Shown: positions 1 to 64,000 of the stretch, piece after piece | Numbering within the stretch: the first letter of the stretch is position 1 | Layout of the letters: every line of letters begins with the position of its first letter | Assembly (NCBI RefSeq): GCF_028368975.1 | Contig: NZ_JAQNDM010000002.1 | Coordinates: forward strand, 4,148,425 to 4,212,424 | Reading direction: 5' to 3' | DNA: 64,000 nt | DNA from: Stigmatella ashevillena | GTDB lineage: Bacteria > Myxococcota > Myxococcia > Myxococcales > Myxococcaceae | The notes under the pieces: generated by a model | What the model saw: only the letters and a program-made list of their open reading frames with translations | The model's database searches: none | What the model was told of the DNA's origin: nothing | Translations under genes and position numbers: made by a program

Positions 1-2
1 TC

Positions 3-716
3 CGCCAGAGCTGGATGGACTACAACTGGATGGGCCGGGTCATCAACTGGCAGGCGAACACCTCGGAGTATCAGGCGCTCCTGAGGGACCTGTCCTTCGC
101 CGCCGACAAGCTCGTCTATCTTCAGCAGCAGGGCGTTCCGGTGCTGTTCCGCCCGTTCCACGAGATGAACAAGAAGGGCTCTGCTTCACCGTTCTGGTGG
201 TCCAACCAGGATCCCTCCCAGTACAAGCAGCTCTGGAACATCGCGCATGACTACCTGGTGAAGACGCGCGGACTGAAGAACCTGATCTTCGTCTGGTCCC
301 CCTATGAGTGGGATGGAACCTATGGCGGCGATCCGTGGAACTATTACCCGGGCAATGATCGCGTGGACGTGGTGGCCGTGGACATCTACCACGGCAACCC
401 GTACTTCCCCGCCGCCTTCTATGATGGGCTGAAGGGCTACAACAAGCCGCGCATGCTCGCGGAGAATGACAAGCTGCCGGTGCGCTGGGGAGACAGCCGC
501 TATGGCACCGTCTCGGAGATCGACTCCCGCCCGTGGGTGATCTGGTCGGTGTGGGGCGACTCCCTCCTCTACAACCTCGGCACCCAGAACGCGAACGACT
601 GGAACGTGTCGAGCAACCACAAGGCCATCAAGGACACGTACAACTACTACTCGGGTTATTGGCGGGTGCTCACGGGTGGCAGCGGGGCGACCTACAACTG
701 GGGTGGGCTGCGCTAA
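3..716 (+). CDS. GH26-family endo-beta-mannanase, C-terminal part (5'-truncated)
   Basis: The reading frame is open from base 3 at the window edge, so the true start lies to the left. The protein carries the GH26 acid/base signature RPFHEMN (around residue 47 counted from the first in-window Met), which marks beta-mannanases and related retaining glycosidases. A later PRMLAEND segment sits where the family places its nucleophile Glu (inferred by position only). Trp/Tyr-rich segments such as FVWSPYEWDGTYGGDPWNYY fit a sugar-binding cleft. Known members hydrolyse internal beta-1,4-mannan links and are secreted; the signal peptide is outside the window. The stop codon overlaps by 3 bases the stop of the convergent cytochrome gene. 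Family assignment is firm, exact substrate is not. Confidence 0.85.
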   Translation, partial: RQSWMDYNWMGRVINWQANTSEYQALLRDLSFAADKLVYLQQQGVPVLFRPFHEMNKKGSASPFWWSNQDPSQYKQLWNIAHDYLVKTRGLKNLIFVWSPYEWDGTYGGDPWNYYPGNDRVDVVAVDIYHGNPYFPAAFYDGLKGYNKPRMLAENDKLPVRWGDSRYGTVSEIDSRPWVIWSVWGDSLLYNLGTQNANDWNVSSNHKAIKDTYNYYSGYWRVLTGGSGATYNWGGLR

Positions 717-2467
717 AGGGAGCCGCTCGCGGCGAGCTCCGGTGTCTGCCATCCGGGGCTCACCGGCTCGTCAATCCCTGTCGCCCCATCCTGCTCCAGC
801 CTGGGGTGAACCTTGGGCGGGGCGCCCAAGAGGACGTCCCGCCCCCGCTCGAACCGCTGAGAGCGCACCAGGGCCAGATAGGCCCTGTTCAGCATGAGCG
901 CCCGGCCCGGTGAGGGCAGGAGCAGCGTGGAGATGTCCTGGGACAGCGCCTGGACCGCACGAGGCTGGAGTGAGCCATCCTTCTGGAAGAAGCGCGCCTG
1001 TACCTCACCGTTGCTGCGGTAGTCATCGCCTCCGCCCACCTGCTCGAGCCAGTGGGCGTACTCTCCCTGCCCATCCGCGCGCTTCGGCTCCGGGATGCCT
1101 TTCAGCCCACGCGCCCCCCAGTGGTACCAACCTCCGTGAGGCGCTCCGCCCGCATCGAGCTTCCGTGCGAAGCTGAAGGTGGAGTCCGTGGTGGCTCCCA
1201 CCCCGCCATGGCATCCAATGCACGCGGCGGTCTCCTCCACCGTCTGAGGCCGCAGCGCTCCCGCAGCGTCCTCGATGAACCCCTGCATCACCCAGCCCGT
1301 GCCGGTTCCCATCCCACGCTCCACGTCCCCGAGCACGGTCTTCAACGTATCGGGCTGCCGCGACTTCTCGAGCACCTCCGCCTCTGCCGCCATCTGGAGC
1401 TCGCCGTACGTCAGCCAGCGGGTCTTCCGCATGTAGCGCAGCTCCTTCATCCGCGCGGCCATGCGGACCTCGCCCTCTTCGACATCCAGGTAGCGCAGGC
1501 TGTGCAAGAACTCGGTCCCCCGGGGATAGAGGCCCGCCGCGGGCCAGCCATCCCGTCCCCGGTCCAGCTCCGCCGCCTTGCCCACGTAGTGGAAGGACCG
1601 TCCTGGCTCTGGAGGCCAGAGGAAGGCCACGCGCTCGGCGGTCCCCAGCCGGCCATCCCCATCCAGGTCCACGCCCAACTCGCGCTCGTCCACCGGAGCC
1701 AGAGGCACATCCACCCTCCGGATGAACGCCTCCACGATGGCGAGGTTGATGCGGTAGATGGCCTCGCTCTCGTGCCCTTCTCTGTCCTGGCGGAAGGCCT
1801 CGGGAAGCCTCAGGAACACATCCCCCATCGAGCCGTTGGTAGGCCAGAACATCCCGGGGAAGGGCGCATAGGCAAAGGCTCGCCAGCCGCTCAGGCGCCC
1901 GTCGGGTGCGCGATCGAAACCCTCGGCATCGGGCCGGAACCAGCAATCCGGGATGTACCCTTCCCACTGGCCATCGCCATCGCCCTCCCACGCCGAGGGA
2001 CGCTTCCGCAGCGCTGCCGCCAGCCGGAGGTTTCCCTGCTCGTCTTGATAATTGTTCGAGCGGACCCAGGCCAGCAGCGCGCCCTTCGGCATCTCCACGG
2101 GTGCGGGCGGCCGAAGCACATGGGTCCACAGGTTCTCGCTGGCAGACCGCGCCACCGGGAGCACGGTCTGGATATCGGAGTCATCGGTGAAGTTGGGGGC
2201 TCGCGGCGTCTGGTGGCACGCGAAGCAACCGTTGTGGCGTCGGCCGCCGGGCGTGTCCTGCGTCACCGCGTAGCATTGGGCAGGCAGGTAGGCCGCCCGG
2301 TTCGAGAGCAGAGGGGGCTCCCGCATGGATGAAGCCTCGGAGGAGACCGGCGGCGCGGCGGGCGCAACCTCGGGTCCTTGCCTCGATCCCGAGCGCCAGA
2401 ACCCCGCGGCTGCTCCAAGCGCCAACACCACCAGGATCCACATCCACCCTTCGAGCCTTCGAGCCAT
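713..2467 (-). CDS. Secreted or membrane-anchored diheme cytochrome c
   Basis: A 584-residue protein with an N-terminal hydrophobic segment (about residues 8-22, WMWILVVLALGAAAGF) that looks like an uncleaved signal or anchor. Two CXXCH heme-c sites are visible: CFACH near residue 80 and CIGCH near residue 417, each followed by sequence typical of periplasmic c-type cytochromes. A DLDGDGRLG stretch resembles a calcium-binding loop. The protein is probably a periplasmic electron carrier or oxidoreductase; its substrate cannot be read from the sequence. The start lies 13 bp after the stop of the PhoX-like gene, so the two are almost certainly cotranscribed. I do not recognise a named family beyond the cytochrome c features. 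Confidence 0.75.
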   Translation of the reverse strand: MARRLEGWMWILVVLALGAAAGFWRSGSRQGPEVAPAAPPVSSEASSMREPPLLSNRAAYLPAQCYAVTQDTPGGRRHNGCFACHQTPRAPNFTDDSDIQTVLPVARSASENLWTHVLRPPAPVEMPKGALLAWVRSNNYQDEQGNLRLAAALRKRPSAWEGDGDGQWEGYIPDCWFRPDAEGFDRAPDGRLSGWRAFAYAPFPGMFWPTNGSMGDVFLRLPEAFRQDREGHESEAIYRINLAIVEAFIRRVDVPLAPVDERELGVDLDGDGRLGTAERVAFLWPPEPGRSFHYVGKAAELDRGRDGWPAAGLYPRGTEFLHSLRYLDVEEGEVRMAARMKELRYMRKTRWLTYGELQMAAEAEVLEKSRQPDTLKTVLGDVERGMGTGTGWVMQGFIEDAAGALRPQTVEETAACIGCHGGVGATTDSTFSFARKLDAGGAPHGGWYHWGARGLKGIPEPKRADGQGEYAHWLEQVGGGDDYRSNGEVQARFFQKDGSLQPRAVQALSQDISTLLLPSPGRALMLNRAYLALVRSQRFERGRDVLLGAPPKVHPRLEQDGATGIDEPVSPGWQTPELAASGSL

Positions 2468-2480
2468 GACCCGTCCCCCG

Positions 2481-4469
2481 TCAGTCCATCGCCGGGAACG
2501 GGCCGATGTATCCCGCGTACGACTGCCTCACGCCCAGATCCGCCCCCACTTTGTCCGTGTCGGACTCGCCGTAGGGATGTTGGATCTGCGTCTTGATGTA
2601 CGCGTGCCCACCGATGTTCGGGAAGAAGTAGACGCCCGTCGTCTCCGAGCCGTAGGGCGTGGAGAAGATGCGGGTCAGCGAGCGCGTCACCACGTTGTAG
2701 GCCCACACCATGTCGTTCTGATGGCCATCGGTGCTGTCCTCGCCGATGAGCAGGGTGTCGTACCCTTCGATGAACGTCAGGTTGTCGGGATTGGCGATGC
2801 CATTCACGCTGCAAACATTTCCAATGGCCGGCTGGGCCACCCCACTGCTGTCCGGGAGCGTGAAGGACGGAGCGAAGTAAGGGCTGTTGCTCGGGTAGAG
2901 GCTGGCGCCGGGCGCCTTCAGCCACACGCCCTCGATGAGGGACGAGGCGGACTCCGCGACGTACTCGCTGCCGACCTCCGCGTTGCGCGAGACGACGAGC
3001 TCATACACGCCTCCGCAGTAATTCTCGGCGAGCTGCACGTGGTTGGGCCCACCGACATCCCGCGATGAGTTGTCGATCATCCCATTGTTCATCTCGCTGA
3101 AGGCGACGTAGAGCCGGTTCGTGGCCGGGTTGAAGGTGATGCCCTCCGTCTTGCGGAACTCGGTGGTCGCGCCCACGTCGGCCGCATAGCGGCGGCTCTC
3201 CAGGCGAGAGGCCGCCAGCTCCTGGCCGGTCTTCAACTTCAGGCACTCCCGGCCCGTCTCGGTGTTGATGGCGCGGAACCCGGAGGCCGCCCCCGGGCAG
3301 GTGCCATCCGTGGCCTGGGGCTCGGTCTCGAAGATCTGGGAGAACTGGATGCCGGTGTCGATGAGCGCCTTGACCTGTGCATCCGTCGCGCTGGGCCCCA
3401 ACGGAATCCAGTAGAGGTCCGCCCGGCCCCACGGCTCCTTCGCCGGACTGGTCTGGAACCAGCGCGCCGCGTAGAGCTGGCCCTCGGAGAGATCTCCCGC
3501 GGTCTTCGCCACGAACATGTAGAAGGCATCGTTCGTGCCGTCATCGCTCAGGTAGACCGTGCGACGGTCCGGCATCACATACGCCAGTTCGAGCGCGCGG
3601 CGGCCCGACGCGTAGTGCTTCTTGACGGTGGTCGAGCCCGCCCCGTCGACCGCGACCTCGACCACATACCCATAGCGGTAGGGGTGGTACGCCGCCTTCG
3701 CCTCCGCCAGGGAGGCGGTGGCCGCATCGAGCCCCCAGTAACGGAGCATGGAGCGCTCCGAAGCGCTGAGGCCGCTCACGGCCGTGGCGTTCTCGTACAG
3801 GCGCGCATCCGCGGGGTACTCCTCGCTGCCCAGGTGCGTGTTCCACGGAGACACGGAGCCAGCGCACGGGGTCCAGAGCCCATCCACACCGGAGAAGTCG
3901 ATGGGCCGGGTGCTGGTGGCCGTGAGCTTGCCGTCCGTCTCCTGGCGCAGCTCTGAGAGATACATCGCCGCCGGCGTGGTCTCGAAGTGGGTGACCTCGA
4001 AGAGCTTGCCTCCCACCTGGAGAAGCGAAGAGAAGTCATTGGACGGAGAGATGAGGTCCGAGCCGTCCTGGGCCTTCACCGGCGCCCCGTCCTTCTTCGT
4101 CAGACGCCCGAAGACTTGCGAGGTCAAGGACTGGCCGCTGCGCAGCACCGCCTCGAACCGGATCGCCACGTCCTTCCCGTTCACGTTTGCCTTCGTGCTG
4201 GCATAGGCGGCACGCTTCTCGGCGTCCGTGACCGCCGCGGGGATGGGCGTGAAGTGGAGCGTCTTCCCCTGACCCGCGGGCCCTTCAGGCCCTTGGGGCC
4301 CCTGCGGGCCCGTCGTCCCGGGCGTGCCATCGGCCCCGGGCGTTCCCGGGGCTCCCGCGATGCCCTCTTTCCCCTCATCGCCACTGCACGCGGAAAGCGC
4401 GAGCACGGTCATGGAGGCCACCATCAGGCGCCCTGTCCGGAACGCCCACTTCGAACGGCCATGTCGCAT
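2481..4469 (-). CDS. PhoX-like (DUF839) secreted lipoprotein with a collagen-like linker
   Basis: I place the start at the ATG at 4469 because it is preceded by a strong ribosome-binding site (GAGGTGAGGA); an in-frame ATG 36 bp upstream lacks one. The N-terminus is a lipoprotein signal peptide with lipobox LSAC (Cys about residue 28). Next comes a short Gly-X-Y run (GPQGPQGPEGPAG) that resembles collagen and may act as a spacer from the membrane. The rest (about 600 residues) resembles the PhoX/DUF839 beta-propeller group, with motifs such as RKTEGITFNPATNRLYVAFSE and NPDNLTF. PhoX enzymes are calcium/iron-dependent alkaline phosphatases, but many DUF839 proteins are uncharacterised, so phosphatase activity is inference. 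It is the first gene of a two-gene unit with the diheme cytochrome. Confidence 0.75.
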   Translation of the reverse strand: MRHGRSKWAFRTGRLMVASMTVLALSACSGDEGKEGIAGAPGTPGADGTPGTTGPQGPQGPEGPAGQGKTLHFTPIPAAVTDAEKRAAYASTKANVNGKDVAIRFEAVLRSGQSLTSQVFGRLTKKDGAPVKAQDGSDLISPSNDFSSLLQVGGKLFEVTHFETTPAAMYLSELRQETDGKLTATSTRPIDFSGVDGLWTPCAGSVSPWNTHLGSEEYPADARLYENATAVSGLSASERSMLRYWGLDAATASLAEAKAAYHPYRYGYVVEVAVDGAGSTTVKKHYASGRRALELAYVMPDRRTVYLSDDGTNDAFYMFVAKTAGDLSEGQLYAARWFQTSPAKEPWGRADLYWIPLGPSATDAQVKALIDTGIQFSQIFETEPQATDGTCPGAASGFRAINTETGRECLKLKTGQELAASRLESRRYAADVGATTEFRKTEGITFNPATNRLYVAFSEMNNGMIDNSSRDVGGPNHVQLAENYCGGVYELVVSRNAEVGSEYVAESASSLIEGVWLKAPGASLYPSNSPYFAPSFTLPDSSGVAQPAIGNVCSVNGIANPDNLTFIEGYDTLLIGEDSTDGHQNDMVWAYNVVTRSLTRIFSTPYGSETTGVYFFPNIGGHAYIKTQIQHPYGESDTDKVGADLGVRQSYAGYIGPFPAMD

Positions 4470-4702
4470 TCTGTCCTCACCTCGATGAGTCATCAGGCGA
4501 GGCACGGTACAGATCGCTCATGGCACGTGAGCAACATGTTCGTGCCGCGCACGACACGGAGGGAGAACGAGCAGCAATCCCCCGGCACGGCCTCGCCCAT
4601 CACATCCCGGATCTGCCCTCTCTTTCTGAATGTGGACCTGAAGCGGGCGCGGGCGTGGTGCCCGTGCAATCCCCCGTCGAACAGGCCGCACGGAGGCCTG
4701 TA
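4470..4702. promoter_or_regulatory. Divergent intergenic region upstream of the PhoX-like unit and the graspetide operon
   Basis: These 233 bp separate two divergent operons and must hold the promoters for both. The only sites read with confidence are the ribosome-binding sites at each end: GAGGTGAGGA for the leftward gene and GGAGG for the graspetide precursor. I see no convincing -35/-10 pair or operator. Confidence 0.4.
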
Positions 4703-4900
4703 ATGAAAACGAAGGCAAAGAAGCAGGCGCAGCAAGGTGGCAAGCAACCCTTCTTCGCACGGCTGCTCGAGGCGCAGGAACTCGACCAGGCCGCGGGCGG
4801 TAAGCAGGTGATCACCACGAAGAAGTTTCCCTCGGATTCGGACGAGGTGATGGTCACCCTGAAGTACCCCTCGGACAGCGACGAAGGCTACGCTCGCTGA
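4703..4900 (+). CDS. Graspetide (microviridin-type) precursor peptide with two core repeats
   Basis: This 65-residue peptide starts at the ATG after a good Shine-Dalgarno (GGAGG, 4692-4696). Its leader contains PFFARLLE (residues 16-23), close to the conserved PFFARFLE helix by which microviridin precursors bind their ATP-grasp ligases. Two core copies follow: TKKFPSDSDE (residues 39-48) and TLKYPSDSDE (residues 52-61). Both fit the microviridin core T-x-K-(Y/F)-P-S-D, with Thr and Ser as ester donors, Lys as amide donor and Asp/Glu side chains as acceptors. Compared with classical microviridins, the Trp after PSD is Ser and the first of the two Glu is Asp. Two ligase genes follow immediately, as expected for a precursor. 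No protease or exporter gene is adjacent. Confidence 0.93.
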   Translation: MKTKAKKQAQQGGKQPFFARLLEAQELDQAAGGKQVITTKKFPSDSDEVMVTLKYPSDSDEGYAR

Positions 4901-4926
4901 GTGCCTCGGACAGCATTTCCACGCCC

Positions 4927-5976
4927 ATGCCCCCCGCTCGCGGCACCGTCCTGCTTCTCACCCACAGCCGGGACCACTACACGGTCGACCGGGTAGCGCA
5001 GGCGCTGTCGCGGCGGGGAGCACGTCCGGTGCGCATCGACACGGACGGCTTTCCCTCGGTCCTGACGCTGACCTCGCGGCTGGGACCGAGTGGGGCGGAC
5101 GTGGCCTTGCGCACGGCCACGGGAAAGCGGCGAGGCCAAGACATCCGCGCGGTCTGGCTGCGGCGACTCGCGCCCCCCCGGCTGGATGAAGCATTGGAGC
5201 CTGTCTGGCGCGACGGGTGCCTCCGTGAATCCCTCGCGGCGTTCGAGGGATTTCTCGACGGCCTGGAGGCAGCAGGCTGCAGCTTCATCAACCCGCTCGC
5301 CGCCGAGCAGATCGCGCACAACAAGCTGCATCAGCTCCGAGTGGCCCAGACGCTGGGGCTGGAGATCCCCCGCACCCTGGTCACCAATGAGGCGGGCCAG
5401 GTACGGGCCTTCTTCGAAGAGGTGCAAGGCCGCATGGTGGCCAAGATGCTGACCCCCCTCAGCCAGTCCATGGAGGGGGGAAATCCCTTCGTGTACACGA
5501 GCGCGATCAGCCCCCCGCAGCTCGAACAGCTCGAGGGGCTCCGCCACAGCCCCATGGTGTTCCAGGAACGGATCGACAAGGCCCGTGAGCTGCGGGTGGT
5601 GGTGGTGGGCCCTCACTGCTTCGTGGGCGCCATCGACGCGTCCCGCTCGGTGGCAGGCCAGGTGGACTGGAGGCGGGCCGGTCCCGGAGAGTGCCGCTGG
5701 GAAGCCGGCGACGTTCCCCCCGCGGTGGCCGAACTCCTGGTGCGTCTGGTAGCGGCACTGGGGCTGGTGTACGGCGCCGTGGATCTCATCGTCACCCCAG
5801 AGGGGCGGCACGTCTTTCTCGAAGTGAACCCCGGGGGTGAGTGGGGAATGCTCGAGCGAGAGCTCGGCCTGCCCATCGCCGAGGCCCTCGCCGAATCCCT
5901 CGTCACCGGGGAGCGCGTCTCCCCTTCCTCACGCTGGAGCCCTCATGACCGTCCTCATCGTGACCCACTCCCATGA
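4927..5976 (+). CDS. mdnB: ATP-grasp peptide ligase, MdnB/MvdC type (omega-amide forming)
   Basis: A 349-residue ATP-grasp enzyme that closely follows the microviridin ligase MdnB/MvdC from end to end: VLLLTHSRDHYTVDRVAQAL at the N-terminus, AVWLRR near residue 75, HNKLHQLRVA, IPRTLVTN, CPMVFQE-like SPMVFQERIDKARELR, and the ATP/Mg-binding tail FGAIDLIVTP-like YGAVDLIVTPEGRHVFLEVNPGGEWGMLE. In microviridin pathways this ligase makes the lactam between the core Lys and an acidic side chain after the ester rings have formed. The start ATG lies 26 bp after the precursor stop without a strong ribosome-binding site, so translation may be partly coupled. Its C-terminus overlaps the next ligase gene. 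The MdnB assignment rests on remembered family sequence and should be confirmed by a tree. Confidence 0.9.
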   Translation: MPPARGTVLLLTHSRDHYTVDRVAQALSRRGARPVRIDTDGFPSVLTLTSRLGPSGADVALRTATGKRRGQDIRAVWLRRLAPPRLDEALEPVWRDGCLRESLAAFEGFLDGLEAAGCSFINPLAAEQIAHNKLHQLRVAQTLGLEIPRTLVTNEAGQVRAFFEEVQGRMVAKMLTPLSQSMEGGNPFVYTSAISPPQLEQLEGLRHSPMVFQERIDKARELRVVVVGPHCFVGAIDASRSVAGQVDWRRAGPGECRWEAGDVPPAVAELLVRLVAALGLVYGAVDLIVTPEGRHVFLEVNPGGEWGMLERELGLPIAEALAESLVTGERVSPSSRWSPHDRPHRDPLP

Positions 5977-6946
5977 CAACATGGCGCCCAGGGACGTCGC
6001 GCACGCCGTGGCGGCTCGCGGACATCGGGCCTACCGGTTCGACACCGACCTGTTCCCCACCCACCTGCGACTCACGCTCGACGAGCGGGGCGAGGGCCGC
6101 CTCTCGGGGCCGGAAGGCGTGCTCGACCTGGCAGAGGTGACCTCGGTCTGGTACCGCCGCAATGGCACCGGGACGCGCATCCCCCGGGAGATGGCCCCCC
6201 AGCTCCGCCAACCCTCCGTGGAGGAGAGCCGGCGCGTGGTGTCCGGGATGCTCGCGGCGCGCAGGGTGTTTCAGCTGGATTCACTCGAGGAGGTGCGACG
6301 CGCGGAGCACAAGCCGTTGCAGCTCGAGCTGGCGGGCGCCTTGGGGCTCGAGGTGCCCCGCACCCTGACCACCAATGATCCCGACGCGGTGCGGACATTC
6401 GCCGCGAGCTGTCCGGGCGGCGTGGTGACGAAGATGATGACCTCCTTCGCCGTCTACGGCGAACAGGGCGAGGAGCAGGTGGTGTTCACCACGCCCTTGC
6501 GCCCGGCGGACCTGGAGAACCTGGAGGGGCTGGACCTGTGCCCGATGACCTTCCAGGAGCGCATCCCCAAGGCGATGGAGCTGCGGGTCACGGTGGTGGG
6601 AGAGCGGGTGATGGCGGCCTCCATCGACTCGCAGGTCCTGCCGAGGGCCCGCGAGGACTGGCGCCGCGAAGGGGTGGCCCTCGCAGGTGCCTGGCAGCCC
6701 TACCTGCTGTCCGAGCCCATCCGGACGCGGGTGCTCCGGCTGATGGACCTGCTCAGGCTCAACTATGGCGCGCTCGACTTCATCGTCACGCCCGAGGGCA
6801 GACATGTCTTCCTCGAGGTGAACCCATCGGGTGAATTCCTGTGGCTGACCCAATCTCCCGGCATGCCCATCACCGATGCCCTGGCGGACGTGCTGACCGG
6901 GCGCTCGGCCCACAGGCCCGTTCTCACCTCCCTGGAGACCCGATAA
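5945..6946 (+). CDS. mdnC: ATP-grasp peptide ligase, MdnC/MvdD type (omega-ester forming)
   Basis: I start this 333-residue protein at the ATG at 5945 (MTVLIVTHSHDN), which aligns with the N-terminus of MdnC; a longer open frame upstream lies inside the preceding gene. The match to MdnC is strong throughout: FDTDLFPT, the VWYRR motif near residue 67, HKPLQLELA, VVTKMM, CPMTFQERIPKAMELR, and LNYGALDFIVTPEGRHVFLEVNPSGEF with the metal-binding Glu/Asn. MdnC-type ligases recognise the leader PFFAR helix and form the two ester bonds of the core, probably acting first. The gene overlaps the upstream ligase by 32 bp, which suggests translational coupling. Confidence 0.92.
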   Translation: MTVLIVTHSHDNMAPRDVAHAVAARGHRAYRFDTDLFPTHLRLTLDERGEGRLSGPEGVLDLAEVTSVWYRRNGTGTRIPREMAPQLRQPSVEESRRVVSGMLAARRVFQLDSLEEVRRAEHKPLQLELAGALGLEVPRTLTTNDPDAVRTFAASCPGGVVTKMMTSFAVYGEQGEEQVVFTTPLRPADLENLEGLDLCPMTFQERIPKAMELRVTVVGERVMAASIDSQVLPRAREDWRREGVALAGAWQPYLLSEPIRTRVLRLMDLLRLNYGALDFIVTPEGRHVFLEVNPSGEFLWLTQSPGMPITDALADVLTGRSAHRPVLTSLETR

Positions 6947-7038
6947 CGCGGACGCGTCCCCTCAGGGATGGGTTGCCTCACGCCCCTCTGAAATGGCATA
7001 GAACCTGACCGTTTGAACACAAAGAGGTCGGGGAGACG

Positions 7039-8646
7039 ATGCAATTCGAGTTGGCGTTCGTACTGCTCTTCGCCGTGGCGACCGCCGTGGCCATCGTGGC
7101 GCGCTACTTCAAGTTTCCCTACACCGTGGCGCTGGTGGTGGCGGGGCTCGTGTTGGGCACGGCGCACGCCTTCGAGCCGCCCCACCTCACCAAGGGACTG
7201 CTCTTCGCGGTCATCCTGCCCGGCCTCATCTTCGAGGCGGCCTTCCACGTGGACTTCCGCAAGTTCTGGAAGAACAAGCTGGCCATCCACGCGCTGGCCA
7301 TTCCCGGCGTCGTCGCGGCCGTGGCCCTCACGGCGCTCCTGCTGTCTCCCGCGGTGGGAGGGCTGAGCCTCGTCCAGGGCTTCGCCTTCATCCACGCGCT
7401 GGTGTTCGCCTCGGTCATCGTCTCCACAGACCCCATCGCCGTGGTGGGGCTCTTCAAGATGCTGGGCGTGCCCAAGCGCCTGGCCGTCCTGGTGGAGGGC
7501 GAGAGCCTCCTTAACGACGGCACGGCCGTCGTGCTCTTCAACCTCATCGTCGCCGTGGCGCTGGGGGGCGAGTTCACCACGAGTGGCGCCGTGCTGGACT
7601 TCGTCAAGGTCGCGGGCGTGGGCGCGCTCATCGGCGGGTTGGTGGGGTTCGCCGTCTCCCAGGTCATCGAGCGCGTCGAGGACGCGATGGTGGAAATCAC
7701 CCTCACCGTCATCGCCGCCTACGGCTCATTCGTGGTGGCCGAGAACTTCCACTTCTCGGGTGTCATCGCCACGGTGGTGGCCGGCATGATGTGTGGCAAC
7801 TGGGCCGCGAACACGGGCATGAGCGCCACCACCCGCGTCGCGGTGGAGAGCTTCTGGGAGTACCTGGCCTTCGCCCTCAACTCCATCGTGTTCCTGCTCA
7901 TCGGCATGGAGGTGCAGCTCAATTCGCTGCTGGACTCCTGGGTCCCCATCCTCCTGGCCTACCTGGCCGTGCTGTTGGGCCGGGCGCTCGTGGTGTACGG
8001 CGTGTCCGCCCTGCTGCGCCTCTCTTCGGAGCGCGTGCCGTGGCGCTGGAGCGCGGTGCTCACCTGGAGCGGCCTGCGCGGCGCCATCTCCATGGTGCTG
8101 GTGCTGAGCCTCCCCGAGGACTTCGCCCACCGGGAGCTGCTGGTGAACATGACGTTCGGGGTGGTGGTGCTCTCCATCATCGTCCAGGGGCTCACCATGC
8201 CGCCGCTGCTCCGGCGCCTGGGCGTTACCGGGCAGCGGGACGTCTACCAGGAGAAGTATGAGCTGGCCCGGGGCCGCCTCGGCGCCGTCCACGCCGCCCT
8301 GGGCGCGCTGGAGTCCATGCGCCGCTCCCGCGACATTCCCGCCGATGTGCTGACCCAACTGGAGAAGGACTACGAGCAGAAGGCCAACGCGGCCGAGCAG
8401 GAGCTGTCCTCCCTCAAGCAGCAGACGAACCGCTTCCATGAGGAGGAGCACCAGGAGGCCGTGCGGCGCGTGCTCATCATCGAGAAGGACTCGCTGCTCA
8501 AGGCCTACCAGAAGGGGGCCATTGGCAAGGAGGCCTTCGAGCACCTGAGCACCGAGTTGGACGAGCGGCTGGCCCAGGCGAAGGACGCCGAAGCCCACGT
8601 CTCCCTCGATGATTCCTCGGTGGACGGAACACCCGTCCGCACCTGA
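7039..8646 (+). CDS. CPA1-family Na+/H+ antiporter (NhaP type)
   Basis: A 535-residue polytopic membrane protein with about 12 hydrophobic segments in its first 400 residues. The exchanger signature is present: STDPIAVVGLFK and EGESLLNDGTAVVLF, whose Asn-Asp pair is the ion-binding site of CPA1 antiporters. WSGLRGAISMVLVLSLP further down is also typical of NhaP/NHE proteins. The last 120 residues are hydrophilic, charged and partly coiled-coil (LEKDYEQKANAAEQELSSL), probably a cytoplasmic regulatory tail. A GGGGAG-like ribosome-binding site precedes the ATG. It likely exports Na+ (or K+) in exchange for protons for pH and salt balance. It is separated by 92 bp from the graspetide operon and is not a peptide exporter. 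Confidence 0.88.
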   Translation: MQFELAFVLLFAVATAVAIVARYFKFPYTVALVVAGLVLGTAHAFEPPHLTKGLLFAVILPGLIFEAAFHVDFRKFWKNKLAIHALAIPGVVAAVALTALLLSPAVGGLSLVQGFAFIHALVFASVIVSTDPIAVVGLFKMLGVPKRLAVLVEGESLLNDGTAVVLFNLIVAVALGGEFTTSGAVLDFVKVAGVGALIGGLVGFAVSQVIERVEDAMVEITLTVIAAYGSFVVAENFHFSGVIATVVAGMMCGNWAANTGMSATTRVAVESFWEYLAFALNSIVFLLIGMEVQLNSLLDSWVPILLAYLAVLLGRALVVYGVSALLRLSSERVPWRWSAVLTWSGLRGAISMVLVLSLPEDFAHRELLVNMTFGVVVLSIIVQGLTMPPLLRRLGVTGQRDVYQEKYELARGRLGAVHAALGALESMRRSRDIPADVLTQLEKDYEQKANAAEQELSSLKQQTNRFHEEEHQEAVRRVLIIEKDSLLKAYQKGAIGKEAFEHLSTELDERLAQAKDAEAHVSLDDSSVDGTPVRT

Positions 8647-8760
8647 CCCACACCCCATCGTCCAGGCGCATCTTGGAATTCAGATTAAGCCATTCTATTT
8701 GATAGTTCTGCTTATACCCTCTAGGCTGTTCGCCCCCCGAATCTCCCCTGGAGGGTTCAC

Positions 8761-11700
8761 ATGCCTCTTGCCTCTGTCGGCTTACCGCCCAGAAGCGTTG
8801 CCCCGAGTCTCCGGGCAGCGCTGCTCCTGCTGACACTCCTGCCCCTGTTCGCCAGTTCGAGCGCGCACGCGGCCTTGTTGTCCCTGAAACGCCCCGCCAC
8901 CGCCTCCTCCGTGGAGGGGGGCAACACGGCGGATCTCGCCGTGGACGGAAATACGGGCCTGCGGTGGGCCAGCGTCTGGAACGTGGACCCGCAGTGGCTC
9001 TCCGTGGACCTGGGCGCCACGGCCACCCTCGACCGGGTCAAGATTCAGTGGGAGGGCGCCTACGCCAAGGCCTACAAGGTCCAGGTCTCCCCGGACGGCG
9101 CCTCCTGGACGGACCTCTACGCCACGTCGGCAGGGGACGGCGGCGTCGATGACCTGACCCTCTCGGGCAGCGGCCGGTACGTACGGGTGTATTGCACCCA
9201 GCGCGCGCTCACCAACTACGGCTACTCCATCCTCGAGCTCGAGGTGTACGGCACCACGGGCGGAGGAGGGAACCCGGGCACCACGGTCCAGCTCGCACTG
9301 AAGCGCAGCACCTATGCCTCCTCGGTGGAGGGCGGCAACGCGGCGGACCTCGCCGTGGACGGCAGCACCGGCTCGCGGTGGGCCAGCGCCTGGGGCGTGG
9401 ATCCTCAATGGATCTACGTGGACCTGGGCGCTCCCGCGCAGGTTAGCCGCGTCAAGATTCAGTGGGAGGGCGCCTACGCCAAGGCCTACAAGGTTCAAAT
9501 CTCGAGCGACGAGCTCGCCTGGACGGACCTCTATTCCACGACGGCCGGAGACGGCGGTATCGACGACCTGACCCTCTCGGGCAGCGGCCGGTTTGTGCGC
9601 ATCCTCGGCACGCAGCGGGCCCTGGCCGCGTATGGCTATTCTATCCTTGAGCTCGAGGTGTACGGAACGGGAGGGGTGAACACGCCCCCGGTGCAGTACG
9701 GCCCCAACGTGGCCTTGAACAAGCCGGCCACCGCCTCCTCCTATGAGCCCAACCCGCCCGTCGGCACCGCGGTGCCCGCCAACGCCGTGGATGGCAACCC
9801 GGCCACGCGCTGGGGCTCTAACGCCACGGACAACGAGTGGCTCACCGTCGATCTCGGCAGCAGCCGGACGATTGGCCGCGTGGTCGTGAACTGGGAGACC
9901 GCCGCGGGGCGTGTGTTCGACTTGCAGGTGTCTCCCAATGGCACGCAGTGGACGACCGTCTACCGCGAGCTGCGGGGCGCGGGGGGAGTCCAGACCATCC
10001 CCCTCTACACCACCGGCCGCTATGTCCGGTTGCAGGGCTATGCCCGGGCCACGAGCTTCGGGTACTCGCTCTATGAGTTCGAGGTCTACGACTACGTCGC
10101 GGGCCAGCCCCAGCCCACCTACACGATTCAGCCGCTGCCCACCCCGTCCAAGGTCCAGGTGGGCCAGGGCAGCTACCTGACGAACGATTACAAGATGCCG
10201 CAGCCGCGGTACCCGGGCTACCGCTCCAGCAATGTGACGACGCCCCTGCCCTCCAATGATTGGTGGCAGTCCATCCTCATCAAGCCGCAAGGCGACTACC
10301 TCGTCACCCTACCCCTGAAGTCCAAGTTCTTCAGCCAGGGGCTCGGCATCCTGAATCCCGGGGCAGGGTGGATCAACGGCGACCGCTCGGCCGTGAACGC
10401 GGACGGAAGCCCGGACCTGTACCTGCGCGCCACCAACATCGACACGTCCAAGATGGCCAACCGGGTGACCGGCTACAGCGACTGGTCCGTGGACGCCGTC
10501 CTCAGTGATGACACCACCGACAAGTTCAAGGTGACGTTCGTCAAGGGCTCGCCCTACCTCTACAGCCAGTTCAGCGATCCCAATTCGGTGGAGATCTACT
10601 CCTCCGTCATCACGCAGGTCTTCAACGAGAGCAACACCGCCATCCTCACCGCGGACGGCACGTCCGTGACGACTGACCGGATTGGCCTGAGGATCTCCAA
10701 CACCGATGGCGGTGGCACGGCCCAGACGCGGTACTACGGCGTCTTCGCCCCGCCGGGCACCGTGTTCCAGAAGGTGGGCTCGAAGCTGAAGATCCGGCTG
10801 GGCAGCAGCCAGAACTACCTGGCCGTGGCGACCCTGCCCACTCCCACCGATCTGAACTACTTCCACCAGCACGCGTATGCCTTCGTGACGGGCACCCAAG
10901 TCAGCTACACCTACGACGAGGCGACCGCGCAGCTCACCACGGCCTTCAACCTCACGACGCAGCTGAAGCGCACGGGCTTTGCCAACACGACGCTGACCAC
11001 CCTGCTGCCTCACCAGTGGAAGAGCACCTCGGCGGCGCTCACCGCGCTCACCTACCCGTCCGTGCGCGGCACGCTGAAGGTCCTCGACGGCAACGCGTTC
11101 ACGACGGTGAACCGGTTCCACGGCATCGTTCCCCAGTTCCCCGAGCCCACCAACCCCGAGTACTCCCGGGCGCTGATGAGCCAGTACCTCCAGACGCTGG
11201 AGCGGCAGACGGCCAACACCCCGATGGCCGCCGATGCGTACTGGCAGGGCAAGCAGCTGCACCCGCTCGCCATGGGCGTGCTCGCCGCGGACAAGACCGG
11301 GGACACCGCCTACCGGGACCTGTTCCTCTCCCGCATCCGCACCATCCTCACCAACTGGTACACGTACACGGAGGGCGAGCCGGACTACTTCTTCTATTAC
11401 AACCCGGACTGGGGAACGACGTACTACCGGGTCAGCGAGTTCGGCGCCAACACCGGCATCACGGACCACCATTTCACCTATGGCTACTACGTCTTCGCCT
11501 CGGCGGTGCTCGCTACCTATGACGCGAACTTCCGCACCCAGTACGGCGCCATGGTGGAGCACCTGATCCGCGACTACGCGAACCCCTCGCGCACCGACAC
11601 GCTGTACCCGTTCTTCCGCAGCTTTGATCCCTACGAGGGCCACTCGTGGGCCGGTGGCTACGCGGACAACAACAACGGCAACAACCAGGAGGCGGCCGGC

Positions 11701-12378
11701 GAGTCCCTCTTTGGCTGGGTGGGCCAGTACCTGTGGGGCGTGCTCACCAACAACACCGCCTTCCGCAACGCGGGCATCTACGGCTTCACCACGGAGCTGA
11801 AGGCCGTCGAGCAGTACTGGTTCAACTATGACGGGGACAACTGGGTGCCCCAGTGGACCCACAAGTCGGTGGGCCAGGTCTACGGCTCGTCCAACTTCTA
11901 CGGCACCTTCTTCAGCGCCGCGCCGGTCCACATCTACGGCATCCACTGGCTGCCCACCTCCGAGTACCTGACCAGCTACGGCTTCAATCCCACCAAGGCC
12001 GCGGCGCTCTACAACGGCTTCGTGACGGACAACGGCGGGCCGGAGAAGGAGTGGCAGCACGTCGTGTGGCCCATCCAGTCCCTGAGCAACGCGGCCGGAG
12101 CCATCAGCAAGTGGAACGCCTCCGTCGTGCAGCAGAACGAGGCCTTCAACACCTACTGGTTCATCCACAACATGGCCAGCCTCGGCCAGCGCACCACGGA
12201 CATCTGGGCCACGGGCAAGGCGGCGGCCACCGTCTACAAGAAGGGCACCGTGTACTCGGCCCTCGTCTGGAACCCCACCGACGCCTCCCTCACGGTGACG
12301 TTCAAGAACGCCTCGGGCACCACGGGCACCGCCACCGTGCCCGCCCGGTCCCTGGTCCGGGTCAACCCGGTCCAGTAA
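8761..12378 (+). CDS. Secreted GH81 endo-beta-1,3-glucanase with three F5/8-type (discoidin/CBM32-like) domains
   Basis: A 1205-residue secreted enzyme. Residues 1-38 form a signal peptide ending near SSSAHA. Three F5/8 type C domains follow (about 40-165, 178-305, 315-447), each with a NKPATASS/VDGNTATRW-like core; the first two are near-duplicates even at DNA level. The catalytic region (about 455-1130) shows GH81 hallmarks: TPLPSNDWWQS, TDHHFTYGYY (Asp near residue 902), RSFDPYEGHSWAGGY and NNQEAAGES (Glu near 975). GH81 enzymes cut beta-1,3-glucans such as fungal cell-wall glucan by inversion. The final 50 residues look like a small beta domain. For a predatory soil bacterium this fits digestion of fungi or yeast (inference). 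The 114 bp upstream are AT-rich and probably hold its promoter. Confidence 0.9.
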   Translation: MPLASVGLPPRSVAPSLRAALLLLTLLPLFASSSAHAALLSLKRPATASSVEGGNTADLAVDGNTGLRWASVWNVDPQWLSVDLGATATLDRVKIQWEGAYAKAYKVQVSPDGASWTDLYATSAGDGGVDDLTLSGSGRYVRVYCTQRALTNYGYSILELEVYGTTGGGGNPGTTVQLALKRSTYASSVEGGNAADLAVDGSTGSRWASAWGVDPQWIYVDLGAPAQVSRVKIQWEGAYAKAYKVQISSDELAWTDLYSTTAGDGGIDDLTLSGSGRFVRILGTQRALAAYGYSILELEVYGTGGVNTPPVQYGPNVALNKPATASSYEPNPPVGTAVPANAVDGNPATRWGSNATDNEWLTVDLGSSRTIGRVVVNWETAAGRVFDLQVSPNGTQWTTVYRELRGAGGVQTIPLYTTGRYVRLQGYARATSFGYSLYEFEVYDYVAGQPQPTYTIQPLPTPSKVQVGQGSYLTNDYKMPQPRYPGYRSSNVTTPLPSNDWWQSILIKPQGDYLVTLPLKSKFFSQGLGILNPGAGWINGDRSAVNADGSPDLYLRATNIDTSKMANRVTGYSDWSVDAVLSDDTTDKFKVTFVKGSPYLYSQFSDPNSVEIYSSVITQVFNESNTAILTADGTSVTTDRIGLRISNTDGGGTAQTRYYGVFAPPGTVFQKVGSKLKIRLGSSQNYLAVATLPTPTDLNYFHQHAYAFVTGTQVSYTYDEATAQLTTAFNLTTQLKRTGFANTTLTTLLPHQWKSTSAALTALTYPSVRGTLKVLDGNAFTTVNRFHGIVPQFPEPTNPEYSRALMSQYLQTLERQTANTPMAADAYWQGKQLHPLAMGVLAADKTGDTAYRDLFLSRIRTILTNWYTYTEGEPDYFFYYNPDWGTTYYRVSEFGANTGITDHHFTYGYYVFASAVLATYDANFRTQYGAMVEHLIRDYANPSRTDTLYPFFRSFDPYEGHSWAGGYADNNNGNNQEAAGESLFGWVGQYLWGVLTNNTAFRNAGIYGFTTELKAVEQYWFNYDGDNWVPQWTHKSVGQVYGSSNFYGTFFSAAPVHIYGIHWLPTSEYLTSYGFNPTKAAALYNGFVTDNGGPEKEWQHVVWPIQSLSNAAGAISKWNASVVQQNEAFNTYWFIHNMASLGQRTTDIWATGKAAATVYKKGTVYSALVWNPTDASLTVTFKNASGTTGTATVPARSLVRVNPVQ

Positions 12379-12395
12379 CGCAAGCGCCCCGGGTA

Positions 12396-13487
12396 TCAGG
12401 GGCGGGAGGAGCTCCGTCCGTGGAGCTCCTCCCGGAAGGCATGGGCGACTTCCTCCTCCGTGGGAGGTTCGCCCTGGTTTCGCAGGAAGAGCTTCGAGAG
12501 GACGCTGATGTAGCCCTCTCCGAAGAGGGTCGTCACGGCCACCGCCGTGGCCGCGGAGATGGCGGCGCCCACGAAGGTGCCCACTCCCGGAATGAGCTTC
12601 AGCAGGCCCGAGACAATCGTCTGTCCCGAGAGCGTCGCCACCAGCCCCCCGCTCGCCGAGCTGAGCAACGTGGAGAGGAAGGCCTGGCTCAAGGGAAGGC
12701 CGAACACGGCGCTGATGCTCGCCAGCATGCTGATCTGCACGGGCACGATGACGAGCGCGTCCGAAAAGGGAATGGGCGTCGCGCCAATGGTCCCCGCCAG
12801 GGTGGCGGCGCTCCCCACGATGGCATGCGCCCGCGTCCGCTTCAGCGCCACGCTGACCTTCTGCGCGGCGGCGAAGGCATTGCGCTGGGCCTCGGGAACC
12901 AGATCCATCGTCACATCCACGAGTTCTTGCAGGCCGCGTGGCTCCAGCACATGCCCCTCATCGTCCTGCTCGCGCAGCGCGCGGACCCGCATGGCGTTTC
13001 GCGCCACGGGAATGAGCCGGAGCACCTCCTCGCGGAACCCCTGGTCCGAGCGGGCCTTGGTGATGACGCCCAAGACTGGCATGTAGCGGGCCAGCATCTC
13101 CGCGACGGCCGACTCGCCCTGCTCCACCCGGCGCGAGTCCTCGGAGAGACACACCCAGGCCACATGCAGGTGGCGCTTCGCATCGGCGTCCAGCGAGCGC
13201 GCGCGCACCTCCGCCTCGAGCTGGCGCGTCGTCTCCAGGTATTGGTCCATCTCCAGCCCGCGGGTGTCGAGGATGGTGACCGGCAACCCCTCCTTCGAAT
13301 ACTCCCGCGCGCTCTGGGTCACCGGACGGCCCTGCCCCGTCTCCGCCAGGTTGCCTTGGAAGACGGCGTTCACCAGGGTGCTCTTGCCCACCCCGCTGCG
13401 CCCGGCGATGACGATGTTGACCCGGCCCCGCTTGCTCAGGGCCTCCTCCAGTTGGCGCCTCACCTCGTCCGCGAGGTTGAAATCCAT
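12396..13487 (-). CDS. Era/YcjF-like GTPase with C-terminal membrane domain (DUF697 type)
   Basis: I place the start at the ATG at 13487 (MDFNLADEVRR), which leaves a 25 bp gap to the upstream gene; a longer frame would overlap that gene by about 74 bp. The 363-residue protein has a P-loop GRSGVGKST (residues 29-37), a switch-II DTRG, and an NKXD-like TKARSD, which define a TRAFAC GTPase. The C-terminal half contains several hydrophobic stretches (IVGSAATLAGTIGATPIPF, VPVQISMLASISAVFGLPL, LLKLIPGVGTFVGAAISAAT), the pattern of the DUF697 membrane-associated domain. Members may act in stress response or membrane organisation, but no precise role is known. Confidence 0.82.
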   Translation of the reverse strand: MDFNLADEVRRQLEEALSKRGRVNIVIAGRSGVGKSTLVNAVFQGNLAETGQGRPVTQSAREYSKEGLPVTILDTRGLEMDQYLETTRQLEAEVRARSLDADAKRHLHVAWVCLSEDSRRVEQGESAVAEMLARYMPVLGVITKARSDQGFREEVLRLIPVARNAMRVRALREQDDEGHVLEPRGLQELVDVTMDLVPEAQRNAFAAAQKVSVALKRTRAHAIVGSAATLAGTIGATPIPFSDALVIVPVQISMLASISAVFGLPLSQAFLSTLLSSASGGLVATLSGQTIVSGLLKLIPGVGTFVGAAISAATAVAVTTLFGEGYISVLSKLFLRNQGEPPTEEEVAHAFREELHGRSSSRP

Positions 13488-13512
13488 GGATGGAAGAACC
13501 TTTCTGTCTGAC

Positions 13513-14232
13513 TCAGAGGTAGGTGGCGGCCAGACGAAGGGCCTGGGCGGCCTCGGCGCCCGAGGCGAGCTTTTCATGCGAGACAATGAGCCGCACCAGC
13601 CCTGGCAGGGCCGCGTAGCGCTCCAGGTCCGCGCGCAGCGCCTTGGCGTCCTTGACGAGGGCCAGCTTCGCGAGGCGGGAGACCCTCGGCCCCGGCGCGG
13701 AACCCATCAGCGTGGTGAAGAGGAAGCCGAGCACGTCACGCTTGCGGTCCATGTTGAACACCGCGTCGTTCAACACGACCGTGGTGCCATCCTTCGACCG
13801 CACGAGCATCGCCCCTTCCGCCTCCTTCACCCCGTGCAGCATCTCCAGCCGCACGTCCTCGCCGTGGGGAAAGTCCTCGTAGACGCCATCCACCGGCACT
13901 TTCTCCTCCACCTCGCGGCGTCCTCCCGAGGGCGCGAAGACCCGGAGCGAGGGGTAGCGCTGCTTGTAGGCAGGGGCATCGAGCCGGTGGAGCTTGTTCG
14001 GCACGATGAGGATCGCCAACGGCCCGAGCGCCTCCAGTTCGCGCTGAACCGGCTCTTCCAGGGCGATGCCGTTGTGGATGACCAATGAGCCATCGTCCCG
14101 GCGCGCGACCGTCATCACGCGCTTGAGGGACATGCGCGGCAGGGAACCCTCCACCCTCCAGAGGTTCTCCGAAAGCCGCTCGAGCGGGCCATGCGACAAG
14201 ACTTTCCAGGTGGGCGTGGGCTTCGTGGACAT
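13513..14232 (-). CDS. DUF4336-like protein of metallo-beta-lactamase-like fold
   Basis: A 239-residue soluble protein. The pattern LWRVEGSLPRMSLKRVMTVARRDDGSLVIHNGIAL followed by ILIVPNKLHRLDAPAYKQRYP and TTVVLNDAVFNM resembles DUF4336 proteins, which look like metallo-beta-lactamase-fold hydrolases but lack the classical HXHXDH metal motif; I do not see that motif here. Function is unknown. It lies 25 bp upstream of the GTPase gene on the same strand, so the two may be cotranscribed. No signal peptide is visible. Confidence 0.65.
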   Translation of the reverse strand: MSTKPTPTWKVLSHGPLERLSENLWRVEGSLPRMSLKRVMTVARRDDGSLVIHNGIALEEPVQRELEALGPLAILIVPNKLHRLDAPAYKQRYPSLRVFAPSGGRREVEEKVPVDGVYEDFPHGEDVRLEMLHGVKEAEGAMLVRSKDGTTVVLNDAVFNMDRKRDVLGFLFTTLMGSAPGPRVSRLAKLALVKDAKALRADLERYAALPGLVRLIVSHEKLASGAEAAQALRLAATYL

Positions 14233-14271
14233 GCCCTCTGTATAGCAATGCCTGCGGGCGCTGGCGCCGGC

Positions 14272-16143
14272 CTACACCGCCACCGCGGGAACCACTGTCG
14301 TCACCGCGCGCACCTGGCGCTGGAGCGTCCAATAGTGGCGCTGAAAGGGCAGGTTGAGCGGGTCCAGGGCCAAGGCCTTGGCGTAACAATCGATGGCGGG
14401 GCGCAGGGCGTTCTGGGTCTCCAGTTGCCGGGCCTTCACCAGGAACGTGCGCGACTTCTCCTCCGCGCCGGGCCGGGCCGTGAGGAACGCACGGCGCATC
14501 GGCTCCACGGACTCCTGCGACACGCCCGCGGCCATGCACCGGGCGATGCCATGGGTGTTCCCACGGGTGGCATCGAATCCCACGCGCGACAGGGGATCTG
14601 CCAGCGTGCGCCGCGCCGCATCCACGCGAGCGCCCAGCGTCATCAGTTCCTTGCGCTGGGCCGCAGGCAAGGCGCGCTGCCGGAAGCCCTCCAGCTTGCG
14701 CAGGGCCGTCTCCGCGCGCTGGCGCACCTCCTCGAAGCTGGCCGAGGGCGCCAGGCCCAGCAGCACATAGGGGTCATGCATCAGCGCGGCGGTGCGCGCC
14801 AGGAGCTGGGCCAACTCCGGGTCCGCCGGTGGCTCCGCGGGGGTGGCCCCCACCGGGGGTGCCACGGTCCGGCCAAGCACCTGGGAGATCATCTGGCGAA
14901 GCGGTTCCGAGGGCTCGGCGAAGCGGACGGAGAAGCCGGCGGCGATGCCCAGGATTCGGGCCTCGTCCGTCGACACGTGGCGCACCACATCCGCGATGCA
15001 CAGGAGCGCCTTCCCCTGGAAGGAGAGCTCCATCGGCAACCGGGACGCACGCGCCGGCAACGGACCGTCATAGGCGATGAAGAGCCCATCGGGCCGCACC
15101 TCCCGCACATTCACGGTGCGCGTCCCCGGCCCACCCAACCCCCTCACCCGGGCCTGGAGGCTCGCGGACGCAAGCGCCTCCGGCGCGGACTCGAGCACCC
15201 GCGGGGCCTCACGCACCGGCGCCTTGGAAGCCGCCTCGAGCAGCGCGGCACGGAAGGCCTGGGCGCTCTGGAAGCGATCTTCCGGACGCCGGGCGATGGC
15301 CCGCATCAGCGCCTCGGAGAGAGCCTTGGGCACCCGCCCATCGACCACATGGGGCGGCAAGGGTTGGACTTCTGGCTGGCCGAGAAGCACCTCGCCCATC
15401 CGCCCACCGCCAAAGGGCAGGCGGCCCGTGACGAGCCGGTACCCCACCACCCCCAGTGAGTACACGTCCATGCGGGTGTCCGCCGCGGTGGTCTCCCACT
15501 GCTCCGGGGCCATGTACGCGGGGGACCCCAGCGCCATGCCCGCATCGAGCTCTTCCTGGGAAAAGCTGGCCGCCAGGACGCTGACCATGCCGAAGTCGAG
15601 CACCTTCACCTGCGGCCCACCGTCCGCGGGATGGGTCAGCACGAGGTTGTCGGGCTTGAGGTCCCGGTGCACGACGCCGCGGGCATGCGCGACTTCCAGC
15701 CCCTCGAGCACCTGAGCCAACATCCACACCACATCCGCGGCGGGCAGGGGCAGCGGCAGCGACGAGAAGGGCTCCCCCGAGACGTACTCCATCAACAGGC
15801 TCGGCAAGCCCCCGGGTCCCGGACGTGCATCGAGAATCCGGGTGACGCTGGGGTGCACGACACGGGAAGCCACGTGGGCCTCCACGTAGAAGCGATCCTT
15901 CACGGTGTTGTTGGAGGCCAGGTGCGGGTGAAGCACCTTCAGGGCGAACTCCGCCCCCGTGGACATGTGCTGGGCCAGGTACACGGTCCCGGTCGCCCCC
16001 GAGCCCAACTGCTTCTGGAGAACGAGCGGCCCGTGCAGCAACCCACCCTGGGCCTTGTTGCCCTCCTCCGGCCGGGATGAGCCCGGAAGAGACGGGCAGA
16101 CCGTCCGGATCGGATGTTCAATCTGACACCGAACGCATCCCAT
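14272..16143 (-). CDS. Ser/Thr protein kinase with PilZ-like and TPR-like C-terminal regions
   Basis: Start chosen at ATG 16143 (MGCVRCQIEHP), which begins with a CXXC pair as in many myxobacterial kinases; the upstream open frame has no better site. The kinase domain spans about residues 36-300: GSGATGTVYL glycine loop, Lys69 in FALKVLHP, HRDLKPDN (159-166), DFG (183-185) and APEQWE. All catalytic residues are present, so it should be active. Residues about 335-440 (RTVNVREVRPDGLFI...) resemble the PilZ-like domain common in myxobacteria, which may bind c-di-GMP. The tail has DPYVLLGL, a DnaJ-like segment, and ends in a TPR-like helix pair (AIDCYAKALALDPLNLPF). It is cytosolic with no transmembrane helix. 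Partners are unknown. Confidence 0.85.
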   Translation of the reverse strand: MGCVRCQIEHPIRTVCPSLPGSSRPEEGNKAQGGLLHGPLVLQKQLGSGATGTVYLAQHMSTGAEFALKVLHPHLASNNTVKDRFYVEAHVASRVVHPSVTRILDARPGPGGLPSLLMEYVSGEPFSSLPLPLPAADVVWMLAQVLEGLEVAHARGVVHRDLKPDNLVLTHPADGGPQVKVLDFGMVSVLAASFSQEELDAGMALGSPAYMAPEQWETTAADTRMDVYSLGVVGYRLVTGRLPFGGGRMGEVLLGQPEVQPLPPHVVDGRVPKALSEALMRAIARRPEDRFQSAQAFRAALLEAASKAPVREAPRVLESAPEALASASLQARVRGLGGPGTRTVNVREVRPDGLFIAYDGPLPARASRLPMELSFQGKALLCIADVVRHVSTDEARILGIAAGFSVRFAEPSEPLRQMISQVLGRTVAPPVGATPAEPPADPELAQLLARTAALMHDPYVLLGLAPSASFEEVRQRAETALRKLEGFRQRALPAAQRKELMTLGARVDAARRTLADPLSRVGFDATRGNTHGIARCMAAGVSQESVEPMRRAFLTARPGAEEKSRTFLVKARQLETQNALRPAIDCYAKALALDPLNLPFQRHYWTLQRQVRAVTTVVPAVAV

Positions 16144-16324
16144 CGACGCCACCCCATGAAAAGTCCCGCCAACACGGCTTGACCTGGGGCACTGCAACCT
16201 TCGTGCAGGAGGTCCAACGTTCGCGGGTGGACACGCCAACCGCACGAAGAGACGAGGATGGGCAAAAAGGAACGTCTGCCCGGGGTGTCATTTTTTCCGG
16301 GTCCCCCGGCAAACTTTTCGCTCA

Positions 16325-16347
16325 CGCCCCCCTCCTGCAAGGGGGCG
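16325..16347 (-). terminator. Possible hairpin terminator after the RdgC-like unit
   Basis: The inverted repeat CGCCCCC / GGGGGCG with an 8-9 base loop lies 12 bases past the stop of the second rdgC-like gene. On the minus strand it is not followed by a clear T run, so it is a weak call. Confidence 0.3.
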
Positions 16348-16358
16348 CGGGCGCTCTG

Positions 16359-17033
16359 CTACCGCTTGCGCGCGTTGGCGGCCCGCTGGATCGGGGTGAG
16401 CTTCTGCCGCTCCTCCTCGCCGCGCATCCACGCCTTCATCGCGGGGACCACCTGCTTGGTCCACGCCTTGCCCGCCCGTACCGCGAGGAAGGCCTCCACC
16501 AGGGCATTCACCAGGGCGGAGAGCTGCTCGGTGAGCGCGAGCCGCTCGGTGAGCTGGGAGTCATCGTCCTCGCTCATCAAGGCGGGGAGCTTGGCGGCGC
16601 GGATGTCGAGGAACTCCGCGTCGAGAGAAACCTCGAAGGCCCGCTCCCCATGGGTGAGCAGCATGCGCGCCTGGTGCACGAGCAGCCCCTTGTCCAGGGC
16701 GCGCTTCACCTGCTCCGAGTAGGGCGCCATTGCCCCCTTCGCGGACAGCTCGTTCACCTCGCCGCTCACGCCCTTGAGCACGATGCGCCCCACCAGCAGC
16801 ACCGTCAGCCCCACCTTCTCGTACTCCGTCACCGGCTCGCCCGACTCGGAGTTCCAGAGCAACCAAGTGAGGAACTCGCGTCCCAGGTAGGTCCGGCCGC
16901 GCAGCAGGGCTTCCCGCGCCTTGCCCCGCTCGGCTTCGGCCGCGTCCTGTTTCTCCTCCGTGGCGGCGCCGTCGATGCCCACATCCCCGCGCATGAAGGC
17001 CGCTTCGGCCCGCGCCTCTTCACGCCTCCCCAT
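16359..17033 (-). CDS. RdgC-like protein, C-terminal half (split gene)
   Basis: A 224-residue protein. Its layout parallels the C-terminal half of RdgC: a REFLTWLLW segment like the RdgC LTEWV motif, a central strand-rich part (LLVHQARMLLTHGERAFEVSLDAEFLDIRAAKLP), then a long helix (ERLALTEQLSALVNALVEAFLAVR) like the RdgC terminal TGELAALIQSLIEALGG. It overlaps by 14 bp the gene that encodes the RdgC N-terminal half, so they are translated together and may associate. RdgC binds double-stranded DNA as a ring dimer and restrains RecA. The alignment is by eye from remembered E. coli RdgC sequence, so a structure or profile search is needed. It could instead be a lineage-specific partner protein. 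Confidence 0.55.
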   Translation of the reverse strand: MGRREEARAEAAFMRGDVGIDGAATEEKQDAAEAERGKAREALLRGRTYLGREFLTWLLWNSESGEPVTEYEKVGLTVLLVGRIVLKGVSGEVNELSAKGAMAPYSEQVKRALDKGLLVHQARMLLTHGERAFEVSLDAEFLDIRAAKLPALMSEDDDSQLTERLALTEQLSALVNALVEAFLAVRAGKAWTKQVVPAMKAWMRGEEERQKLTPIQRAANARKR

Positions 17034-17658
17034 GGTTCACCTCCGCGGACAGCTCCACGCCCAGCAGTTCCGCGGTGGGCCCCAGCGAGGCCTCCGCGAG
17101 GCCGTTGCGCTCCGCCATCGCTGCGGGCACCAGCGGCAGCAGCTTCACCTTGAAGGCGGTCTCCACGGCGTTCATCACCTCTTCCACCGCCGTGCGCGAG
17201 GCGGCCCAGATCTGAAGTTGCCGGGCCTCCACGTTCCAGCTCAGGTCGTGCACCTTGGTGCCCGGCACGGCGCGGTTGCGCAACATCTGCCGCAGCGAGG
17301 CGCGACCCTCGGCCTTCTCTGAGCGGCCGGGGGGCCGACCCTTCTCCTTCTCGAAGGCGGCGGCCCACTTGTTCAGCTCGGCGCGCAGCACGGGGCCGGG
17401 CACCTTGAGCGTGTCGACGCGGTAGGCGAACAGCGCGTACTCGCCATAGGAGATGCTGCCCGAGGAGAAGTCGGTCCCCTCGGAGTTCTCCAGCTCGACG
17501 AAGCCGGAGGCGCGCTCCTCCTCGCTCTTGCGGTCAATGGGTTCGAAGGCACGGGCCTTGAGCGCTTTGACGAGCCAGCGCTTCAGGTCCGCGGGTGCAT
17601 CCTCGGCAGGCTCGACGAGGAAGCGGGAGAAGGTCACAGCTCCACGCAGGACGGGCAT
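17020..17658 (-). CDS. RdgC-like protein, N-terminal half (split gene)
   Basis: I start at ATG 17658 (MPVLRGAVTFSRFLVEP); the longer frame upstream runs through a low-complexity repeat and is not credible. The 212-residue protein matches the RdgC N-terminal pattern: an initial beta strand with SRF, an 'AFEPIDR...GFVELE' region, a 'VPGPVLRAELNKWAAAFEKEKG' helix, then 'RQMLRNRAVPGTKVHDLSWNVEARQLQIWAASRTAVEEVMNAVETAF', comparable to the RdgC '[39 protein letters not shown]' stretch. Full RdgC is about 300 residues, so this protein covers roughly two thirds and the next gene supplies the rest. Repeat copy A and the end of the PKS cluster lie immediately upstream. Confidence 0.65.
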   Translation of the reverse strand: MPVLRGAVTFSRFLVEPAEDAPADLKRWLVKALKARAFEPIDRKSEEERASGFVELENSEGTDFSSGSISYGEYALFAYRVDTLKVPGPVLRAELNKWAAAFEKEKGRPPGRSEKAEGRASLRQMLRNRAVPGTKVHDLSWNVEARQLQIWAASRTAVEEVMNAVETAFKVKLLPLVPAAMAERNGLAEASLGPTAELLGVELSAEVNHGEA

Positions 17659-17737
17659 GAGGCGCGGCAGGATGAGGAGGGCGAACGCCCCCGTCAAGCC
17701 ACACGGAGTACGCCCCCCCGGCAAGCCACGCGCCCGC

Positions 17738-17779
17738 AAAAAGAATCGGGAAGGAGCCACCCCCGTAGCCCCTTCCCGA
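17738..17779 (-). terminator. Hairpin plus T-rich tail inside repeat A
   Basis: A 9-bp stem TCGGGAAGG / CCTTCCCGA with a 16-base loop is followed, reading leftward, by ATTCTTTTT. This resembles an intrinsic terminator for transcripts coming from the PKS gene at 18077-22639. The same hairpin occurs in repeat B. Confidence 0.5.
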
Positions 17780-18015
17780 CAGACTGCCCCGTTGCTTCCC
17801 CGCTTCCACCCTCTGCTTCCGTCTCGCCCGCCCCCCGCCCCACCGTCCCACCCGACCGCCCCACCGTCCCACCCCGCGTGCTTCTTGCGGATGAGCATTA
17901 GCATCCCGCGTGCCAGCACCCTCGCAGGCCCACTTTCCATTCATTTCAACCGCTTACACGGGGCATATCCCAGGGCATGCTCCCGAGGGAGGTAAGACTT
18001 ACCGCCTCCTCACAC
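17738..18015. repeat. Flanking direct repeat, copy A (partner at 53118-53406)
   Basis: About 278 bp that recur, imperfectly, near position 53118 in the same orientation. It opens with a run of about 47 identical bases, continues with a second identical run of about 36 bases, then a C-rich variable part, a conserved 'GCTTCTTGC...GATGAGC..TAGCATC' block, and ends with the palindrome GGTAAGACTTACC (17991-18003). It fills most of the 418 bp gap between the RdgC-like unit and the PKS gene, in which I see no gene. The repeats lie on either side of the biosynthetic cluster. Confidence 0.85.
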
Positions 18016-18076
18016 TCAAGTTTCCCTGTTCCACCTCGGTCAACGGCCGAACTGCGCATGGGGCCACGTCCCCCGG

Positions 18077-21000
18077 CTAGGACTGCTCTGCCTGCTCCAG
18101 CACGAGCTCTTCGATCGCCAGCGAGAGCTGCGCCACGGTGCGCCCTTCGAAGAGCGCCAACACGGGCAAATCCACGTCGAAGAGAGCCCTCAGGCGTGAC
18201 ACCACCTGAGTTGCCAGAAGCGAGTGGCCTCCCATCTCGAAGAAGTCGTCGTTCACCCCGACCCGCTGCACACCCAGCATCTGCTGGAAGATCTCTGCCA
18301 CCCGGACTTCCACGTCACTGGAGGGCGGAACGAAGGCCTGCGCCAGAGGCTGCCGCTCACGGACCGGCTGCCGGGTCTGAAGCCGTTTGACATATTCCAA
18401 CAGCGCCGCGCCCGAGAAGCGCTTCAGCATGGCCGTGAGTGGCCGTGGCGTGACCACGACCTGGGGTGCCGGGCTGCCGAGCAGCCTCGCGAAGGCACGT
18501 GCCCCCTCTGCGGGGCTGATGCCGTCGCGCAACCGCTCGTCGTTCAGCGCGCGGAGTGCCTCCGGCCACTCGGCGGCCACCGCCATGCCGACCTCGCGCC
18601 AGGTGTCCCAGTTCACCGAGACCGTCCAGTCCCCCGCGGCCCTCCTGCGCCGGGCGAAGGCATCGAGGAACGCATTCGCAGCCGTGTAGTCCACCTGACC
18701 AATGCCCCCCAGCACCGAGGCCATCGAGGAGCACAGAACCCAGAGAGCGGGGGGATCACTGCCGAGCACCCGCTCCAGCACCCGCGTGCCGTGCACCTTC
18801 GGAGCCAGCACCGCCGCGGTCTCCTCGCGGCTCCGCGTGGGCAGGAGCCCTCCGCCTGCCACGCCCGCCGCGTGGATGACGCCGTGGATCCGCCCAAAGC
18901 GGGCGTGGATTTGCTTCACCGCCGCGCGCAGCGCCTCTTCCTGGGTCACATCCGCCGCGAGCACCAGGACCTCGGCCCCCCGTGCCTCCAGCCTCAGCAC
19001 CCGGCGAAGGCGCTCCGCCACCGGCTCACGCTCCTCATGCGACGCCAGCCACGCATCCCACGCGTCCCGGGGAGGCAGTCCGCCGCGGCCCACCAGGGCC
19101 AAGCGGACTGGGCCTCGCGCCGCGAGCGCCTCCGCCAGCGTCAGCCCGAGCCCCCCCAGCCCACCTGTAATCAGATAGGTCCCCCCCGGCTCCCACTGAG
19201 AAGGCCCTTCCTCCAGGGAGGGCAGACGGAGGGGTTCGAATCCCTCCAGCCACCGGTGCCGCCCACGAAGCGCCACGCGAGGGGCCTCCTTGCCTCCCAG
19301 CAAGGCCTCGGCGATCACGCGCGTGGCCAGCGCAGCCGCCTCCGCATCGCTTTGGGGCGCCACCACATCCACACTCCGGCAGAAGACATTGGCCAGTTCC
19401 TGAGGCAGCACCTTGATGGGTCCGAGCAGCAGCGCCCGCTCCGGAACGAGCCACTCCTCTCCTGTAATCTCCTGCACGCCGGTGGACACCACTGTCAGCT
19501 CCAGCGAGTGCGTCACACCGTGCGAGGCCAGTGCTTGCCCCAGGAAGAAGAGCCCATAGAAGGACAGCTCCTCCGGTGCCACGCCCTCCGCCCCCCGCGG
19601 CGCGCCCGTATTCCACAGGTGCAAGACATGGCTTGGCGTCCGGGCCAGGGCCCGCAGCTCCTGCAAGAGCCGCTCGTGATCTGCCCGGCTCGAAGGCTGG
19701 ATGACAAAAGCATCACGGCCGAGCCGTTGGAACTGCTCGCCCGGGGTGACGAGGGTCACGGCTTGGCCGTGACGTTCGAGGTGCAGAGCCAACTCGCGTG
19801 AGAGCGGGCTGCCGTCAGAGAAAAGCAGCCAGAAGCGCTTGTGCGTGGGAAGTACGCGCTCCACGCCCTCCAGGGGCGCCCCCTGCCGCCAGGACGGCAC
19901 GTGGAACCATTCCGCCACGTCCTCCGCACGGCTCTGCACCGGAGCATCGCCCTCCACGGGCTCCACCCAGTGGCGGCTCCGCTCGAAGGGGTATGTCGGC
20001 AGACTCACGCACTGGCGCCTCTCGGATTCGTAGAAGGCCTCCCACCGCAGCGGCACCCCAGCCAGCCACAACTGCCCCAGCGTCTCCAGCAATTGCTCGG
20101 ACTCGGATTTCGGCTCCTGCGGATGCGGCAGGGAGGCGAATGACCGAAGCGGCTGCGGCTGCTGCCGCACGAGGGCCGTGAGCGTGGTGCCCGGCCCCAC
20201 CTCCACCAGGACAGCGTCCTCACGCGCCGCGAGCGTCGCCACACAGTCCGCGAAGCGCACCGTCTGACGCAGGTGCTGGGCCCAGTAGGCGGGATCCGTG
20301 GCCTGTCCGGCGGTGATCCACGTTCCCGTCAGGCTGGAGACGAAAGGCAACTGGGGCGTGGAGGGTGCCGCCTTGCGCACCTCGTACTCGAAGTCCCGCA
20401 GCATCGGCTCCACCATGGCGGAATGCTGCGCATGGGACGTGGAGAGCCGCCGGGGACTCAACCCCTGGCCGCGAAGCTTCTGCTCGAGGACCGAGATGTC
20501 TTCTTCGGGACCCGAGGCGACACACGACCGCGGCGCGTTGACGGCGGCAAGCGAGAGGGAGGGCCCCAGCAACGGGCGCAACTCCGCCTCCGCGAGTGGG
20601 ACGGCCAGCATGGCCCCTTGTGCGAGCGCCTGCATCATCCGGCCGCGCGTGGCCACCAACGCCAGGGCGGCGGGGAGTGTCCACACGCCACACAGGCAAG
20701 CAGCCACGTACTCGCCCAGACTGTGCCCGGCCATGGCGCGAGGCTGAACCCCCCAGTGCATCCACAGCCGGGCCAGCGCGTACTCCGTCACGAACAGCGC
20801 CGGCTGGGTGAAGGCCGTCTGGTGGAGGGCTTCCGGAGGCGTGCCCGGCGCAGGGTAGACCACCTGACGCAAGTCCACGTCCAACAGGGGCCGTAGCAGC
20901 CCCGCACAGCGATCCACCTCGGCACGGAAGACCGGCTCGGTCTCATAGAGGACCCGCGTCATGCCTGGGTGCTGCGCTCCTTGTCCCGGAAAGAGGAAAA

Positions 21001-22639
21001 CCACCTCGGCCGCGGAGCCCTCAGGGTGCGCGCTGATGACCCGCCGGCTGGAGGCGCCACCCCGGAGCGCGGCCGCGGCATCGGCCATGTCCCGGCATAC
21101 CAGCACGCGCCGGTGGGCGAACGCCCGCCGCCCGGCCGCCAGGGTGTACGCCACGTCATCCAGCGGCACCTCCGGCCGCTTCGCGAGAAATCCCGTCAAC
21201 TGCTCGGTGGCCGCATCCAGCGCCGAGGGGGTCTTCGCCGAGAGCACCAGGAGCCGGTGCGACCGCCTGGATGGCACTGAGGCTTCCCGCGCCGGTGGCT
21301 GCTCGACCACCACGTGAGCGTTCGTCCCCCCCACGCCGAACGCACTCACCCCTGCGCGGCGAGGCTCCCCCTGCGAAGGCCAGTCCCTTGCCGAGGAAAG
21401 CACCTGGAAGGGCCCCTGCTCCAGACCGAGCTTCGAATTGGGCGTCTCAAAATGGAGTGTTCCGGGGATTCGCCCCTTGCCCACGATCCGCGCGGCCTTG
21501 ATCAACCCGGTCACCCCGGCGGCGTTGTCCAGATGGCCCAGGTTGGTCTTCACCGAGCCCAACACGCAACCTCCCGGGCGCCGCGAACCGCCCAAGACGC
21601 GCTGGAGCGCTTGCACCTCGATGGCATCCCCCAGTTCGGTGCCCGTTCCATGCGTCTCCACGTATCCGATGTCCCCGGGCTCCAGACCGGCCATGGCCAA
21701 CGCGCTGGCAATCACCTCCGCCTGCCCCTCCACGCTCGGGGCGGTGAAGCCCACCTTGGCCGAGCCATCGTTGTTGATGGCCGAGCCCTTGATGACCGCG
21801 TGGATCTCATCGCCCTGCGCGAGCGCTTCCGCCAACCGCTTGAGGACGACCACACCGGCGCCATCGCTGAAGACCGTGCCCTGAGCCCGGGCGTCAAATG
21901 CGCGCACATGGCCGTCCGGCGAGACGATGCCCCCCACCTCGTGGAGATAGCCCGCGCGCTGCGGTACCACCAGGGAGATGCCGCCCGCGAGCGCCAGATC
22001 ACACTCCCCCACGAGCAGCGCCTGACACGCCAGGTGCACTGCCACCAACGAGGAGGAGCAGGCTGTCTGCACGGTGAGCGCAGGCCCGGTCAAGCCCAGC
22101 TTGTAAGCCACACGCGTGGCGAGCTGATCGCTCACGTTCCCCTGATGGATGAGCGCTGGCCCCAACTCCCGGAGCGCCCCCCTTTGGGGGTACACGTTGC
22201 GCAGCAGGTACGTGCTTAGGTAAGCACTCGCGTAAACCCCCACTCGGCCTCTCGCCCGCTCTCCTGCGTGGCCCGAGGCCTCCAGCGCCTCCCATGCGCA
22301 CTCCAGGAAGAGCCGCTGCTGCGGATCCATGATCTCCGCCTCACGCGGATTGAATCCAAAGAACCCCGCATCGAAGTCCTCGATCCCCTCCACGAGGCCT
22401 CTCGCCGCCACATAGCGCGGATTCTTCCGCAGCGCGTCCTCCACCCCGGCCGCCACCAACTCCTCCGGGGAAAAAAAGGAGATGGACTCCTGGCCCGCGA
22501 GCAGATTCTCCCAGAGCGTGTCGACGCCGGGAGCCCCGGGAAACCGCCCGGTCATGGCGATGATGGCAATGTCGGTCTCGCCGCTGGAGGGCTGGCTCAC
22601 CGTGGGAGAGGACTCATGCGCGGCTGTCATGTGCGCCAT
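18077..22639 (-). CDS. Type I polyketide synthase module KS-AT-KR-ACP
   Basis: A 1520-residue single-module PKS. KS (about 20-445) has the active site TACSSSLVA (Cys near 190) and both His motifs (VETHGTGTELGD, NLGHLDNAAG). AT (about 545-860) has FPGQGAQHPGM and GHSLGE (Ser near 641); GHSLG favours malonyl-CoA, but the usual HAFH motif reads HAQH. KR (about 1150-1340) has TGGLGGLGL and the catalytic YTAAN. The carrier (about 1440-1510) has GGHSLL and looks NRPS-like. There is no dehydratase, enoylreductase or thioesterase. It would add one acetate unit and reduce the keto group to a hydroxyl. It is transcribed alone, divergently from the MIO enzyme gene; repeat A follows its stop. Confidence 0.92.
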   Translation of the reverse strand: MAHMTAAHESSPTVSQPSSGETDIAIIAMTGRFPGAPGVDTLWENLLAGQESISFFSPEELVAAGVEDALRKNPRYVAARGLVEGIEDFDAGFFGFNPREAEIMDPQQRLFLECAWEALEASGHAGERARGRVGVYASAYLSTYLLRNVYPQRGALRELGPALIHQGNVSDQLATRVAYKLGLTGPALTVQTACSSSLVAVHLACQALLVGECDLALAGGISLVVPQRAGYLHEVGGIVSPDGHVRAFDARAQGTVFSDGAGVVVLKRLAEALAQGDEIHAVIKGSAINNDGSAKVGFTAPSVEGQAEVIASALAMAGLEPGDIGYVETHGTGTELGDAIEVQALQRVLGGSRRPGGCVLGSVKTNLGHLDNAAGVTGLIKAARIVGKGRIPGTLHFETPNSKLGLEQGPFQVLSSARDWPSQGEPRRAGVSAFGVGGTNAHVVVEQPPAREASVPSRRSHRLLVLSAKTPSALDAATEQLTGFLAKRPEVPLDDVAYTLAAGRRAFAHRRVLVCRDMADAAAALRGGASSRRVISAHPEGSAAEVVFLFPGQGAQHPGMTRVLYETEPVFRAEVDRCAGLLRPLLDVDLRQVVYPAPGTPPEALHQTAFTQPALFVTEYALARLWMHWGVQPRAMAGHSLGEYVAACLCGVWTLPAALALVATRGRMMQALAQGAMLAVPLAEAELRPLLGPSLSLAAVNAPRSCVASGPEEDISVLEQKLRGQGLSPRRLSTSHAQHSAMVEPMLRDFEYEVRKAAPSTPQLPFVSSLTGTWITAGQATDPAYWAQHLRQTVRFADCVATLAAREDAVLVEVGPGTTLTALVRQQPQPLRSFASLPHPQEPKSESEQLLETLGQLWLAGVPLRWEAFYESERRQCVSLPTYPFERSRHWVEPVEGDAPVQSRAEDVAEWFHVPSWRQGAPLEGVERVLPTHKRFWLLFSDGSPLSRELALHLERHGQAVTLVTPGEQFQRLGRDAFVIQPSSRADHERLLQELRALARTPSHVLHLWNTGAPRGAEGVAPEELSFYGLFFLGQALASHGVTHSLELTVVSTGVQEITGEEWLVPERALLLGPIKVLPQELANVFCRSVDVVAPQSDAEAAALATRVIAEALLGGKEAPRVALRGRHRWLEGFEPLRLPSLEEGPSQWEPGGTYLITGGLGGLGLTLAEALAARGPVRLALVGRGGLPPRDAWDAWLASHEEREPVAERLRRVLRLEARGAEVLVLAADVTQEEALRAAVKQIHARFGRIHGVIHAAGVAGGGLLPTRSREETAAVLAPKVHGTRVLERVLGSDPPALWVLCSSMASVLGGIGQVDYTAANAFLDAFARRRRAAGDWTVSVNWDTWREVGMAVAAEWPEALRALNDERLRDGISPAEGARAFARLLGSPAPQVVVTPRPLTAMLKRFSGAALLEYVKRLQTRQPVRERQPLAQAFVPPSSDVEVRVAEIFQQMLGVQRVGVNDDFFEMGGHSLLATQVVSRLRALFDVDLPVLALFEGRTVAQLSLAIEELVLEQAEQS

Positions 22640-22793
22640 CTATTACAGAAGTCTCTCCATACACAGAAGAGCCCACGCGCCGCGCCGCATCCTTCGTCCG
22701 CTGCACGTGCCCTCCGGGAGCAGGGGAATAGGCACACACACGCTTCGCCTTCGCCCCGTACCCTTGAAGAAGCTTTCCCGTCGAGGGTAGCTT
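22640..22793. promoter_or_regulatory. Divergent promoter region between PKS and MIO operons
   Basis: The 154 bp spacer must hold promoters for the leftward PKS gene and the rightward MIO-NRPS-dehydrogenase operon. GAGGG at 22783-22787 sits 6 bases before the GTG at 22794 and decides that start. I recognise no operator. Confidence 0.4.
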
Positions 22794-24329
22794 GTGCGCC
22801 TCATGTCCCCCGTTGCCACTCACGCCCTCTCCCTCGCGTTCTATTCGCTTCATGAACTCCGCGCCCTCGTGGAGGAGCTGCCCCAGCTCACCCTGGCCCC
22901 AGAGGTCGTCGAGCGCATCGCCGCGGGCGCCCAGTACGTCCAGAAGAAGGCTCAGGAAGACCGCTACATCTACGGCGTCAACACAGGCTTCGGAGCCCTA
23001 TGTGAGACACGGGTGACGCCCGAAGAGGTGGAGCTGCTGCAATACAATCACGTCGTCTCCCATGCGTGTGGCGTTGGGGAGATCGTACCTGAGCGCATCT
23101 CACGGCTGGTGATGCTCATCAAACTGCTGACCTTCCGCACGGGCCACACGGGCGTCTCGCTGGAGACGGTGCAGCGGATGCTGGACTTCTGGAACCACGG
23201 GATCATCCCCGCCATCCCGAAGAAGGGCACGGTGGGCGCCAGCGGTGACCTCGCGCCCCTCGCGCACATGGCCATGCCCTTGCTGGGATTGGGAAAGGTG
23301 CACCTGCGCGGCCAGCTCGTGGACGCCATGCAGGCCCTTAAGGAGCGGGACTGGAAGCCATTGCGGCTCAAGGCCAAGGAGGGCCTGGCCCTCACCAACG
23401 GCGTCCAATACATCAATGCGCTCGGTGCCAACGCGCTCATGACCATCGAGGAGCTCATCGCCACCTCGGACGTCATCGCCGCGTTGAGCCTCCAGGGCTT
23501 CAGCGCCTCGCGCACCTTCTACCAGGACCTCTACCACCAGACCTCATTCCACGAGGACCGGCGGATCGTCGCGGCCAACCTGCGGCGCCTGCTGGAGGGC
23601 AGCAATCATTTCGAGCTGCCCACCTGCAACAAATCCATGCAGGACCCCTATTCGTTCCGGTGCATGCCGCAGGTGCATGCCGCCATCCGGCAGACCTTCC
23701 GCTTCGCCAAGGACACGCTGGAAAAGGAATACAACAGCGTTTCGGACAACCCGCTCTTCTTCCCCGAGCAGGACACCATTCTCTTCGGCGGTGCCCTGCA
23801 CGGAGAATCCACAGCCTTCGTGCTGGATTTCCTCGCCATCGCCACCAGCGAGGTCGCCAATATCTCCGAGCGGCGCACCTACCAATTGCTCTCCGGCCAG
23901 CGCGGCCTGCCCAGCTTCCTGGTGAAGCACCCCGGGGTGAACTCGGGGCTGATGGTCATCCAGTACACCTCCGCGGCCCTTCTCAACGAGAACAAGGTCC
24001 TCTGCACCCCGGCCAGCGTGGACACCATCCCCACCTGCCAGCTCCAGGAGGATCACGTCAGCATGGGCGGCACCTCCGCCTACAAGCTGGAAACGGTGGC
24101 CGCCAACTGCGAGTACATCCTCGGCATCGAGCTGCTCACCGCCGCGCAGGCCATCGACTTCAACGAGGGCTTGCGGCTGTCGCCCGCCACCGAGCGCATC
24201 CACAAAGCGTTCCGCCGACAGGTGTCTTTCCTGGAGCGGGACCGGCCCATGGACGCGGACATCAACGCCGCGCACCAGTTCATCCAGTCCCAGCGCCGCG
24301 CGTGGACCCGCGAGTTCAACCTCATCTGA
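22794..24329 (+). CDS. MIO-type aromatic/histidine ammonia-lyase or 2,3-aminomutase
   Basis: A 511-residue protein of the histidine/phenylalanine ammonia-lyase superfamily. The MIO cofactor triad Ala149-Ser150-Gly151 lies in VGASGDLAPL, and the catalytic Tyr60 in YGVNTGFG. The substrate pocket carries Ser89-His90 (VVSHACGVGE), seen in both histidine lyase and the tyrosine aminomutase SgTAM, and Glu419 in QEDHVSM, the pattern of histidine lyase (SgTAM has QD). QDPYSFRCMPQVH is intact. No urocanase or other histidine-degradation gene is near; instead an NRPS gene starts 17 bp downstream, so it should supply a beta-amino acid or an alpha,beta-unsaturated acid to the assembly line. GTG start chosen from ribosome-binding-site spacing; an ATG at 22803 is the alternative. 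Substrate is uncertain. Confidence 0.85.
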   Translation: MRLMSPVATHALSLAFYSLHELRALVEELPQLTLAPEVVERIAAGAQYVQKKAQEDRYIYGVNTGFGALCETRVTPEEVELLQYNHVVSHACGVGEIVPERISRLVMLIKLLTFRTGHTGVSLETVQRMLDFWNHGIIPAIPKKGTVGASGDLAPLAHMAMPLLGLGKVHLRGQLVDAMQALKERDWKPLRLKAKEGLALTNGVQYINALGANALMTIEELIATSDVIAALSLQGFSASRTFYQDLYHQTSFHEDRRIVAANLRRLLEGSNHFELPTCNKSMQDPYSFRCMPQVHAAIRQTFRFAKDTLEKEYNSVSDNPLFFPEQDTILFGGALHGESTAFVLDFLAIATSEVANISERRTYQLLSGQRGLPSFLVKHPGVNSGLMVIQYTSAALLNENKVLCTPASVDTIPTCQLQEDHVSMGGTSAYKLETVAANCEYILGIELLTAAQAIDFNEGLRLSPATERIHKAFRRQVSFLERDRPMDADINAAHQFIQSQRRAWTREFNLI

Positions 24330-24346
24330 TTGCCTGAACCTCTTTC

Positions 24347-27300
24347 ATGACGAATCCCAGGGACCCCAAGGACCTCGCGCGCCGCCGCGCCAACCTCTCT
24401 CCGCAACAGCAGGAGCTCCTCGCCCGGCGCCTGCGGGGCGAGGCCGGAACGGGGCGGCCCACCATCCGGCGCCGCGAGGATCCAAGCCGGGCGCCGCTCT
24501 CCTTTTCCCAGGAGCGGCTGTGGTTCCTGGACCAGTTCGAGCCCGGCAACCCCGCCTTCAACGAGAACGTGCTGCTGCGGCTGCGCGGCACGCTGAACGT
24601 GGAGGCACTGGAACAGAGCCTTGAAGAGCTCGTCCGCCGGCATGAGATCCTCCGCACCCGTTTTGTCCTGGAGGACGAGCGGCCCGTGCAGCGTATCGCC
24701 CTGCTCGCGCAGCTCCCTCTGGAGCGGGTGCGGCTCACTGAGGTTCCCGAGACCTCCCGCGAGGAGGAAGTCACCCGTCTGGCCCGCCAGGAGGTCTGCA
24801 AGCCCTTCGAGCTGACCCAGCCCGTGCTGCTCCGCGCCCTCCTGATCGAGGTGCGCGAAGACGTGCACGTGCTGCTGCTGACCAACCACCACATCATCTC
24901 GGACGGCTGGTCCCGGACGGTGCTGGTGAAGGAGCTGATGGCACTCTATGGGGCGTATGCGCTGGGACAAGAGCCGCCCCTGCCCGAGCTGCCCATCCAG
25001 TACGGCGACTTCGCGGCTTGGCAACGGGAATGGCTCCAGGGAGAGGTGCTCGCGCAGCAGCTTGCCTACTGGAAGCAGCAGCTCGCCGCGCCGCGTGCCA
25101 CCCTGCAATTGCCCACGTCCCGTCCACGTCCTCCCTCGGAGACGTACCGGGGAGCCGTCCACGCCTTCTCGTTTCCGCTCGAGCTCGCCCACCAGCTGAC
25201 GGCGCTTGCGCGTGCCGGAAACGCCACGCTGTACATGGTGCTGCTGGCCGCGTTCGACGTGCTCTTGTACCGGCTCTCCGGCCAGACGGACATCATCGTC
25301 GGCTCGCCCACCGCCAACCGCCACTTCGTGGAGACCGAAGGGCTGATTGGCTTCTTCGTCAACAGCCTCGTGCTTCGCACGGACCTGTCGGGCGAACCCT
25401 CCTTCCAGGAGCTGCTCGGGCGTGTGCGAGAGGTGACCCTGGAGGCGTACTCCCATGCCGAGCTGCCCTTCGAGAAGCTGGTGGAGGAGTTGCGGCCCGA
25501 ACGGGACCCCAGCCGCGCCCCGCTCTTCCAGGTGATGTTCACCCTGCAGAACGTCCCCACTGCGCGCTTGGAGCTGCCCCACCTCACCCTCGAGCCCGAT
25601 CGGGTGGATGCCGGGACCGCACGGTTGGATCTCACGCTCGAGGTCATTCCCACGGCCGAGGGGGGCTTGCGCGCGGAGCTCGAGTACAACACGGACCTGT
25701 TCGACGCCCCGGTGGCGGCACTGCTCGCCACGCGTTACCTGACGTTGCTGGAAGGGGTGGTGGAAAACCCCGGCCAGCGCGTGTCACGGCTGCCGCTCCT
25801 GTCGCGCTCAGAGCGCCAGCTGCTCCTCCAGGAGTGGAACGGCCCCCGGTCCCCGTTGGAGACAGAGACCACCCTCGTCGAGCAATTCGAGGAACAGGTC
25901 CGCCGCACTCCGGACGAAACCGCCCTGATCGGTGGCCAGCGGCAGCTCACCTACCGCGAGGTGAACGCGCAGGCCAACCGCCTCGCACGCCTGCTCGAGC
26001 GGCGAGGGGTGGGCCCGGAAAGCCGCGTGGGCCTGTGCATGACGCATGGCCCGGAGCTGGTGGTGGCCATGCTGGCCATCCTCAAGGCGGGCGGCGCCTA
26101 CGTCCCGCTCGATCCGGACTATCCCCTCGAGCGCCTCACCTTCGTCCTAGACGATGCGCGTGTCACCCTTCTGGTCACCGAGGAGCCGCTGCGGGAACGG
26201 CTCGCCGTGCCGGGACTCGAGGTGCTCTGCCCCAGGTCCGAGGGGGACGCGCTCGCCGGGCAAAGCCCCCTGGACGCGCCTGCCCGCGCCCGCTGGGCCA
26301 ACACCGCGTATGTCCTCTACACCTCGGGCTCCACCGGCCGACCCAAGGGTGTCCTGGTGGAGCACGGCAACGCCGCCCATTTCTTCCACGCCATGGACTC
26401 GCGCGTGGAAGCCACCGGCGGCACCTGGCTGGCCCTCACCAGTTTCGCCTTCGACATCTCCGTCCTGGAGCTCCTCTGGACGCTGGCCCGGGGCTTCCGC
26501 GTGGTGGTCCCCCGCGAAGACGAGGTGGCCGAGGAGAACCCGACACCATCGGCACTCCAGCGCGAGATGCAGATGAGCCTGTTCTTCTTCGCGAGCGCGG
26601 AGGAGCACTTGTCCGGAGACAAGTACCGCCTGTTGTTGGAGTCGGCGCGCTTCGCGGATCAGAACCACTTCACCGCCGTGTGGACGCCCGAGCGCCACTT
26701 CCACTCCTTCGGCGGGCTCTATCCCAATCCCGCCATCACCAGCGCGGCCCTGGCCATCGCCACCCAGCGCATCCAGATTCGCGCCGGCAGCGTGGTGCTG
26801 CCCCTGCACAATCCCATCCGGATCGTGGAGGAGTGGTCCGTCGTGGACAATCTTTCCCATGGCCGGGTGGGCATCTCGTTCGCCGCTGGGTGGCACGCCG
26901 ACGACTTTGTCCTGCAAAAGGACCACTACGCCGACCGCCGCGCCATCATGCTGCGTGACCTCGACGCTGTCCGCCGACTGTGGCGGGGTGAGGCGCTCCC
27001 CTTTCAGAACGGGGCTGGCAACGAGATCCAGGTCCGTCCCCTTCCCCGTCCCGTGCAGAAGGAGCTGCCCTTTTGGCTCACCGCCTCCGGGGATCCGAAA
27101 ACATTCGAGGCCGCGGGGGAGACGGGCGCGGGCATCCTCACGCACTTGCTGGGCCAGAGCGTCGAGGAATTGGCGGGGAAGATTGCCCGCTACCGCGAGG
27201 CCCGGTCCAAGGCGGGCCACCCCGGGGCAGGCCATGTCACGCTCATGCTCCACACCTTCGTGGGTGACAACCTCGAGGAGGTGAAAAGACACGTACGCGG

Positions 27301-28723
27301 CCCCTTCTGCAACTACCTGCGCACTTCCCTGGATCTCATCCAGAACCTGGCGCGCAGCATGGGAGTGGACGTGAAGGCCCAGGGCTTCACCGAGGACGAC
27401 ATGGAGGCGCTGCTGGGCCACGCCTTCGAGCGCTACTTCGGCACGAGCAGCCTGATGGGAACGGTGGACAGCTGCTCACAGATGGTGGACCGGCTGCGCG
27501 CCATCGGCGTCGACGAGCTGGGCTGTCTGATCGACTTCGGCGTGGACGCGGACAGGGTGCTGGCCAGTCTGCCCAAGCTGGACGAGCTGCGCCGGGCCGT
27601 GAATGCGCCGCGCGCGCTCCAGCGGGAGCCTTCGCTGCTGTCGAACCTGACCCGTCACGGCGTCACCCACTTCCAGTGCACCCCGTCGTTGGGGCGCCTG
27701 CTGCTGCAGGAGCTCGAAGGGCTCGGCAAGCTGCGCAAGCTCTTGGTGGGCGGTGAGGCCTTCCCGGTTCCTCTGGCGCGCGAGCTCTCCTCGCGGGTGC
27801 CCGAGGTGCTCAACATGTACGGACCGACCGAGACCACCGTCTGGTCCTCGACCCAGCACGTGCGCCCGGGAAGCCAGACGGTGCCGATTGGCCGACCCAT
27901 TGCCAACACCTCCTTTTACATCCTCGACGAGCACCTGGAACTGGTGCCCATTGGGGCCACGGGCGAGCTGTATATCGGGGGCGCGGGAGTCGCCCGGGGC
28001 TACCACGGGCGCCCGGACCTCACCGCCTCCCGCTTTGTACCCGATCCCTTCTCCTCCACCCCTGGAGCGAGGCTGTACCGTACCGGCGATCTGGCCCGCT
28101 GGCTCCCCGAGGGAACGGTCGAATTCCTCGGCCGCAATGATCATCAGATCAAGCTGCGCGGCTTCCGGATCGAACTGGGGGAGATCGAAAACGCACTCGG
28201 CGAGCATGCCAGTGTCCGCGAGGCGGTGGTGGTGGTCCGCGGCCCGCCCGAGGATCAACGCTTGGTGGCTTACCTCGTCACCCGCTGGGGCGTGGAGCTG
28301 TCCCAGTCCGAACTCCGCGCCTTCCTCAAGGAGCGCCTCCCCGACTTCATGCTCCCCTCCATCTTCGTCACGCTGGAGTCCTTCCCCCTGACGCCCAATG
28401 GAAAAGTGGATCGCAAGGCGCTGCCCCTGCCGGAGCTGGCCCGACCGGCGCTGGAGGGAGAGTACGTCGCGCCGCGCACCGCGCTCGAGCATCAGCTCGC
28501 CGAGCTGTGGGCCCAAGCGCTGGGCATCAAGCAGGTAGGCATCCACGACGACTTCTTCGAACTCGGGGGCCATTCGCTGCTCGCCACCCAGCTGGTTGCG
28601 AAGATCCGCTCGGCACTCCGCATGGAGGTGCCGTTGCGGTATTTTATCGAGGGGCGCACGGTGGCGGCGCTGGCCGAGCGGCTGGAAGCCAGCAGTGGCC
28701 AGCGCGCCAGGGTCCAACGCTAG
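24347..28723 (+). CDS. NRPS module C-A(monooxygenase insert)-PCP
   Basis: A 1458-residue NRPS module. The condensation domain (about 45-470) has NHHIISDG near residue 180. The adenylation domain has YTSGSTGRPKG near 658 and NMYGPTETT. Between its A4 and A5 motifs sits an insert of about 350 residues (735-1090) that is a bacterial luciferase-like flavin monooxygenase (MQMSLFFFASAEE, WTPERHFHSFGG, AGSVVLPLHNPIR). This architecture is known from MtaG/MelG of the myxothiazol and melithiazol pathways, which use glycine and oxidise its alpha carbon. The specificity code read by eye is DILQLGMVWK, a glycine-type code. The PCP has GGHSLL near 1407. No thioesterase follows. It lies in an operon with the MIO gene and the dehydrogenase. 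Confidence 0.93.
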   Translation: MTNPRDPKDLARRRANLSPQQQELLARRLRGEAGTGRPTIRRREDPSRAPLSFSQERLWFLDQFEPGNPAFNENVLLRLRGTLNVEALEQSLEELVRRHEILRTRFVLEDERPVQRIALLAQLPLERVRLTEVPETSREEEVTRLARQEVCKPFELTQPVLLRALLIEVREDVHVLLLTNHHIISDGWSRTVLVKELMALYGAYALGQEPPLPELPIQYGDFAAWQREWLQGEVLAQQLAYWKQQLAAPRATLQLPTSRPRPPSETYRGAVHAFSFPLELAHQLTALARAGNATLYMVLLAAFDVLLYRLSGQTDIIVGSPTANRHFVETEGLIGFFVNSLVLRTDLSGEPSFQELLGRVREVTLEAYSHAELPFEKLVEELRPERDPSRAPLFQVMFTLQNVPTARLELPHLTLEPDRVDAGTARLDLTLEVIPTAEGGLRAELEYNTDLFDAPVAALLATRYLTLLEGVVENPGQRVSRLPLLSRSERQLLLQEWNGPRSPLETETTLVEQFEEQVRRTPDETALIGGQRQLTYREVNAQANRLARLLERRGVGPESRVGLCMTHGPELVVAMLAILKAGGAYVPLDPDYPLERLTFVLDDARVTLLVTEEPLRERLAVPGLEVLCPRSEGDALAGQSPLDAPARARWANTAYVLYTSGSTGRPKGVLVEHGNAAHFFHAMDSRVEATGGTWLALTSFAFDISVLELLWTLARGFRVVVPREDEVAEENPTPSALQREMQMSLFFFASAEEHLSGDKYRLLLESARFADQNHFTAVWTPERHFHSFGGLYPNPAITSAALAIATQRIQIRAGSVVLPLHNPIRIVEEWSVVDNLSHGRVGISFAAGWHADDFVLQKDHYADRRAIMLRDLDAVRRLWRGEALPFQNGAGNEIQVRPLPRPVQKELPFWLTASGDPKTFEAAGETGAGILTHLLGQSVEELAGKIARYREARSKAGHPGAGHVTLMLHTFVGDNLEEVKRHVRGPFCNYLRTSLDLIQNLARSMGVDVKAQGFTEDDMEALLGHAFERYFGTSSLMGTVDSCSQMVDRLRAIGVDELGCLIDFGVDADRVLASLPKLDELRRAVNAPRALQREPSLLSNLTRHGVTHFQCTPSLGRLLLQELEGLGKLRKLLVGGEAFPVPLARELSSRVPEVLNMYGPTETTVWSSTQHVRPGSQTVPIGRPIANTSFYILDEHLELVPIGATGELYIGGAGVARGYHGRPDLTASRFVPDPFSSTPGARLYRTGDLARWLPEGTVEFLGRNDHQIKLRGFRIELGEIENALGEHASVREAVVVVRGPPEDQRLVAYLVTRWGVELSQSELRAFLKERLPDFMLPSIFVTLESFPLTPNGKVDRKALPLPELARPALEGEYVAPRTALEHQLAELWAQALGIKQVGIHDDFFELGGHSLLATQLVAKIRSALRMEVPLRYFIEGRTVAALAERLEASSGQRARVQR

Positions 28724-28769
28724 AGGTCATCGTCAACGCGCAATGCACGCGCAGCGAGGAAATGAGCAC

Positions 28770-30020
28770 ATGAGCATGTTGAACCGGGGCCCCGAGGTGA
28801 TCGATCACTCCCACCTGGAGGTGTCTACCGAGGAGAAGGAGCTCATCGCCGTGGCCCGGCGCCTGGCCTACGAGAACTTCGGCCCGCGCGCGGAGCGCTT
28901 CGATGCGGAGAACCAGTTTCCCACCGAGAACTTCAAGGACCTCGCGCACCACGGACTGATGGCACTGCGAGTGCCCAAGGAATACGGCGGCAAGGGGGCC
29001 AGCAGCCTGACCCTGGCTGCTACGACTCTAGAAGTCGCCAAGGGAGATCCCGCCACCGCACTCTGCTACACGATGCACAACACGGCGATGACGTTCATCG
29101 CCCTGCTGGCCACCCCCGAGCAGAAGGAGCGCTTCTTTGGCTGGGTGGTGAAAGAGGGTGCGAAGTTCAGCGCGCTCGGCTCGGAGCCCTCCGCGAGCAC
29201 CTTCTCGGGAGACCTGCCCAAGACCGTGCTCACCCAGGCCCCGGGCGGCTACCTGCTGCGCGGGCGCAAGGTGTTCTGCTCCTGGGGGCCCAACGCGGAC
29301 TTCGCCTTCGTCAACGCCATGCTGGGCGAGGCGGTGGTGGGCGTGGTGGTCTCTCTCCGGTCGGAGAACGTGCGCTTCCACGGTGACTGGAACACCCTGG
29401 GCATGCGGGGGACCCAGAGCGTCAGCATCGACTTCGAGGACACCTTCATCCCCACGGAGAACGTCATCACCACCCCGCTCACCCTGCTGCTGGAGCTGGA
29501 ATATGGCGTGGGCCTGTGCGCCGCCTACCTGGGAGTGGCCGAGTCCGCGTACCGCTTCGCCCGCGAGCTTGCCCGCGAGAACATGCAGCGCCTGCTGGCC
29601 ACACCGACCGGCCATGGGCACCCGGACGTGGGCCGACTCTTCACCACCGTAGGCGAGATGAAGATCTCCCTTGAGCCGGCCTGGTTGATGTTGAAGCGGG
29701 CAGCGCTGACGGAGCCCATCGGCTCCTTCGAGCGGACCTGGTGCCTGGCCGAAGCCAAGTACGTGGTCGGAGAGACGGCGGCCAAGGTCACCCAGCAGGC
29801 CATCCGCGTGGCGGGCGCCAAGTCCCTGAGCCGCGCGTTTCCGATCGAGCGCCTGTTCCGGGATGCACAGGCAGGCCTGTTGATGGCCATCAAGCCGGAC
29901 CACGCCGCCTACTTGGCGGGCCGCTTCGAGCTGGGGGTGCTTCCCAACGGCATGAAGGTGGCCCTCAACCCCACCGGTTACGCCATCTCTCCCGAGAGCC
30001 TGCGCAAGCCCACCCCCTGA
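28770..30020 (+). CDS. Acyl-CoA dehydrogenase-family flavoenzyme
   Basis: A 416-residue protein starting at the second of two close ATGs (28770), preceded by GAGGA; the other ATG at 28762 runs into a stop. The sequence follows the acyl-CoA dehydrogenase fold: ALRVPKEYGGKGASSL, CYTMHNTAMTFIALL, LGMRGTQSVSIDFEDTFIP and the C-terminal helix with QQAIRVAGAKSLSRAFPIERLFRDAQAG. Within biosynthetic clusters such enzymes desaturate or oxidise acyl or aminoacyl groups on carrier proteins using FAD. It is the last gene of the MIO-NRPS operon, which suggests it acts on the same intermediate. Substrate is unknown. Confidence 0.85.
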   Translation: MSMLNRGPEVIDHSHLEVSTEEKELIAVARRLAYENFGPRAERFDAENQFPTENFKDLAHHGLMALRVPKEYGGKGASSLTLAATTLEVAKGDPATALCYTMHNTAMTFIALLATPEQKERFFGWVVKEGAKFSALGSEPSASTFSGDLPKTVLTQAPGGYLLRGRKVFCSWGPNADFAFVNAMLGEAVVGVVVSLRSENVRFHGDWNTLGMRGTQSVSIDFEDTFIPTENVITTPLTLLLELEYGVGLCAAYLGVAESAYRFARELARENMQRLLATPTGHGHPDVGRLFTTVGEMKISLEPAWLMLKRAALTEPIGSFERTWCLAEAKYVVGETAAKVTQQAIRVAGAKSLSRAFPIERLFRDAQAGLLMAIKPDHAAYLAGRFELGVLPNGMKVALNPTGYAISPESLRKPTP

Positions 30021-30032
30021 CACTGCCCCCTC

Positions 30033-30140
30033 GTGGCCCGTGCGCTCCACCGCCATGGGCATGACGTCTGGGGCCTCTTCCGCACACCGGCCAAGGAGCA
30101 GCAGGTACGGGAGACCGGGGCAACGCCAGTCTGCGCTGGG
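30033..30140 (+). pseudogene. Fragment of an NAD-dependent epimerase/SDR gene
   Basis: Between two convergent genes the plus strand encodes VARALHRHGHDVWGLFR, then AKEQQVRETGATPVCAGL. This matches the stretch that follows the Rossmann GXXGXXG motif in atypical short-chain dehydrogenases (typically 'R.GH.V.GL.R...K...L...GA.PV.GDL'). The glycine motif and everything downstream are missing. It appears to be a degraded remnant of a gene once placed here. Confidence 0.55.
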
Positions 30141-30572
30141 CTACGGGCGTTGTACCAGCCCCACTTGGGCGAGGATGCCCAACTCGTCCCGGTTCACCCA
30201 CTCCTCGGCGATCTTCCCGTCCGCGATACGGAAGAAGACCATCGCGGACCACTGCACGGACTGCCCGGCCACGTCCTTCGCGCCAAAGGGCGTGGAGATC
30301 ATCCCCGCGAAGGTCACGTGGTGAGTCAGGTGTGCGGCCACCGTGTCGCCCTCGGCAACCAGCCGGTGCAGGGTGGTGCGCGTCTGCTGAATGGAGTAGC
30401 GCGACATCTCCAGGAACATCCGCATCTGCTCGAGGCCTTGAATGGGCTCGGGGAGCTCCAGCCGGTGAATGACACAGCCGGGGGTGAAGAGTTCGTCCAG
30501 CACATCCGCCCGGCCGTCGATCACTTCCTCGAAGTAGCGGCGGACAAGCTTCTTATGGTTCTCAAGGGACAT
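30141..30572 (-). CDS. SnoaL-like polyketide cyclase/NTF2-fold protein 2
   Basis: I start at ATG 30572 (MSLENHKKLVRRYFEEV), since a longer frame runs into the upstream gene. The 143-residue protein has the SnoaL-like ester cyclase pattern: YFEEVIDGRADVLDELFTPGCVIH, then TTLHRLVAEGDTVAAHLT and FFRIADGKIAEEWVNRDELGILAQVGLV. Family members have an alpha+beta barrel and act as cyclases, isomerases or hydroxylases on polyketide-like substrates; many are uncharacterised. It is the last gene of the cupin-PKS operon, 29 bp after the other SnoaL-like gene, so it probably modifies the PKS-derived part of the product. Confidence 0.82.
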   Translation of the reverse strand: MSLENHKKLVRRYFEEVIDGRADVLDELFTPGCVIHRLELPEPIQGLEQMRMFLEMSRYSIQQTRTTLHRLVAEGDTVAAHLTHHVTFAGMISTPFGAKDVAGQSVQWSAMVFFRIADGKIAEEWVNRDELGILAQVGLVQRP

Positions 30573-30601
30573 GGATCTGTTCCGCGGAAGGCGGGAAGGT
30601 T

Positions 30602-31033
30602 TCAGGCAGCAGGGTCCCGGAAGATGGTCCACCGGGACAGCTTCCACCCCTGCTCCAGCTTGCTCCAGCGCCCCTCGCAAGTGGCGGTATTGCGCACACG
30701 GGGCGCCGGGTCCTCCAGATGCTGCGCGGTGACCAACACCTTGGTGCGCGTCACCGCCGTGGTGGCCGTCAGCTCGCGGAACAACGTGCCACTCGGGTGG
30801 TGGCGCAGCAGCTGCGGGTTGGGATTGGCCGACTCCATGGCGACCATCATCTCGAGCTGCTCGAGGGAGTCGAAGCGCAAGGAGGGCTCTTTCTCACCGT
30901 AGTTATAACACTCCCACACCGCATCCGGCGCGTAGTGGCTCATCAGCGCGACGGGATCCGACAGGGCATCCAGGGCGAAGAAGTAGCTGGTCATCACCTC
31001 GAGGATGGCAAGCTTGTCGTCGGCGGTACTCAT
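30602..31033 (-). CDS. SnoaL-like/NTF2-fold protein 1
   Basis: Start at ATG 31033 (MSTADDKLAILEVMTSYFFALDAL) with AGGAG 7 bases upstream. The 143-residue protein shows the SnoaL_4-type N-terminus (a helix with Y/F pairs, then DPVALMSHYAPDAVWECY), a central FDSLEQLEMMV helix and a strand set ending GWKLSRWTIFRDP. In related proteins of this fold the cavity hosts dehydration, cyclisation or isomerisation. It lies 32 bp downstream of the KS-AT-ACP gene and directly before a second SnoaL-like gene; the pair is too divergent to be a recent duplication. Confidence 0.75.
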   Translation of the reverse strand: MSTADDKLAILEVMTSYFFALDALSDPVALMSHYAPDAVWECYNYGEKEPSLRFDSLEQLEMMVAMESANPNPQLLRHHPSGTLFRELTATTAVTRTKVLVTAQHLEDPAPRVRNTATCEGRWSKLEQGWKLSRWTIFRDPAA

Positions 31034-31065
31034 GGTGTCGGCTCCTGTCTCTCCATGGCGGTATG

Positions 31066-34000
31066 TCACTTGTTGGCGGCCGCATGCTTCTCGGCAAGAA
31101 GGCTCTCCACCTTACGCGCCAGCGTGGCGGGAGTGGGGTTCTCCATCACCGCACGGGTGCTGATCTGCACGTCGAACATGGCGCGCAGGTGATTGGTGAT
31201 GGCCACCAGCATCAATGAGTGACCTCCGAGTTCCATCAAGTCATCGTCCGCGCCCACCTCTCGAATGCCAAGCGCCCGCCCGAAGACCTCGGCGATACGA
31301 ACCTCCACTTCACCACTGGGGGCAACGAAGTCTCGCGAGTACGAGCTGGGACGCGCTTGGAGGGGAGGCCCGGCCAAGGAGGCCCGGGCGGCGGGCCCCC
31401 CAGCGCCTTCGGCCTCGGGGGGATGCTCCAGCGCCCAGAGGGCGGGCGGCACAGGGCTTTCGGCGGGCCGGGGGGCGTCGGAGCGCGAGGCGCCGAGCCG
31501 CTGTGCACCCAGCGCCTTTTCCACCAGCTTGAACTCCTCGCCCGGTTCGTAGAGGGCGCACCAGCTCTTCTCGAAGGGATAGTGCGGCAGGCGCACGCGG
31601 CGGCGCTTCTCATTGCCGTAGTAGGCGGCCCACTTCACGGACACGCGATGCGCCCACAGCGTCCCCAGGCTCCGCAGCAACACGCCGTAGTCCGAGTCCA
31701 CCTGCTTCGGGTGCTTGAGCGAGGCGAGCGCCAGTTCCTGCCCTCCGCCTTCCACGGGATTGTCCAGGAGGATCCGGCTCAGGGTGTGGCCAGGGCCCAC
31801 CTCGAGGAACGTGCGGTGGCCCGAGGAGCGCAGCGTCTGCAGCCCCTCCCAAAAGCGCACCGGTTGCCGCAAGTGCTTGGCCCAGTACTGGGGATCCGTG
31901 GCCTGCTCCGGGGTGATCCAGGTGCCGGTGAGGTTCGAGATGAAGGGCAGGCTCGGGGCGCGGAACTTGATGCGCCGGGCGGCCGCCAGGAACTTTTCCG
32001 CGGCTCCCTCCAGCAGGGCGGAGTGGAACGCATGTGACGTGCGCAGCCGGAAGGATTCGATCCCTTTGTCGGCCAGCACCTTCTCCAAGGACTCGATGGC
32101 TGCGTGAGGGCCCGAGACGACGCACTGCGTGGGGCTGTTCACCGCGGCAATGCCGAGGCCTTCGCTGAGCAGGGGGCTCACCTCCGCCTCGGGACGGGTG
32201 ATGGCGATCATCGCCCCCGTGGGAGCATCCTGGATGCAGCGTCCGCGCGCCGCCAGCAAGGTCAGGGCCTCCCCCGGATTGAACACGCCCGCCAGGCACG
32301 CGGCCACATACTCGCCCACGCTGTGGCCCATCAGTGCGGCGGGCTGAAGTCCCCAGCGCATCCACTGCCGCGCCAGCGCGTACTCCACGACGAAGAGCAA
32401 GGGCTGGGTGAGAGACGTCTGCTGAATCTGCTCCTCGGCCCAAGCCAGCTTCTCCGGCCCGGGAAAGAGGACCTCTCGGACATCCCGCTTGAGCAGTCCC
32501 TGGAGGGCCTCACAGCAGTCGTCCACGTCCCGGCGGAACTCAGGCTCGGCCGTGTACAGTTCCTGCGCCATCCGCGGGTGCTGAGAGCCCTGGCCTGGAA
32601 AGAGGAAAACGGCCTTCTGAGTCTCGGCGCGCGGACGCACCTTCACCGCAGGCGGAGGCGACTCCAGCGCCTGGAGCAGCGAGGGCACACCGTCGGCCAC
32701 CAGGAAGCGGCGCGCGTCGAACTGGCGCCTTCCCAGCGCGCGGGTGAACGCCACGTCCGCCACGTCCAGTTCCGGGTGTTGCCTCAGATGCGCCGCGAGC
32801 TGCGCCGTCATGGCCTCGAGCGCCTTCTCGGTGCGGGCCGACAGCGTGATGAGCTGCCGGGGCCGCGCGCTGCGCACCACCGGCGCGGCCTCCGGCGCCT
32901 CCTCGAGGATGACATGCGCGTTGGTGCCACCCACGCCGAAGGAGTTGACCCCCGCGCGCCGGGGGGCTCCCTTCGCCCGCGGCCAGGGATGCAGGCTCGT
33001 GTTCACGAAAAAGGGGCCCGAGTTGAAATCGATGGCCGGATTGGGGTGCTCGAAGTGCAGGTTGGCCGGAATCGCCTCGTTCTCCAGCGCGAGCACCGTC
33101 TTCATGACCGACGCGATCCCCGCCACCGGATCCAGGTGGCCGATGTTCGTCTTCACCGACCCCAGGGCGACCGTCTTCGGCCCCACCCCCTTGCCAAAGG
33201 CCAGATGCAGGCCCTCGAGTTCGAGCGGATCTCCCACCACCGTGGCGGTACCATGCGCCTCCACGAAGGAGACGCTCTGGGGAGAAATCCCCGACTCCGC
33301 GTAGGCAGCCCGGATGCACCGGGCCTGCCCGTCAGCGCTCGGCGAGGCGAAGCTGAGCTTGCTTTGGCGCCCATCGTTGTTGACCGCCGAGCCGGAGATC
33401 ACCGCACGGATGGGATCCCGGTCGCGCAGCGCCTGGGCCAGCGGCTTGAGGACCAGGGCCGCCACCCCATTGCCCCACACTGTTCCGCTGGCGCGCGCAT
33501 CGAATGCGCGGCAATGCCCGTCCTTGGAGAGGATCATCCCCTCCACATGCTCATAGCCCTCCATTTGCGGCAGCCACAGCGCGGTCCCCCCCGCGAGCGC
33601 CACATCGGCGCGCCCATCGAGCACTGCCCGACATGCCATGTCGATGGCCACCAGCGTCGTGGAGCAGGCGGTGTAAATGTAGATGGACTCGCCCAGCAGG
33701 TTGAACAGATGCGACACCCGCATCGCCATGGCGTTGGCGACCCCGGTGGCCACCACCTCGAACATGGTGCCGTAGTCATGCCCAAAGGCATCCAGCGCAT
33801 CGAGGATGTGCCGCGACGGCCCCCCTCCCCCATACACGGCGACCCGCTCGCCCAACGTCTCTGGCTCGTAGCCTGCGTCTTCGATCGCCGTCCAGGCATA
33901 CTCGATGAAGAGCCGCTGCTGCGGATCCATCACCTTCGCGTCCCGCAGCGACAGCCCGAAGAACTGGGGATCAAACCACTCCGTGTCCGCCAGGAACGAG

Positions 34001-34188
34001 CCCCGTGGGACAAAATGGGGCGGCAGATTGCCTCGTGGATCCTTGCGAGAGTCGATGATCTTCTGCGGAATCTGCTGGATGGACTCTGTCCCGGTGCGGA
34101 GATTCTCCCAGAACTGCTCCAGGGTATTCGCTCCAGGAAAGCGTCCCGACATTCCGATAATCGCGACTGGCTCGCGAGCCACACCCAT
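31066..34188 (-). CDS. Type I polyketide synthase module KS-AT-ACP (no ketoreductase)
   Basis: A 1040-residue minimal PKS module from ATG 34188 (MGVAREPVAIIG), which has GGAAGG upstream. KS (about 8-435) has the nucleophile motif TACSTT (Cys near 174), VEAHGTATVVGD and NIGHLDPVAG. AT (about 535-850) has FPGQGSQHPRM, GHSVGE (Ser near 622) and HAFH, a malonyl-CoA signature. The ACP/PCP (about 955-1030) has GGHSLM. Without a KR the product should keep a beta-keto group unless it is reduced or rearranged in trans; the two SnoaL-like proteins and the cupin in the same operon are candidates for acting on it. It could be the module that first extends the acyl starter (inference). Confidence 0.92.
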   Translation of the reverse strand: MGVAREPVAIIGMSGRFPGANTLEQFWENLRTGTESIQQIPQKIIDSRKDPRGNLPPHFVPRGSFLADTEWFDPQFFGLSLRDAKVMDPQQRLFIEYAWTAIEDAGYEPETLGERVAVYGGGGPSRHILDALDAFGHDYGTMFEVVATGVANAMAMRVSHLFNLLGESIYIYTACSTTLVAIDMACRAVLDGRADVALAGGTALWLPQMEGYEHVEGMILSKDGHCRAFDARASGTVWGNGVAALVLKPLAQALRDRDPIRAVISGSAVNNDGRQSKLSFASPSADGQARCIRAAYAESGISPQSVSFVEAHGTATVVGDPLELEGLHLAFGKGVGPKTVALGSVKTNIGHLDPVAGIASVMKTVLALENEAIPANLHFEHPNPAIDFNSGPFFVNTSLHPWPRAKGAPRRAGVNSFGVGGTNAHVILEEAPEAAPVVRSARPRQLITLSARTEKALEAMTAQLAAHLRQHPELDVADVAFTRALGRRQFDARRFLVADGVPSLLQALESPPPAVKVRPRAETQKAVFLFPGQGSQHPRMAQELYTAEPEFRRDVDDCCEALQGLLKRDVREVLFPGPEKLAWAEEQIQQTSLTQPLLFVVEYALARQWMRWGLQPAALMGHSVGEYVAACLAGVFNPGEALTLLAARGRCIQDAPTGAMIAITRPEAEVSPLLSEGLGIAAVNSPTQCVVSGPHAAIESLEKVLADKGIESFRLRTSHAFHSALLEGAAEKFLAAARRIKFRAPSLPFISNLTGTWITPEQATDPQYWAKHLRQPVRFWEGLQTLRSSGHRTFLEVGPGHTLSRILLDNPVEGGGQELALASLKHPKQVDSDYGVLLRSLGTLWAHRVSVKWAAYYGNEKRRRVRLPHYPFEKSWCALYEPGEEFKLVEKALGAQRLGASRSDAPRPAESPVPPALWALEHPPEAEGAGGPAARASLAGPPLQARPSSYSRDFVAPSGEVEVRIAEVFGRALGIREVGADDDLMELGGHSLMLVAITNHLRAMFDVQISTRAVMENPTPATLARKVESLLAEKHAAANK

Positions 34189-34228
34189 GGACCTTCGCCT
34201 TCCTTGATAAGGGCTTTCCGCCTCGACT

Positions 34229-34624
34229 TTAGACGCCCTTGAGCGCTTCTGGAGAGGAAACGGCGCCCACCGAAACATCTTCCAGAGGAAGGAAGAGAGT
34301 GATTCGCTCAGCCGCTCCTACATTGCGGCTGCGATGCCCCTTGCCGGAGGTATCCTCCATGAGCAGCACGCTGCCCGGCCCCAGCCGCCGGACCTCCCCA
34401 TCACTCACCTCATAGTCCGCTTCGCCCGCGAGCAGGATGGTCAACTCCCTCATTCCCACGGCGTGGAAATCGCTCGCGAAGCCGGGGGGAAAATGACGGA
34501 AACCAGCACCCAGCGCCGGCCAGAACGCAGAGCAAGCAAGCGCGCCCATGGGCTCGAAGGAAACCTCCGCCTCCTCGAAATGGGTCTCCTCATCGGGACC
34601 CGTGACGATCTTCAGCAGCCTCAT
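34229..34624 (-). CDS. Small cupin-domain protein
   Basis: Start at ATG 34624 (MRLLKIVTGPDEE), with GGGAG about 9 bases upstream. The 131-residue protein is a single cupin: FRHFPPGFASDFHAVGMRELTILLAGEADYEVSDGEVRRLGPGSVLLMEDTSGKGHRSRN. The two cupin motifs are present but the metal ligands are partly kept (F-H-A-V and G-H-R-S), so it may bind a metal. Such proteins act as small oxygenases, isomerases or sensors. It is the first gene of the operon with the KS-AT-ACP protein and the SnoaL pair, divergent from the large NRPS. Function unknown. Confidence 0.75.
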   Translation of the reverse strand: MRLLKIVTGPDEETHFEEAEVSFEPMGALACSAFWPALGAGFRHFPPGFASDFHAVGMRELTILLAGEADYEVSDGEVRRLGPGSVLLMEDTSGKGHRSRNVGAAERITLFLPLEDVSVGAVSSPEALKGV

Positions 34625-34786
34625 GTCCCTGATCTCCCAGACGCACGGTGAGGGCACCGGCGCATGAAGCCCCCGCGCTCGGACAAAGGGCAGGCAGATA
34701 TGGTTTTATGACAGGTGGACCTGCCCTGGAATACCCACCTACCAGTATAGAAGCGCTCGATCCCCACGCTCCAGCGCCAGAGACAT
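34625..34786. promoter_or_regulatory. Divergent promoter region between cupin operon and NRPS operon
   Basis: The 162 bp gap holds the promoters of two cluster operons. An AT-richer island contains CAGGTGGACCTG, an inverted repeat of 5-bp arms, and a TATAG box closer to the NRPS start. These are possible operator and -10 elements but there is no second copy in the cluster that I can point to. Confidence 0.35.
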
Positions 34787-37700
34787 ATGTCCGAAGACCC
34801 TCGCTCCAAGCTCTCTCCGGCGAAGCTCGCGCTCCTGCGTGCCATGCAGCGCGGACAGCTCGCGGAGATGCAGGCCCCCCTGCCAACGCCTGCTCTGGAG
34901 GCACGCCCACAGCTCTCCTCGACCCAGGAGCGGCTGCTCTTCTTCGAGCAGCTCCACCCTGGCACCAGCGTGCAGAACCTCTGGAGCTTCTGGTGCCTGA
35001 CGGGCCCCTTGGAAGTGGCGGCGATCCAGCGCGCGGTGGAGGCGCTTGCCCAACGGCATGATGCGCTGCGGATGTGCTTCGCCTTCGAGGACGGCCATCC
35101 CACCCTTGTGGTGGATCCGGCGCCCCGGTTGAAGGTGGCCGTCGTGGAACTGGCCTCGCGGCCCATGCACGAGGAGCTGCTCCGGCTCGCCCGCGAACGC
35201 GCGGAGGCCCCCTTCGAACTCACTCGCGGCCCCCTGGCACGGGTCATCCTGTGGCAGACGCGGGCACAAGAGCACTGGTTGCTCTTGGTGGCGCATCACA
35301 CCGTCTTCGATGGCTGGTCGCTCGGCCTCTTCCTGCAGGAGTTGAGCGCGTACTACCGGGCGTATACGGCGGGCCAGCTCCCACCGGCTGAGTCCAAGCT
35401 GAGCTATGTTGAGGCCGTCCACAGGCAACGGACCGCCCTTCCCCCCGAGGCGCTGAAGCGACAACTGTCCTACTGGCGCGAGCAGCTGGGCGGGGAGTGG
35501 TCCGCGCTGCAGCTGCCGGGACAGCGGACCGCGGGGCGGAGCTTCGCGGGAGCGCTCTATCGCTTCGAAGTGCCAGCCACCCTCGCATCAGAGGTGAAGG
35601 CGCTCGGCCGCGCGGAGAACACCACGGCCTTCGCCGTCTTGCTCACTGCATTCTTCGCGGTGTTGCACCGCTTCAGCGGCGAGACAGAGCTGGTGGTGGG
35701 CACGCCCGTCTCGGGGCGCCTGCACCCAGGCCTGGAACAGGTGGTGGGCCCCTTCATCAACACGCTCGCCCTGCGCACGGACGTCTCAGGCAACCCCTCC
35801 TTCCGTGAACTCCTTCTGCGGGTGCGCGAACGGCTCGCGGGAGCCCTGGCGCACCGGGAGATACCGTTCCAACAGGTGGTGGAGGCACTTCCACGTGTCC
35901 GCACCGCGGGCCAGCAGCCGCCGTTCCAGGCGATGTTCATCTTTCACAACCAGCCCTCCGCGGCCTTCTCTGCCGAAGGATTGGAGGTGAGCCGGGTGGA
36001 GCTGGATGCCACCACTTCGCAGTTCAGCCTGTGCCTGGAGCTGGAAGATGCTCCGGGTGGGATGCGGGCCGTGTTCCAGTACGGCACGGACATCCTGGAA
36101 GCATCCCTCGTGGCCCGGATGGCAGCGGGCTTCCAGCGCCTGCTCACTTCAGCGGTGGCCGCCCCCAGACGCCGGATCCTGGAACTCCCCCTGCTCTCGG
36201 AGGCCGAGCGCCAGCAGCAACTCATCGAGTGGAACGCTACCTCCTCCCCCGTCCCCGCCTCCGACGTGGCCCAGGAGTTCGAGGACCAGGCACGCGCCAC
36301 CCCCCATGCGGTGGCCCTGCGCTTTGGACACGAGGCGCTCACCTACCGCGAGCTGGACGCGCGCGCGAGCACCCTCGCGGCCCAGCTCGCACGGCTCGGC
36401 GCGGGACCCGAGCACATCGTCGCCCTCTGCCTCCACCGTTCCGTGGAAATGGTGGTGGGCATGCTGGCCACGCTCAAGGCAGGCGCGGCCTACCTTCCCC
36501 TGGATCCCACCTACCCGCCCGCGCGGCTCTCCTTCATGCTCGAAGACAGCCGCGCCACCGTGCTCCTCACGGAGAACGCACTCAAGCCGCTCCTTGCCCA
36601 GGCCTCCCTTCCCGTGTTGCTGCTGGACGCGCAGGACCCCTTCGACAGTGGGATGCCCATGCGCTCCGCTCCCGGAATTCCTGCCGAGAGCCTCGCCTAT
36701 CTCATCTACACCTCTGGCTCCACCGGCACCCCCAAAGCGGTCATGGTGACACGGCGCAACCTCGCCGCATTCCTCCCAGCCATGGACTCGTGCCTGCGAA
36801 GGGAGGGCCCGGGGGTGTGGCTGGCGGTGACCACCATCGCCTTCGACATCGCGGGGCTGGAGCTGCTCTGGAGTCTCACCCGCGGCTTCACCGTGGTGCT
36901 GGCCCCCGAACAGAACGGCCGCGCCCGGCGTCCTGGGATCCCTCATGCGCCGCTGCCCGAACTCCTCTTGAACCACGGCGTCACCCACTTGCAGTGCACG
37001 CCCTCGCTCGCCTCCCTCCTCCTGGAGGACGCCAAGACCGCGCATGCGCTCGGGGGCTTGCGCACGCTCGTGCTGGGAGGAGAGGCCCTTCCTCCCGCCC
37101 TTGTGGCGCAGCTGCGCCAGTGGACACAGGCGCGGATCCTCAACGCCTACGGCCCCACCGAAACGACCATCTGGTCGTCCACACACGAGGTGACCGCCGC
37201 GGAGGAGCCCGTCTCCATCGGTCAGCCCATCGCGAACACCGAGCTCTACGTCCTCGACGCAGCACTGACCCCGGTGCCCATCGGGGCCGTGGGCGAGCTG
37301 TACATCGGCGGAGCGGGAGTGACACGAGGGTACGCCACACGGCCGGAGCTGACCGCGGAGCGCTTCGTCCCGGAGCCGTTCTCGGGCCGGATCGGCGCAA
37401 GGATGTACCGGACCGGAGATCGCGCGCGATACCGCCCGGACGGCCGGGTGGACTTCCTCGGGCGGGTGGATCACCAAGCCAAGCTGCGGGGCTTTCGCAT
37501 TGAGCTGGGCGAGGTGGAGTCCGTGGTGGGCCAGCACCCTGGCGTGCGGCAGGCGGCCGTCCTGGTGCGCGAGGACACTCCGGGAGCGCAACGGCTGGTG
37601 GCCTACTACGCGCCCACGGGGGAGCCCCCCTCTGCCGATGAACTGCGCGCCTTCATTCGGGAACGGCTCCCCGAGCACATGGTGCCCAGCGTCTGGATGT

Positions 37701-40700
37701 GCCTGGAGGAGCTACCGCTCACGGACAACGGGAAGGTGAACCGGCGCGCGCTCCCCGTCCCGCAGGTTCCAGACGAGGCTGCCTCCGAGCCCCTGGCAAC
37801 CTCTACCGAAGAGGTGGTGGCGCGCATCTGGGCGGAAGTGCTGCACCTGCCACGTGTGCACCGGACCAGCTCCTTTTTCGAGTTGGGGGGACACTCGTTG
37901 CTCGCCGCTCGCACCCTGGTGCGTCTCCGCGAGGCACTCGCGGTGGATGTTCCTCTCTCGCTGCTCTTCGAGAAGCCCGTGCTGGGAGAGCTGGCCGCCG
38001 CGCTCCAGGTGGCCGGGAAGACTTCGTCTCCCCCTGCGCCCAGGCGGCTGCCACCGGACACCCGCCCCGTGCCCTCCCCAGGCCAAGAGCAGCTGTGGTT
38101 CCTGGACCAGCTTGAACCGGACAGCCCGCTCTACAACCATGACGTGATGATCCGCCTCGCGGGTCCGCTCGACGAGAAGGCGCTTCAGCGTGCCCTCCAG
38201 GAGATCGTCCACCGCCACGAAGTGCTTCGGACCCTCTTCACCCGCGACGAAGATCAGGTGAGGCCCGTGGTGCGTGCGGACATGGAGGTCTCCCTCGAGA
38301 GGGAGGACTTCTCCCTGGTGCCCGAGGACGAGCGTCCGCGGGCACTCGAACGGGCCGCGGTGCTCCAGGCGCGCAGGCCCTTCTCTCTGGCCCACGGCCC
38401 ACTGCTGCGCTTCACCCTCTTCCGGCTGGCCGCGCATGAGCACGTTCTGCTGCTGGTCATCCATCACATCATCTGGGATGGGTGGTCCGCGGGCGTGCTG
38501 GCCCATGAGCTGGGGGCGTTGTACGAGGAGTTCGCTGCCAGCCGACCCTCGCCGCTGCCCGCCCTGCCGCTCCAGTACACCGATTATGCGGCCTGGCATC
38601 GCCAGGTGTTCTCGGGGAAGCGCCTGGAGGCGGAGCAGGCCTTCTGGCGCCACGAGCTGCCCGAGGCTCCACGGCTGGAGCTGCCCACCGACTCCCGGCG
38701 TCCACCGAAGCAACGCCTTGAGGGAGCCATCGAGCGAATCCAGCTGCCACGCCCGCTGGTGGCATCGCTGGAAGCACTGGGCCAGCGCGAGGGGGCCACG
38801 CTCTTCATGACCTTGCTGGCCGCATTCCAGACGTTCCTCCACCGTCTCACGGGCCAGGAGGACATCCGGGTCGGCGCCCCCGTGGCCAACCGCGGCCTCC
38901 CCGAGCTGGAGGGTCTGCTTGGCTACTTCGTCAACACCCTTGTCTTCCGGGGAGAGCTGGGGGGAGACCCCACCTTCCTGGAGTTGCTCCAACGGGTGCG
39001 GCAGACCGCGCTGCGCGTCTACGCCCACCAGGAGACGCCGTTTGCCCGAGTCGTGGAGGCCCTCCGGCCCGAGCGGGACCTGAGCACCTCCCCCCTCTTC
39101 CAGGTGATGCTCATCCTGCAGAATGCCCCCGTGGGCGAACTGCGCATGGGGTCGCTCCAGGTGGAACGGCTGGAGGTGCCCGTCACCACCGCCCGGTTCG
39201 ATCTGACCCTGATGCTGGAGCCAACACCCGAGGGATTGAGTGGCTGGATCAATTACGATACGGCCCTCTTCGAGGCGCGTACCATCCGCCGCTGGGTGGG
39301 GCAGCTCCAGGTTCTGCTCGAAGCGGTGGTGACCCGGCCAGCATCCCGGCTTTCCGAGCTCCCCTTGCTCTCTGCCCAGGAAATGGAACGCCTGCTCGCG
39401 CCCGTTTCCGAGACGGAGAGCACCTCGGGTGACCTGTGCCTGCATGAACTCTTCGAGAGACATGCTCAGCAAACGCCGGACGCCCTCGCGGTCTGTTTCG
39501 AAGATCGCTCGTGGACCTACGCCCAGCTTGAGGCACGCGCCAACCTCCTGACCCACGCGATGATCGAACGCGGCGTGGCCTCGGGGACCCGTGTGGCGCT
39601 CCTGCTGGAGACCGGCTTCGAGCAGGTCGCGGCGGGGCTCGCGGTGCTCAAGGCGGGGGGGGCCATGGTGTACCTCGATGTCCTCCACCCCGAGGGCCGT
39701 CTGGAGCAGATCCTCGATGATGTGGAGCCGGCCGGTCTCCTCTCCACGCCCTCGGCGCTCGCGGCCCACCCAGCATTGGCAGCACGGGTGCCCTGGGTGC
39801 TGGACGTGACGCAGGTGACCGGTCCCGTCGGCGCCGCGGGGACTCACGGAAGAGCCCGGCCAGAAGACGCGGCCTATCTCGTCTACACCTCGGGCTCCAC
39901 GGGCCGCCCCAAGGGAATCGAGCAATCCCACCGCAGCTTCCGCCAGTTCCTGGAATGGCAATCCGCCGAGTTCGGCATGGCGGCCCAAAAGCGGATCGCC
40001 ATCTGGTCGCCCATCACCTACGACGCCTGCTACTGCGAGCTGCTGGGCGCGCTGTGCTTCGGCGCGACGGCGGTCCTGGCTCCGCTGGAGGTCCGCGTCA
40101 GCCCTACCGCCATGAAGGACTGGTTGCGCCGCGAGCGCATCCATCTTTTACAGACAGTACCAAGCTTCGCCACGCGCTTGTTGGAGTCGTTGGAGCCCTC
40201 CGCAGCAGGCGCCGCATTCCCGGAACTCCAGTATGTGCTCCTGTCGGGAGAGCCCCTGCCCGTTCCCTTCGCCCGCGCGTGGCTGGAGCGGCTGGGGCCG
40301 CAACCCGCGTTGATCAACCTGTACGGGCCTACCGAGACGGTGCTCGCCACACATTACGCCGTGCGCGAGGTCGCGGCCCACGCGAGATCCATCCCAGTGG
40401 GCGAGGCCATCGGCGGCAGACAGATCCTCCTGCTCGACGCGAACCAGCGCCCGACGCCCCCTGGCGCCAAGGGCGAGGTCTATATCCGCAGCCGCTACCT
40501 CACGCGTGGCTACTTCCGGCGCGAGGAGGAGACACGCAAGGTCTTCCTGAGCAATCCGCTCACGGGGCGAGACGACGATCCCGTCTACCGGACCGGAGAC
40601 TTCGCGCGGCTGAGCGCGGATGGAACGCTGGAGTTCTTCGGGCGCTCGGATCACCTGGTGAAGATCCGGGGCAACCGGGTGGAGTTGGGAGAGGTGGAGA

Positions 40701-41335
40701 CCGTGCTCGCGCGCCACGAGGCCGTGGTGGAGTGCGCCGTGGTACTGCGGCTGGCCGAGAAGACGGAGGAGCCGCGCCTGGTGGCCTACGTCGTGGCCAC
40801 GCGGGCACTCCCGGTGGGGGAACTGCGCGAGTACCTCTCGCGTCAACTGCCTGCATTCATGGTGCCCTCGTTCTTCGTCCCACTGGAGAAGCTGCCCCGC
40901 ACGAGCACCCACAAGATCGACCGGTCCGCCCTGCCCGCGCCGGCCCTGCCACGCCCCGGCCAGGAGGCGGGATGGGTGGATCCCTCGGCCGGATACGAGC
41001 GGAGGATCGCTGAAATCTGGCAAGAGGTGCTCGGACTGGAGCGGGTGGGCGCGCACGACAACTTCTTCGACCTGGGAGGCCACTCGCTGCTGCTGGTCCA
41101 GGTCCAGGGACGGCTGGAACGGGCACTGGGGCAGCCGGTACCGCTTGTCACCCTGCTGCAACACCCCACGGTCAGCGCACTGGCCCGGTGGTGCACGCAA
41201 GCCCCGCCGCCCCCCAGGGTGGAGCAGCACCAGAGCCAGGCTGAGCACCGGCGTGCCGCCATGAAGAGACTGATGGAGCGGCGTGCCTCTCCCCCCTCGA
41301 AGGGCAAGACCGGGAACGACAACGATGGACACTAA
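34787..41335 (+). CDS. Bimodular NRPS C-A-PCP-C-A-PCP
   Basis: A 2182-residue NRPS. Module 1: C domain (HHTVFDG near 170), A domain (YTSGSTGTPKA near 641, NAYGPTETT), PCP (GGHSLL near 1034). Its code read by eye is DILQVGAIWK, close to glycine codes. Module 2: C domain (HHIIWDG near 1225), A domain (YTSGSTGRPKG near 1700, NLYGPTETV), PCP (GGHSLL near 2097). Its code reads DACQLSLLAK, which I cannot assign; the A4 region YDACYCELLGAL is atypical. After the last PCP there is only a basic tail of about 50 residues, so no thioesterase or reductase. No epimerase or methyltransferase domains are visible. It heads an operon with a hydroxylase, P450, exporter and glycosyltransferase. Confidence 0.93.
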   Translation: MSEDPRSKLSPAKLALLRAMQRGQLAEMQAPLPTPALEARPQLSSTQERLLFFEQLHPGTSVQNLWSFWCLTGPLEVAAIQRAVEALAQRHDALRMCFAFEDGHPTLVVDPAPRLKVAVVELASRPMHEELLRLARERAEAPFELTRGPLARVILWQTRAQEHWLLLVAHHTVFDGWSLGLFLQELSAYYRAYTAGQLPPAESKLSYVEAVHRQRTALPPEALKRQLSYWREQLGGEWSALQLPGQRTAGRSFAGALYRFEVPATLASEVKALGRAENTTAFAVLLTAFFAVLHRFSGETELVVGTPVSGRLHPGLEQVVGPFINTLALRTDVSGNPSFRELLLRVRERLAGALAHREIPFQQVVEALPRVRTAGQQPPFQAMFIFHNQPSAAFSAEGLEVSRVELDATTSQFSLCLELEDAPGGMRAVFQYGTDILEASLVARMAAGFQRLLTSAVAAPRRRILELPLLSEAERQQQLIEWNATSSPVPASDVAQEFEDQARATPHAVALRFGHEALTYRELDARASTLAAQLARLGAGPEHIVALCLHRSVEMVVGMLATLKAGAAYLPLDPTYPPARLSFMLEDSRATVLLTENALKPLLAQASLPVLLLDAQDPFDSGMPMRSAPGIPAESLAYLIYTSGSTGTPKAVMVTRRNLAAFLPAMDSCLRREGPGVWLAVTTIAFDIAGLELLWSLTRGFTVVLAPEQNGRARRPGIPHAPLPELLLNHGVTHLQCTPSLASLLLEDAKTAHALGGLRTLVLGGEALPPALVAQLRQWTQARILNAYGPTETTIWSSTHEVTAAEEPVSIGQPIANTELYVLDAALTPVPIGAVGELYIGGAGVTRGYATRPELTAERFVPEPFSGRIGARMYRTGDRARYRPDGRVDFLGRVDHQAKLRGFRIELGEVESVVGQHPGVRQAAVLVREDTPGAQRLVAYYAPTGEPPSADELRAFIRERLPEHMVPSVWMCLEELPLTDNGKVNRRALPVPQVPDEAASEPLATSTEEVVARIWAEVLHLPRVHRTSSFFELGGHSLLAARTLVRLREALAVDVPLSLLFEKPVLGELAAALQVAGKTSSPPAPRRLPPDTRPVPSPGQEQLWFLDQLEPDSPLYNHDVMIRLAGPLDEKALQRALQEIVHRHEVLRTLFTRDEDQVRPVVRADMEVSLEREDFSLVPEDERPRALERAAVLQARRPFSLAHGPLLRFTLFRLAAHEHVLLLVIHHIIWDGWSAGVLAHELGALYEEFAASRPSPLPALPLQYTDYAAWHRQVFSGKRLEAEQAFWRHELPEAPRLELPTDSRRPPKQRLEGAIERIQLPRPLVASLEALGQREGATLFMTLLAAFQTFLHRLTGQEDIRVGAPVANRGLPELEGLLGYFVNTLVFRGELGGDPTFLELLQRVRQTALRVYAHQETPFARVVEALRPERDLSTSPLFQVMLILQNAPVGELRMGSLQVERLEVPVTTARFDLTLMLEPTPEGLSGWINYDTALFEARTIRRWVGQLQVLLEAVVTRPASRLSELPLLSAQEMERLLAPVSETESTSGDLCLHELFERHAQQTPDALAVCFEDRSWTYAQLEARANLLTHAMIERGVASGTRVALLLETGFEQVAAGLAVLKAGGAMVYLDVLHPEGRLEQILDDVEPAGLLSTPSALAAHPALAARVPWVLDVTQVTGPVGAAGTHGRARPEDAAYLVYTSGSTGRPKGIEQSHRSFRQFLEWQSAEFGMAAQKRIAIWSPITYDACYCELLGALCFGATAVLAPLEVRVSPTAMKDWLRRERIHLLQTVPSFATRLLESLEPSAAGAAFPELQYVLLSGEPLPVPFARAWLERLGPQPALINLYGPTETVLATHYAVREVAAHARSIPVGEAIGGRQILLLDANQRPTPPGAKGEVYIRSRYLTRGYFRREEETRKVFLSNPLTGRDDDPVYRTGDFARLSADGTLEFFGRSDHLVKIRGNRVELGEVETVLARHEAVVECAVVLRLAEKTEEPRLVAYVVATRALPVGELREYLSRQLPAFMVPSFFVPLEKLPRTSTHKIDRSALPAPALPRPGQEAGWVDPSAGYERRIAEIWQEVLGLERVGAHDNFFDLGGHSLLLVQVQGRLERALGQPVPLVTLLQHPTVSALARWCTQAPPPPRVEQHQSQAEHRRAAMKRLMERRASPPSKGKTGNDNDGH

Positions 41336-42095
41336 GAAGATCCTCGAAGAGCTGACGCGCCGCTTCTCCAGCCAGGGGATGGAGCGCGTGGAGGAGTGCC
41401 TCAAGTACATGGGTGGTGAGAAGGCCCCGGTCTACCCCCACCCGCACCAAGAGCCCACCCGGCTCTACTTCCCCGGCCTGAGTGCCAAGGCGTGGCACGA
41501 CACGGCGGACTTTCCCTGGGTCGCGGACATCGAACGCTCGTGGCAAGCCGTCCTCGGCGAACTCCAAGCCCTCCAGGAGAGCAAGGCAGGCTTCTACCCC
41601 TACGAGGACCCCTACACCCTGGAGCTCGGTTGGAAGGGCTGGGACACCTATACGCTCTACCGCAAGGGCAAGCGGCACGAGAAGAACGCCGCCCGCTGTC
41701 CGCAGACCATTCAGCTGCTGGAGAAATCACCGCGCGGGGTGCGCCAGGGCATGTTCACGCGCCTCAACCCAGGAGCACACCTGACGCCCCACACGGGCGG
41801 CGTGAACGTGGTGCTCACCTGCCACCTGGGGTTGATCATCCCCGAGGGGTGCGCCATCCGCGTGGGGGATGACATCCGGGGATGGACGCCGGGCAAGTGC
41901 CTCATCTTCGACGACAGCTTCATCCATGAGGCGTGGCACAAGGGCAGCGAGGTGCGGACCATTCTCCTGTGGGACATTTGGCACCCGGATCTCACCGAAG
42001 TGGAGATCCAGGCGCTCAACTACCTGTTTCCCATCTTCGACAAGTCGTTGCGAGGCGGTGATCGGGCTGCCGCCGGTGGAATGAATCAGCGATGA
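41325..42095 (+). CDS. Aspartyl/asparaginyl beta-hydroxylase-family (AspH/SyrP-like) oxygenase
   Basis: The start ATG (41325) overlaps the NRPS stop by 11 bp, which indicates translational coupling. The 256-residue protein carries the AspH signature: FTRLNPGAHLTPHTGG with the first iron His (about residue 156), then CLIFDDSFIHEAWHKG with the second His and RTILLWDIWHP. These are nonheme Fe(II)/2-oxoglutarate oxygenases. In NRPS clusters relatives such as SyrP hydroxylate the beta carbon of an amino acid bound to the peptidyl carrier. It probably hydroxylates a residue loaded by the adjacent NRPS. Which residue is unknown. Confidence 0.88.
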   Translation: MDTKKILEELTRRFSSQGMERVEECLKYMGGEKAPVYPHPHQEPTRLYFPGLSAKAWHDTADFPWVADIERSWQAVLGELQALQESKAGFYPYEDPYTLELGWKGWDTYTLYRKGKRHEKNAARCPQTIQLLEKSPRGVRQGMFTRLNPGAHLTPHTGGVNVVLTCHLGLIIPEGCAIRVGDDIRGWTPGKCLIFDDSFIHEAWHKGSEVRTILLWDIWHPDLTEVEIQALNYLFPIFDKSLRGGDRAAAGGMNQR

Positions 42096-42159
42096 GCTGG
42101 AGGCACCGGACATTGAACGGACCTGAGCTGGCATATACCTTCAGGGTCCAGGAGAGCGC

Positions 42160-43509
42160 ATGACCGGCCCCGCACGCGCAGCATTTCGTCTCGAAGGATG
42201 GCGCAAGCTGGAGTTCCTGCGCCGGATGGCCGGGAACGCCCAGGCGGCGTTCCGGTGGATGCACGCCACGTACGGGAAGACCATCGCGATGCACATCCGG
42301 GGTGGAGAGTACGTCTCCACCATTGAACTCAGCAGCGTGCAGCGCGTGCTCAAAGACAATCACCAGAACTACAGCAAGGGCACCCAGTACACCGAGTTCG
42401 AGCCCTTGTGGGGGAAGGAAAACCTGCTCGCTTCGCACGGCAATGTCTGGGCACGTCATCGCCGCGTCGTGGCGGCCGAGTTCCACCCAGGCCACCTCGC
42501 GCACTACCAGCCACTGATTATCCACCACACGCGGGCGCTGCTCGACTCGTACGCACAAGGCTCGCGCACGGGCAAATCCTTCCCGCTGTACGACGGGGTG
42601 CGATCCCTGATCACACGCATCCTGTGCGACAAGTGGTTCGGCGTGCTGCCCGACTCGGACGTCCAGCACATGGGTGGACTGCTCACCGAACTCACCGACA
42701 TCGCCGGCGCGCGCGCATTTGTCCCCATCAAGCTGCCGTTGTGGCTGCCCACGCCCACTCACGTCCGCTATCGCCGCCTGCTGGACGAGCTCCAGGCCCT
42801 GCTCGCGCGCATCCTGCATGAGCACGGGGCCGAGGCTCAGGCCCGAATGAACCTGCTCGGCCAGATGCTGGCCGCCCAGAACGCCGAGCCCCAGCACGCC
42901 ATGACCGGGCAGGAGCTGCTCGGCAACCTTGTCGTGCTGTTGCTGGCCGCCTACGAGACGCCGACACTGGGGTGGACGCTCTACTTCCTTGGCAAGTCCC
43001 CCCATGCCGCCGAACGCATCCAAGCGGAAGTCCAGCAGGTGTTGGGCGAGCGCGCCCCGGAGATGGAGGACCTGCCGCGCCTGCGGTACGTGCGCATGTG
43101 CGTCGACGAGGGGATGCGAATGTTCACGGTCTCACCCCTGCTGATACGCCAGGCGCTGGCCCCTGATGCGCTTGGCGCCCATCCCATCGAGGCCGGAACC
43201 CACGTCGTGGTCCCCTCGTGTGTCCTCCATCAGGATCCGGAGCTGTGGCCCCAGCCGCATGAGTTCCAACCGGAGCGCTTCGCGGATCCAGCGAGCATCC
43301 CGCCCCTCAGCTTCATGCCCTTTGGCAAGGGGGCTCGCGAATGCATTGGCAGCGCATTGGCGCGCCAGTTCAGCACGGCCATCGTGGCAATGCTGTTTCA
43401 GCGCTACACGTACACCCTCGAGCCGGGCTACGAGGCCCGACCCAACAACAAGTTCACCCCCTATCCCCTGGGCAGCGTCCCGGCGTACCTGCAGCCGCGG
43501 GCTGCGTAA
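42160..43509 (+). CDS. Cytochrome P450 monooxygenase
   Basis: A 449-residue P450. The heme-binding loop is FMPFGKGARECIG with Cys near residue 395; the ExxR pair of the K helix appears as DEGMR in RMCVDEGMRMF; the I helix has LLLAAYETPTLGW, where the usual A/G-G-x-E/D-T reads AAYET. FQPERF precedes the heme loop as usual. No membrane anchor is seen and ferredoxin partners are not encoded nearby. It most resembles class I/CYP4-102-like fatty-chain or peptide hydroxylases, but the substrate cannot be read. It lies 64 bp downstream of the AspH gene in the same operon. Confidence 0.92.
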   Translation: MTGPARAAFRLEGWRKLEFLRRMAGNAQAAFRWMHATYGKTIAMHIRGGEYVSTIELSSVQRVLKDNHQNYSKGTQYTEFEPLWGKENLLASHGNVWARHRRVVAAEFHPGHLAHYQPLIIHHTRALLDSYAQGSRTGKSFPLYDGVRSLITRILCDKWFGVLPDSDVQHMGGLLTELTDIAGARAFVPIKLPLWLPTPTHVRYRRLLDELQALLARILHEHGAEAQARMNLLGQMLAAQNAEPQHAMTGQELLGNLVVLLLAAYETPTLGWTLYFLGKSPHAAERIQAEVQQVLGERAPEMEDLPRLRYVRMCVDEGMRMFTVSPLLIRQALAPDALGAHPIEAGTHVVVPSCVLHQDPELWPQPHEFQPERFADPASIPPLSFMPFGKGARECIGSALARQFSTAIVAMLFQRYTYTLEPGYEARPNNKFTPYPLGSVPAYLQPRAA

Positions 43510-43524
43510 TCCCCAGGCCTGGAC

Positions 43525-45126
43525 ATGCTCCAGCTGCTCCTCGGCGAATCCCGGCGGCAAGTGCTGCTCTCCGCCATGGGCGGACTGGTCGCCGGTGCGG
43601 CCACGGCAGGCTTGCTCGAGCTCACCCACCAGGCTCTCGCCACCCCCGAGCCCCCGGCGTGGAGCGGGTGGGCATTCGCGGGCCTGTGTGCTGTCTCCAC
43701 TGGCACCCGGCTTGTCTCGGAGTTCTATATCCAGCGGAGCACATTGGAGCTGGTTCACTCGTTGCGCCAGCGTCTCGCCCGCCGCCTCACCGCCGCGCCC
43801 ATTCAAGCCATTGAGGCCCTCGGCGCCCCCACGCTGCTCGCCGCCGTGACGGACGATGTCATCCACATCTCGCAGGGCGTACCCCACGCGTGCGTCCTCC
43901 TGATGACCGCCCTGTTCCTGCTCGCATGCGTGCTCTACCTGGCCCTGCTGTCGCCGGGCCTGCTGGGACTGCTTTTGCTGCTCGGCATCGGGGGCGTGGG
44001 GCTCTGGCAATGGGTGATGCGCTGGGCCCAGTCCCGGCTCAAACTCGCCCACGGCGCCAACGAGGCCCTGCACCATGCCCTCCAAGGGCTGACGGAGGGC
44101 AGCCGGCAGCTCAAGCTGAGCCGGGCCAGCCGCGACGACTTCTTTTCGATGGCGGTGGAGCCCGCCGCCGAGCGTGCCCGGATGCACCTGCAGCGGGCGC
44201 GCGGGTGGTACGCGGCCGCGGATGCGGGCTCCCAACTGCTCTTTTTCATCAGCCTCGGACTGATCATCTCCCTGGGGGGACGTCTTCCCGGAGTCCGCGA
44301 GAGCGTGCTGCCCATGGCCGTGATGGTGCTGATGTTCACTCTGGAGCCGCTCCGGCGCACGCTCTCCGGCTTGCCCTTGCTCGCGCAGGCCCAGGTTTCG
44401 CTGCGAAACCTGCGGCGCATTGAAGCCGCGCTGGAGCACGCGGCGCCCGAGGCCCCGCCGCTCACGCCCCCCGCTCGCCTCGCCTGGCGTCAGCTGGAGC
44501 TGCGCGGCATCCAACTGCGTCATCCCGAAGCCCGGGAGCGGGGCTTCCAACTCGGCCCCCTGGATCTCGTGCTACGCCCTGGCGAACTGGTCTTCCTCGT
44601 CGGAGGCAACGGCCACGGCAAATCGACCTTGGGGAAGATCCTCACCGGCCTCTACATCCCGGATGCCGGACACATCGCCTTGGATGGCGAGCGCATCACC
44701 CCCAACAACCGCGAGTGGTACCGGCAACACTTCTCGGTGGTCTTCTCGGACCACTACCTGTTCGAGGACCTCCATGCGCGTGACGCGGCGCTCGACGCCC
44801 GGGCACGCGAGTCCCTGGCCCTTCTCGGCGTGGAGTCCAAAGTGGACGTGCGCGAGGGGACTTTCTCCACCACGGCGCTGTCTCAAGGCCAGCGAAAGCG
44901 GCTCGCCCTCGCCGCCGCGCTGGTGGAAGACCGGCCCCTCTACGTGCTCGACGAGTGGGCCGCCGAGCAAGATCCGGTGTTCAAGCAGACTTTCTACGAA
45001 CACATCCTCCCGGCCCTGCGGGCTCAAGGCAAGACCGTGCTGGTCATCAGCCACGATGACCGCTACTTCCACCTGGCTGACCGTCTCCTGGAACTGGTGG
45101 ACGGAGCGCTGCATGAGCGCTTTTGA
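43525..45126 (+). CDS. Peptide-exporter ABC half-transporter (PvdE/SyrD type), copy 1
   Basis: A 533-residue fusion of a six-helix membrane domain (about 1-300) and an ATPase (about 320-533). The Walker A reads GGNGHGKST, the signature LSQGQRKRLALA, and Walker B LYVLDEWAAEQDP; the H-loop is VISHDDRYFHLADR. This short layout is typical of cyclic-peptide/siderophore exporters (PvdE, SyrD). It should work as a dimer, either with itself or with the similar 541-residue copy at 48582-50207. It lies 15 bp downstream of the P450 and is predicted to export the cluster product. Confidence 0.9.
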   Translation: MLQLLLGESRRQVLLSAMGGLVAGAATAGLLELTHQALATPEPPAWSGWAFAGLCAVSTGTRLVSEFYIQRSTLELVHSLRQRLARRLTAAPIQAIEALGAPTLLAAVTDDVIHISQGVPHACVLLMTALFLLACVLYLALLSPGLLGLLLLLGIGGVGLWQWVMRWAQSRLKLAHGANEALHHALQGLTEGSRQLKLSRASRDDFFSMAVEPAAERARMHLQRARGWYAAADAGSQLLFFISLGLIISLGGRLPGVRESVLPMAVMVLMFTLEPLRRTLSGLPLLAQAQVSLRNLRRIEAALEHAAPEAPPLTPPARLAWRQLELRGIQLRHPEARERGFQLGPLDLVLRPGELVFLVGGNGHGKSTLGKILTGLYIPDAGHIALDGERITPNNREWYRQHFSVVFSDHYLFEDLHARDAALDARARESLALLGVESKVDVREGTFSTTALSQGQRKRLALAAALVEDRPLYVLDEWAAEQDPVFKQTFYEHILPALRAQGKTVLVISHDDRYFHLADRLLELVDGALHERF

Positions 45127-45170
45127 GCGCGTCTTCACCCTTCCGGGTCTCGTCCATTAGGCTGCGGCGC

Positions 45171-47159
45171 ATGCAAACGGCCCAAACGCCTCGCGTTTCG
45201 ATTCTGATGCCGACCTACCGCCAGTCGCCCTTCATTCGCCGGGCACTGGAGGGATTGCGCGCTCAACGCTTCCAGGACTGGGAACTCATCATCTTGGATG
45301 ACGGCTCCGATGATGACACGCAGCAGGTGCTTCAGCCCTATCTCAACGAGCCACGCATCCGCTACCACCGCCTGGACCGCAACAGCGGCCTGGGCCATGC
45401 GTTGGGCTTGGCGACCTCCATGGCGCGCGGCCAGTACATCGCGTACCTGCCTTCGGACGACGTGTATTACCCAGAGCACCTGGAGCAACTGGCGGCACTG
45501 CTCGATGCAAGCCCAGACGTCTACCTGGCCTATGGCGGCGTGCACTGGACCGTCCGCTCCGCGTACAGCGACCAGATCGGCCGGGGCCAGTACTGGACGA
45601 ACGACCGTCATGAGCCCACGCTCCTGGGCTCCGTGCCAGAGAACGCCGAGGCGGACGTCCTCGAGCGGGTGCGCGACCAGCCCGAGGACAACAACTTGCT
45701 GGCGCTGGTCCAGGTGATGCACCGGCGAACCCTGGAATCCACGCAGCACTGGCCGCCACGCTCGGAGGTTGTCTCCGACCGGCTCGAGGCCAATTTCTGG
45801 CGGGGCCTGCTGTCGCAAGGCGCCCGCTTCGCCTACTCGGGCGCTGTCAGTTGCGAGCGGGTGCTGCACACGGAGAACCACAGCAACCTCATCCTCAACG
45901 TCCTGCAGGGCGGGCTGTCGCGCTACCGTGAGCACTACGGCATCGCCCAGGGCGAGGCCCTCAACTGGCAGCCTTCCCGGGGCTTCCCCGTGGACGAGCG
46001 CGTGGCCTATGCGCGCTGGCGCACGCCCCGCCCGCCGCCTGCACGCACGGGGCTGAAGATCCTCCTGGTGGGAGAGCTCGGGTTCAACGCCGAGCGGATC
46101 CTCGCCTTCGAGGAGCAAGGCCACACGCTGTCTGCCTTGTGGTCGCGCGCGGAGATCTGGGATATGGCGAGCACCACCGCGTATGGCCACATCGAGAACA
46201 TCCCCGCCGACTCGCGCTGGCGCCAGCGGGTCCGGGAGATCCAGCCCGACATCATCTACGCCCTGCTGAACTGGCAGGCCCTGCCTCTGATTGACACCGT
46301 GCTGGACGCGCAGTTGGGCATCCCCATGGCGTTCCACTTCAAGGAGGCGCCGTTCTTCTGCTACCAGCGGGGGCTCTGGCCAACGCTGATGCGAGTGCTC
46401 TCTCAGAGCGATGGGCAGATCCTCATCAATGAGGAGTCCTTCGAGTGGTACCAGTACGCCACCGATGGGATGCTCCAGCGCGACAACGTCCTCATCCTGG
46501 ACGGAGACCTGGTCAAGCGGGAGTGGATGACGGACGAGTGGGCACCGAAGCTGTCCGACCAAGATGGGCAGCTGCACACCGTGTGCACAGGCCGCCCCCT
46601 CGGCCTGGATCCTCGCGAAAGCCCCAAGGCCAGCGAATTCGTCATGTCCATTCTCCAGGCAGGCATCCACGTGCACCTGTACGGAGGGGCCTTCTTCCAA
46701 AACGCGCCCCGGGAGTTCCTCGATCAACTCAGGGCGAGCGGGCTGGTCCACACGCACCCACCGGTGGGCCCGGCGGACTGGGTGCGCGTGCTCTCCCAGT
46801 ATGACGCCGCGTGGTGTCACATCTTCACGAGCTCCAACCAGGGAGAGCTGCGCCGCGCGGACTGGATCGACCTCAACCTGCCGGCGCGCCTGGGAACCTA
46901 CGCTTCGGCGGGCTTGCCGTGGATCCTCCGGGACAACAGCCACTCGCGGGTGGCCCTCGACGCGCTGGCCCGGCGGCTCGACGTGGGCATCTTCGTCAAC
47001 AACGGCGCGGACCTGGCGCGGCAGCTGCGCGACCGGCCACGGCTCCAGCAACTGTCGCGCAACATGCGTGAGACCCGAAGCGCCTTCTGCTTCGATGACC
47101 AACTGCCACCGCTCGTGGACTTCTTCCACCGGCTCATCGCGCGCCGCCGCGGCGCCTGA
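45171..47159 (+). CDS. Two-domain glycosyltransferase (GT2 N-terminal, GT4-like C-terminal)
   Basis: Start at the ATG at 45171 (MQTAQTPRVSILMPTYRQ). The 662-residue protein has an N-terminal GT-A domain of family 2: VSILMPTYRQSPFIRRALEGL, ILDDGSDDDT, GQYIAYLPSDDVYYPEHL (the DXD-like sugar-nucleotide site). From about residue 300 a second Rossmann-like domain begins (LKILLVGELGFNAERILAFE), with HVHLYGGAFF and RLGTYASAGLPWILRDN resembling GT-B transferases (family 4). Tandem transferases usually add two sugars or build a disaccharide. The gene ends the NRPS operon, 44 bp after the exporter, so it probably glycosylates the lipopeptide. The convergent UDP-galactopyranose mutase gene 9 bp away suggests a galactofuranose donor. 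Confidence 0.8.
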   Translation: MQTAQTPRVSILMPTYRQSPFIRRALEGLRAQRFQDWELIILDDGSDDDTQQVLQPYLNEPRIRYHRLDRNSGLGHALGLATSMARGQYIAYLPSDDVYYPEHLEQLAALLDASPDVYLAYGGVHWTVRSAYSDQIGRGQYWTNDRHEPTLLGSVPENAEADVLERVRDQPEDNNLLALVQVMHRRTLESTQHWPPRSEVVSDRLEANFWRGLLSQGARFAYSGAVSCERVLHTENHSNLILNVLQGGLSRYREHYGIAQGEALNWQPSRGFPVDERVAYARWRTPRPPPARTGLKILLVGELGFNAERILAFEEQGHTLSALWSRAEIWDMASTTAYGHIENIPADSRWRQRVREIQPDIIYALLNWQALPLIDTVLDAQLGIPMAFHFKEAPFFCYQRGLWPTLMRVLSQSDGQILINEESFEWYQYATDGMLQRDNVLILDGDLVKREWMTDEWAPKLSDQDGQLHTVCTGRPLGLDPRESPKASEFVMSILQAGIHVHLYGGAFFQNAPREFLDQLRASGLVHTHPPVGPADWVRVLSQYDAAWCHIFTSSNQGELRRADWIDLNLPARLGTYASAGLPWILRDNSHSRVALDALARRLDVGIFVNNGADLARQLRDRPRLQQLSRNMRETRSAFCFDDQLPPLVDFFHRLIARRRGA

Positions 47160-47168
47160 GCCCCGCCC

Positions 47169-48578
47169 TCAGCCCTTCGCCAGAAAGATGCCGGAGTTGG
47201 CCCGGTTCGGGTCCGGGTAGGTCACCTCCGGTTTGCCGAACATGAGCCGGTCCGCGAGTTCCACGCCCTGCATGAAGGAATGATCCTGGTTGCCCGCTTC
47301 GTACTTCCAACCGCCGAACCGTCCGCGTGAGTACACGCGCCGGGCCTCCAGTGCCGGATGGATGTGGGCGAGAACCTCGTCACGGCCGGTGAAGGGCGTG
47401 GGGTAGCCGTGCTCCAGGCGCATGTGCCAACGGCTCACCACCTCGGCGCTGGGTGAGATCAGCGCATCGCGCCGCATGGCTTCCACCGTCCATTCCATCA
47501 GGTCGCGCGCAGGCAACGGCCGGTCCGCGGACTCGCAGACCTCGGCCATGAGGGACCAGTAGCCGTCCCCCTCGGGCACGAGGTGCGGTGAGTAGTTCGA
47601 GAATACCGTCACCCGGTAATAGGGGCTGTGCTCCTCGGGGAAGTACATCCAGCACTTGTTCGTGAGGCTCTCCGGCTTGCCATGCCGGAGGCCCACGCCG
47701 AGCACGTGCACGGAGCTGTAGCGCATCTGGCTTCCCGCCCGCCGGACCTCGGGCGGCAGCGGCTCGCAGATGCGCGAGAGGACGTCGATGGGCAGCGTGG
47801 AGATGAGCGTGTCGTAGCCCAAGCGCCTGCCGTCCTCCAGGACGGCCACCCTCGCGTCGAGGTCGATCCGCACGGCACGACACCCGAAGGACACATGGTC
47901 CGGACCGAGCAGGCCGGCAACCCCCTTCCAGATAGCGCCCGTGCCTCCACGCAGCGGGAAGCGGAAGCGGTTGTTGGGCCCCCAGGAGACATCGTCCCGA
48001 TTCTCACGGATGTTGCGTTCGATGCGTTCCAGGTCCGGGACGGCCACCCGCTCGCCCATCCAGCTCACCCCCATGGCGGACGGCGGGCAGCCCCAGACCT
48101 TGGTGTTGTACGGGGACATGAAGAGGTCGCAGAGCGCCCGGCCGAAGTTGCGCTCGAGCCACTCCCCGAAGTGTGCCGGCGGCACGCTGTCCGCGCGAGA
48201 CCGGGCGGCGTGCCGCAAGCCGTCGAGCACCCGCTCCCGGTCCTGCGCATCCAGTCTGTGAATGTTGTTCTGGAAGGGATAGGGAATGAACCGCTCCTTG
48301 AGCCATACCCACGACTCGCGCTCGTGCCAGAGCCACTCCTTGAGCGCGAGCTCCAGGACGGAGTCGTAATAGGCGTAGTGGCTGAATTGCACATGGCCGC
48401 CCAGATCCCAGATGAAGCCCTGGGAATCCACGTGGCTCACCGCGAGTCCGCCGGGACCTGGGCCCTGCTCGAGCAGTTGGAAGTCCTTCATGCCCAATTC
48501 CTGGAGCCGATAGGCCGCGCCAAGACCGGTGGGTCCGGCACCAAGGATGAGCACCCTTCCGGGATCATTCACGTTCAT
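47169..48578 (-). CDS. UDP-galactopyranose mutase, eukaryotic-like type
   Basis: A 469-residue FAD protein. The N-terminal nucleotide site is ILGAGPTGLGAAYRLQELG. It follows the fungal mutase sequence (Aspergillus) unusually closely: GGLAVS..VDSQGFIWDLGGHVQFSHYAYYD, PYPFQNNIHRL, LFMSPYNTKVWGCP, WMGERVAVPDL, then NWGPN-like SWGPNNRFRFPLRGGTGAIW and RRLGYDTLISTLPID. The enzyme interconverts UDP-galactopyranose and UDP-galactofuranose. Bacterial mutases (Glf) are shorter and more divergent. Its start is 3 bp after the exporter stop, so it belongs to the same operon as the FAAL and exporter. It should supply activated galactofuranose for product glycosylation (inference). A protoporphyrinogen oxidase-like role is less likely. 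Confidence 0.82.
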   Translation of the reverse strand: MNVNDPGRVLILGAGPTGLGAAYRLQELGMKDFQLLEQGPGPGGLAVSHVDSQGFIWDLGGHVQFSHYAYYDSVLELALKEWLWHERESWVWLKERFIPYPFQNNIHRLDAQDRERVLDGLRHAARSRADSVPPAHFGEWLERNFGRALCDLFMSPYNTKVWGCPPSAMGVSWMGERVAVPDLERIERNIRENRDDVSWGPNNRFRFPLRGGTGAIWKGVAGLLGPDHVSFGCRAVRIDLDARVAVLEDGRRLGYDTLISTLPIDVLSRICEPLPPEVRRAGSQMRYSSVHVLGVGLRHGKPESLTNKCWMYFPEEHSPYYRVTVFSNYSPHLVPEGDGYWSLMAEVCESADRPLPARDLMEWTVEAMRRDALISPSAEVVSRWHMRLEHGYPTPFTGRDEVLAHIHPALEARRVYSRGRFGGWKYEAGNQDHSFMQGVELADRLMFGKPEVTYPDPNRANSGIFLAKG

Positions 48579-48581
48579 GGG

Positions 48582-50207
48582 TCACTGCCTCGCTGGAGAT
48601 GCAATCGATGCTTCGCGAAAACGCCCATTCTCAAGTGTCAGGACGCGATCCGCGTGGGCGAAATAGCGGTCGTCGTGGGTGACGATCAGCACGCCCTTTC
48701 CGCGCGCCTTCAGCTCTGGGACGAGCTGCCGGTAAAAGAAATCCTTGAAGCCCGGAGCCAGCTCGGCGGCGGGCTCGTCGTAGACGGCAAGGGGCTTGTC
48801 CTCAAGAAGGGAGACGAGCAAGGCCAGGCGCTTGCGCTGCCCCTGCGAGAGCTGCGTCGTCGAGAAGTGGCGCCCGTGCAGTCGCACCTCTCCCTCGAGT
48901 CCCAGCCGGGCCATCTGCGTGCGCGCCTCCGCCTCCCATGAAGGGCCGCTGATTCCGTAGAGGCCATCGAAGAGGTGGTGATCCGAGAAAACGGCCGAGA
49001 AGTGTTGCTGGTACCATTCGAGGTCCGCATCGGTGATGATCCGGCCATCCAAGACGATCTCGCCGCGCTCGGGTGGGTAAAGACCGGTGAGGAGCTTGAG
49101 CAACGTCGACTTGCCGCTGCCGTTGCCGCCAGCAATGAAGACGACCTCGCCCGGGTGCAGGGTGAAATCGATGGGGCCGAGAACGAAGGTGCGCTCGCCT
49201 CCCTGAACGTACCCATGTGACACCCCGCGAAGTTCGAGCCGCCGCCACGATGCGCCAGGCACGGGGGGCGGAGGCGCACCCGCGGACGGGGCCGGCGACA
49301 AGCCGAGCCGCTCAAGGCTGTCCAGCGCCACGGAAGCACGCGAAAGCTGATGCACGGCGAGCAGCAACTCTCCGAGTGGCAACATCAGGTACAGGAGCGT
49401 GACGGTGGCCGCGGCCCGGACCGGGGGCTCCACCCAGCCTGCCTGGGGTGCCACGAAGAGCACGAGGCCAATGCCCCCCAGGAACAGCAACGAGCCCCAT
49501 TGTCCTCCGGCCACGAACAGGCGGATGGCCGCCCAGAGCTGGTCGCGCAGGGCACGCGCGTTGTCCCCGAATCGGCCCTGGAGAAAGGCCTCGCGCCGGC
49601 CCGCATGGAGCTTGAGCTGCTTGCTGCCCGCGACGAGCGCGCGCAGGTGCTCGTGCAGGATCCCCTGGGACCGATGGGCCACCTCGAAGCGGCGGACGCC
49701 CTCAGATGCAAGCGCCCGGTAGGTAACGGTCCCCAGCGCCAGGACGAGCGACAGAGCCATCAGTAACGGCAGGGACAACATGCCCAGGATGAGCAGGCAG
49801 GCTGCCACCAGCACGAGGTTCACCACCAGCGAAGAGACGAAGGGCAGCGCCTGAGCAATGAGCGTCACGTCCTCGGTGAGGGCCGACAACAGCCGGGCAG
49901 GCCCCACCTCTTCGAGCTGGCGCAGGGGGGCGGCCAGCACATGACGGCCCAGCTGCATCCGCAGTTCGAACACTGCCTTCAGCGAACTCCGAATGAAGAG
50001 CTGCTCCGAACCCACCTTCGTCAGGAACATCGCGCCACACAGGGCGAAGAAGACCTCCAACGCAAGGCCCCCCGGCTCCGGACGGGCGGCCCAACGCCCC
50101 ACGAGCGCCAGCAGCCCGGCGGTCATGAGCCCCGAGGCCAGCCCGGCCAAGGCCGAGAGCAGGACCCCGGCCGGAGCCCGGCGCAGGAGGAATGCGATCA
50201 GGCTCAC
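48582..50207 (-). CDS. Peptide-exporter ABC half-transporter (PvdE/SyrD type), copy 2
   Basis: A 541-residue membrane-ATPase fusion with the same layout as the 43525-45126 protein. The ATPase has Walker A GGNGSGKST, Q-loop YQQHFSAVFSDHHLF, signature LSQGQRKRLALL, Walker B LAVYDEPAAELAP and VTHDDRYFAHADR. Compared with the other copy it keeps Ser instead of His in Walker A. Both proteins could pair as a heterodimer. It lies 22 bp after the FAAL-ACP gene and 3 bp before the mutase, in one operon. Predicted role: export of the lipopeptide through the inner membrane. Confidence 0.9.
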   Translation of the reverse strand: MSLIAFLLRRAPAGVLLSALAGLASGLMTAGLLALVGRWAARPEPGGLALEVFFALCGAMFLTKVGSEQLFIRSSLKAVFELRMQLGRHVLAAPLRQLEEVGPARLLSALTEDVTLIAQALPFVSSLVVNLVLVAACLLILGMLSLPLLMALSLVLALGTVTYRALASEGVRRFEVAHRSQGILHEHLRALVAGSKQLKLHAGRREAFLQGRFGDNARALRDQLWAAIRLFVAGGQWGSLLFLGGIGLVLFVAPQAGWVEPPVRAAATVTLLYLMLPLGELLLAVHQLSRASVALDSLERLGLSPAPSAGAPPPPVPGASWRRLELRGVSHGYVQGGERTFVLGPIDFTLHPGEVVFIAGGNGSGKSTLLKLLTGLYPPERGEIVLDGRIITDADLEWYQQHFSAVFSDHHLFDGLYGISGPSWEAEARTQMARLGLEGEVRLHGRHFSTTQLSQGQRKRLALLVSLLEDKPLAVYDEPAAELAPGFKDFFYRQLVPELKARGKGVLIVTHDDRYFAHADRVLTLENGRFREASIASPARQ

Positions 50208-50229
50208 CCCGTCCTCCGGCTGCGGCGGC

Positions 50230-52287
50230 TCACGAGCCCTGGACCTTGCTCATGCGCGCCAGCAGTGCCTCGGCCTCGGAGTCCGACAACCCCTCCAGCT
50301 TGCGCAGCAACTGAGCATCCACCGCGCGGGCCAGTCCTCGCACGGTCAGGTCCGCCATCGCCTCCTCCAGGCTTATCTGAACCTGAAACACTTCCCCGAG
50401 CCGGTTGACCGACTGCGCGGCGAGCACGGAGTCACCGCCCAGGGCATAGAAGCTGGCTTCGGGGCCCACCTGCTCGACGCGCAGCCCGAGCAGCCCCGCC
50501 CAGATGCCGGCGATGGCCTGCTCCGTCTCGGTGCCAAGAGCCTCCTGGGCCGCGGCGGCCTCGTGCGCATCGAAGCGCAGCTCACTCAGGACCTTGAGCG
50601 TGCCCTCAAGGAAAGCCTTCTTGCAGTCCTGCCGCCGGATCTTCCCACTGGACGTTTTGAGGATGCTCTTGGGCTCGATGAGCACGACGGCCGCCACCGG
50701 GATGGCATGGGTGGTGGTGATGGCCTGGCGGATCGCCTCGGCTGCCTCGGCTGCATTCGCGGTGGCCGCATCGGCCACCTCCTGGACGATGACCACCTGC
50801 TCCTCGCCGTCGCGCTCCAGCCCGAACGCGGCCCCGCATCCCGAGCGCAATCCCGGATAGCTGGACTCGGCCGTGGCCTCGAGATCATTCGCGTAGTGGT
50901 TGCGTCCGTGGACGATGAGCATGTCCTTGAGCCTTCCCACCACAAAGAGCTCGCCGTCGCGCAGAAATCCCAGGTCTCCGGTGCGCAGGTAAGGCCCCTC
51001 TCCGCTCGCCAAACGCGCCTCGAAGGTGACCGCGCTCTCGGCGGACTGCCAGTAGGAATCGGCGACGCAGGCATTGGAGATCCAGATCTCTCCAATGCCG
51101 CCCGGGGCGCATGGAACCCGCGTCTCCGGCTCAACCACCCGGACGTCGCCGAGCATCAAACTGCCACTGCTCACGAGGGTCACAGCCTCCGGAGAGCCCG
51201 CCGGCAGCGCCCGGGCCTCACGCCGCTCCAGCGCCCGCCGATCAAAGCTGACGAACACCGGGCGGCCCGCGGATACGGCGAGCGTCGCCTCGGCGAGGCC
51301 GTAGCACGGAAGGAAGCTGTCCTCGCGGAAGCCAAAGGGAGCATAGGCCCGGGCGAAGCGCTCCAGGGTCGCGGCCCGCAAGGGCTCCGCGCCGTTATAG
51401 GCCACCTGCCAGCAGCTCAGATCGAGCGCCGCCGCGCGCTCGGGCTGAAATCTGCGCACGCACAGCTCGTAGGCGAAGTTGGGCCCCCCACTCGTGGTCG
51501 CCCGGTAGCGCGAGATGGCCTCCAGCCACCGCAGGGGCGAGCCGAGGAAATCAAACGGCGACATCAGGACGCAGTGCCCCCCCAGGTACATGGGTTGCAG
51601 CACGTTCCCGATGAGCCCCATGTCGTGGTAGAGCGGCAGCCACCCCACGACGACCGTCTTCTCCCCGTGCCCGAAGGCCTTGCGGATGAAGTCCTCCTGC
51701 ACCATGAGGTTGTCGTGAGTGACGCGCACCCCCTTGGGAGCGCGGGTGGAGCCCGAGGTGTATTGGAGAAAAGCCACTGAGTGGCCCTCGAGCTCGGGCC
51801 GATGCCAGTTGGCGCTGTCGTCCTCCAGGTCATCGGTACTCAGCCACGCCAGCGTCTTGAGCACCTCCGAAGAATCCAGCAGCGGTTCGGCAAATCCCAG
51901 AATGACCGAGGTGGTGAGGGCCACGGCCGCCCCGGAGTCCGCGGCCACTCGCTCGATCCCCGCGGGGGATTTGCCTGGCAGGGGGGGGAAGACGGGTACC
52001 GCCACCATGCCCGCGTAAAGGCAGCCGTAGAACGCCGCAATGAACTCAATGCCCGGAGGATAGACCAGCAGCGCCCGCCCACCGGCGGGAAGCCGGGTCC
52101 GAAGCACGTTGGCGATGGTGCAGGCCTTGCGGTCGAGCTGTCCATACGTGATCTGAAGCTCCTCACGCTCGCCGTCCACCAAGAAGGTGTAGGCCAGGGC
52201 GTCCGGCTGGCGTTCGCTCCACCCTCGGAGGACATCGGCCAAGGTCTCATGACGCGCGGACGGTGCTCGGCTAAGAATCGAATTCAT
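50230..52287 (-). CDS. Fatty acyl-AMP ligase fused to an acyl carrier protein
   Basis: I use the ATG at 52287 (MNSILSRAPSARHETLADVL); an upstream in-frame TTG gives only 15 more residues. The 685-residue protein has an N-terminal adenylate-forming domain with LQYTSGSTRAPKGV near residue 179, LPLYHDMGLIGN and the FAAL-like GGPNFAYELCVRRF, SFLPCYGLAEATLAVS, and YLRTGDLGFLRDGELFVVGRLKDMLI. FAAL enzymes activate free fatty acids as acyl-AMP and pass them to a carrier protein instead of CoA. The fused carrier has LGGDSVLAAQ near 619. This should load the fatty-acid starter of the assembly line, making the product a lipopeptide. It heads the operon with an exporter and the mutase. Confidence 0.92.
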   Translation of the reverse strand: MNSILSRAPSARHETLADVLRGWSERQPDALAYTFLVDGEREELQITYGQLDRKACTIANVLRTRLPAGGRALLVYPPGIEFIAAFYGCLYAGMVAVPVFPPLPGKSPAGIERVAADSGAAVALTTSVILGFAEPLLDSSEVLKTLAWLSTDDLEDDSANWHRPELEGHSVAFLQYTSGSTRAPKGVRVTHDNLMVQEDFIRKAFGHGEKTVVVGWLPLYHDMGLIGNVLQPMYLGGHCVLMSPFDFLGSPLRWLEAISRYRATTSGGPNFAYELCVRRFQPERAAALDLSCWQVAYNGAEPLRAATLERFARAYAPFGFREDSFLPCYGLAEATLAVSAGRPVFVSFDRRALERREARALPAGSPEAVTLVSSGSLMLGDVRVVEPETRVPCAPGGIGEIWISNACVADSYWQSAESAVTFEARLASGEGPYLRTGDLGFLRDGELFVVGRLKDMLIVHGRNHYANDLEATAESSYPGLRSGCGAAFGLERDGEEQVVIVQEVADAATANAAEAAEAIRQAITTTHAIPVAAVVLIEPKSILKTSSGKIRRQDCKKAFLEGTLKVLSELRFDAHEAAAAQEALGTETEQAIAGIWAGLLGLRVEQVGPEASFYALGGDSVLAAQSVNRLGEVFQVQISLEEAMADLTVRGLARAVDAQLLRKLEGLSDSEAEALLARMSKVQGS

Positions 52288-52476
52288 GGTGTGTTGGAGC
52301 GCAGGGTACCGGTCAACTCCAGGCGGAGGCAATGAGAGGATCCCTCGCGAGCGGCCGCCCAGCGGGCCCGGTACAGAACGGGCCGCGGCGCGGCAAGCGG
52401 CCTATGCCTCGAGCGGACGGTCATGTATGTCCTGCCGCCGAGCCGCAGCAGGCGCTGCCCGAAAGACTGGACCGAT

Positions 52477-53073
52477 ATGCATCTGCCCACGTTGGAAACA
52501 CAGAGACTGCGGATTCGCCCGCTTCAGGGGGATGACCTCAATGCTTGCCACCGGCTCTATCTGGACATCGATTGGGCGAACAAGGAGGTGAGCGAGGAAG
52601 AGAACCTGAAGCAGCGCCGTGAGTGGTTGGAATGGACCGTCCGCAACTATGAGCAGTTGGCGCTCCTCTACCAACCCCCTTACGGAGACCGGGCGATCGT
52701 GCATCGGGAAAGCGGCCGCTTTATAGGCCTCGTGGGCCTCGTGCCGCTGCTTGCTCCCTTTGGCCAGCTGCCCTCTCTGGGAGGGGTGCAAGGCGCGCGT
52801 TTCTCCGCGGAGGTTGGACTCTTCTGGGCGCTCTCCCCCTCCGAGCAGCGTCAAGGCCATGCAACGGAAGCCGCCCGCGCGCTGGTGGACCATGCCTTCG
52901 GTACCCTGAAGCTGGGCCGAATCCTCGCGAGCACTGAACGCACCAACGCCGCCTCGATCCACGTGATGCGCCGGTTGGGAATGCGGATCGAGGAGAACCC
53001 CTATCCCGAGCCGCCCTGGTTTCAGGTCACCGGCATCCTGGAGAATGGCTCCCGTCCGAACCACTCGGCCTGA
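52477..53073 (+). CDS. GNAT-family N-acetyltransferase
   Basis: A 198-residue protein of the RimJ/RimL-like GNAT group: LETQRLRIRPLQGDDLNACHRLY at the start, SEVGLFWAL-like AEVGLFWALSPSEQRQGHATEAARALVDHAF with the acetyl-CoA loop (QRQGHA), then RILASTERTNAASIHVMRRLGM. It is divergent from the FAAL operon (190 bp apart) and is the last gene before repeat B. It might acetylate an amino group of the product or be self-resistance related, but it could equally be unrelated to the cluster. Start chosen at the ATG at 52477. Confidence 0.85.
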   Translation: MHLPTLETQRLRIRPLQGDDLNACHRLYLDIDWANKEVSEEENLKQRREWLEWTVRNYEQLALLYQPPYGDRAIVHRESGRFIGLVGLVPLLAPFGQLPSLGGVQGARFSAEVGLFWALSPSEQRQGHATEAARALVDHAFGTLKLGRILASTERTNAASIHVMRRLGMRIEENPYPEPPWFQVTGILENGSRPNHSA

Positions 53074-53117
53074 GCACTTCCCTCCTTCGGCAAACGACGG
53101 CCCGCCCCAACCCCTCA

Positions 53118-53406
53118 AAAAAGAATCGGGAAGGAGCCACCCCCGTAGCCCCTTCCCGACAGACCACCCCGTTGCTTCCCCGCTTCCACCCTCTGCTTCC
53201 GTCCCGCCCAACCCCCGCCCAACCGTCCCACCCGACCGCCCCAACCCCGCCCCGACCGTCCGACCCCGCGTGCTTCTTGCAGATGAGCCTTAGCATCTCG
53301 CGTGCCAGCACCTCACAGGGGCATATCTCAGCCATTTCAAGGGCTTACCGTCAGGAACCGCAGCGGCATGCTCCCGCGGGAGGTAAGACTTACCGCCTTC
53401 TCACAC
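53118..53406. repeat. Flanking direct repeat, copy B (partner at 17738-18015)
   Basis: About 289 bp alignable with copy A: 47 identical bases at the start (hairpin region), 36 identical bases after a short mismatch, then indels in the C-rich part, a conserved GATGAGC..TAGCATC block, and the palindrome GGTAAGACTTACC (53382-53394). It begins about 45 bp past the GNAT stop. It lies in a 786 bp stretch (53074-53859) without a gene. Confidence 0.85.
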
Positions 53407-53859
53407 CGCGTGGCACCGCAGGGAGAAGAAGACGGGGCAGTGGCCTTCAAGCAGGCCTGGGAAGCGTGCATCCCACGACACGAAGGACCAGGGGGAGACC
53501 GTCGAGGAGAGAAACCGAGGGGATGGCCCAGTGCACGGTACTCAGGACACAGATCAGAATGCTTATCGGCTGAGACAAACGTGGATTGGGTCTTCCATGA
53601 ACCACGGCTCACCTTTAGAGAAGTGTTCTTGGCTTAAGAGCGCTTCAGCCTCGAGGACATCTTGCGCTCATTCTCATTCCATACAGGCCACGTTCTGTCA
53701 CTCGATGAAGTCAAGCGTCCAACCCTCTCCATGGTGGCTTGCTCGACACGCGCCATTGGCATGACAAATCTTTGTTCGCACGAATGGGCTCACCGTTCGT
53801 ATCTCTGCCGCACATGGGGGGGCCCGAGCGTGATGTCGAAACCTCGAGAGGAGCAATAC
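53407..53859. other. Non-coding stretch after repeat B
   Basis: About 450 bp of lower GC than the surroundings. Open frames here have unlike-myxobacterial codon use and match nothing I recognise. The last 100 bp probably hold the promoter of the periplasmic protein at 53860, whose ribosome-binding site (GAGAGGAG) is clear. Confidence 0.5.
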
Positions 53860-54411
53860 ATGCGCAAGCTGATGATGGCAGCCGTGCTCGTGATGGGAAT
53901 GTCGCTGGGCTACACGGCGGAGGCGAAGGACCCTCAGAAGATGGCTCAGACGCAGCCTCAGTCTCAGCAGGGGCCGACGGACGCGGAGATCGACGAAGCC
54001 CACCGGATGAACAAGGAGTACGACGAACGCAAGGCGGCGGGTCAATCCCAGGCGAAGCAGGGACCAACGGATGCGGAGATCGACGAAGCCCACCGGATGA
54101 ACAAGGAGTACGACGAACGCAAGGCCGCCCGCGCCAGCGCCAAGACGCAAGAGGTGACGGGCAACATCCAATCGGTGTCTGGCTCGGACCTCACCATCCG
54201 GATGCCCAACAAGCTCAACCGCAAGATGGACTTCAAGACGGATGCGCAGTCGAAGGTGATGAAGGACTCCCAGACGGCCGCTCTGACGGATCTGAAGGAG
54301 GGCGACGAGGTGCGCGTCTCCTACCAGATCGTCGGCAAGGAGCGGATCGTGGTCAGCGTCGACGCGCACAAGGCGGACAGCGACATGAAGGCGCCCGCCA
54401 AGAAGCCCTGA
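53860..54411 (+). CDS. Small periplasmic protein with internal 30-residue repeat
   Basis: Start at ATG 53860 after GAGAGGAG. The 183-residue protein has a cleavable signal peptide (MRKLMMAAVLVMGMSLGYTAEA). A 90-bp DNA unit is then repeated in tandem (53971-54060 and 54061 onward), giving GPTDAEIDEAHRMNKEYDER twice; it is highly charged and probably helical. The C-terminal part (TQEVTGNIQSVSGSDLTIRMPN...LKEGDEVRVSYQI) resembles a small beta-barrel of the kind found in DUF5666-like proteins. I do not recognise a function. A hairpin terminator follows. Confidence 0.7.
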   Translation: MRKLMMAAVLVMGMSLGYTAEAKDPQKMAQTQPQSQQGPTDAEIDEAHRMNKEYDERKAAGQSQAKQGPTDAEIDEAHRMNKEYDERKAARASAKTQEVTGNIQSVSGSDLTIRMPNKLNRKMDFKTDAQSKVMKDSQTAALTDLKEGDEVRVSYQIVGKERIVVSVDAHKADSDMKAPAKKP

Positions 54412-54432
54412 TTCCGTTTTCAGGGACGGATG

Positions 54433-54461
54433 CGGCCTCCGCTTTTTCCCAGCGGAGGCCG
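54433..54461 (+). terminator. Intrinsic-type terminator hairpin
   Basis: An 11-bp perfect stem CGGCCTCCGCT / AGCGGAGGCCG with a 7-base loop, followed by TCTTCTGT, lies 21 bases after the periplasmic protein gene and before argS. The T run is imperfect. Confidence 0.65.
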
Positions 54462-54656
54462 TCTTCTGTGACTCGCCTTGCTGTAATGCCGCCGTCACGG
54501 GAGACCCCTATCGCGCAGGCACCTACACCTCATGGCCGCCTCCGGGTGGGGCTGGGAGTACGCCAAGCGGCAGAAGCGTGAGAGAAGCCGTGAAGCGGGG
54601 ACGGATTCCCCCTACATTGCGCAACCCTCATTCCCTGAGCTGGAGAAGACGTACCC

Positions 54657-56435
54657 ATGCGGCAGAAGGTTCGAGCCCTCATCAACGACACGCTCACGGC
54701 GCTCAAGAATGCCGGCACGCTCAAGCTGGAGCAGGTGCCGGGCTACACCGTGGAAGCCCCGAAAAACCCGGCCCATGGTGACTGGTCGGTCAACGTGGCG
54801 ATGATGCTCACCAAGCCCGAGGGCAAGCCCCCGCGTGACATCGCCCAGGCCATCGTGAAGGGGCTGGTGGATCCGCAGGGCATCGTCACCAAGGCCGAGG
54901 TGGCCGGGCCGGGCTTCCTCAACTTCACGCTCAAGGAGCAGGTCCACCAGCAGGTGGCGCGCGAAGTGCTCCTGGCCGGGGAGACCTTTGGCCATCAGGC
55001 GCCCAAGTCCACAGGCAAGCGGGTGATGGTGGAGTTCGTCTCCGCGAACCCCACGGGGCCGGTCCACATTGGCCACGCCCGCGGGGCCTTCATGGGTGAC
55101 GCGGTGTCGCGCCTCCTGGAGGCGGCGGGCCACGACGTGACCCGCGAGTTCTACATCAACGATTACGGCAAGCAGGTGGAGACGCTCGGCCGCACCGTCC
55201 ACAAGCGCTACCGGCAGCTCTTTGGCCAGCACGTGGAGCTGGGCGAAGGCGAGTACCCGGCCGAGTACGTCATCGACATCGCCAAGGGGTGGAAGGAGGC
55301 GGTGGGCGAGCGGTACCTGCACGCCCCTGAGTCCGAGTGGCTGCCCGAGGCCATGGCGGTGGGCATCCGCGAGAACCTGAAGGCCATCCGCGACACGCTG
55401 CAACAGGCGAACATCCGCCATGACGTGTTCTTCAGCGAAGCCTCGCTGCACGCCTCGGGCAAGGTGCTCGCCGTCGTCGAGGAGTACAAGCAGCGCGGCG
55501 CCACCTACGAGGCCGCCGAGGCCGAGCGCACGGGCGAGAAGGTGCGCCACGAGGACAGCAAGGCGGCGCAGTACACGGAGCGGCAGCGGGGCGGCACATT
55601 CCTGCGCACCAGCCAGCACGGGGATGACGAGGACCGCATCATCCTGCGGCACGACGGCACCCCCGTGTACCTGACGGCGGACCTCGCCTACCACCAGGAG
55701 AAGTACCGCCGCGGCTTCGACCGCATCATCGACGTGCTCGGCGCGGACCATGCTGGCCATACGCCCCGCATCTCCGCGGGCATGGCGCTGCTCGGGCTGG
55801 ATGTGAAGAAGCTCGAGTTCCTCCTCGTCCAGCTCGTGCGCATCACCCGCGGGGGCGAGGAAGTCAAAGTCAGCAAGCGCAAGGGCACGGTGTTCGAACT
55901 GGAGGACCTCATTCACGAGGCCGGCGCGGACGTGTGCCGGTTCCTCTTCCTGGTGAAGACGGCCAACTCCCGGTTCGACTTCGACTTGGACCTGGTGAAG
56001 AAGCAGTCCAAGGACAACCCCGTCTTCTACTTCCAGTACGGCCACGCGCGGTGCGCGAGCATCCTGAAGAAGGCCGCGGAGAAGGGCACCCCCTTCGTGG
56101 GACTGGAGGGGCTCACCCCCGCCCACCTGGCACGCCTGACGCTCCCCGAAGAGCTGTCCATGCTCAAGAAGATGAGCCAGTTGCCCGACGTGGTGGCCAG
56201 CGCCGCGGAGCGCCTGGAGCCCCACCACGTGCTCTACTTCTGCCAAGAGCTCATCACCGACTTCCACAGCTACTACACGAAGTACAAGACAGACCCCATC
56301 ATCAGCGGGGATGCCGACAAGACCCAGGGACGGCTCGGATTGGTGGCGGCGCTCAAGCAGACCCTGCGCAGCGCATTCGCGCTGCTGGGAATCCAGGCAC
56401 CCGAATACATGGAGGCTCCTCCGGACGAGGAGTGA
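54657..56435 (+). CDS. argS: Arginyl-tRNA synthetase
   Basis: A 592-residue class I aminoacyl-tRNA synthetase that charges tRNA-Arg in the cytoplasm. The N-terminal Add1-type domain is followed by EFVSANPTGPVHIGHARGA with the HIGH motif (near residue 137), YINDYGKQ, the KMSKS-like KVSKRKGT (near 405) and the DALR anticodon-binding region starting FYFQYGHARCASI. Length matches bacterial ArgRS. The ATG is preceded by GGAGAAG. It is a housekeeping gene and marks chromosomal context beyond the biosynthetic cluster. Confidence 0.97.
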   Translation: MRQKVRALINDTLTALKNAGTLKLEQVPGYTVEAPKNPAHGDWSVNVAMMLTKPEGKPPRDIAQAIVKGLVDPQGIVTKAEVAGPGFLNFTLKEQVHQQVAREVLLAGETFGHQAPKSTGKRVMVEFVSANPTGPVHIGHARGAFMGDAVSRLLEAAGHDVTREFYINDYGKQVETLGRTVHKRYRQLFGQHVELGEGEYPAEYVIDIAKGWKEAVGERYLHAPESEWLPEAMAVGIRENLKAIRDTLQQANIRHDVFFSEASLHASGKVLAVVEEYKQRGATYEAAEAERTGEKVRHEDSKAAQYTERQRGGTFLRTSQHGDDEDRIILRHDGTPVYLTADLAYHQEKYRRGFDRIIDVLGADHAGHTPRISAGMALLGLDVKKLEFLLVQLVRITRGGEEVKVSKRKGTVFELEDLIHEAGADVCRFLFLVKTANSRFDFDLDLVKKQSKDNPVFYFQYGHARCASILKKAAEKGTPFVGLEGLTPAHLARLTLPEELSMLKKMSQLPDVVASAAERLEPHHVLYFCQELITDFHSYYTKYKTDPIISGDADKTQGRLGLVAALKQTLRSAFALLGIQAPEYMEAPPDEE

Positions 56436-56548
56436 CAGCGCTCCGCGCCAGGGCAGGAAAACAAGGCCGGAAACAATGGGCCGCACCGGAACTGGGGGGT
56501 CCCTGAAAAGGGGCCGTCAGGCTATGGTGCGCCTCGTCGAACGACATC

Positions 56549-57322
56549 ATGGGCTCCATCCACATCATTCGAGACTTCTTCTCCCCCCAGGAAGGCTTCG
56601 CCCGCACCCTGCGCATCTACCTGCCAGACGGTTACGACGCGTCCTCGGACAGGCGTTACCCCGTGCTCTACATGCACGATGGACAGAACGTCTTTGCTCA
56701 CCCGGAATCCACCCTCTACGACACTTGGTGTGCCAACGTTGCGTTGGACCGCCTGGTGGGCGAAGGGCGCCTGGAGCCGTGGATCATCGTCGCTGTCGAC
56801 TCGACGGACCATCGGCTCGCGGAGTACTCCCCCTGGGACGAGCCCCGAAGCCACGTGGTGGCCCAAGGGGGGGGCTACGTCCGGTTCGCCGTCGAGACGC
56901 TCAAGCCTTACATCGACTCCCACCTGAAGACACGCCAAGGCCCCGAATGGACCGCCGTCATGGGCTCCTCGCTCGGCGGCCTGATGGCGCTCCACCTGGG
57001 CTGGACGCACCCCGAGCTGTACGGCCGCATCGGCGGGATGTCTCCCTCGGTGATGTGGGGCTACGGCCGCATGTTCGAGCAGTGGACGTCGCACACCCGC
57101 CGGTGGAGCCGCATCTACCTGGATGCCGGCACCCACGAGAACATTGATCCCGTGGGCTACCAGATGCGCTACGGCGATGCCACGCGCGACTTCTACTTCC
57201 ACCTCAAGCGGCTGGGCTACGCCGACCATGAGCTGTTCCTCGTGCTGGAGCCCGAGGGGCTCCACCATGAGCTGGACTGGCAGCGCCGGCTCCCGCTCGC
57301 CTTGCGCTGGCTGCTGAGCTGA
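56549..57322 (+). CDS. Esterase of the enterochelin-esterase/esterase-D-like family
   Basis: A 257-residue alpha/beta hydrolase. It has RTLRIYLPDGYDASSDRRYP and VLYMHDGQN near the N-terminus, the nucleophile elbow GSSLGG (Ser about 140), an Asp in DAGTHEN and a catalytic His in GLHHELDW. This order and spacing is the putative-esterase family, which includes enterochelin esterases and acetyl xylan esterases. No signal peptide is seen, so it is probably cytosolic. Substrate unknown; the family often cleaves ester-linked sugars or siderophores. Confidence 0.85.
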   Translation: MGSIHIIRDFFSPQEGFARTLRIYLPDGYDASSDRRYPVLYMHDGQNVFAHPESTLYDTWCANVALDRLVGEGRLEPWIIVAVDSTDHRLAEYSPWDEPRSHVVAQGGGYVRFAVETLKPYIDSHLKTRQGPEWTAVMGSSLGGLMALHLGWTHPELYGRIGGMSPSVMWGYGRMFEQWTSHTRRWSRIYLDAGTHENIDPVGYQMRYGDATRDFYFHLKRLGYADHELFLVLEPEGLHHELDWQRRLPLALRWLLS

Positions 57323-57323
57323 C

Positions 57324-57341
57324 GGGAGGCTGCCGCCTCCC
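57324..57341. terminator. Hairpin between convergent genes
   Basis: GGGAGGC / GCCTCCC with a 4-base loop lies between the stops of the esterase and the convergent ATP-grasp gene. No T run is present on either side, so it is a weak call. Confidence 0.35.
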
Positions 57342-57355
57342 CTGGCGGCCCAGGC

Positions 57356-58519
57356 TCAGGAGGTCTTCTGGATGAACCGGACGAGTTCCTTCATGGAGTC
57401 CAGGCTCTGGTGGCGCGTCAGGTAGATTTCGTTGCCCAGCGCGCTGTGGAAGACAGCAGGCAGCTCCAGGTGCTGGAGCAGCGACTCGCCCAGCTTCGAC
57501 ACCACCTCCCGGTGAGGGTGCGCGTAGTGGCGGCTGGCGCGCCGGGCGGTGTGACAGACGTGGTACTTCCGCGTGTAGGGGAAGGGACAGACCGGCTCGC
57601 CGGTGAGCATCCGCGCCCACAGCCGGTAGACATCGATGTCACAGGCGTAGTTCATCATGTCCGTCAGCACGCTGCCGGGCGGACGCAGGTTGGCTTCCAG
57701 CGCGACGAAGCTCCCGTTCTCGAGCCGGAAGAACTCCAGGTGGAACCAGCGCTCTCGCAGCCCCAGGGCGGCCACCATGCGCTGGCCCAGCGCATCCAGC
57801 TCAGGCGGCAAGTCCCGGAGGCTCCAGATGACGGTATCGCGCTGCTCGATGACCGACTCCATGATGCCGTTGCTGTACTCGTGGCTGAAGGTGCAGACGA
57901 TGCGGCCTTCCCGGTCCACCATGCCGTCGTAGGTGACGATGGCGCCCTGGACGAACGTCTGCGCCACGTAGCGGGTGGGCAGCGGCTGGGTGAACAGCGC
58001 GTCCACCTCGCCGTCGTTCTTCACCTTGAAGGTGTGAGCGGCCCCCACGCCCACGTCGGGCTTGAGCACCAGCGGGTAGCCCACCCGCTTCGCGAAGGCC
58101 TTCACCTGGGCCGCATCCGTGGCGGGGATGGCGTCCGGGTGGGGAATGCCGACCTCTTTGAAGAGATCATGCATGCCCAGCTTGGAGCGCAGCCGGGCAA
58201 TGTCCCCGGGCAAGAGCCCTGGGACGAAGAAGGCCTCGCGCAGCTGCGACTCGGCGTCCAGCCACGTTTCATTGAGCGAATCGATGCGGTGGATGCGGCC
58301 ATGCCGCCAGGTGAAGTACCCCACCGCCCGCAAGAGGGCCTCGTGGTTGTCGAGGCTGGGCGTGTAGTAGTACTCGCTGAGCGCGTTGCGCAGCTCCGGC
58401 TTCAGGGAGTCATGCGGCGTGTCGCCAATTCCCAGCACGTTGACCCCGCGCTCGCGCAAGGCCGTGACGAAGTGGATGTAGTGCGACGGGAAGTGAGGAG
58501 AGATAAAAACGACGTTCAT
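57356..58519 (-). CDS. ATP-grasp domain protein (carboxylate-amine ligase-like)
   Basis: A 387-residue protein with the biotin carboxylase/PurK-like ATP-grasp layout: VVFISPHFPSHYIHFVTAL (preATP-grasp), YPLVLKPDVGVGAAHTFKV (ATP-binding loop), YVAQTFVQGAIVTYDGMVD and WFHLEFFRLENGSFVALEANLRPPG with the metal-binding Glu/Asn. It is not related to the graspetide ligases beyond the superfamily fold. Members join a carboxylate to an amine in small-molecule metabolism or act as dipeptide ligases. No peptide precursor or partner is seen next to it. Substrate unknown. Confidence 0.8.
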   Translation of the reverse strand: MNVVFISPHFPSHYIHFVTALRERGVNVLGIGDTPHDSLKPELRNALSEYYYTPSLDNHEALLRAVGYFTWRHGRIHRIDSLNETWLDAESQLREAFFVPGLLPGDIARLRSKLGMHDLFKEVGIPHPDAIPATDAAQVKAFAKRVGYPLVLKPDVGVGAAHTFKVKNDGEVDALFTQPLPTRYVAQTFVQGAIVTYDGMVDREGRIVCTFSHEYSNGIMESVIEQRDTVIWSLRDLPPELDALGQRMVAALGLRERWFHLEFFRLENGSFVALEANLRPPGSVLTDMMNYACDIDVYRLWARMLTGEPVCPFPYTRKYHVCHTARRASRHYAHPHREVVSKLGESLLQHLELPAVFHSALGNEIYLTRHQSLDSMKELVRFIQKTS

Positions 58520-58643
58520 GAGACCGAGGCTGCCCTCCCAACCGTCACGATAGCCGGTTTACCGAACCGTTGCTCCGCCTATCTCACGCGACGCGTCAGG
58601 CGCCCTTCCCCTCTCTCCCGCCGGGCGGTGCCCCACCTCCCGC

Positions 58644-59708
58644 CTACAGGTACTTCTGGCGCCGGCGGGCCTTGAGGGCCTCCACCACCTTGCGCACATC
58701 CTGGCTCTTGTCCTTGGGGACGACGAGCACCGCATCCCCGGCATCCACCACCACCACGTCGGTGAGCCCCACCACGGCCAGGGGGCGCTTGTCTCCCAGC
58801 ACCACGCAGCCGTCGCAGTCCACGACGACCGTCTCATCTCCGGAGACCACATTGCCGCGGGCATCCGCGGGACGCACCTCGGGAATGGCGGCGAAGGAGC
58901 CCACGTCGGACCAGCCAAAGTCCCCGGGCAGCACGGCGATGTTGGAGGCCTTCTCCATCACCCCGTAGTCGATGGAGACGGCGGGCAGCTTGGGGAAGAC
59001 CTTCTTGAGCACGGCGGGGAAGGTGCGCTTGCCCACCGCGCCGCTCAGGGCCGCCAGCCCCTTCTTCATCTCCGGCATGTGCTGGGCGAACGCCTCCAGC
59101 ATCACATCTGCCCGGAAGACGAAGATGCCACCGTTCCACAGGAACTCACCGGACGTCACATAGCCCTGGGCCGTCGCCAGGTCCGGCTTCTCCTTGAAGG
59201 CCTTCACCTGCCGGCCCCCTCCCTCCAGGGGCTCCCCGAGTTGGATGTAGCCGTAGCCCGTCTCGGGCCGGTGGGGCTGGATGCCCAGGGTGACGATGTG
59301 TCCCCGCTCGGCGAGCCGGGCCGCCTCCGCCAGCGTCTTGCGAAAGCCCGCCGGGTCCGCCACATGGTGGTCCGAGGGAAGGACGATGAGGATGCCCTGC
59401 GGGTCTCGGGCAGCCACCTGGACCGTGGCCAGGGCAATGGCCGGGGCGGTGTTGCGGGCCACCGGCTCCACCAGGAGGTTCTTCGGGGGCAGCCCCTTCA
59501 CCAGCTTCGCGGCGGCCTTGGCGTGCAGGGGGCCGCACACGATGAAGGTGTCCTTCAGCGAGGCCAGCCCTTTGAGCCGGGCGGCCGTGTCGGTGATGAG
59601 GGGGAGTTTCGAGGCCAAGGGCAGGAACTGCTTGGGGCGGGCCTGACGGGACAGGGGCCAGAAGCGGGTGCCGGAACCACCGGCCATGATGACGGGATAG
59701 AGGGCCAT
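58644..59708 (-). CDS. manC: Mannose-1-phosphate guanylyltransferase
   Basis: Start at ATG 59708 (MALYPVIMAGGSGTRFWPLSR); an upstream in-frame ATG adds 21 residues with no family similarity. The 354-residue protein has GGSGTRFWPLSR and PKQFL, the nucleotidyltransferase signature, then VEPVARNTAPAIALA, LIVLPSDHHV, ETGYGYIQLG, FKEKPDLATAQ, WNGGIFVFRADVML and SIDYGVMEKA. It makes GDP-mannose from mannose-1-phosphate and GTP for polysaccharide and glycoprotein synthesis. No phosphomannose isomerase domain is fused. It is divergent from the SGNH-MBOAT pair. Confidence 0.93.
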   Translation of the reverse strand: MALYPVIMAGGSGTRFWPLSRQARPKQFLPLASKLPLITDTAARLKGLASLKDTFIVCGPLHAKAAAKLVKGLPPKNLLVEPVARNTAPAIALATVQVAARDPQGILIVLPSDHHVADPAGFRKTLAEAARLAERGHIVTLGIQPHRPETGYGYIQLGEPLEGGGRQVKAFKEKPDLATAQGYVTSGEFLWNGGIFVFRADVMLEAFAQHMPEMKKGLAALSGAVGKRTFPAVLKKVFPKLPAVSIDYGVMEKASNIAVLPGDFGWSDVGSFAAIPEVRPADARGNVVSGDETVVVDCDGCVVLGDKRPLAVVGLTDVVVVDAGDAVLVVPKDKSQDVRKVVEALKARRRQKYL

Positions 59709-59842
59709 GGGGCGCGCACCATAGCGCCTCACACACCGGAAAGACGGGCTTTGCTTGCCCGCCTGCCCCACAGTCCACCAGGCACCTCTCCCGAGGGCGG
59801 AGTTTTGACCCCAGGCCGAAAAGCCAGTCTCATGGCCCGGAG

Positions 59843-62200
59843 TTGAACTTCAAGGCCACATCCACCGGGTGGACCCTCGTCCTCACCGGAGCGCTCGCGC
59901 TTGGGCTGTCCCTCGCCCCGCTGCCCGAGTCCCTGCGTCCCCTCCCCAGCCTGAGCCAGGAGGGCCCCCTCGCGCCACGGCTGGCCGCCCTGGTGCTGCC
60001 CCGCATCCTGACGGGAGGCCCCGCCGCCGCCCCGCCGCCCCAGGACGTGCTGACCGCCACCCCCCAGGCCACCCCGGGGACCCCGGACGCGCTACCCCCC
60101 GAGGAGGATGAGCCCTCCGAGCCCGAGGAGACAGAAACCCCCACCGTGATGGCGCCCCCTTCCGACCTGGAGGGATTGGGCGCCGCCACGCGCGCACGGG
60201 CCCTGTCCCTGGAAGGCCTGCGCGAGCGGGTGGGCTCTCAGCACGTGGACATCGCGCTGGGTTGCCGGCGCATGGGGCCCTCCGGGTGCGAGGAGAGCGG
60301 TCTGGCCCCCTTCTTCAGGACCCTGAGCGAGCTGCACGAGGACCGGCGCCGCGCCCCTGTGCGCGTGGTGCACCTGGGCGACTCGCTCATTGCCTCGGAC
60401 CACATCACGGACGTCATCCGGGAGCGGCTCCAGGAGCGCCACGGCTCGGGCGGCAAGGGGCTGCTTTATATCGATCGGCCCACGGGCGCGGGGCGCACGG
60501 TGCGCGCGGGAACGGCCAGCGAGGGCTGGCAAATCACCCGCATCATCGACCGCAACTACCCCAAGGAGCGGTTGGGCTTCACCGGCGTGGCCTTCGCCTC
60601 CAACGGCACGAGCTCACAAAGCGCGCGCTTCCCGGCGGAGGGGGCGCGCACCGCGGAGCTCTTCTTCCAGACCCAGCCCCAAGGGGGCACGGTGATGTTC
60701 AGCGCGGACGGCAAGCCGCTGCAGCGCCTGCTCACCCACTTCGATGCGCCCCAGATGGCCTTCGCCCGGGTGGACCTGCCCGAGGGCACGAAGACGCTGT
60801 CGCTGCACACCACGGGCAAGGTGGAGCTGCACGGCGTCTCGATGGAGAGCGGCCGGCCGGGCATCGTCTACGACACCATCGGCCTGCCGGGAGCCACCGC
60901 GGAGGTGTTTCTCCGCGCGAAGCGAGAAGCCTTCCGGGCCCAGCTTCGCCACCGCAAGCCCTCGCTGGTGGTGCTGATGGTGGGCGGCAACGAGGCTTTC
61001 TATCTCTCCCGGGACAGGACGAAGCCCGCGGACATCCGCTCCTCGGCGATGGAGCTGGTGAAGTGGGTCCGCGAGTCCGTGCCGGATTCGGCCTGCCTCG
61101 TCATGTCTCCGCTGGACGCGGCGGTGCGCACCATGGGCGGAGAGCTGGTGCCGCGCCGGGGCACTCAGGAGGTCGGCGGCATCCTGCGCGACGTCGCCCG
61201 GGAGGGCGGATGCGCCTATTGGGATTCGCTTGCCGCCATGGGCGGAGAGGGCTCCGCCATCCGCTGGCTCCCGCTGAAACTGCTGAACGAGGACCTCGTG
61301 CACCCCCGCGCGAAGGGCTCGGACCTGATGGGCCATCTCTTCGACTTCGCGCTCCAGCGCGCCTACGCCCGGGAGCACTCGCCGCTGCTGCAAGTGGAGG
61401 ACCCCTCGGGGCTCCTCGACAGCGACACCTCGCTGAGAAGCACCTTCGCGCACCTCAGAGCGCTGGAGAACAAGGCGGAGGGTGAGCGGCTCGACATCGT
61501 GCAGCTCGGCGCACCCGACACCGACCTGCCCGGTTTCACCGGCGCCGTGCATGGCGCACTCGCCAAGCGCTTCGGGGCAAAAGACCCGGGCATCACCTAC
61601 GACGCGCTCGAGGAATCCGGGGCCACGGCCTTCACGCTGAACCCCCCGGAGTCTGAGGCTGAGGCACTCGCGGCGCGGCTCGCCGCGCGCAAGCCCCAGT
61701 TGCTCGTGTTCCGCTACGGCACCCTCGAAGCCGTCCAGCCCGACCTGGACACGGAGGCCCTGCACCAGGAATACACAGCGGCGATCTCCCGGCTCCGAGC
61801 CGCCACGGGCGCGGAGTGCCTGCTCATGGGTCCCCCGGACCGCCTCCAACAAGACCCCCAAGGCCGTTGGACCGAAGCGGTCTCCCTGGGACGCGTGCTC
61901 TCCACGCTGCCCCGGGTGGCCCGCGACGCGGGCTGCGCCTACTGGTCGTCCCGGGCTGCCATGGGCGGCGAGCGCTCGATGCTGCGCTGGCAGCGCGAGG
62001 AGCCCGCGCTGGCCGAGCCCGATGGAACCCTGCTGACGGCGCAGGGCGCCGAGCGGCTCGCGAGCGCCTTCGTCAAAGAGCTGCTGGCAGGCTACGAAGC
62101 CTCCAAAGCCACCTCCGCAGAGGCAGGCCAGGCCCGCGTGCAGACGAAGGGAACCTCTCCCGTGCCTGCCCCCACCGCCCATGCCGCGGAGGGCGGCTGA
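59843..62200 (+). CDS. Tandem SGNH/GDSL-like protein, probable exopolysaccharide O-acetylation partner
   Basis: No ATG fits; the best start is TTG at 59843, which gives a membrane-spanning or signal segment (TLVLTGALALGLSLAPL). A Pro-rich linker (about residues 50-105) follows. The first SGNH-like domain (about 150-500) has VRVVHLGDSLIASD with GDS nucleophile, VLMVGGNEAFYL with the Asn, and LNEDLVHPRAKGSDLM with the catalytic His. The second (about 540-760) is degenerate (IVQLGAPDTDLP) and lacks the GDS serine. Such proteins work outside the cytoplasmic membrane with MBOAT acyltransferases to acetylate alginate-like polysaccharides (AlgX/AlgJ type). The MBOAT gene begins 1 bp after its stop. 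785 residues. Confidence 0.7.
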   Translation: MNFKATSTGWTLVLTGALALGLSLAPLPESLRPLPSLSQEGPLAPRLAALVLPRILTGGPAAAPPPQDVLTATPQATPGTPDALPPEEDEPSEPEETETPTVMAPPSDLEGLGAATRARALSLEGLRERVGSQHVDIALGCRRMGPSGCEESGLAPFFRTLSELHEDRRRAPVRVVHLGDSLIASDHITDVIRERLQERHGSGGKGLLYIDRPTGAGRTVRAGTASEGWQITRIIDRNYPKERLGFTGVAFASNGTSSQSARFPAEGARTAELFFQTQPQGGTVMFSADGKPLQRLLTHFDAPQMAFARVDLPEGTKTLSLHTTGKVELHGVSMESGRPGIVYDTIGLPGATAEVFLRAKREAFRAQLRHRKPSLVVLMVGGNEAFYLSRDRTKPADIRSSAMELVKWVRESVPDSACLVMSPLDAAVRTMGGELVPRRGTQEVGGILRDVAREGGCAYWDSLAAMGGEGSAIRWLPLKLLNEDLVHPRAKGSDLMGHLFDFALQRAYAREHSPLLQVEDPSGLLDSDTSLRSTFAHLRALENKAEGERLDIVQLGAPDTDLPGFTGAVHGALAKRFGAKDPGITYDALEESGATAFTLNPPESEAEALAARLAARKPQLLVFRYGTLEAVQPDLDTEALHQEYTAAISRLRAATGAECLLMGPPDRLQQDPQGRWTEAVSLGRVLSTLPRVARDAGCAYWSSRAAMGGERSMLRWQREEPALAEPDGTLLTAQGAERLASAFVKELLAGYEASKATSAEAGQARVQTKGTSPVPAPTAHAAEGG

Positions 62201-62201
62201 C

Positions 62202-63620
62202 ATGCAGTCCACCAGCATCCCCTACCTGGTCTTCCTGGCGCTCACCTTCGCGCTGTACTGGGCCGTGCACCGCCACCGCGTGGCGCGGCTGGGGGTGCTG
62301 CTCGTCGCGAGCCTGTGCTTCTACGTGGCCTGGACGCCCCTGCCCATCCTCGTCTTCTTCGTGGGAGCGGGCTTCGACCACCTGGTGGTGAAGGGGCTGG
62401 CGCGGGCGCAGTCCCCCCGGACGCGCAAGGCGCTGGTGACGGCGTCGGTGGTCTTCAACCTGGGGCTGCTGGGCACCTTCAAATACGCGGACCTGTTCCG
62501 CCAGACGGCCCAGTCCCTGCTGGCGCCGCTGGGGGTGCACGTGCGCGCCGAGCCCTTCGGGTGGCTGTTGCCCATCGGGCTGTCCTTCCTGTGCTTCCAG
62601 GCCATCAGCTACGTGGTGGACGTGTACCGGGGCAAGGCGAGCGCGGAGCACAGCTACCTGGAGCACCTGCTCTACCTGCTCTTCTTCCCGCGCGTGGTGT
62701 CGGGTCCCATCGTCCGGGCCTCGGCCCTGCTGGAGCGCTTCGGAGAGGTGCCCACGCTCACGCCCGAAGCCGGAGGCCGCGCGCTGTACCGCATCGCCGT
62801 GGGCCTGGTGAAGAAGCTGGTCATCGCGGACGTGCTCGGCAGCGGGCTGGTGGACCCCGTGTTCGGCAACCCCGAGGCCTACACCTCGGCCGAGTGCCTG
62901 GTGGCGGCGGTGGCCTACACCTTCGAGCTGTACCTGGACTTCTCGGGGTACTCGGACGTGGCCATTGGCGCGGCGGCGCTCTTTGGCTTCGAGTTCCCGG
63001 AGAACTTCCAGCGGCCCTACCTGGCGCGCAACCTGTTCGAGTTCTGGAACCGCTGGCACATGAGCCTGTCGAGCTGGCTCCGGGACTATCTGTACATTCC
63101 CCTGGGCGGCAACCGGCGCTCGAAGCCGCGGGTGCTCTTCAACCTGATGATGGTGATGGTGCTGGGCGGCCTGTGGCACGGGGCGGACTGGCGCTTCGCC
63201 ATCTGGGGCGGTGTGCACGGCGTAGGCCTGGGGCTGCTGCGCACCTGGTGGTGGATTCGCGGCGGCAGGCCCGAGTCCGCGGGGCCCCTGCGGGTGGGCC
63301 TGGGCATACTGGTCACCTTCACCGTGGTGGTGCTCACGCGCGTGGTGTTCCGGGCACCGGACCTGGCCCATGCCGGAGCGTTCTACGCGCGCATGGCCCT
63401 GGGCATGCCCGGGTTGGACAACGTGAGCGGTCTGGTCTGGGCCATGCTGGGGGTGGCGGTGGTGAGCCACATGCTGCCCATGCGCCTCTTCCACGACGCG
63501 GGGACGCTCTTCGTGCGCATGCCCGCGCCGGTACGCGCGGTGGTGCTGGTGCTCATTGGCCTGGGCATCCGCCACCTGTCGGCGGTGGAGACGCGGCCCT
63601 ACGTCTATCTCCAGTTCTGA
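62202..63620 (+). CDS. MBOAT-family membrane O-acyltransferase (AlgI/DltB-like)
   Basis: Start at ATG 62202, with GGAGGG 5-10 bases upstream; an earlier ATG overlaps the previous gene. The 472-residue protein has about ten membrane segments and MBOAT hallmarks: FPRVVSGPIVRASALL, YLDFSGYSDVAIG, NLFEFWNRWHMSLSSWLRDYLYIPLGGNR and GLWHGADWRFAIWGGVHG (invariant His). AlgI/DltB proteins move acyl groups across the membrane to extracellular sugars. With the SGNH-like protein directly upstream it should O-acetylate a surface polysaccharide. A mannose-nucleotide gene lies divergently, which makes a mannose-containing polymer plausible (inference). Confidence 0.92.
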   Translation: MQSTSIPYLVFLALTFALYWAVHRHRVARLGVLLVASLCFYVAWTPLPILVFFVGAGFDHLVVKGLARAQSPRTRKALVTASVVFNLGLLGTFKYADLFRQTAQSLLAPLGVHVRAEPFGWLLPIGLSFLCFQAISYVVDVYRGKASAEHSYLEHLLYLLFFPRVVSGPIVRASALLERFGEVPTLTPEAGGRALYRIAVGLVKKLVIADVLGSGLVDPVFGNPEAYTSAECLVAAVAYTFELYLDFSGYSDVAIGAAALFGFEFPENFQRPYLARNLFEFWNRWHMSLSSWLRDYLYIPLGGNRRSKPRVLFNLMMVMVLGGLWHGADWRFAIWGGVHGVGLGLLRTWWWIRGGRPESAGPLRVGLGILVTFTVVVLTRVVFRAPDLAHAGAFYARMALGMPGLDNVSGLVWAMLGVAVVSHMLPMRLFHDAGTLFVRMPAPVRAVVLVLIGLGIRHLSAVETRPYVYLQF

Positions 63621-63629
63621 GGCTTCGGC

Positions 63630-64000
63630 TCAAGCAAAGCCGGGCGGGGCCACTTCGGAGACGAGGGCCAGCAACCGGCGGAGAATGCGCGCCGTGGCCC
63701 CCCAGACCACGTGGGAGTTGTAGGTGTAGAAGTCCACGTCGTATTCGATGCCCTGGTACGTGCGCTTCTCGGTGCGGTGCAGGGTGGGCTCCAGCAGCCC
63801 CCGCAGCGGCACCTCGAGGATGAAGGACACCTCCTCGGGGTTCGGCTGGTACTGCCCATCTCCGGGAATGACCCCCACGAAGGGCTGGATGCGGAAGGAC
63901 GTCGTGGTGGGCACCTCGTCCAGCATGCCCAGCACGCGCACGCGAGACCGGGAGATGCCCAGCTCCTCCTCCGTCTCCCGGAGCGCGGTGTGCAGGGCGG
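63630..64000 (-). CDS. NUDIX hydrolase, CoA-diphosphatase-like, C-terminal part (5'-truncated)
   Basis: The frame stays open to the right edge. Translating leftward from position 64000 gives TALRETEEELGI, the REXXEEXGI core of the NUDIX box, then GMLDEVPTTTSFRIQPFVGVIP, NPEEVSFILEVPL, and YDVDFYTYNSHVVWGATARIL. The last pattern is characteristic of the NudL-like CoA pyrophosphatases, which hydrolyse CoA and related nucleotides. The gene start is beyond the window. It is convergent with the MBOAT gene (9 bp apart). Confidence 0.88.
   Translation of the reverse strand, partial: ALHTALRETEEELGISRSRVRVLGMLDEVPTTTSFRIQPFVGVIPGDGQYQPNPEEVSFILEVPLRGLLEPTLHRTEKRTYQGIEYDVDFYTYNSHVVWGATARILRRLLALVSEVAPPGFA

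Follow-up and report, generated by a model that had tools for sequence, protein, structure and literature searches.

Microviridins are small caged peptides that block protein-cutting enzymes. Their published core consensus is TX1KYPSDX2[D/E][E/D] (PMC5934393), the PFFAR-type motif of the leader is ligase-activating (PMC7823629, PMC8939145), and residue 5, flanked by the ester Thr and the lactam Lys, is the one that occupies the S1 pocket and determines specificity, an assignment as P1 that comes from crystal structures and mutants (PMC7823629). The microviridin J/B system of Microcystis (MdnA-E) combines a TxKYPSD core, two lactones and one lactam with the enzymes MdnB and MdnC, and the class II system AMdnA/AMdnB/AMdnC of Anabaena PCC 7120 has a PFFAR-type leader, several cores and the same two types of enzyme (PMC5934393). 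The operon described here is built likewise, its rings being predicted.

This operon is located at positions 4703-6946 (+) of the window, the whole 64,000-nucleotide stretch of Stigmatella ashevillena DNA that was analysed, and consists of the gene for a 65-aa microviridin-type precursor followed by two ATP-grasp ligase genes, with the MvdC/MdnB-type (lactam) enzyme encoded first and the MvdD/MdnC-type (lactone) enzyme second. A ribosome-binding site GGAGG (4692..4696, +), whose GGAG is kept in the genomes G078, G080 and G082, lies upstream of the precursor ORF (4703-4900, +; MdnA/MvdE type), which encodes MKTKAKKQAQQGGKQPFFARLLEAQELDQAAGG-KQVITTKKFPSDSDEVMVTLKYPSDSDEGYAR. The leader helix PFFARLL (4748..4768), the motif with the ligase-activating role, is followed by AAGG and by TKKFPSDSDE-VMV-TLKYPSDSDE, with core 1 at 4817..4846, the linker VMV at 4847..4855 and core 2 at 4856..4885, all on the + strand. 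The precursor matches Pfam Inhibitor_I10 (PF12559; E 6.9e-9, 36.2 bits, cut-off 21) and the NCBIfam model NF033738 of microviridin/marinostatin RiPPs (E 9.4e-13, 48.8 bits, cut-off 26). The match is far above chance, because NF033738 gave no match in 14 control genomes and only this one in the whole 10.95 Mb genome, where no second microviridin precursor was found. Both cores fit the consensus, with T, K and S as donors and D, D and E as acceptors. The leader helix PFFAR(F/L)L and the two copies of TxKxPSDx(D/E)(D/E) correspond to graspetide group 1, and the presence of more than one core together with a double-glycine motif corresponds to class II microviridins. The leader ends in LLEAQELDQAAGG (4763..4801, +; L-12, E-8, L-7, A-4, G-2, G-1), so that its AAGG end, with L-12, L-7 and A-4, follows the double-glycine rule of hydrophobic residues at -4, -7 and -12 (PMC10885120), and cleavage by a C39 peptidase is predicted after nt 4801. 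Comparison with the precursor of the sister genome G078 gave a dN of 0.044 and a dS of 0.167 (dN/dS about 0.27).

The first ligase (4927-5976, +) matched TIGR04185 with 395.5 bits (E 1.6e-118), just below the equivalog cut-off of 425, and the second (5945..6946, +) matched TIGR04184 with 427.2 bits (E 3.8e-128), just below the cut-off of 475. Among solved structures, the best match of the first ligase was AMdnB (7m4s, E 7.7e-91), followed by MdnB (5ig8, E 3e-86), and that of the second was MdnC (5ig9, E 3.8e-97). With solved homologs at E values between 1e-86 and 1e-97, the folds of both ligases can be regarded as settled, and the ATP-grasp motifs VTKM...GALDF and VAKM...GAVDL, which surround the conserved Lys and Asp, have been retained intact. 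When 74 ATP-grasp proteins were arranged in a tree, the two ligases came out in separate groups, MvdC-type and MvdD-type (SH-aLRT 91 and 82), both of which include cyanobacterial microviridin enzymes (Microcystis, Planktothrix); the nearest neighbours were from other Myxococcaceae/Archangiaceae. Profiles, structures and tree thus uphold what a sequence-only reading of this DNA had proposed, a microviridin-type graspetide operon with a PFFAR-type leader, two tandem cores each with all crosslink donors and acceptors, and one MdnB-like and one MdnC-like ligase; the profile search and tree that it had suggested as a check placed both enzymes inside the microviridin MvdC and MvdD clades. Its ORF positions stood for the precursor and the first ligase; for the second it had given a GTG start at 5837, a mechanical extension of the ORF. 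The start is most likely the ATG at 5945, because homology to MdnC begins there, and from this codon the second ligase overlaps the first by 32 bp.

Within the order, the precursor model matched 20 of 145 genomes, and within the phylum 22 of 195; 15 of the 145 carry two-core (occasionally three-core) precursors of the Hyalangium-Archangium type. Multi-core microviridins are on record (PMC5934393) and have a place in the classification of the family (PMC13039773); for Archangium and Cystobacter, conserved microviridin clusters have been catalogued with antiSMASH (PMC12766979). Considering these reports and the 15 genomes that share the architecture, the operon is a further member of a known family, and microviridins with two or more cores form a class that is already established. 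Hyalangium, Archangium and Myxococcaceae are the nearest named relatives, in keeping with the myxobacterium-like origin that had been supposed from the letters.

In the sister genome G078 all flanks of the operon are syntenic. The close relative G077 keeps the near flanks but lacks window positions 4560-6969, with positions 4559 and 6970 lying only 24 bp apart (L114), which delimits a module gained or lost as a whole (4560..6969, +) that comprises the upstream region and the three genes. In G079 the site is occupied by 1.4 kb of unrelated sequence, in which no similarity to the precursor or the ligases was found. In the other genomes the recurring part is confined to the precursor and the pair of ligases, the flanks being unrelated. 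The three-gene operon is the whole cluster, to which no acetyltransferase, protease or transporter belongs. No exporter or protease was found beside the operon, as had been noticed from the sequence, and the flanks differ between genomes. Scans for promoters, terminators and RNA families gave nothing above chance. Divergently from the operon, positions 2481-4505 of the window encode a protein that has a PhoX domain and, close to its N-terminus, a collagen-like Gly-Xaa-Yaa stretch. The locus can be described with good confidence as a minimal class II microviridin operon.

The two cores differ in P1, with Lys in the first and Leu in the second, as expected of an inhibitor with two heads. A comparison of 24 distinct two-core precursors of the family revealed a basic P1 in core 1 only in 14 precursors, in core 2 only in 2, in neither core in 8 and in both cores in none. 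Exactly one basic P1 was therefore present in 16/24 family precursors versus 0/7 two-core precursors from outside the family (those at L043 and L062 from Planctomycetota, at L049 from Acidobacteriota and at L057 from another myxobacterial lineage), none of which has a basic P1, and 15/24 pair one basic with one hydrophobic P1. A sign test on this pattern gave p 0.004, a value that ignores relatedness and is only descriptive. This distribution suggests that two distinct targets have been selected for, as in a double-headed inhibitor, although the 8/24 relatives devoid of a basic P1 count against such a design. As judged from these residues, the two heads probably aim at different proteases: core 1, with Lys at P1, would block trypsin-like enzymes, and core 2, with Leu, those of the elastase or subtilisin type. 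A two-core precursor with the reversed P1 order (Leu, then Arg) was observed at L087 (G075) beside a broken MvdD-type ligase, and at the related locus L098 (G074) the ligase pair is still present. None of the publications listed in a literature search named double-headed microviridins, and an earlier description is possible.

In the proposed maturation route, the PFFARLL helix would dock on both ligases and activate them, the MvdD-type enzyme would form two side-chain lactones per core (T1-D7 and S6-D9) and the MvdC-type enzyme one Lys-Glu lactam per core (K3-E10), with six waters lost in total over both cores; this ring chemistry is highly probable. A C39 peptidase-ABC exporter would then cut after AAGG and secrete one 32-residue peptide with two tandem cages. 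The calculated monoisotopic mass is 7188.67 Da for the unmodified precursor, 7080.60 Da after six dehydrations and 3525.72 Da for the linked 32-residue peptide. Such a linked product is the likeliest outcome, and on the sequence comparison a fairly probable one, because the double-glycine C39 signal ends the leader and none stands between the cores. A GG precedes core 1 in 21/24 two-core relatives (3/24 precursors lack the GG signal), and the linker is free of GG in 21/24. The distributive MdnC can handle three cores on one precursor (PMC5934393). The alternative that some other protease parts the cores, giving two ordinary single-cage microviridins with different targets, is rather unlikely. 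It can draw on class I microviridins, for which trimming by a bifunctional endo/aminopeptidase, NosP for example, has been described (PMC13039773), and on short linkers such as VMV, which resemble the short tails of single-cage microviridins; the long linkers of Archangium, up to 8-12 residues, could also be open to cleavage. However, the linkers of the family range from 2 to 12 residues, mostly without GG, and share no motif for cleavage, whereas the leader-core junction does carry a GG. It is also conceivable, though very improbable, that only one core is functional and the second a decaying duplicate. Multi-core substrates can be incompletely modified in vitro, where AMdnC gave mainly a 1-2-2 ring pattern (PMC5934393), but all donors and acceptors are kept in both cores, here and in nearly all relatives, and the precursor dN/dS argues against decay.

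The linked product would require an exporter, and a C39 transporter, which class II clusters have often but not always (PMC13039773), is not adjacent to this operon. Four C39 matches were found in the genome (G000), three of them full peptidase-ABC transporters, and one of these belongs to a C39-ABC/HlyD/HlyD cassette at about 9.629-9.634 Mb of G000:C2 (transporter at G000:C2:9629395-9631632, with two HlyD adaptors), unlinked and 5.5 Mb from the operon. An ortholog of this exporter, at about 76% identity at least, was found in each of the 15 two-core genomes and in 0/130 others, the next best match being a paralog with at most 67% identity. G077 and G079, which are closer to G000 according to the PolIV control gene (92-93% vs 82-87% for G080-G082), lack the cassette at its syntenic site and likewise the microviridin genes. 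At L057 a C39 exporter, 52% identical over 724 aa, is encoded directly upstream of a two-core precursor. The one other PCAT of this genome that was compared (L069:3280-5541) was discarded, its orthologs in the two-core relatives not exceeding 58%. We lean, on this pattern of co-occurrence, towards the unlinked cassette as the putative microviridin exporter. Dedication to microviridin would be too strong a claim, since its neighbours at L093:6709-7400 include a GG peptide of the mersacidin/lichenicidin type (TIGR03898) and a GG-leader peptide of 54 aa; no lanthionine synthetase was detected by Pfam scan among the four neighbouring proteins. The competing view, that the cassette serves only these lantibiotic-like peptides, that its match to the microviridin genomes reflects shared ancestry and that microviridin is matured otherwise, has considerable but less than even weight. 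TIGR03898 peptides adjoin the cassette in G000, G078 and Archangium, and G077 and G079 lack them too. Because the 15 genomes are related by descent, few independent events stand behind the co-occurrence, either a single origin with a single joint loss or a single joint gain in G000/G078. Against that view, TIGR03898 peptides occur in 37/145 genomes (14/15 with the exporter and 23/130 others) and are absent from G073, which keeps both exporter and microviridin, while the exporter-microviridin match is exact (15/15 vs 0/130). As the cassette adjoins TIGR03898 peptides and yet microviridin tracks the exporter more exactly, the most economical reading is that the exporter is probably shared with other GG-leader peptides. 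The complete picture, a single two-cage, double-headed microviridin with a trypsin head and an elastase/subtilisin head, conserved in one myxobacterial family and released by a shared, unlinked C39 exporter, is put forward only tentatively.

In several relatives, further two-core precursors (L076, L078, L080, L082 and L084-L086) lie more than about 7 kb from any ligase, and the genomes with such orphan precursors have a close ligase pair elsewhere. In G047 no precursor lies within 2 kb of the ligase pair (L097), and the single one found in this genome is more than 3 Mb distant. The ligases of those genomes must act on distant precursors, if such precursors are used at all, and the scattered genes are a hint of ligases acting in trans. 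Other types of precursor were also observed. An orphan two-core subgroup (L008, L016, L031) has no double-glycine signal, and a CHAP/NlpC-P60 domain protein adjoins this subgroup (seen at L084 and L086). Class II microviridins have been described with up to five cores (PMC13039773); giant microviridin-type precursors with 7-16 cores were found at L014, L022, L024, L027 (16 cores), L091 and L026, mostly with Gly-rich linkers and several with a long N-terminal region before the PFF-type motif.

Judged by its genes, the operon belongs to a known inhibitor family and is an ordinary representative of it. The leads it offers are a natural two-headed caged inhibitor and a candidate exporter that would also supply the missing leader protease; in the relatives with precursors scattered away from the ligase pair, the ligases would serve inhibitor genes across the whole genome in trans. 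The antiSMASH clusters of Archangium and Cystobacter (PMC12766979), from the same order and of the same cluster class, are very likely the same family of loci; the main text of that paper gives them by type only, without analysis of precursor, core or exporter. The first ligase is homologous to AMdnB of Anabaena PCC 7120 at E 8e-91, but the Anabaena precursor has three cores and that of the window two, with P1 split into Lys and Leu, and, unlike in the Anabaena system, no exporter adjoins the operon. The microviridin J/B cluster differs in its single core, its lack of a double glycine and its acetyltransferase and ABC transporter genes, and at core position 9 it has E where both window cores have D. 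The plant Bowman-Birk inhibitors likewise join two inhibitory heads with different specificities in a single peptide, although they are disulfide proteins with no sequence or chemical relation to the peptide of the window.
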